Source of the DNA: an uncultured Bacteroidales bacterium
GTDB lineage: Bacteria > Bacteroidota > Bacteroidia > Bacteroidales > FEN-979
Assembly: GCA_903915465.1 (NCBI GenBank)
Contig: CAIWTA010000139.1
Span: 1-42,413, forward strand
Length of the DNA stretch: 42,413 nt
Reading direction: 5' to 3'
Shown: positions 1-42,413 of the stretch, piece after piece
How positions within the stretch are numbered: position 1 is the first letter of the stretch
Layout: the number at the start of each line of letters is the position of its first letter
Notes under the pieces: model-generated
Database searches by the model: none
What the model was told of the DNA's origin: nothing
What the model saw: only the letters and a program-made list of their open reading frames with translations
Made by a program: the position numbers and the translations under genes

Positions 1-777
1 GCCACTGTTTGTGACTTCGATATCCTGGAGCAGTCAATTGAGGTTAGAAAAAAAGTAGGTTACCTTCCGGAAAATAATCCGCTTTACTTAGAACTGTATG
101 TAAAGGAGTTTCTTGGATTTATTGCCGGAATCCATTTCCATACCGGAAACAATCTACAATCAACCAGTATAAAAAAACGAATTGCAGATATTATTGATTT
201 GACCGGTCTTGAGGCAGAGCAACACAAAAAGATCGGAGCCCTTTCCAAAGGATATCGTCAGCGTGTTGGGTTGGCGCAAGCATTGATCCACGACCCGGAA
301 GTTCTGATACTTGATGAACCCACATCAGGTCTTGATCCTAACCAATTGCTTGAGATTCGGGGATTGATCAGGAAGATCGGAGAAGAAAAGACAGTGATGC
401 TTTCTACTCATATCATGCAGGAAGTTGAAGCCATCTGCCGCCGGGTGATCATCATCCATAAAGGGAAGATCGTTGCCGATGATACTACTGCTAATCTCCA
501 ACATATTGCTTCTTCATCAAATATCATCCGTGTCGAATTCAGTACGCAAGTTGACCTGGAAAAACTGAAAAAAATCGCAGGTGTAGTTGAAGCCAAAAGG
601 ATTAAATTGTCCAGACAGGACGTGGGAACCGGGAACTGGGAACTGATTTCGGATCCTTCGGTTGACATTCGCCCCGACCTGTTCAAATTTGCCGTTGACA
701 ACAATCTTACGGTTTTATCCCTTGTCAGGGAAGAGCTTAAACTGGAAGAAGTTTTCCAGGATCTCACAAAAAATTAA
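1..777 (+). CDS. gldA: GldA-like ABC transporter ATP-binding protein (5' partial)
   Basis: The frame is open from base 1 to a TAA at 775-777, so the start and the Walker A region lie outside the window; 258 residues remain. Visible motifs are a GYLPENNPLY segment near the left edge, the ABC signature LSKGYRQR (about residues 81-88), Walker B VLILDEPTSGLDP and the switch histidine in STHIMQE. The GYLPENNPLY segment with the following YVKEF resembles the GldA family, whose members power an ABC transporter linked to gliding in Flavobacterium, but the same subfamily occurs in many non-gliding Bacteroidota. The protein would act at the inner face of the cytoplasmic membrane with an integral partner that is not in the window. 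A generic ABC-2 type ATPase is the alternative; the ABC ATPase call itself is secure. Confidence 0.8.
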   Translation, partial: ATVCDFDILEQSIEVRKKVGYLPENNPLYLELYVKEFLGFIAGIHFHTGNNLQSTSIKKRIADIIDLTGLEAEQHKKIGALSKGYRQRVGLAQALIHDPEVLILDEPTSGLDPNQLLEIRGLIRKIGEEKTVMLSTHIMQEVEAICRRVIIIHKGKIVADDTTANLQHIASSSNIIRVEFSTQVDLEKLKKIAGVVEAKRIKLSRQDVGTGNWELISDPSVDIRPDLFKFAVDNNLTVLSLVREELKLEEVFQDLTKN

Positions 778-817
778 GATAATATTTTAAAGAAACAATT
801 TGAACATTTCTCCCTGT

Positions 818-846
818 TTTGTAATTCAAAATAATTATTACTTTTG
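818..846 (+). promoter_or_regulatory. Bacteroidota-type promoter of metK
   Basis: A TTTG at 818-821 and a TACTTTTG at 839-846 match the Bacteroidota -33 (TTTG) and -7 (TAnnTTTG) boxes. The 17-base spacing is slightly shorter than the usual ~19. Transcription would start near 852-855, just ahead of the riboswitch-like fold at 857. Confidence 0.7.
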
Positions 847-852
847 CACCAC

Positions 853-905
853 AAAATGTGGAAAGATTTGATTGATTGCAACCACAGGAAAAAATGCTAA
901 AACAA
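853..905 (+). ncRNA. SAM-II-like riboswitch in the metK leader
   Basis: Five bases, TGTGG (857-861), pair with CCACA (882-886). The enclosed loop contains GATTT (865-869) and ATTGCAA (875-881). The downstream strand reads AAAAAAT (889-895) and GCTAAAAC (896-903). This is the order of conserved parts in the SAM-II class: P1, a loop with GAUUU and AUUGCAA, P1', a pseudoknot strand AAAU, then GCUAAAA. ATTT in the loop can pair with AAAT after the stem to give the pseudoknot. The element sits at the predicted transcript start and about 70 bases before metK, whose product makes SAM. SAM-II riboswitches are known to control methionine and SAM genes. The linker before GCTAAAA is shorter than in the best-studied example, and SAM-V shares the same core, so the exact class is uncertain. 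Confidence 0.72.
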
Positions 906-975
906 AATTTCCTTCCGCTCAATCTTCAAATCCATTTTATTCTGAATTAATCATTTAACTAATAATCAATTTATC

Positions 976-2316
976 ATGGGATATTTATTTACATCGGAGT
1001 CCGTATCTGAAGGACATCCCGATAAAGTAGCAGATCAGATATCAGATGCATTATTGGACGAATTCCTGCGATGGGATCCCGAATCAAAAGTTGCTTGTGA
1101 AACTTTTGTTACTACCGGGCTTGTTGTCTGCGGAGGCGAAGTAAGAACCACCGGTTATATCGATGTCCAGGAAACCGCCCGTAAGGTTATCCGGCAGATT
1201 GGCTATACGAAAGCTGAATATCGGTTCGACAGTGATTCCTGTGGCGTTATGTCAACCATTCATGAACAATCCAGTGATATCAATCAGGGCGTTGTACGCG
1301 CAAAACCTGAAGAACAAGGCGCCGGTGACCAGGGTATGATGTTTGGCTTTGCCTCAAAGGAGATGGACAATTTCATGCCGATGTCCATTGAACTTGCGCA
1401 TATTTTACTCCAGGAACTTGCTGCAATCCGGAAAGAAGGCAAACAGATGAAATACCTTCGCCCGGATTCAAAATCGCAGGTTACCATAGCTTACGACGAC
1501 AATGGTCAGCCTTTGGGTATCGACACTATTGTTGTAAGTACACAGCATGACGAATTCATCCTACCTAAAGACAATTCTCAGAAAGCAGAAAAGGTTGCAG
1601 AAGTTGCAATGCAGAATAAAATTAAAGAAGATATCAGGAAGACCTTGATCCCCAGGGTCGTCAAGACTTTACCTGTCAGAATCAAAAAATTATTCACTAC
1701 CAATTATAAGCTTTATGTGAATCCTACCGGGAAATTTGTTATTGGTGGTCCTCATGGTGATACCGGATTGACAGGTCGTAAGATCATTGTTGACACCTAT
1801 GGTGGTCACGGAGCGCATGGTGGTGGTGCTTTTTCGGGTAAAGATTCTTCCAAAGTTGACCGTTCTGCCGCATATGCTGCACGTCATATTGCAAAAAACA
1901 TGGTAGCGGCAGGTGTCTGCGATAAAGCGCTTATCCAGGTTGCATATGCCATCGGTATTGCCCAACCTGTAGGTCTGTTCATTGATACTTTTGGAACATG
2001 CAAAGTGAAAGACAAGAAAGGGAAACTTCTTACAGATGGCCAGATTGCTGAAAAGATTAACAAGGTATTTGACATGCGCCCGTACGCAATTGTGGAGCGT
2101 TTTGGTTTAAAGAATCCGATTTTCCTGCAAACAGCAAGTTACGGCCACTTTGGAAGAGATTCTTATGCCAAAGAGGTTGAAGTATATTACCCGGTGAAAG
2201 GTTCAAAACCCAGGAAGAATGGAAATGGAAAAGATGTTTACCTGAAAAAAGTCGAATTCTTTGCTTGGGAAAACCTTGATTATGTAGATAAGATCAGGAA
2301 GGAATTTGGGATTTAG
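976..2316 (+). CDS. metK: S-adenosylmethionine synthetase
   Basis: The 446-residue product makes SAM from methionine and ATP in the cytoplasm. The family motifs are all visible: [17 protein letters not shown] near the N-terminus (ATP and metal site), [10 protein letters not shown] (about residues 115-124) and the [19 protein letters not shown] loop (about 283-301). The length is above the ~385-400 residues of E. coli MetK, through internal insertions such as the charged stretch around residues 195-225. The ATG at 976 lies about 120 bases behind a consensus promoter and a SAM-II-like leader, which suggests feedback control by SAM. A CYTH-domain gene follows 37 bases downstream on the same strand. 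Confidence 0.97.
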
Positions 2317-2353
2317 AAAGAAGCAAATTCACCGCCAAGGCTCGAAGACGCTA

Positions 2354-2830
2354 ATGAAATTTGAAATTGAGCACAAATACCTTGTCCTTAAGGATCTCTG
2401 GCATTCATCAAAGAAACCTGAAGGAATTCTTATAAAACAAGGATATCTGCTGGATCATCCGGAGAAGATCATCCGTGTCAGGGTCAAGAGAGACCAGGGA
2501 TTTCTCACGATCAAAGGTCCTACAGTTAAAGCAACGCGCCTCGAATATGAATATCCTATCCCGGTAGCTGATGCCGAAGAATTACTCCAATCTTTTGTTG
2601 GTCATTGCATCGAAAAAATCCGATTTAACATCATTTTCGCCGGTAAGCTCTGGGAAATTGATGAATTCCTGGGTGATAATGAAGGTCTGTTGCTTGCAGA
2701 GATTGAATTGAAGTCGGAAGCTGAGACGTACGAAAAACCGCCCTGGATAGGAGAAGAAGTAACCGAAGATCCGCGGTATTACAACTCCTGTCTGGCAAAG
2801 AATCCCCTGAAATCCTGGAATCAGAAATAG
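2354..2830 (+). CDS. CYTH-domain protein (adenylate cyclase/thiamine-triphosphatase superfamily)
   Basis: The protein begins MKFEIEHKYLV and has the ExExK signature (Glu4, Glu6, Lys8) of CYTH tunnel-fold enzymes, followed by basic and acidic strands such as IRVRVKRD, FLTIKG and EIDEF. At 158 residues it has the usual size of the small bacterial members, which act as inorganic triphosphatases or act on related triphosphates; the substrate here is unknown. An in-frame ATG at 2306 would add 16 residues and overlap the end of metK, but the ExExK motif normally lies at the very N-terminus, so 2354 is preferred. It is probably cotranscribed with metK; a role in clearing the tripolyphosphate released by MetK is possible but speculative. 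Confidence 0.88.
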   Translation: MKFEIEHKYLVLKDLWHSSKKPEGILIKQGYLLDHPEKIIRVRVKRDQGFLTIKGPTVKATRLEYEYPIPVADAEELLQSFVGHCIEKIRFNIIFAGKLWEIDEFLGDNEGLLLAEIELKSEAETYEKPPWIGEEVTEDPRYYNSCLAKNPLKSWNQK

Positions 2831-2936
2831 CATAACAATCTTTCTGAAAAAATTATTCATTCTAAAACTGAAGTAATTGAAGTAACTTTACCTCGAGTAT
2901 TTAAATCATTTTTTTTATTCATTAATCAGCCTAATT

Positions 2937-4622
2937 ATGAAAAAATTTACATTGTCCCTGTTTTTGCTGATCGCTGCAACGATCGTTTACAGCCAGTCTC
3001 CCCGAATGGTTCTCCAGGAGGAATTCACTTCATCTACCTGCGCTCCATGCGCATCAGCTAATCCAACCTTTCATAATTGGCTGGTTCAACATCCGGATAT
3101 ATACACAGCTATTTTCTGGCACTGCAATTGGCCTTCTCCTGGAAATGACCCGATGTATCTTGCCAACACTACAGAGAATGGCGCAAGGATCAGTTATTAT
3201 TCCGTGAACAGTATTCCCTGGGCTTTTGTCGATGGAAATGTATATGCGAATAATGGTCTTTCACTGACATGGCCGGTTATCCAGAACCGTTCAGCCGTTC
3301 TCTCGCCTTTTACCATAAATCTTCAACACCAGCTCAATGCTGCCCAGGATTCTATCTTTGTAACCATGCTTGTTGCATGCACTCAGGCTGTCGCAGCTTC
3401 AATGGTTGCACACAATGTCGTGATTGAGAAACATGTCCATTTCACAACTGCGCCCGGAAGCAACGGAGAAAAGGATTTCTACAATGTCATGAAGAAAATG
3501 CTTCCCGGAAAAGACGGGACAGACCTTATGCTAAGCTACGTACCCGGCGATTACAGTGTGATGCAATATGGCTGGAAACTGGCCAATGTGTACGACATCA
3601 ATCAACTTGGAGCGATAAGTTTTGTTCAGAACAAATCAACAAAAGAGGTTTATCAGGCAGCAAACAGCTCCGCAGAAGTCATTACCATGCCATTTAACAA
3701 TGATGCGGAAATGATGAATGTCAGCAATTATTCAACTGTCAGTTGCACAGGCAAGATCAATCCTGTTGTAGAGATCCGCAACAACGGAAACAATCCTATC
3801 ACTTCGGTGGAAATCAAATACCAGGTAAATGACGAACCGGTGAGTATCTTTACATGGACTGGCAACCTGGCGACTTTGAGTAAAGCCAGTGTGACACTTC
3901 CGGAATATATATTCACTCCGATGTTACAGAACACGCTGAAGATCTTTTCCAACAATCCGAATAATGTCGCCGACGAATATCCGAAAAATGATACCGCTAC
4001 TATTTCAATCGCCGGTCCAACAATAACGCACAATCTTGTATATGTTTCAATCAGAACAGATAATGCACCTGGCGAAACAACCTGGGATGTCAGGAACGAA
4101 GCCAGCGTTTTAATAAAGAGTGGCGGTCCTTATACGATTCCCATTCACATGTACAGGGATACGGTCGACCTTCCCAGCACAGGATGCTATACTTTTACGA
4201 TCTATGATTCAGGTGGAAACGGGATTTGCTGCGGAAACGGAACGGGGGTTTATACTTTGTCAACATCCTCCCCATCAGTCACTATCAAATCGGGTAATAT
4301 TTTTAACAGTTCTGAATTCACCGAATTCAGCATGGATTGGGCCACGGGGATCAGGGACATACAAGAAAACGGATTTAATGTTTATCCGAATCCGTTCGAA
4401 GGAACTGCGAGAATGACATTTACTACAGCCAGGTCAGGATATGTAACAATCAATCTTTACAATACTTTTGGGCAACCGGTTAAAACCATTAACGAGGGCA
4501 TCATGCATTCAGGAAACCACGAGTTGACATTGGATGCAAAAGAGCTTCCGGCAGGTTTTTATATATTGAAAGTTCAAGCCGATTCAGAAGTCTTCACAAA
4601 GAAAATTTCTTTGCACAGATAG
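2937..4622 (+). CDS. T9SS-exported protein with Omp28/thioredoxin-like N-terminal domain
   Basis: This is a 561-residue protein with an N-terminal signal peptide (about residues 1-20, ending VYSQ). Directly after it comes EEFTSSTCAPCAS, with a CxxC pair at Cys35 and Cys38, as in the Omp28-related and thioredoxin-like domains of Bacteroidota surface proteins. The middle contains a region with beta-sandwich character. The last ~80 residues, from VYPNPFEG to KKISLHR, are a type A T9SS sorting domain (YPNP start, GFYILKV, final KKI). The protein is therefore probably secreted through the outer membrane and attached to the surface or released. The CxxC suggests redox or disulfide activity, but this is inferred. 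The neighbouring gene is convergent and ends 12 bases away. Confidence 0.85.
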   Translation: MKKFTLSLFLLIAATIVYSQSPRMVLQEEFTSSTCAPCASANPTFHNWLVQHPDIYTAIFWHCNWPSPGNDPMYLANTTENGARISYYSVNSIPWAFVDGNVYANNGLSLTWPVIQNRSAVLSPFTINLQHQLNAAQDSIFVTMLVACTQAVAASMVAHNVVIEKHVHFTTAPGSNGEKDFYNVMKKMLPGKDGTDLMLSYVPGDYSVMQYGWKLANVYDINQLGAISFVQNKSTKEVYQAANSSAEVITMPFNNDAEMMNVSNYSTVSCTGKINPVVEIRNNGNNPITSVEIKYQVNDEPVSIFTWTGNLATLSKASVTLPEYIFTPMLQNTLKIFSNNPNNVADEYPKNDTATISIAGPTITHNLVYVSIRTDNAPGETTWDVRNEASVLIKSGGPYTIPIHMYRDTVDLPSTGCYTFTIYDSGGNGICCGNGTGVYTLSTSSPSVTIKSGNIFNSSEFTEFSMDWATGIRDIQENGFNVYPNPFEGTARMTFTTARSGYVTINLYNTFGQPVKTINEGIMHSGNHELTLDAKELPAGFYILKVQADSEVFTKKISLHR

Positions 4623-4633
4623 GAAAAAAACCA

Positions 4634-5365
4634 TTAGTGCCGAACGATCAGTTTCTTGGTAATACCCGTTTTTCCATCTACATTCAAGGAATAGAAATAT
4701 ACCCCATCAGGAAGATCACCCGTAAAGACCGAGACTTTGCCTGAATTGGCATTCAGTAAAGTTTCTTTGACGATAATACCCAGTAAATTCCGTATTATCA
4801 AGGAACCGTTTGCAGAAGCAGGCCCCGAATAATCAATGGTTGTAATATTTTTGGCCGGATTCGGATAAGCATTGGAGATAGTGGCTTTTTCAGCCAGTGG
4901 ATTTATACCAAGAGGAAAGGCTGTATATACGATATTCACACATACCGAATCTAAGGGGTTAGTCCGGTCGAAAAACACATATCTCAGAGAACTTATTCCT
5001 TTGTGCGTGTTTGGTACATAATGGCCGGAAAAATTTGTAGAATCTGTCGCTCCTGCATTTACATTTATCGGGGTGGGAGAAATGTAGACGTTCGGCGCAA
5101 AGCATAATCCCCAGCAAAACATGTTGTAGCTGCCGCTGACCGTGTCAATGACAACCTTTTTCACCATCACAGGAATGGTATTTGAAGTGTTGTTTTTCAC
5201 AAACACATAAGCAACAATCTCATCAGCCGTTGGTGTCCCACTTTTATAAATGAAAGCATTGTTGGCTAATGGTCCGGTGCTGTCTGACAAGGATAATGAT
5301 ATTTGTGAATAGCCAAAATAAGCGGCGATTACAGCCAGATAGATAAAAAGGAAAAGTTTTTTCAT
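4634..5365 (-). CDS. T9SS-exported small surface protein, function unknown
   Basis: This is a 243-residue protein. It has a signal peptide (MKKLFLFIYLAVIAAYFGYS), then about 130 residues of predicted beta structure, including a CWGLCFAP stretch with two cysteines. A C-terminal T9SS sorting domain follows (NAYPNPAKN to the final KKLIVRH). No enzymatic motif was seen. The central region recalls the Ig-like modules of Bacteroidota cargo proteins. It ends 12 bases from the convergent T9SS gene upstream, and a TAnnTTTG box lies 38 bases before its start. Export and surface location are well supported; the function is unknown. Confidence 0.85.
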   Translation of the reverse strand: MKKLFLFIYLAVIAAYFGYSQISLSLSDSTGPLANNAFIYKSGTPTADEIVAYVFVKNNTSNTIPVMVKKVVIDTVSGSYNMFCWGLCFAPNVYISPTPINVNAGATDSTNFSGHYVPNTHKGISSLRYVFFDRTNPLDSVCVNIVYTAFPLGINPLAEKATISNAYPNPAKNITTIDYSGPASANGSLIIRNLLGIIVKETLLNANSGKVSVFTGDLPDGVYFYSLNVDGKTGITKKLIVRH

Positions 5366-5402
5366 AATGGGTATATCTTTAATTGAACGTGTTTTCTTTG
5401 TG

Positions 5403-5410
5403 CAAATTTA
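5403..5410 (-). promoter_or_regulatory. -7 promoter box for the T9SS gene at 4634-5365
   Basis: On the minus strand the bases read TAAATTTG, an exact TAnnTTTG, giving a leader of about 30 bases. No good -33 TTTG was seen at the expected distance. Confidence 0.45.
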
Positions 5411-5444
5411 CTACAATTCGTTTACACATGAGCATCTCGTCTTT

Positions 5445-6536
5445 TTATTTTGATGGGTCATGCAGTTGCATATTAAATGGAATGCGGATTTCAATTGCTC
5501 CGGCGCCATATTTATGAATTGGGGCATCGAACACTTCAATACTGCTGTATTTATTGAGTATTTCAACCACTGATTCGCGTAAAACTCCATTTCCTACCCC
5601 ATGAATGAATGTGACCTTTCGGAATTTATTATAAATAGCGCTTTCTAACGCTCTTTCAAAATAATTCTTCTGGAATTCAAGAATCTCTCCTTTCTCAAAT
5701 TTCCCGATATTTTCGGCCAGGGAAGCCAGGTGAAGATCAACCTCTGCCTCTCTGTCAGCAGTTTGATGTTTCAGAATAAATTCATCTAAAGGCCGTCTTT
5801 CAGACTTTGTCGAGACTTTCCGCGCATCTTTTTGCGCAGATGTTCCCTGGAATTCCTGATTCAGGTTAGCAATTCTGATGATGATCCCCTTGCCTTCTAC
5901 CAGCGCAGATTCCCGGTAACTCCCTTCAGTATAGAACTTTTTACCCTGAATCTCAAATTCAGCATTAACCGGAGAAGGAATCTCCGGGCATTGTTCTTTA
6001 TGAAACAGGAACTGTAAACAACCCGACTCCCACTCGGATAATTGGTCCCTGTCAACAGTGGCAAGTAAAAGTTTTGCTCCTGCATTCAATGATCCATAAT
6101 CAACACCTGAATAATGAACTTTTCCCTGCTTTCTGAAATGATTATACAACAGATCAAAAGATGTATTATTGATCAAAAAAACATCCATAACACCTGTGAT
6201 TAACCACTTCTGGTCATGCGGTACGAATGCGAGACATACTTCTTCTACTTTCCTGTTTTTTGTAACGACTTCCGGTAAATTAGAAATGATTTCATCAGTT
6301 TGAGGTCCGGAAGTTTCCGGTTCATGTGCTGAAGGGATGTCAAACGATTCATTAAAGAATCTTTGACCTGCTTCAGAAGATTCCATTTTCAGCAACTTAC
6401 TGCTCAATGTTGGAATTTCAAAGCCTCCTTCAACAGCAATAAGAACCATCCGGCTGTCAATTATTTTCCGTACAATTCCCCCGCCGGTAGCATCAAGAAA
6501 TTTAACCTTATCACCTACTTTCAGATTCATAATCAC
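5445..6536 (-). CDS. DUF2027 and Smr-domain protein
   Basis: This is a 363-residue cytoplasmic protein without a signal peptide. The N-terminal ~60 residues (MNLKVGDKVKFLDATGGG onward) form a small barrel-like domain similar to the KOW-like start of MutS2-related proteins. The middle matches what I know of the Bacteroidota DUF2027 family. The C-terminal ~95 residues are an Smr domain, with VDLHLASL, then TFIHGVGNGVLR and the closing GAGAIEIRI. Smr domains bind or nick nucleic acids; the HGxGxG loop carries the usual basic and glycine pattern. The role in Bacteroidota is not established. A second ATG two codons inside the start is equally possible. Confidence 0.85.
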   Translation of the reverse strand: MIMNLKVGDKVKFLDATGGGIVRKIIDSRMVLIAVEGGFEIPTLSSKLLKMESSEAGQRFFNESFDIPSAHEPETSGPQTDEIISNLPEVVTKNRKVEEVCLAFVPHDQKWLITGVMDVFLINNTSFDLLYNHFRKQGKVHYSGVDYGSLNAGAKLLLATVDRDQLSEWESGCLQFLFHKEQCPEIPSPVNAEFEIQGKKFYTEGSYRESALVEGKGIIIRIANLNQEFQGTSAQKDARKVSTKSERRPLDEFILKHQTADREAEVDLHLASLAENIGKFEKGEILEFQKNYFERALESAIYNKFRKVTFIHGVGNGVLRESVVEILNKYSSIEVFDAPIHKYGAGAIEIRIPFNMQLHDPSK

Positions 6537-6566
6537 CAGATTTGGAAATTCACATTATTTGCGCTG

Positions 6567-6574
6567 CAAAATTA
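6567..6574 (-). promoter_or_regulatory. -7 promoter box for the DUF2027-Smr gene
   Basis: The minus strand reads TAATTTTG, an exact TAnnTTTG, 31 bases ahead of the ATG. The -33 box is not clear. Confidence 0.45.
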
Positions 6575-6758
6575 CGATTCAAAATTCAATGGGTTAGAAG
6601 GAATTTCACCACCTGAAAATTGTTTTGTGAATAAGATTATTATAACTATTTTAATTGGCTGATTATGTGCTTTTTACAACAACATTTAATTTATAATATT
6701 ATTTTGCCGAATGAATTATTTTGTAAATTGCGCCATTATTAACCAAAAATCATTCAAT

Positions 6759-8000
6759 ATGCGAAAAATCACAATTCTGCTGTTGTTATTGATAACAGCA
6801 GCTATGACTACCATTGCAGGAGGTTACCAGGTAGGTTTGCACAGCCAGCGGAATATCGGAATGGGGCTGATCGGGACTTCCCTGAGTTATGATGCAAGTG
6901 CCTTGTTTTACAACCCGGGCGGAGCATCATTTGTTGATTCGAAATTCAGTTTTTCCGGGGGTATGAGTTTCATCATGGCGCGTGGAACTTTTCAGGCGAA
7001 TGACGTTGCTTATCAAGCCAACCTGAAACACGAACTGAATACTCCGTTCTATTTTTATGCAGCTTTTAAACCAACTAAGAACCTTAGCATAGGTATTGCG
7101 GTTAATACACCTTACGGAAACAAGCTTGCCTGGAAAGATGATGCTGGTGAAAGCTGGAAAGGGCGTTTCATTATTAAAGATATTTCGTTTAAAGCTATCA
7201 CGTATCAACCAACCATTTCTTACAAATTCAAAGATATTGTTGGTATAGGTGTGGGCCTTGTTTTTGCTACTGGAACTGTTGATCTGAACAAATCAATTCC
7301 TCTCGATGGCGCAAATGGAGAAGGATCACTCAACATCAAAGGAAGTACCAGCAGTTTTGGTTTCAACGCAGGTGTCATGGTTCATCCGGAGAACGGGTGG
7401 AGTCTTGGACTTGATTATCGTTCAAAAATTGAAATGAAAGTAAAGGGTGCAGATGCCACCTTCACAGTTCCTCCATCGCTTGGTACCAATTTTCCAAATA
7501 ACAAGGTGGATGTGATGTTACCGTTGCCTGCCAACCTTGATTTTGGCGTCTCTTACGAATTTGGAAAGAACAAACAATGGATGATTGGAATTAACTTATG
7601 CTATGTATTCTGGAGCACATACGATTCACTGGTGTTCGATTTCCAGACCAAAACTGCAGCCATCGGCCGATCGGCCACTCCTACTTTGTATGTAGACCAA
7701 ATGATTGAACGCATTGGTGCTCAGTATAAAATAAATAAAACGATTACAGTAAGGGTTGGTGGATATTATGACCCGTCGCCCGTGCCGAGCGGTTATCTCA
7801 ATCCTCAAACTCCAAGTCTCACCGAGATCGGCCTTACCTGCGGCCTTTCAGTTTATCCATTCAAAGGATTCAGCATCGACGCTAACTTCCTTTACCTGAT
7901 GGGTGCACAACGAGATGAAACCTATATTCCCGACAATTTTGCCGGAACTTACCGCACAGGTTTTAGTATCCCGGGAATCGGCTTAACCTACAATTTCTAA
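6759..8000 (+). CDS. OmpP1/FadL-family outer-membrane transport protein
   Basis: From the ATG at 6759 the product has 413 residues. It has a signal peptide (MRKITILLLLLITAAMTTIA) and then the plug region GGYQVGLHSQRNIGMG, with DASALFYNPGG around residues 45-55, the NPx signature typical of FadL proteins. The rest alternates polar and hydrophobic residues as expected of a 14-strand barrel and ends in an aromatic residue (LTYNF), as outer-membrane barrels do. The family moves long-chain fatty acids and other hydrophobic compounds across the outer membrane. An ATG at 6711 would place 16 residues ahead of the signal peptide and is rejected. The SGNH lipoprotein gene begins 18 bases downstream, so the two are probably an operon. 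Confidence 0.92.
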   Translation: MRKITILLLLLITAAMTTIAGGYQVGLHSQRNIGMGLIGTSLSYDASALFYNPGGASFVDSKFSFSGGMSFIMARGTFQANDVAYQANLKHELNTPFYFYAAFKPTKNLSIGIAVNTPYGNKLAWKDDAGESWKGRFIIKDISFKAITYQPTISYKFKDIVGIGVGLVFATGTVDLNKSIPLDGANGEGSLNIKGSTSSFGFNAGVMVHPENGWSLGLDYRSKIEMKVKGADATFTVPPSLGTNFPNNKVDVMLPLPANLDFGVSYEFGKNKQWMIGINLCYVFWSTYDSLVFDFQTKTAAIGRSATPTLYVDQMIERIGAQYKINKTITVRVGGYYDPSPVPSGYLNPQTPSLTEIGLTCGLSVYPFKGFSIDANFLYLMGAQRDETYIPDNFAGTYRTGFSIPGIGLTYNF

Positions 8001-8018
8001 CCTAAAAAAATAAATTCC

Positions 8019-9428
8019 ATGAAAAACAAGATATTTCTCCTTTTCCTTATACTTGCCGTTGGGTTTGCTTCCTGCGAACGAAAAATTGATGAATTTAAAG
8101 CCAATGCAAATGGTGTGAATTTTTCTCAATTTGTTTCTGTGGGTAATTCTCTGACTGCCGGCTATGCCGATGGTGCATTGTATACATCCGGACAAGAAAA
8201 TTCCATTCCGAATATTCTGGCCGGACAGTTCAAATATGTTGGAGGCGGCAAATTCACGCAACCCCTGATTCCGACCGAAGACGGTGTGGGCTTCCAGCCT
8301 ATTCCAGGTGGTTTGTACTTTTTTACAAAGCATGTTTTAAAAAGCGTGCCGGATTTGAATTGTGATGGCACACCAGTAGGAACAAATTCCACGAAACCAG
8401 CATTTCTGATTGATAACCCAAATCAGATCACTTTGCAGCAGCAGTTATTTGCTCCTTCAGCTGTTGCTGGCCCTTACAACAACATTGGCGTACCAGGTGC
8501 TACGGTTCAAACATTATTTTATAACCGTTATGGAGATCCAACACTTGATGGACATCCGTTCAACCCTTATTTTGCCCGTTTTGCAACAAGTCCTTCAACA
8601 ACCATGATCCAGGATGCAATGATCCAGCAGCCAACATTCTTCTATCTCTGGATCGGGAACAATGATGTATTGACTTCTGCACTCTCCGGAACCGATGCTT
8701 TGGTTACACCGGTTGATACTTTTGCAAAATATTATAACCTGGCAGTTGGCGCTCTGCTTCATTCAGGAAAATCCCCTAAAGGAGTACTTGCAAATATACC
8801 GGATATAACCAGTATCCCATATTTCACAACAATTTCCCAGAAATTACCATATGATAACGTAATCCTTAGTGAGACACAAGCTCAAGGGCTGAACCTGCTC
8901 TATGCTTCTTTCGGGCATCCGAACTGGGGCTGGAAGGCTGGCCGCAACCCATTCGTCATACTTACAAATACAGGGGAATGGAAAAAAATGGAGTTGGGCG
9001 ACCAGTTCCTGCTAACTTTACCAACTGACTCCATTAAATGTAAAGGAATGGGTGTTGCCAATCCGATCACATATCAAGCCAATCCTATCCCGGCTCAATT
9101 CGTCCTGGAAAAAAGTGAATTATCCAATCTCCACGCAAAGGTCGCAAGCTTTAACGCCATCATTGCACAGGCTGCACAACAGAATAACCTTGCGCTTGTT
9201 GATATGAACACATACCTGGTATCCTTTCAGTCAGGCATGGTATTCGATGGGATCAAGTTCAATACTTCATTTGTAACCGGTGGATTGTTCTCTACGGATG
9301 GCATTCACCTGACCCCGAGGGGATGCGCCATTGCAGCTAACCATTTTATTGAAGCAATCAATGCAAAATACGGCTGTTCCATCCCTCAGGCTGATATTAC
9401 ACAAAAGAAAGGGCTGATCTTCCCGTAA
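8019..9428 (+). CDS. SGNH/GDSL-type hydrolase lipoprotein
   Basis: This is a 469-residue protein with a lipoprotein signal (MKNKIFLLFLILAVGFASC, lipid-attached Cys19). Block I of SGNH hydrolases appears as SVGNSLTAGYA (nucleophile Ser44, GNSL in place of GDSL), block III as IGNNDVL, and block V as DGIHLTPRG with the catalytic Asp and His. The spacing is longer than in short lipases because of inserted segments. The protein would sit in the outer membrane or periplasm and cleave ester bonds, for example in lipids. Its position directly behind a FadL-like porin suggests that it releases acyl chains that the porin then takes up; this is inferred. A strong terminator follows 25 bases after the stop. 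Confidence 0.9.
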   Translation: MKNKIFLLFLILAVGFASCERKIDEFKANANGVNFSQFVSVGNSLTAGYADGALYTSGQENSIPNILAGQFKYVGGGKFTQPLIPTEDGVGFQPIPGGLYFFTKHVLKSVPDLNCDGTPVGTNSTKPAFLIDNPNQITLQQQLFAPSAVAGPYNNIGVPGATVQTLFYNRYGDPTLDGHPFNPYFARFATSPSTTMIQDAMIQQPTFFYLWIGNNDVLTSALSGTDALVTPVDTFAKYYNLAVGALLHSGKSPKGVLANIPDITSIPYFTTISQKLPYDNVILSETQAQGLNLLYASFGHPNWGWKAGRNPFVILTNTGEWKKMELGDQFLLTLPTDSIKCKGMGVANPITYQANPIPAQFVLEKSELSNLHAKVASFNAIIAQAAQQNNLALVDMNTYLVSFQSGMVFDGIKFNTSFVTGGLFSTDGIHLTPRGCAIAANHFIEAINAKYGCSIPQADITQKKGLIFP

Positions 9429-9453
9429 GGGCTTAAACTAATCAGAAGGCACT

Positions 9454-9491
9454 AATAGTGAACAGTCAAACAAACTGTTCACTATTTTTTT
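9454..9491 (+). terminator. Rho-independent terminator of the FadL/SGNH operon
   Basis: AATAGTGAACAGT (9454-9466) pairs perfectly with ACTGTTCACTATT (9474-9486). The stem is 13 bp around a 7-base loop and is followed by a run of T to 9491. The run of A before the stem is short, so it mainly serves the plus strand. Confidence 0.88.
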
Positions 9492-9536
9492 GTTCCTTTT
9501 GGATGGTTCACTGTTGACCTATTTCAGTGGAAAGGT

Positions 9537-9570
9537 GAAAGTCAAAAGTCAAAAGTCGAAAGTCTGAAGT
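9537..9570. repeat. AAAGTC-type short tandem repeat between convergent genes
   Basis: Four to five imperfect copies of a 7-8 base unit (AAAAGTC/GAAAGTC) lie just before the stop of the convergent minus-strand gene. The same motif returns at 33905-34018. Confidence 0.6.
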
Positions 9571-9575
9571 GCGAA

Positions 9576-10163
9576 CTAGCCTGGATAGTTCTGCAGGAAG
9601 CGGACCATTTTGTTGATCGCCCGGCCGCGGTGGCTGATACCATTTTTCAGGTAGGCCGGCATCTCAGCAAATGTGGAAGTCTGTCCTTCAGGCAAAAATA
9701 CCGGATCGTACCCAAACCCATCAATTCCTCTTTTTTCCTTTAAGATCGCCCCTTCAATCTTCCCATCGAAAAGGTGTTCATGATTATCAATGATCAGGCA
9801 AACAACACAACGAAACCTTGCTTTCCTGTTATCAACATCCTTCATTTCTGCAAGGATCTTGACAATATTATTCTCAAACGAGCAACCTTCACCGGCATAT
9901 CTTGCTGAATAAACGCCAGGACGACCATCGAGTGAATCTATCTCCAGTCCGGTATCATCCGCGAAACAATTTATTCCTGTCTTCTGATAAACAAAGCGGG
10001 CTTTCTGGCGTGCATTTCCTTCAATGGAATTCTGTGTTTCGGGGACTTCTTCTGTGAAACCAATATCCTTAAAGCTGAAAACACGGATGGAATTACCAAT
10101 AATCTCCTGGACTTCCCTCAGCTTATGCTGATTATTTGTGGCGAACAAAAGTTTTTCAGTCAT
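9576..10163 (-). CDS. rdgB: XTP/dITP diphosphatase (RdgB/HAM1 family)
   Basis: This 195-residue protein is a house-cleaning enzyme that hydrolyses non-canonical purine nucleotides (XTP, dITP) to monophosphates in the cytoplasm. Visible family motifs are the start LLFATNNQHKLREVQ, the SIEGNARQKA block, the metal site FADDTGLEIDSL with GRPGVYSARYAGE, the DGFGYDPVF motif and the C-terminal SHRGRA. The length is that of the family. The ATG abuts the TGA of ddl with no base between, which suggests translational coupling in a ddl-rdgB operon. Confidence 0.96.
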   Translation of the reverse strand: MTEKLLFATNNQHKLREVQEIIGNSIRVFSFKDIGFTEEVPETQNSIEGNARQKARFVYQKTGINCFADDTGLEIDSLDGRPGVYSARYAGEGCSFENNIVKILAEMKDVDNRKARFRCVVCLIIDNHEHLFDGKIEGAILKEKRGIDGFGYDPVFLPEGQTSTFAEMPAYLKNGISHRGRAINKMVRFLQNYPG

Positions 10164-11141
10164 TCAAAACCGGTTTACACACTCTTCTATCATCCTTGTA
10201 AATAATTCCTTAACTGACCATCCATTGGCAACAGCCATTTTAGGAACAATACTTTGCTCCGAAAGTCCGGGAACAGTATTGACTTCCAGAAAAAACAGGC
10301 GGTCGTTACTGTAAATATAATCAAACCTCACCACTCCGTCACAGTTCAACCGCTTATAGAGATCGGCCGAAATGCACTGACATTCATCTGAGACTCTTGC
10401 GGGGATTTTTGCCGGACAAACTTCTTCAGCAAGGTTTTCGTGGTATTTTGCTTCAAAATCAAAAAACTCCTTTTTGGAAATAATTTCAGTCACCGGAAAA
10501 GCGGTAACCGTGCCGCCAGAACGAATCACTCCGCAGGTCAGCTCCCTTCCTTTGATAAATTCCTCAACAAGGATCTCTGTATCTTCTTTAAATGCCTTTT
10601 CCAATGCAGGTTCCAGCTCTTCCGGTTGGTTCACTTTTGACATTCCAACACTTGACCCGCCGTTGTTGGGTTTTACAAAACATGGAAGAGAAATTTCCTC
10701 CCAAATTGCGCCGACGGGATCCGGCGAGTCAGAAAGGAGATGAACAGATTTGGCTGTATGAATGCCGAAAGAAGCCACTACTTTTTTACAGAAACTTTTG
10801 TTAAATGTCAATGCCGAGGTGGTGACTCCACTTGAAGTATAAGGAATTCCCAACACATCAAAATATCCCTGCAGCTTGCCATCTTCTCCGGGGGTTCCGT
10901 GAATCGCGTTAAAAACAACATCAAAACGGGTCTTTTTCCCATCAACATGAATGCTGAAATCGTTTTTATCGATAGGGATTTTCTTCTCCTGCAGGTGGCA
11001 GACCCACTCCTGTCCCTGGATTTCAACAAAAAAAGGATGATATCTTTCCCGGTCCAAATGTAACTCGACCAGTTTCCCGCTTTTCATGGAAACATCATAT
11101 TCACCTGAGTTTCCACCGGCTATGATGGCGATGTTGAGCAT
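10164..11141 (-). CDS. ddl: D-alanine--D-alanine ligase
   Basis: From the ATG at 11141 the product has 325 residues and begins MLNIAIIAGGNSGEYDVSMKSG, the usual N-terminal domain with the GGxSxExxxS signature. The ATP-grasp core shows KPNNGGSSVGMSKV, DGVVRFDY and FFLEVNTVPGLSEQS, including the metal-binding Glu and Asn. The enzyme joins two D-alanines for peptidoglycan synthesis in the cytoplasm. A longer in-frame start at 11234 would add 31 hydrophobic residues not known in the family and would run through the promoter region, so it is not used. The gene is divergent from the PASTA protein gene; in many Bacteroidota these genes lie in one direction, so the orientation here appears to be rearranged. 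Confidence 0.95.
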   Translation of the reverse strand: MLNIAIIAGGNSGEYDVSMKSGKLVELHLDRERYHPFFVEIQGQEWVCHLQEKKIPIDKNDFSIHVDGKKTRFDVVFNAIHGTPGEDGKLQGYFDVLGIPYTSSGVTTSALTFNKSFCKKVVASFGIHTAKSVHLLSDSPDPVGAIWEEISLPCFVKPNNGGSSVGMSKVNQPEELEPALEKAFKEDTEILVEEFIKGRELTCGVIRSGGTVTAFPVTEIISKKEFFDFEAKYHENLAEEVCPAKIPARVSDECQCISADLYKRLNCDGVVRFDYIYSNDRLFFLEVNTVPGLSEQSIVPKMAVANGWSVKELFTRMIEECVNRF

Positions 11142-11162
11142 ATAAGCAATTTTTAGAAAGGA

Positions 11163-11170
11163 CAAAAATA
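11163..11170 (-). promoter_or_regulatory. -7 promoter box for ddl-rdgB
   Basis: The minus strand reads TATTTTTG, an exact TAnnTTTG, 22 bases before the chosen ddl ATG. This supports the short start over the longer one. Confidence 0.45.
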
Positions 11171-11272
11171 ACAGTAAAAAGGGTGCGTTTTTGTGAAATT
11201 GAGAAATTTCATGTAGGTTTGTCGATAAATACAATAAATTAAAGGTTTTCAGGTTCTTTTTAGAAAGAAAAG

Positions 11273-11866
11273 ATGGATTTTCTCCAGTTTCTGCGGACGA
11301 AAAGATTTCTCAAGCATTTGCTGGGTGTAGTTGTTTTTATTGGAATTCTGGTTTGGATCATTTTGCTTCTCCTGAATATCTACACACAACATGGAAAATA
11401 CCTGAGTGTGCCTGATTTTGCAGGTATGACAATTGACCAGGTGACTTCGAAAGAAGAGTTCAGGGATTATGAATTTTTGGTGGTTGATTCTGTTTTTGAC
11501 ATCAACAAACCAAAGGGAACTGTCCTTCATCAGGATCCTTATCCGTCATCAAAAGTTAAAAAGAACCGAAAGATTTATTTGACCATTGTTTCCTTTTTTC
11601 CTGAAAAGACCAGTATGCCTGACCTGAAATACCTGACACTTCGCCAGGCCTTAAGTACACTGGAAAGTATCGGATTGAAACAAGGAAAAATTTCCTATAT
11701 CAGAACATTTGATGAAGATGCAGTGCAACAGCAATTTTTCGAGGGAACCGAGATTGTTGCCGGAACCAAGTTGGATAAAGGATCTTCTATTGACCTGACT
11801 GTCGGGATGGGATCGAAAGGACAAGAAGAGATCAAAGAGAGACCTGCTGAAGCAGACTCTTTATAA
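11273..11866 (+). CDS. PASTA-domain membrane protein
   Basis: This is a 197-residue protein with one transmembrane helix (about residues 16-36, VVVFIGILVWIILLLL) and two PASTA modules outside the membrane. The first runs from about residue 43 (VPDFAGMTIDQV to the IYLTIV strand). The second starts at about residue 112 (MPDLKYLTLRQALSTLESIGLKQG) and ends at IDLTVGMG. PASTA modules bind peptidoglycan or muropeptides. Here no kinase or transpeptidase domain is attached, as is usual for the short Bacteroidota form found near rluD and ddl. A structural or anchoring role at the cell wall is likely but unproven. Confidence 0.9.
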   Translation: MDFLQFLRTKRFLKHLLGVVVFIGILVWIILLLLNIYTQHGKYLSVPDFAGMTIDQVTSKEEFRDYEFLVVDSVFDINKPKGTVLHQDPYPSSKVKKNRKIYLTIVSFFPEKTSMPDLKYLTLRQALSTLESIGLKQGKISYIRTFDEDAVQQQFFEGTEIVAGTKLDKGSSIDLTVGMGSKGQEEIKERPAEADSL

Positions 11867-11876
11867 ACCTCATTAA

Positions 11877-11884
11877 TAAATTTG
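11877..11884 (+). promoter_or_regulatory. -7 promoter box for the T9SS gene at 11929
   Basis: TAAATTTG is an exact TAnnTTTG placed 44 bases before the ATG; no clear -33 box was found. Confidence 0.45.
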
Positions 11885-11928
11885 TTCAACATAGTGCGAA
11901 GAATTAAACAAGAATAAAACCATTTTTC

Positions 11929-13896
11929 ATGCGTGTTATATACTTCATTTTCCTTTTCTTAACGGGCTTTTCCGCTTTCTCTCAAGAGATTGTTACCGGT
12001 CTGCAATACAATCCGGTGATTATAGAAAAAGTCCGTGAAATGCGTTTGCAGAAGGCACAACCTTCAGGCGAGGATACGATTCCAGTCGGGCTTCCGTTTT
12101 TTGACGATTTTTCTTCCGGAGGAATTTTCCCTTCCACTTTACGCTGGATTGACCGGTATACTTATGTCAACACCGATTTTCCTTTGTACCCGATCGATTA
12201 TGGAGCTGTGACACTCGATGCAATCAATGATTCAGGAAGTATTTACTCTAATGGGGTTCCGGGTCCACAGACATTTATCGCCGACAGGTTAACTTCCCGG
12301 TATATCAGGTTGGATTCGTTGTTTACGCCAACTCCCCGAGCTTATCACCCTTCCGACTCAATTTACCTGAGTTTTTATTATCAGCCACAGGGTCGCGGGC
12401 GCCCACCGTCAACATCCGATTCGCTTGTCCTTCAATTTCTCATAAAATCAGTATATGACAGTTTAACAACTATAGATACCACAATCCATCTTCCTGAGAT
12501 ATGGTGGAATGTCTGGGCTTCTCCGGGAATGTCCCTGGACACATTCTATATCCACAATAACACTTATTTTAAAAGAGTCGTCATTCCCCTCACCGACAGT
12601 GCACTTTATTTCAAAAAACATTTCAGGTTCAGGTTTTATAATTATGTCAGCCTGACTAGTAATGGACAACCAAGCTGGCAAAGCAACTGCGATGAGTGGA
12701 ACATTGATGATGTGTACCTGAATTATGGCCGGTCGATGGGAGATACTGTGCATAAAGAGATTCGCTTTGTGGAACGTCCTCCTTCCATGCTGAAGAATTA
12801 TACATCCATGCCTTATCCGCAATATTCCAATGATCCATCGAATGAGATTGTCGATACAATCCCGGTTATCCTGACAAACCGGGATACCACATCACACAAT
12901 GCGAGCTATAGCTATTATGTCACAAATCCTGGTGGAAGTTTCAGTAAAACTTACAACAGCGATACGCTCAACATTCTGCCATACTACCACTATAGTTTTG
13001 GATATCTTATGCACCCGCCGGTCTCCCTGACTTTCCCTATTGGAAGTGCTGACAGTAATCTTTTTATGATGAAACATATTGTCCGAGACCTGGCACCCGG
13101 ATCGACTGACGGAGACACCATTATCGGTTACCAGAAGTTCTATAATTATTATGCATACGACGATGGAACCCCGGAAGCGGGTTATGGGTTAAAAGGTACT
13201 GGTGCCCTGATGGCGTATCAGTTTAAACTGAATAAGTCACCGGATACCTTGCGTGCTATCAGAATTTATTTCAACCATACACTTGGGCATAATAACCAGC
13301 AATACTTTTATCTCACAGTCTGGGATGATAACAACGGGAAACCAGGTGACACGGTTTATTCCCGTTTAGCATATGTAAATTACACTGACAGTTTGAACGA
13401 ATTCTATACTTACCATCTCGAGAACCCGGTAAGGATAAGCGGAACATTTTATATCGGGACAGAGCAAACTACGGATGATAATCTCAATATTGGGTTGGAT
13501 CTTTATGACAACTCCGAAGAATTCATGTTTTACAATGCTACAGGAACGTGGTTAAAATCCACCCAGGGTGGCACATTGCTGATGCGGCCGGTGATTGGAA
13601 AACCCATACCTGTCGGGATCGGGCAGATTCCGATAAAAAAAGGGTCTCTTGCCATTTATCCCAATCCTTGTAAATCCGGCCTTGTCCATATTATCTTGCC
13701 CGAAAATTCGAATTCTGAAAATAATGAGATAACCTGGAAAATCACGATCTATGATCTCACCGGAAGGAAATTGAAAGTGTTTCCTTATGCTGAAACAACT
13801 GACATCTCAGGACTTCCTGGCGGCATTTATCTTTTGGAATTGCAGCATACAACAAACCATCAATGTTTTACCGGAAAACTTGTGGTTTTGCATTGA
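11929..13896 (+). CDS. Large T9SS-exported protein, function unknown
   Basis: This is a 655-residue protein with a signal peptide (MRVIYFIFLFLTGFSAFSQE). Its long beta-rich body has stretches such as GLPFFDDFSSG, DEWNIDDVYLNYG and YDDGTPEAGYGL that recall concanavalin- or jelly-roll-like modules of Bacteroidota surface proteins. The last ~80 residues form a T9SS sorting domain (LAIYPNPCKSG to GGIYLLELQ and GKLVVLH). No catalytic motif was found. It is likely a surface or secreted protein. It separates the PASTA gene from rluD, which probably reflects a later insertion between otherwise neighbouring housekeeping genes. Confidence 0.85.
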   Translation: MRVIYFIFLFLTGFSAFSQEIVTGLQYNPVIIEKVREMRLQKAQPSGEDTIPVGLPFFDDFSSGGIFPSTLRWIDRYTYVNTDFPLYPIDYGAVTLDAINDSGSIYSNGVPGPQTFIADRLTSRYIRLDSLFTPTPRAYHPSDSIYLSFYYQPQGRGRPPSTSDSLVLQFLIKSVYDSLTTIDTTIHLPEIWWNVWASPGMSLDTFYIHNNTYFKRVVIPLTDSALYFKKHFRFRFYNYVSLTSNGQPSWQSNCDEWNIDDVYLNYGRSMGDTVHKEIRFVERPPSMLKNYTSMPYPQYSNDPSNEIVDTIPVILTNRDTTSHNASYSYYVTNPGGSFSKTYNSDTLNILPYYHYSFGYLMHPPVSLTFPIGSADSNLFMMKHIVRDLAPGSTDGDTIIGYQKFYNYYAYDDGTPEAGYGLKGTGALMAYQFKLNKSPDTLRAIRIYFNHTLGHNNQQYFYLTVWDDNNGKPGDTVYSRLAYVNYTDSLNEFYTYHLENPVRISGTFYIGTEQTTDDNLNIGLDLYDNSEEFMFYNATGTWLKSTQGGTLLMRPVIGKPIPVGIGQIPIKKGSLAIYPNPCKSGLVHIILPENSNSENNEITWKITIYDLTGRKLKVFPYAETTDISGLPGGIYLLELQHTTNHQCFTGKLVVLH

Positions 13897-14086
13897 TATC
13901 CTGCACTTGTAAATGGAAAAAGCTCGATCGAGCATTACTTTCTCTTCAATCCGCGACAACAGAAAGAGAGGTTCGGTTGGTGAATTTCTATTTAAAACCC
14001 GAACCTGAAAGCATTAACCACTTGCGATTTCTTTTCGGAGAACCGACATTTATCATATAGACAGACACAAGCAAAACCAACAAGCC
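13897..14086. other. Non-coding stretch after the T9SS gene
   Basis: No convincing gene is seen. A 12-base perfect palindrome, GCTCGATCGAGC, lies at 13922-13933 shortly after the stop, but no T run follows it, so it is not called a terminator. An open frame at 13863-14060 mainly overlaps the T9SS gene and has no family resemblance. Confidence 0.5.
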
Positions 14087-14101
14087 AATTATTGAAGATA
14101 T

Positions 14102-14183
14102 AAATGATGCTAAAGCAAAATAAATCTGATCAAATTTTTTGTCAGTTGGCTAAAGCCAAACTGCAAAAAACAGAAATTCATTG
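14102..14183 (+). repeat. Left 82-bp direct repeat, with REP palindrome
   Basis: It matches 14827-14908 with offset 725 and differences at 14141, 14166 and 14179. It contains the palindrome CAGTTGGCTAAAGCCAAACTG at 14143-14163, in which the arms differ by one bulged base, a trait typical of REP elements. Confidence 0.85.
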
Positions 14184-14258
14184 AAAAGTATAAAATCAAA
14201 ATTCAATCATCCATTGCAGTTCAGCAACAAATAAAAACCCATTGCAGTTCACTCTAGT

Positions 14259-14349
14259 GTTGGCTAAAGCCAAACTGCAATAAACAGAAATCCATTGCAG
14301 TTCACTTCAGTGAACTGATAATAATAAAAAAACTAACTGGCTTTAGCCA
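14259..14349 (+). repeat. REP palindrome cluster ahead of the transposase gene
   Basis: Three palindromes are seen. GTTGGCTAAAGCCAAACTG lies at 14259-14277. CAGTTCACT-TC-AGTGAACTG lies at 14298-14317 and is a perfect 9-bp stem. The opposite-facing AACTGGCTTTAGCCA lies at 14335-14349. The pair of inverse copies resembles the BIME layout of REP elements. The last one ends 15 bases before the transposase ATG. Confidence 0.75.
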
Positions 14350-14364
14350 CATAAAACAATCAAC

Positions 14365-14808
14365 ATGAGCTGGGTAAGAGTTTATATTCACATTGTATTC
14401 TCAACGAAAAACTGGGAGCCATTTTTAAATTCATCAGATTTGAGAAAAAAAGTATTTCAGCATATCAAACAAAATGCAACAGAAAAAGATATCTGGCTTG
14501 ATTGTGTCAATGGATATCAGGATCATGCACATTGCCTAATCTCTCTTGGCAAAGAACAAAGCATAAGTAAAGTGGCACAACTCATAAAAGGCGAATCATC
14601 CTTTTGGATAAATCAAAACAAATTAACTGAAAACAAATTTATCTGGCAGGATGATTACTGGGCTATAGGAGTAAGTGAAAGTTCTCTTCAATCAGTTAGA
14701 GATTACATTCATAACCAGGAAGTGCATCATTCAAAAGAATCTTTTAATAAAGAAGTGAACAAGTTCATGAAAAAATACGGATGGGCTTTAATAAAGGAAA
14801 ATGAATGA
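14365..14808 (+). CDS. REP-associated tyrosine transposase (Y1, IS200/IS605-like)
   Basis: This is a 147-residue HUH-type single-strand transposase. HIVFSTKNW lies near the N-terminus, the HUH metal pair is DHAHCL (His54 and His56), and the likely nucleophile is Tyr114 in VRDYIHNQE. The middle SISKVAQLIKGESSFWIN and FIWQDDYWA are typical of the Y1_Tnp family. All three elements are intact, so the enzyme may be active. No TnpB partner is present. The surrounding palindromes and direct repeats suggest that it acts on them, as RAYTs act on REPs. Confidence 0.9.
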   Translation: MSWVRVYIHIVFSTKNWEPFLNSSDLRKKVFQHIKQNATEKDIWLDCVNGYQDHAHCLISLGKEQSISKVAQLIKGESSFWINQNKLTENKFIWQDDYWAIGVSESSLQSVRDYIHNQEVHHSKESFNKEVNKFMKKYGWALIKENE

Positions 14809-14826
14809 TTGCTCTATTATTGAAAA

Positions 14827-14908
14827 AAATGATGCTAAAGCAAAATAAATCTGATCAAATTTTTTATCAGTTGGCTAAAGCCAAACTGCAATAAACAGAA
14901 ATCCATTG
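14827..14908 (+). repeat. Right 82-bp direct repeat, with REP palindrome
   Basis: It matches 14102-14183. The palindrome CAGTTGGCTAAAGCCAAACTG lies at 14868-14888. It is followed by AGCCACATAAAACAA (14913-14927), which also occurs ahead of the transposase ATG (14346-14360), so the leader of rluD carries a copy of the transposase leader. Confidence 0.85.
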
Positions 14909-14953
14909 CAATAGCCACATAAAACAAATAGCATGAACCTGGCACATGGGGAA

Positions 14954-15994
14954 ATGACCAATAAAGTCGAAGTTTCAGATGAATCTGCTGAATTATACGA
15001 ACATTTTCGTTTCGTTGTAGATAAAGGACAGGGCACTTTAAGGATTGATAAGTATCTGATAACGAAAATTGAAAATGCCTCCCGCAACCGGATTCAGAAC
15101 GCAGCAAATGCCGGGAATATTCTGGTGAACGATAAAGTCATCAAGCCCAATTATAAAATCAAACCAAACGATGTTATCAGCATCATTCTTGCCTACCCGC
15201 CAAGAGACACAGAGATATACCCTGAAAACATTCCTGTTCAGATCCTATATGAAGATGAGGAAATCCTTGTCGTGAATAAAGAAGCCGGAATGGTAGTACA
15301 TCCGGCACATGGAAATTTTACCGGAACTTTACAAAATGCTTTACTGTACCACCTTCAGAACGCCGCGGGGGAACAAGACTTAGAGCGCAAGCCATTCCTG
15401 GTTCACCGCATTGATAAAGATACTTCAGGGATTCTTCTGGTTGCAAAAAATGAACTTGCACAATCAAAACTTGCCAGGCAGTTTTTTGATCATTCTATCG
15501 ATCGCAAGTACATTGCATTGGTTTGGGGTAATCTGAAGGATGATGAAGGAACAATAGCGGGTTATATCGGACGCGATGTCCGCGACAGGCTTGTGATGAG
15601 GATCTATGAAAATGAAAACCAGGGAAGATCCGCAATTACACATTACAAAGTGCTGGAGCGATTTGGTTATGTGACGCTGGTTGAATGTGTTCTGGAGACT
15701 GGCAGAACACATCAGATTCGTGCCCATTTCAGGCATATCGGGCATCCTTTGTTCAATGATGAAAAATATGGAGGAGATGAGATTCTGAAAGGAACTACTT
15801 TCACGAAATATAAACAGTTTGTACAAAATTGCTTTAAACTGCTTCCACGCCAGGCGCTTCATGCAAAATCTCTGGGATTCATTCATCCTAAGACAAAAGA
15901 GTACATGTTTTTTGATTCCGATTACCCGGACGATCTGAAAGCAGTTATTGAAAAATGGCGTAATTACAGTGTTCACAAAACGCTGGAAGAATAA
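14954..15994 (+). CDS. rluD: RluD-type 23S rRNA pseudouridine synthase
   Basis: From ATG 14954 the product has 346 residues. It has an N-terminal S4 RNA-binding domain (LRIDKYLITKIENASRNRIQNA with NILVNDKVIKPNYKIKPND). The catalytic domain carries HRIDKDTSGILLVAK (catalytic Asp about residue 154) and ends RTHQIRAHFRHIGHPLFND. RluD converts uridines of 23S rRNA helix 69 to pseudouridine; RluC-like specificity cannot be excluded. An in-frame ATG at 14933 adds seven residues but lies in sequence similar to the transposase start, so the later ATG is preferred. plsC follows 29 bases downstream. Confidence 0.93.
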   Translation: MTNKVEVSDESAELYEHFRFVVDKGQGTLRIDKYLITKIENASRNRIQNAANAGNILVNDKVIKPNYKIKPNDVISIILAYPPRDTEIYPENIPVQILYEDEEILVVNKEAGMVVHPAHGNFTGTLQNALLYHLQNAAGEQDLERKPFLVHRIDKDTSGILLVAKNELAQSKLARQFFDHSIDRKYIALVWGNLKDDEGTIAGYIGRDVRDRLVMRIYENENQGRSAITHYKVLERFGYVTLVECVLETGRTHQIRAHFRHIGHPLFNDEKYGGDEILKGTTFTKYKQFVQNCFKLLPRQALHAKSLGFIHPKTKEYMFFDSDYPDDLKAVIEKWRNYSVHKTLEE

Positions 15995-16023
15995 AAACGA
16001 CAGGACAAACTCTATGGTATACA

Positions 16024-16791
16024 ATGAATAGCCCATCTGTTCACAATCCGGAATCAACCGGTGTGGTTCAATTTTTTGTGTCTGTCTATTTCTGGACTTC
16101 ATTATTCCTGATCTCCGGAATTCTGTTTCCTCTTCTTTTGCTGGTCTGGTTTCTGACGGTCATGTTTGACCGGCGCCTGGTGATTCTTCACAAATGCACC
16201 TGCATCTTGTCTGATATCACATTCATGGCAAATCCATACTGGAAAGCCACGATTGATGGGAAGAAGAAGATCGACCGGAAAAGTGTTTATGTGATTGTAT
16301 CCAACCATCAATCCGGTGCAGACATCATGGTTTTATTCAAAACTCACGCAACGTTTAAATGGGTTTCCAAAAAATCGCTGTTCTATTATCCGTTCATTGG
16401 CTGGAATATGTGGCTGAATCGGTATATCCCGATAGAGCGGTCACGAGGTCGAAGCAAGATGAAGATGATGGACAAAGCCAAAGAGGCGATAAAACAAGGG
16501 AATTCACTGATGTTGTTCCCTGAAGGTACACGTTCCCGCGATGGAAATCTTCAGCCATTCAAGACGGGAGCTTTCCGGGTGGCCAAAGAAACACAAGTCG
16601 CTATTCTTCCCATTGCTATTAAAGGTACGTTCCTTGCTATCAGGAAAGGAAGCCTGATTATCAACAAGAATGATCATCTTAAAGCTGTCGTGCTGGATCC
16701 TATTCCTTATGAAGAATATAAAGATTTGCAGCCAAATGAAATTGCGGTAAAGGTCCATGATCTCATCCAGGCGGAAATCAAGAAGAATTAG
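16024..16791 (+). CDS. plsC: 1-acyl-sn-glycerol-3-phosphate acyltransferase
   Basis: This is a 255-residue membrane enzyme of phospholipid synthesis that converts lysophosphatidate to phosphatidate. One long hydrophobic segment (about residues 20-48) anchors it. The HxxxxD acyltransferase motif is NHQSGAD (His95, Asp100), and the substrate motif is FPEGTRSRDG (from about residue 165). The length suits the family. Its 3' end overlaps the 3' end of the convergent mqnE by 14 bases (16778-16791). It is probably transcribed with rluD. Confidence 0.94.
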   Translation: MNSPSVHNPESTGVVQFFVSVYFWTSLFLISGILFPLLLLVWFLTVMFDRRLVILHKCTCILSDITFMANPYWKATIDGKKKIDRKSVYVIVSNHQSGADIMVLFKTHATFKWVSKKSLFYYPFIGWNMWLNRYIPIERSRGRSKMKMMDKAKEAIKQGNSLMLFPEGTRSRDGNLQPFKTGAFRVAKETQVAILPIAIKGTFLAIRKGSLIINKNDHLKAVVLDPIPYEEYKDLQPNEIAVKVHDLIQAEIKKN

Positions 16792-17911
16792 AATTGCGAA
16801 CCTCCATTGTATGGTATAATGAATCTCTCTCCGCAGGAACCCGTTTTGCCTGCCGGATTAATTCAACCATTTCCGAAACAGTCATTGCCGGATTTTTTTC
16901 GACGGATCCTGCCAGGGAATAAATCTGCGTTGAGTCGCTGATTGTGCCATCCAGATCATCGACACCGAAAGACAGCGAGAGCTGTGCAAAAGGTTTGCCG
17001 GTCATAGGCCAATACCCTTTCAGGTGAGAAAAATTGTCGAGGAAGATCCTGGAAACAGCGTAATTCCTCATATCTTCCAGTACATTAACTTCGCGGATTC
17101 CGGTCAGTTCATTATTGCCATTCTTAAATTTCAAAGGAATAAACGCATTGAAGCCATTCGTCCTGTCCTGGAGATCGCGAAGGAGCTGCATGTGTTCAAT
17201 GCGATGCCGGTAATTTTCGATGTGCCCGTACAGCATCGTAGCATTGGAAGTAATTCCCATCTGGTGCGCTGTTTCATGAATTTCAAGCCACTCATTTGCA
17301 GATGATTTTGTCGGACAGATTTTTTTCCGGATCGCATCATTGAAGATTTCAGCACCACCTCCCGGGATCGAATCCAGGCCATTCGCCTGAAGGAATTTCA
17401 AACCCTGGTGCCAATTCATCTTTGCCTTTTTTATCATGTATCCCAATTCGACCGCTGAAAGTGCCTTGATGTGAATCGCGGGTCTGAGTTTTTTGATCTT
17501 GCTGAACAATCCTGCAAAATAATAAATATCCTTATCCGGATGAACAGCACCGGTAATATGTACCTCCTTTGCTTCCGGGTCCTGCAATTTCACGATTTCC
17601 AGCATTTCCTCTACCGAATAGTTCCATTTTTTTGGGCTGAAATGATGAGAATAGGAACAAAAACAACATTTATTTACACAAATATTTGTTGGCTCAATGT
17701 GGAAGTTGCGGATATAATAAACCTCATTCCCTGACTTTTCCTGTTTGATCTGCTCTGCAAGCAATCCCAGATAACCTGGCTCACCCTTTTCATAAAGGAG
17801 CAATCCTTCTTCCTGTGTAATCCTGGACTTATGAAAAACCTTCTCTGCAATCTGCTTAAATGCATCCTTCACATTGGAATCGATGATGTATTTCAGGGAA
17901 TCACTATTCAT
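16778..17911 (-). CDS. mqnE: Aminodeoxyfutalosine synthase (radical SAM)
   Basis: This is a 377-residue enzyme of the futalosine route to menaquinone. The 4Fe-4S site is CVNKCCFC (Cys78, Cys82, Cys85, CxxxCxxC). GLDSIPGGGAEIF and the later SNATMLYGHIE with EWLEIHETAHQMGI identify MqnE rather than the related MqnC, which has a different sequence after PGGGAE. It joins a dehydrated chorismate product to the SAM-derived adenosyl radical. The start lies five bases after the stop of the protease gene on the same strand, so the two may share a transcript. mqnB and mqnD lie 4-5 kb away on the other strand. Confidence 0.94.
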   Translation of the reverse strand: MNSDSLKYIIDSNVKDAFKQIAEKVFHKSRITQEEGLLLYEKGEPGYLGLLAEQIKQEKSGNEVYYIRNFHIEPTNICVNKCCFCSYSHHFSPKKWNYSVEEMLEIVKLQDPEAKEVHITGAVHPDKDIYYFAGLFSKIKKLRPAIHIKALSAVELGYMIKKAKMNWHQGLKFLQANGLDSIPGGGAEIFNDAIRKKICPTKSSANEWLEIHETAHQMGITSNATMLYGHIENYRHRIEHMQLLRDLQDRTNGFNAFIPLKFKNGNNELTGIREVNVLEDMRNYAVSRIFLDNFSHLKGYWPMTGKPFAQLSLSFGVDDLDGTISDSTQIYSLAGSVEKNPAMTVSEMVELIRQAKRVPAERDSLYHTMEVRNSNSS

Positions 17912-17916
17912 CCGGC

Positions 17917-19578
17917 CTATTGCTTAATCATCTTAACACAAAAAACATCCTCACCTGAAAACACTTTCAGAAGGTACATTCCAGTGGAAAGGTCAGGGAA
18001 ATGTATAGAAACGGAAGATGAATCTTTGAGCTTGATCTCCTCTTTCTCAATTAAATCACCCATGAAATTATATATTTCAATTCTGAATGAAGAAGCATGA
18101 GTATCAGGCAATTTGATATTCAGGTAATCATTGAAAGGGTTTGGAAAAACACGAATACTGTTCTTGCTTTCTTTTTCATGCATGGAGAGATAAAGGCCAT
18201 CAAGGAGGTTTACACCTGTACTGTCAGGATCCAGCCAGTCTTTCAAACGCCTGGTAGAATCATTTCCGTTCAAATCCCACGACCAGTAAAACTTTCCATA
18301 ATAATCGGGCAGGTTCAAGGTGGCTGAATCACAGTCGGATTCCCCGCCTGTTAAAGTTCCAACCACCAAGCCATTCGTGTCAAATATCGGAGAACCCGAT
18401 GAACCGGGCTCTGTCACACCATGACCACTGGTTGTTTGATCCCACAAAACTTTCCAGAATGAAAAGTCCGGATTTGATCCGTAAATGGAAGTTTCCAACA
18501 ATTTTGAATAGGTCGAAATCTTCTTTATATCTCCCTGTGGATGATGGATACCAACACCTGTATGGCTTGGAATGTTCTGACGATTCCATCCATTGTAGTA
18601 AACATCATAAGATGATGGAATCGGTCCGGCTAGGACGACCAAGTAAAAGTCGGATCCATTATACGCGCTATTCCCACTCTCCGCCACCCGAATTGCACCG
18701 GTCAGGCTTTTTGGAACCGGCGGAACAACCGGCGTTTGACAATCTGAAGATTCATAATCGAAATAAAACACCCATTCCAACAACTGTTCCGGCGTGGCAG
18801 TGACACCGCAATGGTCAGCTGTTAAAATGTAAGGTGTATGATCCTGCCGCACATTATTAAGCAAAGAACCTGAACACCAAAAGCTGGAACCATCTTTCTT
18901 TACGCTGATCCGAACGACTCCTTTTTTCTGAAGTTGCCACGCTTGCCCTTCAGGACAATTTACATTCACTTCGCAAGAACCTGAACTTCTATCCTCATCC
19001 TGCAAATTCCCAAAAAATCCTACACCTCTGTATGCATAGACGATTTCATTCAGATGCAATCGCAGATTACCAGATGAACCTGAGGGTTGGTAATATTCCA
19101 GTGTTAACTGATCACCATTTATCAATTCAGTAGCAAAATATTCTTTCGGTGAGTTGTTCTTCTCTGTGAATGCGCCAATAACCTGCGATTTATGTTGATT
19201 ATAGAGAAAAAGTTTTCCGCCTGCAGGCAGATGAAACCTGTCGAAACATGCGGATAGCGCCAAAGCCCCGTCGATCCTGATGGTTAGACGCCACAGGCGG
19301 CCGCCATCTCTGAGATTTACCCAATTTCCGGAAGTTTCCGGGCTGAAGTCTGCCGGAAGGTTGATTCCATACCTGTATGGTGTTGGGAAATCATTATCTT
19401 CACTATGAATAAGCAGTAGATCAGGCCGTAACAGTTCAGATACATTCCGTTCATCCTCCAGGTTGAATGTAGTACTTGGTGGCACTCCTCCGGCGCTCAA
19501 CTGTCCGAAAGCTGAAGACTTCAGTATCAACATGAAACTCCAGAAAAAGATGATGAAATAGATGTTGCGCTTGTTCAA
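17917..19578 (-). CDS. T9SS-exported lysyl-endopeptidase-like serine protease
   Basis: This is a 553-residue protein. It has a signal peptide (about 25 residues, ending AFGQ) and a propeptide-like region to about residue 200. The trypsin-like domain has the triad His256 (ILTADHCG), Asp310 (GSDFYLVVL) and Ser394 (PGSSGSPIFD). It also shows CSGSLLNN, GIHHPQGDIKKIS and TEPGSSGSP, as in lysyl endopeptidase. The C-terminal ~80 residues are a T9SS sorting domain (VFPNPFNDY to GMYLLKVF and FCVKMIKQ). It is probably an extracellular protease, though specificity for lysine is inferred from the overall similarity only. Confidence 0.9.
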   Translation of the reverse strand: MNKRNIYFIIFFWSFMLILKSSAFGQLSAGGVPPSTTFNLEDERNVSELLRPDLLLIHSEDNDFPTPYRYGINLPADFSPETSGNWVNLRDGGRLWRLTIRIDGALALSACFDRFHLPAGGKLFLYNQHKSQVIGAFTEKNNSPKEYFATELINGDQLTLEYYQPSGSSGNLRLHLNEIVYAYRGVGFFGNLQDEDRSSGSCEVNVNCPEGQAWQLQKKGVVRISVKKDGSSFWCSGSLLNNVRQDHTPYILTADHCGVTATPEQLLEWVFYFDYESSDCQTPVVPPVPKSLTGAIRVAESGNSAYNGSDFYLVVLAGPIPSSYDVYYNGWNRQNIPSHTGVGIHHPQGDIKKISTYSKLLETSIYGSNPDFSFWKVLWDQTTSGHGVTEPGSSGSPIFDTNGLVVGTLTGGESDCDSATLNLPDYYGKFYWSWDLNGNDSTRRLKDWLDPDSTGVNLLDGLYLSMHEKESKNSIRVFPNPFNDYLNIKLPDTHASSFRIEIYNFMGDLIEKEEIKLKDSSSVSIHFPDLSTGMYLLKVFSGEDVFCVKMIKQ

Positions 19579-19605
19579 GACGTATGGTATTAATGAGAAT
19601 AAAAA

Positions 19606-19764
19606 TTGAGATCACTCTGAAAAGTATTTATCCATGAAAAGTGTCGGGCTAAAGCCCTATATTTCAGCGATTTGCCTAACCCCGACCTTAAGGTCGGGGT
19701 TATTGATAGCCAATACGTTACTGGACTTTAGTCCAAAATATAATACTTTTCGGAGTGAGCTCAA
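19606..19764. repeat. Inverted-repeat-bounded palindrome-rich element
   Basis: The ends, 19606-19628 and 19742-19764, are 23-base inverted repeats with two mismatches. Inside are GGGCTAAAGCCC (19646-19657), a perfect 24-base palindrome centred on CCTTAAGG (19678-19701) and TGGACTTTAGTCCA (19722-19735). The 159-base unit carries no gene. It may be a MITE-like or REP-type element; it lies in the shared 5' region of two divergent genes. Confidence 0.75.
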
Positions 19765-19852
19765 AATTCAGTTTTCTTTTACAATTCTGGAGAACAAAGA
19801 TAATGAATGAAACAAAAATCGGTGGTATAAAGCATGATTTAATGAATTGTAT

Positions 19853-19860
19853 TACTTTTG
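19853..19860 (+). promoter_or_regulatory. -7 promoter box of the MFS-mqnBD operon
   Basis: TACTTTTG is identical to the metK -7 box and lies 28 bases before ATG 19888. A TTG at 19858 that could extend the frame lies within this box, which argues for the ATG start. The -33 box is weak. Confidence 0.6.
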
Positions 19861-19887
19861 GAATCGCTTTCAAATAAAAACAAACTT

Positions 19888-21330
19888 ATGACACAAACTG
19901 CAATTCTTAAGAAAGAGCCACCTGCCCTATTGAGATGGATTGTCCTGATCTTCATCAGTCTTGCCATGTTTGGCAATTATTATATTTACGATAGTATCAG
20001 CCCATTAGCGGTTGCATTGAAGACGCAATTGCATTTCACTGACAGTGACCTTGGATTATTGCAGGGAATCTACAGTTTCCCAAATATCATCATGGTACTG
20101 ATCGGGGGATTGATCATTGACAGGATAGGAACAAAGAAAGCTTCACTAATTTTCGCTTTTCTGGTATTTCTCGGCGCTTTTATTACGGTTTTAAAAGGAA
20201 GCATTGTATTGATGGCAGCCGGAAGATTGATCTTTGGCCTTGGCGCAGAATCCATGATCGTTGCCATAACTACTGTTATTGCGCAATGGTTTAAGGGTAA
20301 GCAGCTCTCTTTTGCATTTGGTTTAAACCTCACGGTTGCACGACTTGGTTCCTTTCTTGCCTTGAACTCCGGAACCTGGGGAAAAAGCCTTTATACAAAT
20401 TGGCAAAATCCTTTATGGTTATCAGTTGGGGCTGGTGTTATCAGCGTTCTAACTTTGGTGATCTACTACTTTCTTGATTCCTATTCACAGAAGAATTATA
20501 ACCTTGGAAAACAAGGAGAACAGGATAAAGTCATTTTATCGGACGTATTTTCATTTATTAAACAGCGAATCATCATTGCCTTGGTTTTACTGGCGTCTGC
20601 TTTTGTTTTGATCAATTATGTGGCACAGACAGAGATTGAGATAATGCTTCAGATTGTGATCTACGTTTTGATCGTGGTGTTTTCCTTTCTGAATTTCAGG
20701 GCATTCAGCAAATCCTACTGGTTTATTGTAATGCTTTGCATCACCTTTTATTCGGCTATGTTCCCGTTTCAGACTTTCGCCATTAAATTCTTCCAGGAGG
20801 CACATCATGTAACACCTGAATATGCAGGGTTTCTTTCCAGCATATTGACGCTTGCAGCCATGGTCTTCACTCCATTGTTTGGTCTTCTTTCTGATTTCAT
20901 TGGTAAACGATCTCTTCTTATGATGTTTGGTTCACTGCTTATCATCCCGGTATATCTTTTAATGGGATACACAGACATCAACCTGATTATCCCGATGTCG
21001 ATCATGGGAATTGCATTTTCTCTTGTACCTGCCATTATGTGGCCTTCCGTATCCCTGGTCACACCATCTTCCAAGCTGGGAACCGCATATGGGTTAATGA
21101 CCATGATACAAAATATCGGGTTGTTTGGATTTAATATTGCCATTGGCTGGTCTAATGATTTCTCGAAAGCATCGGCCTTAAATCCACAAGGTTATCATCT
21201 CGGAATGTGGATTTTCAGTACACTTGGTTTTTTCGGACTTATTTTTGCATTCTTTCTGCGCCGAAACGAAATGGGGCCACACAAATTCGGACTGGAATAC
21301 GGAACTCATTACAATAAAAAGCCGGAATGA
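19888..21330 (+). CDS. Major facilitator superfamily transporter
   Basis: From ATG 19888 the product has 480 residues and about 12 membrane helices in two halves. The MFS motif A is present between helices 2 and 3 (GGLIIDRIGTKK), and a related GLLSDFIGKRS follows in the second half. The general pattern recalls the MFSD1-like group, but the substrate cannot be read from the sequence. mqnB starts three bases after the stop, so the gene is the first of a tight operon with menaquinone enzymes. Transport of a nucleoside, purine or related by-product is only a possibility from context. Confidence 0.88.
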   Translation: MTQTAILKKEPPALLRWIVLIFISLAMFGNYYIYDSISPLAVALKTQLHFTDSDLGLLQGIYSFPNIIMVLIGGLIIDRIGTKKASLIFAFLVFLGAFITVLKGSIVLMAAGRLIFGLGAESMIVAITTVIAQWFKGKQLSFAFGLNLTVARLGSFLALNSGTWGKSLYTNWQNPLWLSVGAGVISVLTLVIYYFLDSYSQKNYNLGKQGEQDKVILSDVFSFIKQRIIIALVLLASAFVLINYVAQTEIEIMLQIVIYVLIVVFSFLNFRAFSKSYWFIVMLCITFYSAMFPFQTFAIKFFQEAHHVTPEYAGFLSSILTLAAMVFTPLFGLLSDFIGKRSLLMMFGSLLIIPVYLLMGYTDINLIIPMSIMGIAFSLVPAIMWPSVSLVTPSSKLGTAYGLMTMIQNIGLFGFNIAIGWSNDFSKASALNPQGYHLGMWIFSTLGFFGLIFAFFLRRNEMGPHKFGLEYGTHYNKKPE

Positions 21331-21333
21331 TCA

Positions 21334-22026
21334 ATGAAAATCCTGATTGTATCAGCTACGAAATTTGAAATCCGACCACTGGCTGACAAGATTACTTTTC
21401 TTCAGGATGAAAATGAATTTCTATCGCATTACAAATACCGCCATGCTGAGGTTGATATCCTAATCACGGGAATTGGAATGACAGCTACGGCATATCACAC
21501 CGGAAGGCAGCTGCTGCGATCTTCCTACGATTTGGCAATCAATACCGGCATCTGTGGCTCTTTCGATACTTCTCTCCAGATTGGAGAAGTTGTTGATGTC
21601 GTTGAAGAAAATTTCTGCGAAATGGGTGCAGAAATCAATGACCAGTTTCTCACACTGTTCGACCTTGGATTAATGGATCCGGATGATTCTCCGTTCAAAA
21701 CAGGTAAATTGCTGAATCCGACAAAATCAATAAGTCCTGTTCTTGTAGGATTAACAAAGGTCAAAGGCACAACGTCAAGCACTATTCATGGGAAAATTGA
21801 AACAATCATAAAAATCAAAGAACGTTTCAAGCCTGACGTTGAAAGTATGGAAGGAGCTGCATTTTTCTATTCATGCTTGGTTGCTGCAGTTCCTTTTCAC
21901 CAGGTACGCAGTGTTTCCAACTATGTTAAAGAACGTGATAAATCAAAGTGGAACGTAAACCTGGCTCTGAAGAACCTGAATTCAACTTTGCTGAATTTTC
22001 TGAAAGAAGTACCGCAGCAAATATGA
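21334..22026 (+). CDS. mqnB: Futalosine hydrolase
   Basis: This is a 230-residue protein of the nucleoside phosphorylase/nucleosidase fold. MKILIVSATKFEIRPLA is followed by ILITGIGMTATAY and LAINTGICGSFDTSLQIGEV. The substrate motif is VESMEGAAFFY, and VRSVSNYVKERD appears near the end. It removes the base (hypoxanthine, or adenine from the amino form) from futalosine in menaquinone synthesis. Its TGA overlaps the ATG of mqnD (ATGA at 22023-22026), which indicates translational coupling and supports the assignment. Confidence 0.93.
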   Translation: MKILIVSATKFEIRPLADKITFLQDENEFLSHYKYRHAEVDILITGIGMTATAYHTGRQLLRSSYDLAINTGICGSFDTSLQIGEVVDVVEENFCEMGAEINDQFLTLFDLGLMDPDDSPFKTGKLLNPTKSISPVLVGLTKVKGTTSSTIHGKIETIIKIKERFKPDVESMEGAAFFYSCLVAAVPFHQVRSVSNYVKERDKSKWNVNLALKNLNSTLLNFLKEVPQQI

Positions 22027-22802
22027 TAACCCTTGGTTTTTCACCTTGTCCGAACGACACGTTTATTTTTGATGCCCTTGTACATCAAAAGATAGATACA
22101 GAGGGACTTTCATTTGAAACCCGGATGGAAGATGTGGAGACGTTGAACCAATTAGCCATGAAAGATGCGCTGGATATGGTCAAAGTCAGTTACCATGCTT
22201 TTCTCTACCTTTCAGATCGTTATCAGATGCTGGATTCCGGAAGTGCACTCGGTTTTGGTGTTGGTCCAGTACTCATCAGCAGGAAACAATATACATTAGA
22301 AGACCTGCCAAACCTGACCATTGCTATTCCCGGCGAATATACAACTGCTCATCTATTGCTGAAAATGGTGGCCCCGGTTTTGAAGGGAAAGAAGGTTCTA
22401 GTTTTTCATGAGATTGAAGATGCCATTATCTCCGGATCAGTGGATGCCGGAGTGATCATCCACGAGAACCGTTTTACTTATAAGAAAAAAGGATTGAGGA
22501 AAATTTTAGACCTTGGCGAATTCTGGGAAAAAATGACGCAATCGCCCATTCCTCTTGGTGGTATTGCAGTAAAGAAAAGCCTGGGTGTTGATCTCATCAC
22601 CAAACTCAACCGCATTATGCGACGCAGCGTAGTCTATGCGAAAGAACACCCGGAAGATGCCATGGACTTTGTGCGGCGCAATGCACAGGAAATGGACGAG
22701 GAAGTGATGAAAAAGCATATTGACTTGTATGTTAATCAATATACTGTCGAGCTTGGGGCCGTAGGGGAAAAAGCAGTAGAGAACCTTTTTAAATTGATGT
22801 GA
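22023..22802 (+). CDS. mqnD: 1,4-dihydroxy-6-naphthoate synthase
   Basis: From ATG 22023 the product has 259 residues and starts MITLGFSPCPNDTFIF, the conserved MqnD N-terminus. Further family features are DVETLNQLAM, VKVSYHAF, GFGVGPVLI, GEYTTAHLLL and DAGVIIHENRFTY. It splits cyclic dehypoxanthinyl futalosine to the naphthoate in the menaquinone pathway. The protein has the periplasmic-binding-protein fold but no signal peptide, so it is cytoplasmic. A longer frame from 21948 runs inside mqnB and is not used. The next gene begins one base after the stop. Confidence 0.94.
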   Translation: MITLGFSPCPNDTFIFDALVHQKIDTEGLSFETRMEDVETLNQLAMKDALDMVKVSYHAFLYLSDRYQMLDSGSALGFGVGPVLISRKQYTLEDLPNLTIAIPGEYTTAHLLLKMVAPVLKGKKVLVFHEIEDAIISGSVDAGVIIHENRFTYKKKGLRKILDLGEFWEKMTQSPIPLGGIAVKKSLGVDLITKLNRIMRRSVVYAKEHPEDAMDFVRRNAQEMDEEVMKKHIDLYVNQYTVELGAVGEKAVENLFKLM

Positions 22803-22803
22803 T

Positions 22804-24081
22804 ATGATATCCAACCTTTCCATTACAAAAATTCAGTCGACTTTTCAAACAGCACTGAAAAATGGCCTGATCCGGAATGAAGATTCTTCCGTGATTTTTT
22901 ATGACCTGGACTATCTGGAAGAAAGGATCCGTTATCTGGTTTCTCTCTTTCCGACATCTGCATTGCATGGTATAGCAGTAAAAGCAAATCCGCTCATCTT
23001 TATTTTGAAGATTCTGAATCAGCTCGGTGTCGGTGCTGAAGCAGCTTCTTTGGGAGAGGTCATGATCGCGCTTAACACTGGATATTCTCCTGAAAAGATC
23101 GTTTTTGATTCACCCGTAAAGACCATGGAAGAGCTTGAGTTTGCTCTTACAACTGGCATACATATCAATCTTGATTCCCTGGCTGAACTCGAAAGAGTGG
23201 CAGCGTTAAAAAAGAAACATTCTTCAGCCAGCACAATCGGTATCCGGATCAACCCTCAGGTAGGAACCGGAACGATTCTTGAATCCAGTGTTGCCGGCGA
23301 ATATTCAAAATTCGGCGTGCCCATCAAAACCAGGAGGAATGAATTGATTGAGGCTTTTACAAAATATGATTGGCTTACTGGAGTGCATCTTCATGTCGGG
23401 TCGCAAGGGTGCCCGATGGAAATGTTGTTGCAGGGAATTGGAGTTGTTTACGAATTCGTGCAGGAGGTTCATTCAAAATCAGGTCACCCGCAGATCAATA
23501 TTTTTGACATTGGAGGAGGATTTCCGATTTCTTACGACCATCATACAGTTCCTGCAAGCATGGAAGAATATGTGAGTACCATGAAAAACAGGTTTCCGAC
23601 ACTGTTCTCTGATCACTTTACACTGTTCACTGAATTCGGCCGTTGGGCACATGTAAACTCCGGATGGACCATGAGCCGCGTGGAATATGTAAAGCATGAT
23701 ATTGGAATCAACACAGCCATGATCCATGTGGGAGCAGATCTATTTCTGCGGGAATGTCTGAACCCCGAAAGCTGGCCTCATGTATATAGTGTTTTGGACA
23801 AAGATGGAAACCTGAAGACCGGGAAGGATAAAAATCCATACAATCTTGCTGGTCCTCTTTGTTTCTCTGGCGATATTTTGGCAAAAAATGTGGAATTACC
23901 CGTAGTTGTTGAAGGAGATTATCTGATCATCCACGATACGGGCGGTTATACTTTCAGCATGTGGTCGCATTACAACAGTCGTCAGACACCAAGAATCTTA
24001 GGGTATTTCAAAGATTGTGCCCGGTTTGAAATCCTGAAAGAGCGGGGAACAGATCAGGATTTGGTTGATTTCTGGAAGTAG
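22804..24081 (+). CDS. PLP-dependent decarboxylase of the diaminopimelate decarboxylase family
   Basis: This is a 425-residue fold-type III PLP enzyme. The PLP lysine is Lys60 in AVKANPL. HVGS (about 197-200) and DIGGGFP (about 235-241) bind the phosphate. PLCFSGDIL carries the catalytic Cys353, and GGYTFSMWSHYNSR closes the site, all as in LysA. Two departures from typical LysA are EFGR at 277-280 in place of EPGR and YNSRQTP in place of YNSRPRP. The enzyme may be the lysine-pathway decarboxylase or a relative with another substrate, such as arginine, ornithine or carboxynorspermidine. It is the last gene of the MFS-mqnB-mqnD operon, and its link to menaquinone is not obvious. Confidence 0.82.
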   Translation: MISNLSITKIQSTFQTALKNGLIRNEDSSVIFYDLDYLEERIRYLVSLFPTSALHGIAVKANPLIFILKILNQLGVGAEAASLGEVMIALNTGYSPEKIVFDSPVKTMEELEFALTTGIHINLDSLAELERVAALKKKHSSASTIGIRINPQVGTGTILESSVAGEYSKFGVPIKTRRNELIEAFTKYDWLTGVHLHVGSQGCPMEMLLQGIGVVYEFVQEVHSKSGHPQINIFDIGGGFPISYDHHTVPASMEEYVSTMKNRFPTLFSDHFTLFTEFGRWAHVNSGWTMSRVEYVKHDIGINTAMIHVGADLFLRECLNPESWPHVYSVLDKDGNLKTGKDKNPYNLAGPLCFSGDILAKNVELPVVVEGDYLIIHDTGGYTFSMWSHYNSRQTPRILGYFKDCARFEILKERGTDQDLVDFWK

Positions 24082-24144
24082 AGTTGGCGAGTTGAGGAGT
24101 TGAGGAGTTGAGGAGTTGATGAGTTGGCGAGTTGATGAGTTGAT
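24081..24144 (+). repeat. Octamer tandem repeat, eight copies
   Basis: Eight uninterrupted copies of an 8-base unit, GAGTTGRN, run from the last base of the upstream stop codon to 24144. The variants are GAGTTGGC, GAGTTGAG and GAGTTGAT. The last copy supplies GTTG at 24139-24142, about 20 bases before the hldD -7 box, so the array reaches the -33 position. Confidence 0.92.
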
Positions 24145-24162
24145 AACTCTATTAAACTTCAA

Positions 24163-24170
24163 TATCTTTG
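24163..24170 (+). promoter_or_regulatory. -7 promoter box of hldD
   Basis: TATCTTTG is an exact TAnnTTTG, placed 23 bases ahead of ATG 24194. The -33 position falls in the last octamer repeat (TTG at 24140-24142, spacing 20). Confidence 0.6.
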
Positions 24171-24193
24171 TCACCCTAATTATTACATATTGT

Positions 24194-25177
24194 ATGATCG
24201 TAGTCACAGGTTCTGTTGGGTTTATCGGCAGTTGTTTAGTAACCAAGCTGAATAACAAAGGGATTAAAGACATCCTCCTGGTCGATAATTTTTCCAATTC
24301 CGAAAAGAACAAAAACATTCTCAACAAATCTTATACAAATAAGATTGACCGGAAGGTCTTCTTTGACTGGTTAAATGATAATCAAAACCACATAGAATTC
24401 ATCTTTCATATCGGTGCACGTACTGATACTGCAGAATTCAACATGCAGGTACTTGATGAGCTGAACCTGAACTACAGCAAGCAAATGTGGAATGCATGTG
24501 CAAAATATGGCATTCCGATAATTTATGCTTCCTCCGCAGCCACCTACGGTGATGGAAGCCTGGGATATGATGATGATCCTTTACTGATCAGCCAACTTCA
24601 GCCACTGAATCCATACGGGATTTCCAAGAACGAATTTGACAAATGGGTACTCCGGCAAAAATCGCAACCGCCCACCTGGTTTGGGTTGAAGTTTTTTAAT
24701 GTTTTCGGCCCGAATGAATATCATAAAGGACGAATGGCATCAGTGGTTTATCACGCATTTCAGCAGATCCAAAATCCGCAACCAGGCATTGAACAGGCAT
24801 CTGTTAAACTGTTCCGTTCACATAATCCCCAATATAAAGATGGGGAGCAACTTCGGGATTTCATTTATGTGAAAGATGTAGTTGATGTCTTATTCTTTCT
24901 GATGAACCAAAAAGGAGGATCCGGGATATACAACCTTGGGACCGGGAAAGCCCGGACTTTCCTTGATCTTGTTAATGCTGTTTTCACAACCTTGAATAAG
25001 CCTCCTAAAATAGAGTTTATCGATACCCCCATTGACATCCGAGAAAAATACCAATATTTCACGGCAGCAAAAATGCAGAAATTGCTCTCCTTAGGTTATC
25101 CAAAATCCTTTTATTCATTGGAAAAGGGAATAGAAGAATATGTTCAGGGATATCTCATCGACAAGATATATTTCTGA
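24194..25177 (+). CDS. hldD: ADP-glyceromanno-heptose 6-epimerase
   Basis: From ATG 24194 the product has 327 residues. It is an extended short-chain dehydrogenase with the NAD(P) motif TGSVGFIGS at the N-terminus, a Ser-Ser pair in IIYASSAATYGDG and the YxxxK pair in NPYGISKNEFDKW. FNVFGPNEYHKGRMAS and QLRDFIYVKDVV follow the HldD pattern. It makes ADP-L-glycero-D-manno-heptose for the lipopolysaccharide core. A longer frame from 24116 runs through the octamer repeat and the promoter, and the nucleotide-binding motif normally starts the protein, so 24194 is used. A related sugar-nucleotide epimerase is the alternative. Confidence 0.9.
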   Translation: MIVVTGSVGFIGSCLVTKLNNKGIKDILLVDNFSNSEKNKNILNKSYTNKIDRKVFFDWLNDNQNHIEFIFHIGARTDTAEFNMQVLDELNLNYSKQMWNACAKYGIPIIYASSAATYGDGSLGYDDDPLLISQLQPLNPYGISKNEFDKWVLRQKSQPPTWFGLKFFNVFGPNEYHKGRMASVVYHAFQQIQNPQPGIEQASVKLFRSHNPQYKDGEQLRDFIYVKDVVDVLFFLMNQKGGSGIYNLGTGKARTFLDLVNAVFTTLNKPPKIEFIDTPIDIREKYQYFTAAKMQKLLSLGYPKSFYSLEKGIEEYVQGYLIDKIYF

Positions 25178-25186
25178 CAAATTACC

Positions 25187-25220
25187 TTCTGAAAAAGTTC
25201 TATATTCCAAGCTTTCAGAA
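25187..25220 (+). terminator. Possible terminator hairpin after hldD
   Basis: TTCTGAAA (25187-25194) pairs with TTTCAGAA (25213-25220) around an 18-base loop. Only a weak T-rich tail (TAATTTTCT) follows, so termination is uncertain. Confidence 0.4.
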
Positions 25221-25293
25221 TAATTTTCTCCTGAAATGTTAATCCTATATTGGCTCTTTCAATTTATTATTGCTTTTTTGTGTTATTCTTTTC

Positions 25294-25301
25294 TATATTT
25301 G
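25294..25301 (+). promoter_or_regulatory. -7 promoter box of the giant T9SS gene
   Basis: TATATTTG matches TAnnTTTG in a very AT-rich 290-base gap. It would give a long leader of about 160 bases to ATG 25470. Apart from this box and the hairpin at 25187-25220 I see nothing in the gap. Confidence 0.4.
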
Positions 25302-25469
25302 TTTTCTATTTTAGAATTTTTTATAAAGGCAGATTTTCTATGAAGCGATTCAGTAAGCAGAAAATAATGCGAGTTTATGTTTTTCCCTTAGCTTCTTTAT
25401 AAAATATCATCTCAATATATATATTCCATGCAGAATAAAAGTATTCAAAACCAACCTAAAACAAATTTT

Positions 25470-28400
25470 ATGAAAAAGTTTTTTCTTTTTGCCATTACCC
25501 TGTTGTTATTGTCCATTCATGGAAACTCACAGGTTTCTGTTTACAGTTTCACTCAAAGTGTGTTAACGTATACAGCCATCAGCGGTGGAACACAATTAGT
25601 TAGTGGAACTTCTCCCATGGACAGTTGGGTTTCTTCAGCAATCACTATCCCATCATTTACTTTTAATGGCGTTGCATACACAACTGCTTATGTTACATCA
25701 AATGGTCAGATCTCCTTGGGTGGGTCTGCACCATCTTCTACAACATATACAGGAATCAGTACCGGTTTAGGATCAGGGATCAACATTTGCCCATTCAGTG
25801 CCGACCTTGACCGGGCAACTACAACAGCAAGCACAGAAATCCGCTGGGAAACTGTGGGTAATGAAGTAGTTTTTCAATGGACGCAAATTAAACGTTATGG
25901 TTCTTCCATGGCTGAGAGCTTCGATTTTCAGGTAAGGTTGAATACTACTACAGGTGTAGTAACTTTTGTGTATCAATTAAACTCGGGGCCTTATACAAGT
26001 TCCAGCTATCAACCACAAGTTGGAATCAGAACTTCTGCGACTGATTACACAAATCGTAAAGTTTCAACTGCTGTAAACTGGAACACATCACTCCTTGGAA
26101 CCGTAAACACTGATGTTTGTAGGTTTGATGGCACATCTCCTGCCACAAATTTCACAACGGGGTTAACTTATACATTTACTCCTCCTGCAGCAGGCACACC
26201 TCTGCTCCCGACCAACCCCAGTCCGGCAGATGCAGCTGTGAATGTACCAGTTAATGGTTCTGTTACCTGGACGTTCGGTACAAACACAGTTACCTATGAT
26301 CTTAAGTTTGGTCTCACGGGAAGTATGACGCAAGTGGTTACGGGGGGTAGCGCAGGTGCTACTGGGTCTTATACATATTCTGCACTTACAAACAGCGTTG
26401 GATATCAATGGCAGGTAATCGAGCACAATGGCGCTTTAACCACAAGCGGCCCGATATGGAGTTTTATTACTATATGTGGTGCTGTACCATTACCATGGTC
26501 AGAGAATTTTGATGCAATGGGATCCGTTGGTGCCAATATTCTTCCGGCTTGCTGGTTAGCTACATCACCATCAGGTACACCCTGGTATTCAGGAAATGCT
26601 GCCTCAATAACGTACAACAATCCTTGTTCAGCGCCAAACTATGTGTACGTAAATTACACCCCGAGTTCAGCAGACAAGTTCCTTATTACCCCTGGCTTTG
26701 CACTCACAGCAGCTACATCCTACGATTTCAAATTTAATTGGGTTGGCGATGGATATGCTGGTTGGACTGGCGATGTTTTGGTCAACACAGTTCAGGCAGG
26801 AACAGGTGCGACAATACTAGGATCTTCATTCGTAACTCCCGGAACCACTACAACTGCCACTTGTACGCAGGCCAAAAGAAGTTTTACACCAACTACCACC
26901 GGAACATACTATTTCATGGTCAAGGTCTATAATACCGGTGTTCCCTGGGATCTGGGATTTGATGATTTTACATTAGAACTTACTCCGACTTGCGTCGAAC
27001 CAACTTCTTTGTCAATGTCTGCAATCACATCTAATTCCGCAACCATAAGTTGGACAGCATCTGCAACCCCGCCTGCCAATGGATATGATATTTACTATAG
27101 CAATTCCTCCGTACCTCCTACTTCCGGTACCACGCCTTCAGGATCAGTGTTAGCAGGAGTAACAACCTATAATATAACCAGTTTAACCCCCAGCAGTTCA
27201 TACTATGTGTGGGTACGATCCGTATGTAGTTCTTCCGACAAGAGCTCATGGGCGGGGCCTTCTTCTTTCAATACCTTATGTGGACCTGTTTCTTCGTTAC
27301 CATGGTCAGAAAATTTTGATGCTATGGCAACCATCGGTAATAATATTCTTCCGAATTGCTGGAAAGCTGAATCTCCAACCGGTACACCCTGGTCATCAGG
27401 TAATGCAGCCTCCATTACATATAATAATCCTTGTTCTGCGCCAAACTATGTTTACGTAAATTGGTCACCGTATGGACCAACTAATTTTAAATTCCTTATA
27501 ACACCCGGTTTTGCACTTACAGCAGGTACATCCTACGATTTCAGCTTTAATTGGGTTGGAGACGTTTATGCAGGCTGGACGGGTGATGTTCTGGTCAACA
27601 CGACTCAAACAGGAACAGGCGCCACCGTATTAGGAACAACTTTCGTAGATCCCGGAACCACTACTACTGCCGTTTGTGCTCAGGTTACGAGGAATTTTGT
27701 TCCAACTACAACCGGAACCTACTATTTCATGGTCAGGATCACAAATACAATTACACCCTATGATATGGGATTTGATGATTTTATGCTTACCGGCCCACCA
27801 TGCCTTGCACCAAGTACACTTACTGCTACAAATATAACCACTACTGATGCTGACCTGGGATGGACGAGTGCAGCAACGGCATGGGAATACCAATATGGAC
27901 TTGCAGGATATACGCCTACACCTACCGGTACCGCTACTACGACAAACCCGGCCCATATTTCTGGCCTAACGGCTGCTACTGCATATAATTTTTATACAAG
28001 ATCCAATTGCTCCGGAAACTTTAGCCCCTGGGCAGGTCCAATGGCATTTACCACATCTACTGCTCCTCCAACAGTTGTTACACTGGCTGCCACAGCTATC
28101 TCCACTACCGGCGCTACCCTCAATGGAACAGTGAATGCAAATGGCGCCTCCACAACAGTTTCATTTGATTATGGCCTTACTGTGGCCTATGGTATAAATG
28201 TTTCGGGCGTTCCGGCTACAGTCACAGGAACTACGACAACTGCCTCCTTAAAAGCACTGACTGGTTTGTTGCCAAATACAATGTATCATTTCAGAATAAA
28301 AGGAGTTAATTCATTGGGAACTGTTGACGGGGATGATATGACTTTCACAACACTAGCACTACCACCTACTATCGTAACGAACGCTGCAACCAGCGTCACC

Positions 28401-30737
28401 CAGACTTCGGTTCAGTTGAATGGAACTGTTACTGCCAATAATACATCCACAGCCGTTACTTTTCAATATGGTCTGACTACGGGTTATGGAAGCACAATTG
28501 ATGGTATACCTGCAACTGTCTCAGGAGCTACTGCCACAGCAGTTCTTGCAAACATATCAGGCTTATTGCCCAGCACGCTATATCATTTCAAATGTGTCGG
28601 CGTGAATTTAGGAGGAACTATCAGTGGCGGCGACCTTACATTCACCACACCAGCTCCGGCATTGCCAACTGTTGTAACAGTTGCTACCCTCATCACAAAC
28701 CTGACCACTGCTACTGTATTTGGTACAGTTACAGCCAATGGAGCCAGCACTGCTGTTACTTTTGAATATGGACTTGACACATTCTATGGATCAACAATTG
28801 CAGGAGTCCCAAGCCCGGTATCAGGTAACACGCCAACTGCGGTAAGTGCAGATCTGACAAGTCTGATACCATTAACATTGTACCATTACCGCGTTGTTGG
28901 TGCCAATTCTGTTGGTACTGCAAACGGTCAGGATATGACATTTACCACTGTTTGTGCGATTGCTGGTCCTGCAGGTCCGATCACTGGTCCAGCAAACGTC
29001 TGCCAGGGTGGTTCCGGGTATGTTTATACAGTCACGATTCCGGCTGCAGTGGGTTTTATTTGGACACTTCCGATTGGCGGAACGATTACCAGTGGCGCTA
29101 ATACTCATTCTATTACAGTAAGTTATGCTTATAATGCAGCTCCAGGCTATCTTCTTGTTTATGGAACTGCACCCTGCGGAAACGGTGCTCCATCACAACT
29201 GGCTGTTTCTGTCAATCCACCTGCAAATCCTGCGATTACCGGACCTGCTTCTGTTTGTTTAAACTCCTGTGGAAATATTTATACTACACAAAGTGGAATG
29301 ACTAATTACACCTGGCAAATTTCTGCCGGTGGTACCATCACTGCTGGTGGCACTCTTACAAGCCCCACAGCAACAGTTTGCTGGAATACTACCGGAGCAA
29401 AGACGGTTTCTGTTAATTACAATAACGCAACTGGTTGCGCAGGTCTTACTCCTGCAGTTTATAACGTAACTGTTAATCCGCTCCCAGTTCCTGTTATTAC
29501 AGGCCCGTCACCGGCATGTACAAATTATCCGGTTGTTTACACAACAGATGCAAGCATGACAGGTTACGCCTGGTTAGTTTCTGGTGGTGGTACTTTCACA
29601 GGCCAGGGCACAAATGCTATTACCGTTACCTGGCCAACTGTTGGTGCAAAGACTGTTTCTGTGAACTATGTAAATGCCAGTTTATGTACTGCTGCGGCTC
29701 CAGTTGTTAAAAACGTAACGGTTAACGCAGGCGCTGCTCCTACTATCACTGGTCTGAATAATGTTGGCGTAAATTCAGGTTATATTACTTATACAACAGA
29801 ACCAGGGATGACCGGATACATATGGACTGTTTCCTCGGGCGGTGTGATCAATTTCGGGTCGGGTTCGAATTCTATTTTGGTAACCTGGGTTTCTGCCGGG
29901 GCACAATGGGTAAGAGTCAGTTACACCAATTCTAATGGTTGTGCTCCCGTTACACCTACGCAACTTAATGTAACGGTTAACCCGCTTCCGGGACCAGCAG
30001 GTAACATTTCAGGAACTCCTGATGTTTGCGGGGGTGCAACCGGTGTTGCCTACTCAGTAGATCCGATTCAGAATGCATCAACTTATGTATGGACACTTCC
30101 TGCCGGCGCTACTCCAGCTTCAGGATCAGGAACAAATGCCATCACTGTAAATTTTGCCCAAGATGCCGCTTCCGGCGATATCACGGTATACGGTAATAAT
30201 GTCTACGGAAATGGTACTGCTTCACCTGCATATACAGTCGCAGTCACCCCATTACCTGCTACACCTGTTATCACTCTTGATTTTTACACTCTTACAAGCA
30301 ACGTTTCCACTGGAAATCAATGGTATATTGATGGTTCCATAATTCCCGGTTCCACCGGACAAACCCACGATGCAGGTACCACCGGTACTGGTACATACTC
30401 GGATGTTGTTACTATCAACGATTGCCCTTCAGATTCATCAAACAACATTTTTGTTCTTGTTGAAAGTCTGAATGATCTGACCGGCGGGAATTTCAGCATC
30501 TATCCTATTCCAAACGATGGCCGCTTCAATGTTTCCATTGTCAGCCATTCACAAGAAACCTTCACAATCAGCGTATTCAATAATATCGGAATGAAGATAT
30601 TTGAAGCACGTAATATCGTTGTGAACGGAACGCTTGATAAGGTTATTGACCTTAAACCTGCAGCCCAGGGGATCTACTCAGTTATTCTGCAAAATGGCAA
30701 AAGCCAGGTTGAGAAAAAGATCATTATCAATAAATAG
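25470..30737 (+). CDS. Giant multi-domain T9SS surface protein (adhesin-like)
   Basis: From ATG 25470 the product has 1755 residues with a signal peptide (MKKFFLFAITLLLLSIHGNSQ). After an N-terminal beta domain (to about residue 240) come two near-identical MAM/cleaved-adhesin-like modules (about 334-507 and 604-774, both with PWSENFDAM and DKFLITPGFAL-like strands). Each is followed by a fibronectin type III-like module. Three ~97-residue repeats (about 866-1161, each with YHF or YHY and FTT) and five PKD-like repeats (about 1162-1594) follow. A T9SS sorting domain (FSIYPIPNDG to KKIIINK) ends the protein. It is rich in Thr, Ser, Gly and Ala and probably forms a long surface stalk for adhesion or binding of polymers; the ligand is unknown. 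The upstream ATG at 25428 puts 14 polar residues before the signal peptide. Confidence 0.9.
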   Translation: MKKFFLFAITLLLLSIHGNSQVSVYSFTQSVLTYTAISGGTQLVSGTSPMDSWVSSAITIPSFTFNGVAYTTAYVTSNGQISLGGSAPSSTTYTGISTGLGSGINICPFSADLDRATTTASTEIRWETVGNEVVFQWTQIKRYGSSMAESFDFQVRLNTTTGVVTFVYQLNSGPYTSSSYQPQVGIRTSATDYTNRKVSTAVNWNTSLLGTVNTDVCRFDGTSPATNFTTGLTYTFTPPAAGTPLLPTNPSPADAAVNVPVNGSVTWTFGTNTVTYDLKFGLTGSMTQVVTGGSAGATGSYTYSALTNSVGYQWQVIEHNGALTTSGPIWSFITICGAVPLPWSENFDAMGSVGANILPACWLATSPSGTPWYSGNAASITYNNPCSAPNYVYVNYTPSSADKFLITPGFALTAATSYDFKFNWVGDGYAGWTGDVLVNTVQAGTGATILGSSFVTPGTTTTATCTQAKRSFTPTTTGTYYFMVKVYNTGVPWDLGFDDFTLELTPTCVEPTSLSMSAITSNSATISWTASATPPANGYDIYYSNSSVPPTSGTTPSGSVLAGVTTYNITSLTPSSSYYVWVRSVCSSSDKSSWAGPSSFNTLCGPVSSLPWSENFDAMATIGNNILPNCWKAESPTGTPWSSGNAASITYNNPCSAPNYVYVNWSPYGPTNFKFLITPGFALTAGTSYDFSFNWVGDVYAGWTGDVLVNTTQTGTGATVLGTTFVDPGTTTTAVCAQVTRNFVPTTTGTYYFMVRITNTITPYDMGFDDFMLTGPPCLAPSTLTATNITTTDADLGWTSAATAWEYQYGLAGYTPTPTGTATTTNPAHISGLTAATAYNFYTRSNCSGNFSPWAGPMAFTTSTAPPTVVTLAATAISTTGATLNGTVNANGASTTVSFDYGLTVAYGINVSGVPATVTGTTTTASLKALTGLLPNTMYHFRIKGVNSLGTVDGDDMTFTTLALPPTIVTNAATSVTQTSVQLNGTVTANNTSTAVTFQYGLTTGYGSTIDGIPATVSGATATAVLANISGLLPSTLYHFKCVGVNLGGTISGGDLTFTTPAPALPTVVTVATLITNLTTATVFGTVTANGASTAVTFEYGLDTFYGSTIAGVPSPVSGNTPTAVSADLTSLIPLTLYHYRVVGANSVGTANGQDMTFTTVCAIAGPAGPITGPANVCQGGSGYVYTVTIPAAVGFIWTLPIGGTITSGANTHSITVSYAYNAAPGYLLVYGTAPCGNGAPSQLAVSVNPPANPAITGPASVCLNSCGNIYTTQSGMTNYTWQISAGGTITAGGTLTSPTATVCWNTTGAKTVSVNYNNATGCAGLTPAVYNVTVNPLPVPVITGPSPACTNYPVVYTTDASMTGYAWLVSGGGTFTGQGTNAITVTWPTVGAKTVSVNYVNASLCTAAAPVVKNVTVNAGAAPTITGLNNVGVNSGYITYTTEPGMTGYIWTVSSGGVINFGSGSNSILVTWVSAGAQWVRVSYTNSNGCAPVTPTQLNVTVNPLPGPAGNISGTPDVCGGATGVAYSVDPIQNASTYVWTLPAGATPASGSGTNAITVNFAQDAASGDITVYGNNVYGNGTASPAYTVAVTPLPATPVITLDFYTLTSNVSTGNQWYIDGSIIPGSTGQTHDAGTTGTGTYSDVVTINDCPSDSSNNIFVLVESLNDLTGGNFSIYPIPNDGRFNVSIVSHSQETFTISVFNNIGMKIFEARNIVVNGTLDKVIDLKPAAQGIYSVILQNGKSQVEKKIIINK
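26490..27770 (+). repeat. Internal duplication inside the giant T9SS gene
   Basis: The segment starting CCATGGTCAGAGAATTTTGA at 26493 returns at 27300 with one difference in those 20 bases and continues in register for about 470 bases, an offset of 807. The unit is one MAM-like module plus the following fibronectin-like module. Confidence 0.8.
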
Positions 30738-30750
30738 CAAATTCTCCACA

Positions 30751-30795
30751 ACCTCCGTTATGACATGATTTTCTTGTCATCGACTACCAGGAGGT
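30751..30795 (+). other. Nested hairpin after the giant T9SS gene
   Basis: ACCTCC (30751-30756) pairs with GGAGGT (30790-30795), and inside it ATGACA (30760-30765) pairs with TGTCAT (30775-30780). It lies between the stop and a terminator. It could stabilise the 3' end of the mRNA, but no T run follows it. Confidence 0.5.
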
Positions 30796-30813
30796 GAACC
30801 TTTATCCAATAAT

Positions 30814-30853
30814 AAAAAGAGGCTGTCTCGAAGATGAGATGGCCTCTTTTTTT
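30814..30853 (+). terminator. Rho-independent terminator of the giant T9SS gene
   Basis: AAAAAGAGGC (30814-30823) pairs with GCCTCTTTTT (30842-30851), with a further short inner pairing of CTC and GAG. It is followed by T to 30853. The A run on the left makes it potentially bidirectional. Confidence 0.88.
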
Positions 30854-30923
30854 GATCTGATTGTAAAACCCGGGAAACGAATGACAGTTATTCTGAAAAT
30901 CCAGATCGATGGGAAGGTTTTGT

Positions 30924-30931
30924 TATTTTTG
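30924..30931 (+). promoter_or_regulatory. -7 promoter box of the metalloprotease/barrel gene
   Basis: TATTTTTG is an exact TAnnTTTG 27 bases before the GTG start at 30958, behind the terminator of the previous gene. Confidence 0.5.
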
Positions 30932-30957
30932 TACCATTCTGTGAAAATTTAGGATCA

Positions 30958-33861
30958 GTGGTAAAAATATTCTTTCCATCCGTTTTTTTTCTTTTATTGC
31001 TGACACCTCCGGTTAGTGCACAATATTATTCTACAGGGCAAGATCCCGCTTCAATAAAATGGCGGCAGATCAAAACAAAAAAGTTCCAATTGATCTACCC
31101 TTCAACATTTGAAAAAAGATCACAATATCTTGCCAATATCCTCGAAATTGTTGCCAGAGAAGAAACGAAAACGCTTTCTGCGAAAGTTCCCCGCATACCT
31201 GTCATCATCCATTCTGGTTCTTCAACATCCAATGGAATCACAGTATGGGCGCCAAAACGGATTGAGTTATATCCTTGTCCTCCACAATCAAATTATGCTG
31301 AAGAATGGCTGGAACAACTAGCCATTCATGAATATCGTCATGCTGTCCAGACAAGTAAAATGAACCAGGGATTCACGAAGGTTCTTTCCTATATTACCGG
31401 CGAACAGGGAATTGGCGTTGTGCTGGGATTGTACATTCCACCATGGTTCCTGGAAGGAGATGCAGTTTGCACTGAAACCGCGCTATCTAACTCTGGACGC
31501 GGCCGTACCAGCTCATTCGAAAATATTCTTCGTGCACAATTGCTTGAAAAGGGAACCTACTCATACGACAAAGCTGTTCTGGGTTCTATTAAGAATTTTG
31601 TTCCTGATCAATATGCTCTCGGATATCCTTTGGTGGCGCAGGCAAGGAAGATCTACGGTCCGCAATTGTGGAATACGGCACTCGACCGGGTATCCAGGCT
31701 TCCATTTATGGTTGTTCCCTTTTCATCTGGAATTCATAAAATCACGGGGCTTTATAAGGTCAGATTTTATAAAAAAATGCTTTCATGCCTGAAAAGTGAC
31801 TGGAAAGATCAGATGGAGAGAATTCAGTATTCGGATTTTTCAAGAATAACGAAAAAAAACACAAAGAATTTCTCCTCCTACCTTCATCCTGTTTTTCTAA
31901 ATGATTCGACAATCATTGCAGAAAAAGAATCAATGGATGATCCTGATTATTTTGTTATGGTCAAACGAAAAAATGGTAAAGAAAGAAAACTTTTTCTTAT
32001 GGGATCTGGCGCAGATGAATCAATATCAGTAGGAGGAGGGAAATTGATATGGACGGAAATTCAGTCAGATCCACGTTGGCAGAATGAGGACTTTTCAGTT
32101 ATCAGAATGTATGATTTCACCACGAAAAAGATAAATAATCTCACAAAAAGAAGCCGGTATTTCGCTCCTTTTTTATCCCCTGACGGCAACAAGATTGCCG
32201 CCATTAAAGTCGATCATGAAAACCATCATTCCATTGATATTCTTGACTCGAAATCCGGAACAATCATCCAACATATTCCTCTGGACCAGTATATCCAGGT
32301 AATGGCGCCGAACTGGTCGCCGGATGGCGCTCTTCTTGCATTAATTTTACTTACTGAAAAGGGAAAAGCGCTGGCAAGCATCAATCTCAGAACACAAAAA
32401 ATCACTCCTTACACTCCTTTCAGTTTCATCGAAATATCAGGACCCGCCTTCTTTTTCCATCATTATATCCTCTTTACTGCTGATTATTCAGGCATTCAGA
32501 ATATTTACGCAATAGATACTTTATCAAAGAAAATATTCCAGGTCACATCTTCACGTTTTTCAGCCTCAGATCCTGATCTCACAACGGATCGTAAAACGAT
32601 GATTTATGCCGATTATTCTTCCGATGGATTGGAAGTCACTGAAACCCGGATCGACACAACAAAATGGATTCCGCTGGAGAAAATCAAAAATTTTTCAATC
32701 ATGTTATATGATTCGCTGGTTCAACAGGAACAAACGAATATCCAGGACAGTGCAATATTTCACGGGATTTATAAAATGTATCAGAATGAAAATTACAACC
32801 TTGGAAGGGATACAATCATTGCTGCAGAATATCATTCAAACAAATATTCGAAAATCCTTCACCTGTTTAATCCTCACAGCTGGGCACCACTTTCCGCTGA
32901 TGTAAATAATCTTACTATTAAACCCGGCATTTCAGTCCTATTTCAAAATGTGCTGAATACAATGATTGCAAGTGCAGGATGGGAATACAACAGGAATGAA
33001 GAAACCGGGAAGTTTTTCGCAAATCTCAGCTACCAGGGCTGGTATCCTGTAATTGACTTAAAATTTGACATTGGAAACAGGGCTTCCTATGCGAGATATA
33101 TAGGTTCATCTGAACGATTTAGATTTACCTGGCGAGAAACCAACCTGCAACTACACACAAGCATCCCCTGGAATTTTTCCCGGGGAAAATTTATCCGCTC
33201 TCTGACTCCATCATTCGGATTTTCCCTGATAAATATACAACATAACGCATCGACTCCGGAACAGCTAACTACTGGTAATTTTGTCACTATAGATTGTGGA
33301 ATCAACGCTACTCAATATTTACGATCAACGCAAAAAGACATGTATCCCCGGTGGGGACAAGCAATTGCGATAAATTTCAGGAATACTCCTTTCCCCGGAA
33401 ATGATATGGGATCTATCTTCGCAGCTCAAACCAACCTCTATTTCCCCGGAATCATCAAACATCATGGAATCTGGGGATATGCTGGATTCCAATCACAAAC
33501 AGATGTCAAACAGATATTCTACCGGTATGCTGATATCATCACCTTCCCCAGAGGATATTCCGGAGTTGAAAATGACCAGGTTTTAAGCCTTGCACTGAAT
33601 TATAAATTCCCCTTGTTCTGCCCCGATTTCAGCGCTGGTTCAGTTGTTTATTTTAAAAGGTTTAGCCTGAATATTTTCTTTGACTGGGCGCAGGGCTGTA
33701 CAGGAAAAAATGTAGCTGTTTATCAATCAACAGGAGCCGAATTGACGACAAATCTTCATTTACTGAGATTCCTGATCCCTTTTGAATTGGGCGTCAGGAG
33801 CATCTATTTCCCTTCCTCCGGAACCTGGGGATGGGAGTTCATTTATTCTGTCAGATATTGA
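30958..33861 (+). CDS. Outer-membrane gluzincin-like metalloprotease with TolB-like propeller and C-terminal barrel
   Basis: This is a 967-residue protein starting with GTG. It has a signal peptide (about residues 1-21, ending VSAQ). An N-terminal domain (about 30-290) carries HEYRH (124-128, HExxH) and a downstream Glu166 in PPWFLEGDAV, the layout of gluzincin metalloproteases. A region with repeated blade motifs follows (about 300-570, for example FLSPDGNKIAAI and NWSPDGALLAL), as in TolB-like WD40 propellers. The C-terminal ~330 residues look like an outer-membrane beta-barrel, ending in an aromatic-rich strand (WGWEFIYSVRY). The zinc site appears complete. Function and substrate are unknown; it may be an outer-membrane protease or an inactive translocation module. 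No alternative ATG near 30958 suits the signal peptide. Confidence 0.85.
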   Translation: MVKIFFPSVFFLLLLTPPVSAQYYSTGQDPASIKWRQIKTKKFQLIYPSTFEKRSQYLANILEIVAREETKTLSAKVPRIPVIIHSGSSTSNGITVWAPKRIELYPCPPQSNYAEEWLEQLAIHEYRHAVQTSKMNQGFTKVLSYITGEQGIGVVLGLYIPPWFLEGDAVCTETALSNSGRGRTSSFENILRAQLLEKGTYSYDKAVLGSIKNFVPDQYALGYPLVAQARKIYGPQLWNTALDRVSRLPFMVVPFSSGIHKITGLYKVRFYKKMLSCLKSDWKDQMERIQYSDFSRITKKNTKNFSSYLHPVFLNDSTIIAEKESMDDPDYFVMVKRKNGKERKLFLMGSGADESISVGGGKLIWTEIQSDPRWQNEDFSVIRMYDFTTKKINNLTKRSRYFAPFLSPDGNKIAAIKVDHENHHSIDILDSKSGTIIQHIPLDQYIQVMAPNWSPDGALLALILLTEKGKALASINLRTQKITPYTPFSFIEISGPAFFFHHYILFTADYSGIQNIYAIDTLSKKIFQVTSSRFSASDPDLTTDRKTMIYADYSSDGLEVTETRIDTTKWIPLEKIKNFSIMLYDSLVQQEQTNIQDSAIFHGIYKMYQNENYNLGRDTIIAAEYHSNKYSKILHLFNPHSWAPLSADVNNLTIKPGISVLFQNVLNTMIASAGWEYNRNEETGKFFANLSYQGWYPVIDLKFDIGNRASYARYIGSSERFRFTWRETNLQLHTSIPWNFSRGKFIRSLTPSFGFSLINIQHNASTPEQLTTGNFVTIDCGINATQYLRSTQKDMYPRWGQAIAINFRNTPFPGNDMGSIFAAQTNLYFPGIIKHHGIWGYAGFQSQTDVKQIFYRYADIITFPRGYSGVENDQVLSLALNYKFPLFCPDFSAGSVVYFKRFSLNIFFDWAQGCTGKNVAVYQSTGAELTTNLHLLRFLIPFELGVRSIYFPSSGTWGWEFIYSVRY

Positions 33862-33904
33862 TCGCTTTTATCTATCAATAAATCTACGACCCTGCTCATC
33901 AGCT

Positions 33905-34018
33905 AAAAGTAGAAAGTCGGAAAGCAGAAAGTCACTCTTCTGGTTTTACAGAACATAGAGTTTCAATTTTTCATTAACAACTTTCTGACTTTCGACTTTC
34001 AACTTTCCTACTTTCGAC
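33905..34018. terminator. Imperfect inverted repeat between convergent genes
   Basis: AAAGT/GAAAGTC units at 33905-33935 face complementary GACTTTC units at 33979-34018, giving a long imperfect hairpin between the metalloprotease and the M16 genes. It may end transcription from both sides. The units match the repeat at 9537-9570. Confidence 0.5.
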
Positions 34019-34027
34019 CTTTATCTA

Positions 34028-36934
34028 TCAATATCCAAAAACTTCCTCTAGGGTAAGTGAATGAACATCTCCATATTTTTTAAGCGTATTCTCGTCAAGC
34101 CCTTCCTTCTTTCCAAGCACCAAAATATTGAATTTTTTATTTTTGATGTATGTATCATGGAAATTTTTCAGGTCAGTGAACGTCATTGAAGGCACCTTCT
34201 CAAACACATCTTTCCTGATATCATACGTCAATCCTAATTTCTCTGCATTGATATAGTTGAACAGGATGGCAGATTTCGTGATCCGCTCAGTTCGTATCTT
34301 ATTGATAATTGCTTCTTTAGATGCATTCATGGCCTTTTCACTTTCAGGCATTGCATTAAACAATCCCATCATGGCTTTCATTGCTTCTGGAAGTTTATCA
34401 CTCTGGGTTCCGATGTAAGAAAATAAATAAAAATGCTCATCGGCCAAAGCGGGAGTACGATATCCTGCATAAGCGCTATAAGCCAGTCCTTTAGATTCGC
34501 GGATTTCCTGAAAAACGATCGAGTTCATGCTTCCTCCAAAATATTCATTGAATAAACGTGTGACAGGTATCAGGTTCTTGTCATACGTCAGAGATCTTGA
34601 AAGCATGATAATTTCGGCCTGTTTCATATCGTAATTGATAGTATAAACCTGGTTCGCCTGATTGGGCAATTGTTCAAATTTTGAAGGAGCCGGAATGGGT
34701 TTCAATTGTGCAGGAATGTGATGCTCTCTATTCAAAATCGTGACCAGTGCTGAAGGGTTCTCCGGGCCATAATAAAGAATTTTATGTTGATATGAGTTGA
34801 GATTCTTAACCATAGAAACCAGTTCTTCCGGTTTGAGATTGGTTAATTCCGATTCAGAATAAATATTCGTAAATGGAGATTTCTTTCCATATACCCCAAA
34901 GTTGTACATTCCGCTCCAGAGAATCGTAGTTTTGGATAGCTTGTCATCTGTTCGTCTTTTTTTAATGTCCATAACCAGATTTTTGTAAGGAGCGTCTGTT
35001 GCTTTAGCGTCTGATAAAAGGCTTTCAAAAAGCACCACACCTTTCGTCATGTTTTCATTGAGACCACTTAGAGAAACCCATAATTCGTCTTCACTGCTCG
35101 AAACGTTGAAAGTACATCCTAATTTATAAAATTCTTCCTGTACCTGGTTTGGAGTATATTTAGAGGTGCCAAGGTATTTCAGATAATCGAGCGCAATCCC
35201 AATAGCTTTGTTGTGGTTGGTTCCCATTGCAAAGTAATAATAAAGAGAGAAAGTACTGTTCTCCTTGTTTGCGCTGTATAAAACCGGGATGTTGCCTTTG
35301 AGCATTAGTTTTTTTACATCTTTGTTGTAATCAAGAAAAACCGGTTGAATCGGGGCAGTAGGTTCAGCAACGATCTTTTTCAGGAATTCTGATTCGTCAT
35401 TACGATTCATGGTAACCGGGCTGATCTGGGGTTTTGTCACCTTGGCTACGTTCTTATCAGTTCCAGTCCGTTTGTAAACAATTACATAGTTATTCCTGTA
35501 ATTGGCCAACGCGAAGTCGATGACATCCTTTTTTGTAAATTTCGAAAGACGTTCAATATTTTTTACTTCCTGACTCCGGGGAATTTCTTCGATAAATCCA
35601 TTCATCATACTAAAAATCCTGCCACGGTTGGTTTCTGATGCCTTCACTTCATTGAGTTTGAGATCATTGATGATAGCGGGGATCAACCAGTCAGGAAAAT
35701 CACCTTTCTTCACGCGTTCGATCTGCTCCATGATAAGGTCTCTGACAGCTTCCAGCGATTGTCCTTCTTTTGCTTTACCATAAAATACATCAACAGAATA
35801 GTCCTTCAAAACTTCACTATAGGATCCAGCCTCCAGCACCTTTTGTCCCTGATTCAGGTTTAAGTCAATAAGACCAGCAGTACTATTTGCCAGGATCATA
35901 TCGACAATCTTTACCAGGTCTGCATCTTTGGTAGCAGCACCTCCGAAACGATACCCGAAAGTAACCGATTCAGCATCTGGTCCGATTACTTCTTTCACAA
36001 TGGGTGATGTGATCGGGTCTTCCTGGGCAGGAACATAGGGTACAATAGGTTTTGAAGGCAGCTGCCCGAAAGTTGCATCAATGTATTTGATCACTTCCGA
36101 AGGGTCAAAATCCCCGGAAAGTAGTATTGCCATGTTGTTTGGAACGTACCGTGCAGCATAGTATTCACGCAGGGATTTTAACGAAGGATTCTTCAAATGC
36201 TCAACCAGTCCTATTGTGGTTTGGGTTCCATATGTGTTTTTCCTGAATAGTCCACTGAACAGGGCTTCAAAAATTTTATCATCATCCCGGTCAAGGCTCA
36301 TGTTTTTCTCTTCATACACCGTTTCCAATTCCGTGTGAAAAAGTCGGAAAATTGGATCTTTGAAGCGTTCAGATTCTATCTCCAACCAAGGTTTTACTTT
36401 ATTTGAAGGAATCTCATTCACGTAAACCGTCTGCTCAAATGAAGTAAATGCATTTGTACCTTTTGCGCCAATCACCGACAGTAGCTTGTCATATTCATTG
36501 GCAATTGCAAACTTGGAAGCGACACCAGACAGACTATCAATTTCGTGATAGATTTTCTTCCGTTGAATAGTATCAGTGGTTTTCTTATAAATCTCAAAAT
36601 TATACTCAATCTTGTCGAGTAATGGCTTCTCATGAATGAAATCTTTTGTCCCGAATTCATCAGTTCCCTTAAACATCATGTGTTCGAGGTAGTGAGACAT
36701 ACCGGTGTTGTCTGATGGATCATTTTTGCTTCCGGTCCGCACTGCTATTGCCGTCTGGATGCGCGGGGCATCTTTATAAACCGTCATGTACACTTTCATT
36801 CCATTATTAAGCGTGTAGATCCTTACTTTTAAAGGATCACCGGTAACAGTGTCATATTTGTAAATTTTCTGCGCATTTGCAGATAAGCCGGTGAGTAATA
36901 TCACCAGCAGGATCATGTTGATAATCTTCTTCAT
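34028..36934 (-). CDS. M16-family zinc peptidase (insulinase/pitrilysin type)
   Basis: This is a 968-residue protein with a signal peptide (about residues 1-22, ending ANAQK). The inverted zinc motif HxxEH is HYLEH (81-85), and the third ligand is the Glu in the ETVYEEKNMS segment (about 204-212), further downstream than usual because of an insertion. The length allows four M16 lobes in tandem, as in pitrilysin; the second half has no HxxEH and would be the non-catalytic half, with a typical SMNSIVFQEIRESKGLAYSAYAGY segment. It probably degrades peptides in the periplasm or at the surface. It lies 88 bases behind gatD on the same strand and may or may not share its transcript. Confidence 0.93.
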   Translation of the reverse strand: MKKIINMILLVILLTGLSANAQKIYKYDTVTGDPLKVRIYTLNNGMKVYMTVYKDAPRIQTAIAVRTGSKNDPSDNTGMSHYLEHMMFKGTDEFGTKDFIHEKPLLDKIEYNFEIYKKTTDTIQRKKIYHEIDSLSGVASKFAIANEYDKLLSVIGAKGTNAFTSFEQTVYVNEIPSNKVKPWLEIESERFKDPIFRLFHTELETVYEEKNMSLDRDDDKIFEALFSGLFRKNTYGTQTTIGLVEHLKNPSLKSLREYYAARYVPNNMAILLSGDFDPSEVIKYIDATFGQLPSKPIVPYVPAQEDPITSPIVKEVIGPDAESVTFGYRFGGAATKDADLVKIVDMILANSTAGLIDLNLNQGQKVLEAGSYSEVLKDYSVDVFYGKAKEGQSLEAVRDLIMEQIERVKKGDFPDWLIPAIINDLKLNEVKASETNRGRIFSMMNGFIEEIPRSQEVKNIERLSKFTKKDVIDFALANYRNNYVIVYKRTGTDKNVAKVTKPQISPVTMNRNDESEFLKKIVAEPTAPIQPVFLDYNKDVKKLMLKGNIPVLYSANKENSTFSLYYYFAMGTNHNKAIGIALDYLKYLGTSKYTPNQVQEEFYKLGCTFNVSSSEDELWVSLSGLNENMTKGVVLFESLLSDAKATDAPYKNLVMDIKKRRTDDKLSKTTILWSGMYNFGVYGKKSPFTNIYSESELTNLKPEELVSMVKNLNSYQHKILYYGPENPSALVTILNREHHIPAQLKPIPAPSKFEQLPNQANQVYTINYDMKQAEIIMLSRSLTYDKNLIPVTRLFNEYFGGSMNSIVFQEIRESKGLAYSAYAGYRTPALADEHFYLFSYIGTQSDKLPEAMKAMMGLFNAMPESEKAMNASKEAIINKIRTERITKSAILFNYINAEKLGLTYDIRKDVFEKVPSMTFTDLKNFHDTYIKNKKFNILVLGKKEGLDENTLKKYGDVHSLTLEEVFGY

Positions 36935-37022
36935 GTCAGAATTATTAATTAATAATTGGATTGTTTATTGCTAAAGTTACTGGATATCAGTAAAAAAAGA
37001 TATTTCGAATTAAAATTACAGG

Positions 37023-38408
37023 TTATTTATGTACTTTTCTGATGAATTCTTCCACCTCTTTTACTCCTCCCTGATAGATCAGATAACCATTGTACGGCTC
37101 GCGAAGTGTGGTTTCATCATTCACCGGAGTCAGCATAATCTCTTTGACTTTTTCCAGGTCATTGGTCTGCCCGAGTGCCCATGAAAGTTTGATATATGCC
37201 ACTTCAGGCAACATATTTTCAGCAGGCACAATTCCTTTTGCCATCAGGTCACGCCCGGTATCATAAACGAACATATGAACATACCCCCATAATGTTTGAA
37301 CGGTCATATAAATTGCAATTCCTTTTTTGACGGCACGCTCAATAGCCGGATATAACGGTTTGTTGACATGGCCGAGGCCGGTACCGATGATAATAATTCC
37401 TTTGTAGCCATTTTCTACAAGCGAATCGATCATATCCGGTTGCATGTTGGTATAATAATAAATCATCGCAACTTTCTCCTCAAAATAGGGATAGATGTTG
37501 ACCTTTCTGTCCTTGCGCCGTTTATGGTATTCGCTTTTTATAGGAAATACACCTTCCCTGGTGACTGTCGCCAGAGGTGTATCGCCGATGGTCCGGAAAG
37601 TGGACCGGTAAGACGAATGCATCTTGCGGACGCGTGTACCGCGATGAAGGAAGCCATATTCATCGGATGTTGGTCCAAACATACAAACCATCACTTCTGC
37701 AATATCTCCATGTCCGGCCGCTGTAGCCGCATGCATAAGATTTAATGCCGCATCGGAACTCGGCCTGTCGGAAGAGCGTTGTGAACCTACCAAAACGATC
37801 GGTATGGGTGAATTCTGCACCATGAAAGTCAGTGCAGCAGACGTGTAATGCATCGTATCAGTTCCATGCCCGATGATAATGCCATCGATTCCTTTTTCAA
37901 TTTCATGTCCTATTGCAACAGCTAATTTTTTATATTGATCCGGCCCCATGTTCTCACTGAATACGGCAAACAGTTTTTCTGTTGTAAGGTTACAGATGTC
38001 GGCCAACTCAGGAACTGCACCGTACAACTCGCCGGGAGAAAATGCAGGAATGACAGCTCCTGTGCGGTAATCCAGACGTGAGGCAATAGTTCCTCCTGTT
38101 CCAAGTAATTTCACATTCGGTTTTCCTTTGGTATATGGGAATTCCTTTTCCGGAATTTTATAAACGGCCTTTTTATACCCAAGCTCTGTAATATCGGTAA
38201 TGGTTTCAACATCCAGGCCAATGTTATAACCTGTAAAAAATTTCAGAACAAGATGCTTATCATCGGTATTTTCCGCCCGAGGTAAAATAGTTCCCTCGAA
38301 AACGCCTCTTGTAGTATCAACTTTAACATGCGCCCAAACTCTTGAATTAAACTTCATCAGCATTTCGAGTGCCCGGCCTTTATATCCCTGGAAAATATCA
38401 TCGCTCAT
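37023..38408 (-). CDS. gatD: Glutamyl-tRNA(Gln) amidotransferase subunit D (archaeal type)
   Basis: This is a 461-residue protein. An N-terminal SH3-like domain of about 90 residues precedes an asparaginase-like domain. The active-site set is visible: TGGTIAS (104-110, Thr107), HGTDTM (181-186, Thr183 and Asp184) and Lys262 in RVRKMHSS. This is the threonine/aspartate/lysine arrangement of GatD, which releases ammonia from glutamine or asparagine. The extra N-terminal domain and the ~100-residue C-terminal tail separate it from plain type I or II asparaginases. The gatE gene lies 28 bases upstream on the same strand, as expected for the GatDE complex. GatDE is characteristic of archaea, where it amidates Glu-tRNA(Gln), so its presence in a Bacteroidota context is the main anomaly of the window. 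Confidence 0.93.
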   Translation of the reverse strand: MSDDIFQGYKGRALEMLMKFNSRVWAHVKVDTTRGVFEGTILPRAENTDDKHLVLKFFTGYNIGLDVETITDITELGYKKAVYKIPEKEFPYTKGKPNVKLLGTGGTIASRLDYRTGAVIPAFSPGELYGAVPELADICNLTTEKLFAVFSENMGPDQYKKLAVAIGHEIEKGIDGIIIGHGTDTMHYTSAALTFMVQNSPIPIVLVGSQRSSDRPSSDAALNLMHAATAAGHGDIAEVMVCMFGPTSDEYGFLHRGTRVRKMHSSYRSTFRTIGDTPLATVTREGVFPIKSEYHKRRKDRKVNIYPYFEEKVAMIYYYTNMQPDMIDSLVENGYKGIIIIGTGLGHVNKPLYPAIERAVKKGIAIYMTVQTLWGYVHMFVYDTGRDLMAKGIVPAENMLPEVAYIKLSWALGQTNDLEKVKEIMLTPVNDETTLREPYNGYLIYQGGVKEVEEFIRKVHK

Positions 38409-38436
38409 AGCAGTAGTTTTACAGTCTTTTTGGAAA

Positions 38437-40407
38437 TTACTGGAATTTGATCATCTTGCTCAGATCGCTTAAAGAAGCATTACCGAGCGCTACCTTAGTG
38501 AGATTTCCCATAACCCAGCGAACACCAGCAGCATCGTTCGGAGAAATTCGTGTCTGCTTAAATTTGTTAACTAAAAATGGAATTTTCCTGACAATATCCT
38601 CCTTGGGAACTTCCTTGAATCCAATAGTAATCAATATAGATTCGAAATCCATTTTTGGATGCTGATATTGGTGAAACAACATCTTTTTTGCGATAGCCTG
38701 GTCAATTTTCTTAGCATCCAGGTATTTGAGCAATTCGAAAACTTTTTCAAATGAAAAGTCCGGTAATGGCTTGTATTGCCCCTGGATATGTTTTAGCGTA
38801 TGCGCAAAAAGAAGAGAAGAAAACCTTGGAGAGATGCTGAGTTCATTTTTGATCTTTTCAATCAGTGGTATCAAATTATTTTTTAAAATATAAGTATACG
38901 CATCTTCTGGAACCTGCCATTTTGTAAGCTGATTAATCCGGTCAGAAACCAGTGGCGGAAGTCCTGCCGTCAGTTTTGTGATCAGCGAATCCTCGAGCGG
39001 AATAGGAGCAGAATCGGTATCAGGATACATACGATCAGCTCCGGGCAGAACTCTTTCAAAGATAGTGGTCCCATCTTCAAAAGATTTTCTGGTTTCATTC
39101 GGAACACCGGAAAATGCCATCTTACAACGTTCTTCGATGGTTTCGATGGCAGTCTTTATGTCTGCATCCGGTCCCCAGAAGACAATCTGTGCATCTCCCT
39201 CTTTACTGTCAAGAATCCGCTGAACCTTCTTCCACGTTTTTTTACCAGCAATATCTTCCATCATTTCCGAATGAACCATATTGGGTTTTTCAATACAGGC
39301 AACAACTTTCAAACGATCGGAGAATTCATCGGCAAACATTTTCCCAGGTTGGGTAAAATGTGATAAAATACCCTGAAAATCCGGAAGGTTGACGGCGAAA
39401 ATCCGATAGTTCTCACTTTGTCCTTCAGGCAATGTCATTGAATCAACAATGAAGTCATCCTTCCGGATCTCCACAGAAGTTAATTTCCACTCCTTCAGGT
39501 TTTTCACTTTTTTCTTCAGAATTTCCCGGATGTTCAGTAATGCCCATTGCCGGAATGCTTCATTATGCGTCAACTCCGGCATCCAACCGGTGTGCGCAAC
39601 ACCTTTAATTTCCACGCGGGTTCCGCCTTTACAACTCACATTGACATCGGCACGCGTAGATCCAATCCCTGTCCTGGCTTTTCCCGAACTACGGTTGAGA
39701 AAACGGATGTAATCGGCTCCTTCTTTGACTTCATCCGGGTTGGCAAAATCAGGATATGTAACAGTTTCGATCAATGGCATCCCCAGCCGGTCAGTCCTGA
39801 AAACTCTTACATGACCAATGTCTGACACTTCCCGGCATGAATCTTCTTCGAGACTCAGCTGGATTAACCTGACTTTTTTCTTACGAAGTTGGATATCACC
39901 TTCTACACCGATTATTGTGGTACGCTGAAAACCGGTAGGAATAGAACCATCCAAATACTGCTTGCGGGAAATATGAACCTCTCCTACGATTTTCAGGTTT
40001 GATAAAAGAGCTATTTCAATGGCATAATCCAATGCTTCACGGTTGACTACAAATGGTGGAGTATCATCCACATCATAAGTACATGCAGTCTCATTTTTGA
40101 TAAGATAGACGATTTGTTTTCGAGTTCTGAATTCCATCAGCGCCGTTCCATCGTACTCCCCCAGTTCACTGAGTGTGGGACGCATGTGCCGGATCAGTTC
40201 TGCATCGTATTGATCGGCTTTCTGGAATAGGCCAGCTGGACAATGACAAAAAAGCTTTTCCTTGGTTTTCAGCTGTTGATGGACTTCAAGACCAGACATG
40301 AAGCCGATGCGGTTATAATCTTTTTGGGTAGCATTCTTGCGCGCAACATATCCAATGGCTTTTTTAGTTTCAGCAAAATTGCGCTTCGGGTTAAAATTCT
40401 GCTTCAT
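38437..40407 (-). CDS. gatE: Glutamyl-tRNA(Gln) amidotransferase subunit E (archaeal type)
   Basis: This is a 656-residue protein. The GatB/GatE N-terminal kinase-like core starts YNRIGFMSGLEVHQQLKTK (GLEVH at 39-43) with KLFCHC. The core continues with a GSIPTGFQRT segment and SLEEDSCREV. A middle insert of the AspRS-like (GAD) type, absent in GatB, ends with ETRKSFEDGTT and LPGADRMYPDTD, close to the LPGAARMYPETD hallmark of GatE. A helical tail (about 480-656) corresponds to the YqeY-like end. The protein phosphorylates Glu-tRNA(Gln) and transfers ammonia from GatD. Residue choice and length favour GatE over GatB. A -7 promoter box lies 34 bases upstream. Confidence 0.93.
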   Translation of the reverse strand: MKQNFNPKRNFAETKKAIGYVARKNATQKDYNRIGFMSGLEVHQQLKTKEKLFCHCPAGLFQKADQYDAELIRHMRPTLSELGEYDGTALMEFRTRKQIVYLIKNETACTYDVDDTPPFVVNREALDYAIEIALLSNLKIVGEVHISRKQYLDGSIPTGFQRTTIIGVEGDIQLRKKKVRLIQLSLEEDSCREVSDIGHVRVFRTDRLGMPLIETVTYPDFANPDEVKEGADYIRFLNRSSGKARTGIGSTRADVNVSCKGGTRVEIKGVAHTGWMPELTHNEAFRQWALLNIREILKKKVKNLKEWKLTSVEIRKDDFIVDSMTLPEGQSENYRIFAVNLPDFQGILSHFTQPGKMFADEFSDRLKVVACIEKPNMVHSEMMEDIAGKKTWKKVQRILDSKEGDAQIVFWGPDADIKTAIETIEERCKMAFSGVPNETRKSFEDGTTIFERVLPGADRMYPDTDSAPIPLEDSLITKLTAGLPPLVSDRINQLTKWQVPEDAYTYILKNNLIPLIEKIKNELSISPRFSSLLFAHTLKHIQGQYKPLPDFSFEKVFELLKYLDAKKIDQAIAKKMLFHQYQHPKMDFESILITIGFKEVPKEDIVRKIPFLVNKFKQTRISPNDAAGVRWVMGNLTKVALGNASLSDLSKMIKFQ

Positions 40408-40708
40408 TTTACAAAATCAGATGGATAAAGAAAGAGACAGCAAAAATATGGATTTATCCGACATAAACTGTGGAATTGAGCATTTTCTGCTGTATCTTTT
40501 TATTGAAGCGTAAGTCTGGTTCTGACTGACCAGTGAATTTGCTTGTGAAGAATTCGTATCATCAGGAATTGATCAATCCGGGTAGGAAAAAATTGTTAAT
40601 GCCGTTGATGCCCTGCCAGAAAAAAATAACGCGCCATTCTCGCATTTCAGATCTCAGATCTTTAATGCCTGCCCAATAAATAATAAAACCTGCCGACCGG
40701 CCAGGTCA
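40408..40708. other. 300-base gap between gatE and the FISUMP gene
   Basis: It holds the gatE promoter box (40441-40448) and a small hairpin at 40642-40668 (GCATT pairing AATGC, with inner AGAT/ATCT). I see no gene or RNA in the rest. Confidence 0.5.
40441..40448 (-). promoter_or_regulatory. -7 promoter box of gatE-gatD
   Basis: The minus strand reads TATTTTTG, an exact TAnnTTTG, 34 bases ahead of the gatE ATG; the -33 box is only weakly matched. It suggests that the pair is read from a Bacteroidota-type promoter. Confidence 0.5.
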
Positions 40709-42007
40709 TCAATCCTGAACGCATCGGCACGAGAAGCCGAATGTCTTGTCTTCGTTGCCCCGGTAAACGTTCTCGCTACTGAAGAGAAGGTCCCGGTCCC
40801 ACGCGCCCGAAACATCGTTCTGCGACGACGACCAGAAGTAAACACTGCCAGTAAGACTGTAGAAATAGCCATTGTAGCCTCTGGTGCCGCCCGGAAGAGC
40901 AGTAAAGCCTGTTTCATTGGTGGCGCCAGTATTAGGTGAAGCCCAATGAGTAGTGCCTGTTTCTTTCAGCTTGCCGCCTGCAACATTTTCACCTCCCAAA
41001 AATGTTGTCAGTGTTGTCCATTCTGCATCAGTAGGTAGATGCCAGCCTGCTGGACAAATACCTTTGGCGCCCTCCGTGATGACATATTGCATCACTTCGT
41101 CCCATTGGTATAATCCTCCATAAATAACGCAGTTATTCACATCATCGTTATAACAGTACTTTTCAATGATGCTGTTATCCGTCTGTTCCTGGCTCCCGTT
41201 AATCCTTGATCCCACGTTCAGATTTTCCTTAAACCAGCATTGCGCACCTATCTGAACGGTATTATAGGTTTGCCCCGAATAGGTTACTGTGGGAATTCCC
41301 GGGCAGGGAGTTCCGGACGGATAAAAAATAAACGTGATCAATGTACTCTGTGTTGGTGAAAACAGCAATGTATTTGTAAGTCCATTGTAGTATGCTGTAT
41401 ATTCCAGCAGGTCGCCAACAGAGAAAACAAAATTGGCCGACGTTTCAACCGATTTTAAGCCTTCAAACTCATTTCCTGCTCCTGTGTACACAAGAGAGCA
41501 TCCTGAAGAAGAACGACTCAGGGAGGAAACCATTTTAATACTTTTCTTCACCGATTTGCAGGTTGCCGTAAAAATATAGGTCTCAGCGGTTGCAGGAGTA
41601 AATAAAAAAGAATGATAACCTCGTTTTAGTTCCTGACTGAAAGAGGCAACCTGCTTACCGTTGAAAAGCGATACATCAATCGCAACATTCCCGCTTTCAG
41701 GCAGATACAGTAATATTTTCGTATTTTCTTTTATGGGATTTGGCACATTCTGAAACACCCTGAAATTCTCAGAAAATGAATGTAAATCATTCATCCCTAC
41801 TATTGGATCTAAAACCAATACAGTGTCTGGCCAATAAAGGGTTGTATCGCAGCTCTTATCAAGGTTTCGGATATCGATCCTGCTAAGTTGTGCATATTGT
41901 CCATTAGCTATCCCCGTAAAAGAAAGCGAAATCAAAGATTTCTGTCCCAGCGTAATGGTGCTAAAAAGAAGAAAAAAGAAGACCGTTGTAAAGATTTTTG
42001 GTTTCAT
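40709..42007 (-). CDS. FISUMP-domain protein with internal T9SS-sorting-like module
   Basis: From the ATG at 42007 the product has 432 residues with a signal peptide (MKPKIFTTVFFFLLFSTITL). Residues about 83-160 (VFQNVPNPIKENTKILLYLP to KKSIKMV) look like a T9SS type A sorting domain but are internal. The C-terminal ~190 residues (WFKENLNVG, GLYQWDEVMQY, GICPAGWHLPTDAEWTTL, FWSSSQND, GFSCRCV) are the FISUMP domain (Fibrobacter succinogenes major paralogous domain) common in Bacteroidota. The function of FISUMP is unknown; it is predicted to be extracellular and perhaps binding. A longer frame from 42055 would place 16 residues before the signal peptide and is not used. Confidence 0.88.
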   Translation of the reverse strand: MKPKIFTTVFFFLLFSTITLGQKSLISLSFTGIANGQYAQLSRIDIRNLDKSCDTTLYWPDTVLVLDPIVGMNDLHSFSENFRVFQNVPNPIKENTKILLYLPESGNVAIDVSLFNGKQVASFSQELKRGYHSFLFTPATAETYIFTATCKSVKKSIKMVSSLSRSSSGCSLVYTGAGNEFEGLKSVETSANFVFSVGDLLEYTAYYNGLTNTLLFSPTQSTLITFIFYPSGTPCPGIPTVTYSGQTYNTVQIGAQCWFKENLNVGSRINGSQEQTDNSIIEKYCYNDDVNNCVIYGGLYQWDEVMQYVITEGAKGICPAGWHLPTDAEWTTLTTFLGGENVAGGKLKETGTTHWASPNTGATNETGFTALPGGTRGYNGYFYSLTGSVYFWSSSQNDVSGAWDRDLLFSSENVYRGNEDKTFGFSCRCVQD

Positions 42008-42055
42008 AGGTTTTCTATTGGTAGTGTAAATATATCGAATATTGATAAAACACAA

Positions 42056-42413
42056 TAGAAGCCATCCAAATTTTTGTGATTACCTTCCGACAGGTCGCGA
42101 AGCATATGTCGTGTGGTGGATTTACTGTAACCCTTGGTTTTATTGAGATGGGACTTGAAACAAATTATTCAATTGCAGATGAAAATTGAACAGATAACAA
42201 TGAACAGTTCATTTCCGGAATACTTTTTCGCAAAAATTAGCTATTGACAATGAACCCATATGCCCCTCCCCGTGGGGGTGACTAAAAAGTAAAAAAACAA
42301 AATGTCACGCAGAGTTTCGCAAAGTTTTACGCTAAGTTACGCAGAGTTAAAATTCATATAATCAATATTCTGCGAAACTCTGCGATTCATCAGCGAGCCT
42401 ACTATATAACTAA
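42056..42413. other. Terminal gene-free stretch with inverted repeats
   Basis: No gene is seen. A GC-rich CCCC/GGGG hairpin lies at about 42260-42280. A 14-base perfect inverted repeat, CGCAGAGTTTCGCA at 42308-42321 and TGCGAAACTCTGCG at 42371-42384, frames a further GCAGAGTT copy (42341-42348). Confidence 0.6.

Follow-up and report, generated by a model that had tools for sequence, protein, structure and literature searches.

A SAM-II riboswitch before metK in a Bacteroidales bacterium and a co-varying downstream strand as its putative antiaptamer

How can a riboswitch turn off a gene whose leader lacks the usual on/off parts? This question is raised by the metK leader of an uncultured Bacteroidales bacterium (assembly GCA_903915465.1, contig CAIWTA010000139.1), which lies near the start of the 42,413-nucleotide stretch of DNA that was analysed, hereafter the window. 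Leaders of Bacteroidota seldom show Shine-Dalgarno (SD) sequences. The way in which riboswitches act in this phylum is poorly known and, besides, the metK leader shows no terminator. The features discussed below are collected in Table 1.

Table 1. Features of the metK leader and their positions in the window
Feature	Position	Strand	Basis
Bacteroidota-type promoter	817-846	+	TTTTG 817-821; -7 element TACTTTTG 839-846 (consensus TAnnTTTG); read in sequence
SAM-II (long loop) aptamer, RF01726	852-910	+	cmscan, 72.4 bits; same element 5' of metK in relatives
P1 stem	857-861:882-886	+	SAM-II model match
GATTT, putative L1 strand	865-869	+	
ATTGCAA	875-881	+	
GCTAAA	896-901	+	
Putative antiaptamer strand	908-932	+	MFE fold; growing-transcript fold; loop-matched complementarity; family alignment
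A/T-rich spacer to start codon	933-975	+	length varies among relatives; no terminator-like site
metK, S-adenosylmethionine synthetase, 446 aa	976-2316	+	ORF; TIGR01034, 502.7 bits

A sequence-only reading of this locus had placed a SAM-II riboswitch at the 5' end of metK and had proposed a covariance scan as a check. When the whole window was scanned with cmscan, the long-loop SAM-II model of Rfam (RF01726) was matched at 72.4 bits (E 3.1e-12; gathering cut-off, 44 bits) over model positions 1-60 of 60, with one deletion, and the assignment is therefore borne out. SAM-II alone gave a match above gathering within the 42 kb, and no second copy was found in a search of the 4.07 Mb genome. The SAM-V model had no match in the window, where at E values up to 1 just SAM-II and one chance sRNA match appeared; SAM-V identity is thus rejected.

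The positions of P1, ATTGCAA and GCTAAA agree with those given in the sequence-only reading. On the other hand, its pairing of AAAT with GATTT as the pseudoknot is at odds with the published SAM-II structures as read here. By analogy with the metX SAM-II structure, P2a is instead assigned to TTG (872-874) with CAA (903-905), P2b to GCA (878-880) with TGC (895-897), and GATTT would be the strand that forms the L1 triples. Nor does the short linker before GCTAAAA mark a variant, as had been surmised: the full model is matched with its single deletion, and the length in relatives is equal to within one nucleotide. As for SAM-II leaders in general, the gene 3' of the aptamer, metK, belongs to SAM/methionine metabolism. 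Judged from its sequence, the candidate behaves as a SAM-II RNA in all the features tested; it is an ordinary member of the class, and there is nothing new in the aptamer itself.

Promoter and aptamer adjoin each other. The motif TAnnTTTG occurs at most 45 nt from P1 in 189 of 244 loci, most commonly 9-14 nt upstream of it, and such closeness across loci indicates that transcription begins at P1 or immediately upstream of it; in the window, the start of transcription would accordingly fall near 851-853. Hence, the earlier view of a promoter directly upstream is confirmed; a transcription start that nearly coincides with the aptamer, as was also surmised, is the norm for SAM-II (PMC1273637, 2005). 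From the end of the aptamer (910) to the metK ATG there are 66 nt, and from GCTAAA to the ATG, 74 nt; beyond +45 from GCTAAA the spacer is merely A/T-rich. No SD sequence was seen in the metK leader, and no intrinsic terminator-like site was found in 700-1100, as the sequence-only reading had anticipated for the stretch before the ATG; its suggestion that control may act without a terminator gains support from this absence. With regard to the neighbouring genes, a partial GldA-like ABC transporter ATPase (199-777) lies just 5' of the metK promoter, and 3' of metK there are (i) a 174-aa ORF (2306-2830) with no NCBIfam match, by eye a CYTH/adenylate-cyclase-like small protein; and (ii) an Omp28-related protein with a type IX secretion sorting tail (2937-4622).

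Published SAM-II leaders have one of two kinds of expression platform: a terminator or an SD sequence within the pseudoknot. Proteobacterial SAM-II leaders (A. tumefaciens metA, S. meliloti metZ/metA; PMC1273637, PMC9373788) share with this locus the aptamer class, the promoter just before P1 and, as expected here, the OFF logic, but in them intrinsic terminators are predicted or demonstrated, or else an SD sequence lies near the aptamer. Here, neither is found (no GC-rich hairpin with a U run after it precedes the gene in 700-1100), and a putative antiaptamer strand follows the pseudoknot. The Sargasso Sea metX SAM-II (2QWY) shares, by homology, the core of an H-type pseudoknot; its SD sequence lies within that pseudoknot, whereas here 74 nt separate GCTAAA from the ATG (52-209 nt in relatives), so that SD occlusion of the metX type does not fit. 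With the long-loop SAM-II (RF01726; Weinberg et al. 2010, PMC2864571) the locus has in common the full model match, the occurrence in Bacteroidetes and the downstream methionine/SAM gene, but the matched model stops at 910 and leaves the antiaptamer strand outside; adding the strand would lengthen the Rfam model by about 40 nt. In short, the aptamer is known, while the expression platform differs from both published kinds and is apparently new. A search of the open literature turned up no account of an antiaptamer strand that co-varies with the loop in SAM-II.

In the MFE fold, the strand just downstream pairs back with the aptamer through TTTCCT (908-913, with 886-891), CAATC (920-924, with 874-878) and TCAAATC (926-932, with 865-871). 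Its partners in the aptamer are the L1 strand, the pseudoknot 5' strand and the linker; since the pairing takes up L1, the P2 5' strand and the linker, it would exclude both P1 and the SAM pocket. With standard energies, the fold with P1 alone has -3.9 kcal/mol versus -13.9 kcal/mol for the antiaptamer fold. In folding of the growing transcript, a thermodynamic calculation that leaves out the pseudoknot and the energy of the ligand, P1 has a probability of 0.96 up to about 912, and the antiaptamer reaches 0.99 at 932.

Taken alone, the window does not make the case: its duplex is no better than those of dinucleotide shuffles (z -0.93, p 0.18), and the folding stability of its leader is not unusual (z -0.32). 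Within the host's family, too, the per-locus shuffle test of the duplex is mostly non-significant, because the aptamer hardly varies there, and tests that swap loops among loci were used instead. Furthermore, a strong antiaptamer is not present in every locus (e.g., L066, L151 and L169), and locating the best duplex across the whole leader, to see whether the strand is tied to the aptamer or to the ATG, proved too noisy.

The loop-swap tests point to a strand that changes together with the aptamer loop. In a first set of 89 dereplicated loci, which comprised 27 variants of the aptamer loop, pairing of the loop with its own downstream strand came to -9.66 kcal/mol, versus -7.93 kcal/mol with the strands of other variants (z -5.3, p 5e-5; equalled in 0 of 20,000 permutations). 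The signal was confined to about +8 to +46 from GCTAAA, and the controls (two upstream regions and +53-103) were null. A second set of 87 further loci, nearly all from the order-wide scan (76 dereplicated and unlike the first set), repeated the signal, with z -5.1 for 3-53 and z -6.2 for 8-30 (p 5e-5), again with null controls. Relatedness was controlled for by comparing close relatives (MetK N-terminal identity of at least 0.75) that have different loops: 56 pairs favoured the own strand over the swapped one, 16 showed the opposite and 9 were ties (p 1.2e-6 by sign test), and the control regions gave ratios of about 1:1 (46:49, 42:53, 48:46).

Individual loci illustrate the matching of loop and strand: GAGTAG/CTACTC in L033, L038, L039 and L048; GAGCA/TGCTC in L056, of the same family and, together with L033, of one genus; GGTTGA/TCAACC in L207; GGCCG/CGACC in L256 and L266; and GAGATGA/TTATCTC in L247. 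In the host's family, by contrast with such changes across families, the consensus 3' of the aptamer is TTTCCTYCC-n-TCAATC-nn-CAAATC, and the near-invariance of CAATC in that alignment, where the aptamer side hardly varies either, could suggest that the strand at 908-932 serves as a protein or DNA site or belongs to the tertiary fold of the bound form, its complementarity to the aptamer being incidental; given that from family to family the strand alters in step with the loop, with strong swap statistics, this reading is very improbable. The antiaptamer pairing is well supported by co-variation, and the case for it is a comparative one, made across loci and not from the window alone. That the leader is a SAM-II OFF switch in which an antiaptamer hairpin constitutes the SAM-free state can be regarded as likely, leaving aside how the output is produced. 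Accordingly, the SAM-II assignment of the sequence-only reading stands and its linker variant does not, and the co-varying strand at 908-932 had escaped it.

The following course of events may be proposed. The literature describes SAM-II elements on methionine/SAM genes as OFF switches, and the product of metK synthesizes SAM; hence, repression by SAM is expected, and both SAM binding and OFF logic would follow from the aptamer family and the gene. The metK mRNA would start almost at P1, with SAM-II working as a feedback OFF switch, and P1 would form first during transcription. If SAM is bound by about position 932, the pseudoknot would persist and the pyrimidine-rich 908-932 would stay single-stranded. 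If SAM is scarce, 908-932 would invade the aptamer and pair with L1, the P2 5' strand and the linker; the resulting antiaptamer hairpin would be blind to SAM, and metK would be ON. This folding order is the one predicted by growing-transcript thermodynamics without pseudoknot or ligand. As the antiaptamer would form after about 27 nt more past the aptamer, there would be a short time for SAM to act, after which the RNA would be committed. Most riboswitches work by alternative pairing of this general kind.

For the last step, the leading guess, held with rather less than even confidence, is that the released strand, G-poor and pyrimidine-rich, loads Rho, and that transcription then ends before metK. 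Folding with the bound state forced (pseudoknot and SAM binding energy not included) raises the mean accessibility of the downstream strand in the family from 0.39 to 0.58. C exceeds G in 96% of the leaders, and 906-975 contains 0.21 C and 0.03 G, an excess as large as which occurs in 1.6% of 431 control upstream regions. However, the strand is C-rich and G-poor mostly because it is antisense to the purine-rich aptamer; the excess is therefore not independent evidence for Rho and was discounted as a sign of a rut site. Of the 43 family genomes, 40 have a rho gene above cut-off, all four congeners among them. In the host assembly (329 contigs, rated 98.95% complete) none was found with TIGR00767 or PF07497, which is probably an assembly gap. 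The proposed likeness is to Rho-controlling riboswitches (Hollands et al. 2012; Bastet et al. 2017), in which, as reported through PMC12121620, the ligand state gates a single-stranded leader for Rho; the gating is shown there by experiment, whereas here it is a guess.

Somewhat less probable than loading of Rho, but a serious possibility nonetheless, is that SAM turns translation off, the released strand or the bound aptamer itself hindering ribosomes at the metK start. For the metX SAM-II, translational control by occlusion is established (PMC10907184), and in the window the forced-bound fold, computed with the same omissions, lowers start-codon access from 0.55 to 0.43; the family mean, however, hardly changes (0.52 to 0.50). 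Complementarity between strand and start region is somewhat over that of permuted combinations (z -3.5), but the background controls range from -1.1 to -2.5, and pairing of the strand with the start codon was rejected as weak, near the background of compositional controls; the 3' half of the aptamer is not complementary to the start region (z 0.2). Moreover, the strand keeps a nearly constant distance from GCTAAA, whereas that to the ATG varies among relatives as given above, and no SD sequence is seen in the leader. Improbable, by comparison, is an intrinsic terminator farther downstream: although terminators have been published for many SAM-II representatives (PMC1273637, PMC9373788) and T-rich stretches follow the strand in some relatives, 700-1100 holds no terminator-like site, the partner matched to the loop is the aptamer itself, and the sole strong hairpin is the antiaptamer, which would form without SAM and so has the wrong logic for metK. 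Other routes, for example RNA decay, take up the remainder.

If gating of Rho is kept as the last step, a wider claim can be formulated: SAM-II riboswitches of Bacteroidota would share an undescribed platform, namely, a strand that lies 8-46 nt beyond the pseudoknot, co-evolves with the loop, forms a SAM-blind hairpin once it is transcribed and, in its released form, gates Rho. As a whole, this claim is tentative. If true, it would mean that genes can be switched off without a terminator and without an SD sequence in a phylum whose mRNAs mostly lack the latter. The putative antiaptamer suggests how a switch may work in a leader that lacks the usual on/off parts, and a co-varying strand behind SAM-II in many families constitutes a testable part of the question of how Bacteroidota riboswitches act.

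SAM-II elements of Bacteroidetes were already published between 2005 and 2010 (PMC1273637, PMC2864571). In the genomes surveyed here, SAM-II was above cut-off in 37 of 43 from the host's family (with an invariant core in the alignment), 284 of 392 from its order and 59 of 396 from a sample of its class, and metK was 3' of the element in nearly all the survey loci that were read. A pattern search of contigs contributed 79 named Bacteroidota loci; as it used AAGTGCTAAA and not AATGCTAAA, these sample only the GTGCTAAA variants.

Several departures from the common layout were observed. In marine Flavobacteriaceae and relatives (L107, L111, L112, L122, L125, L134, L147, L148, L160, L166 and L180), SAM-II lies 5' of an O-acetylhomoserine sulfhydrylase-like gene, and the antiaptamer strand of these loci is mostly GTCAAATC; in L242, the element lies 5' of a methionine synthase-like gene (both genes were assigned by inspection of the protein sequence and not with a profile). 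In L079, L080, L083, L084, L065 and L058, P1 and GCTAAA are separated by an insert that is tens of bases long and often forms a hairpin. Finally, in L032, L035, L049, L058, L079 and L083, all outside the host's order, the aptamer is followed by CTTTAGC/T, a stretch complementary to the core GCTAAAG which, to judge by this complementarity, is perhaps a second way of disarming the aptamer.
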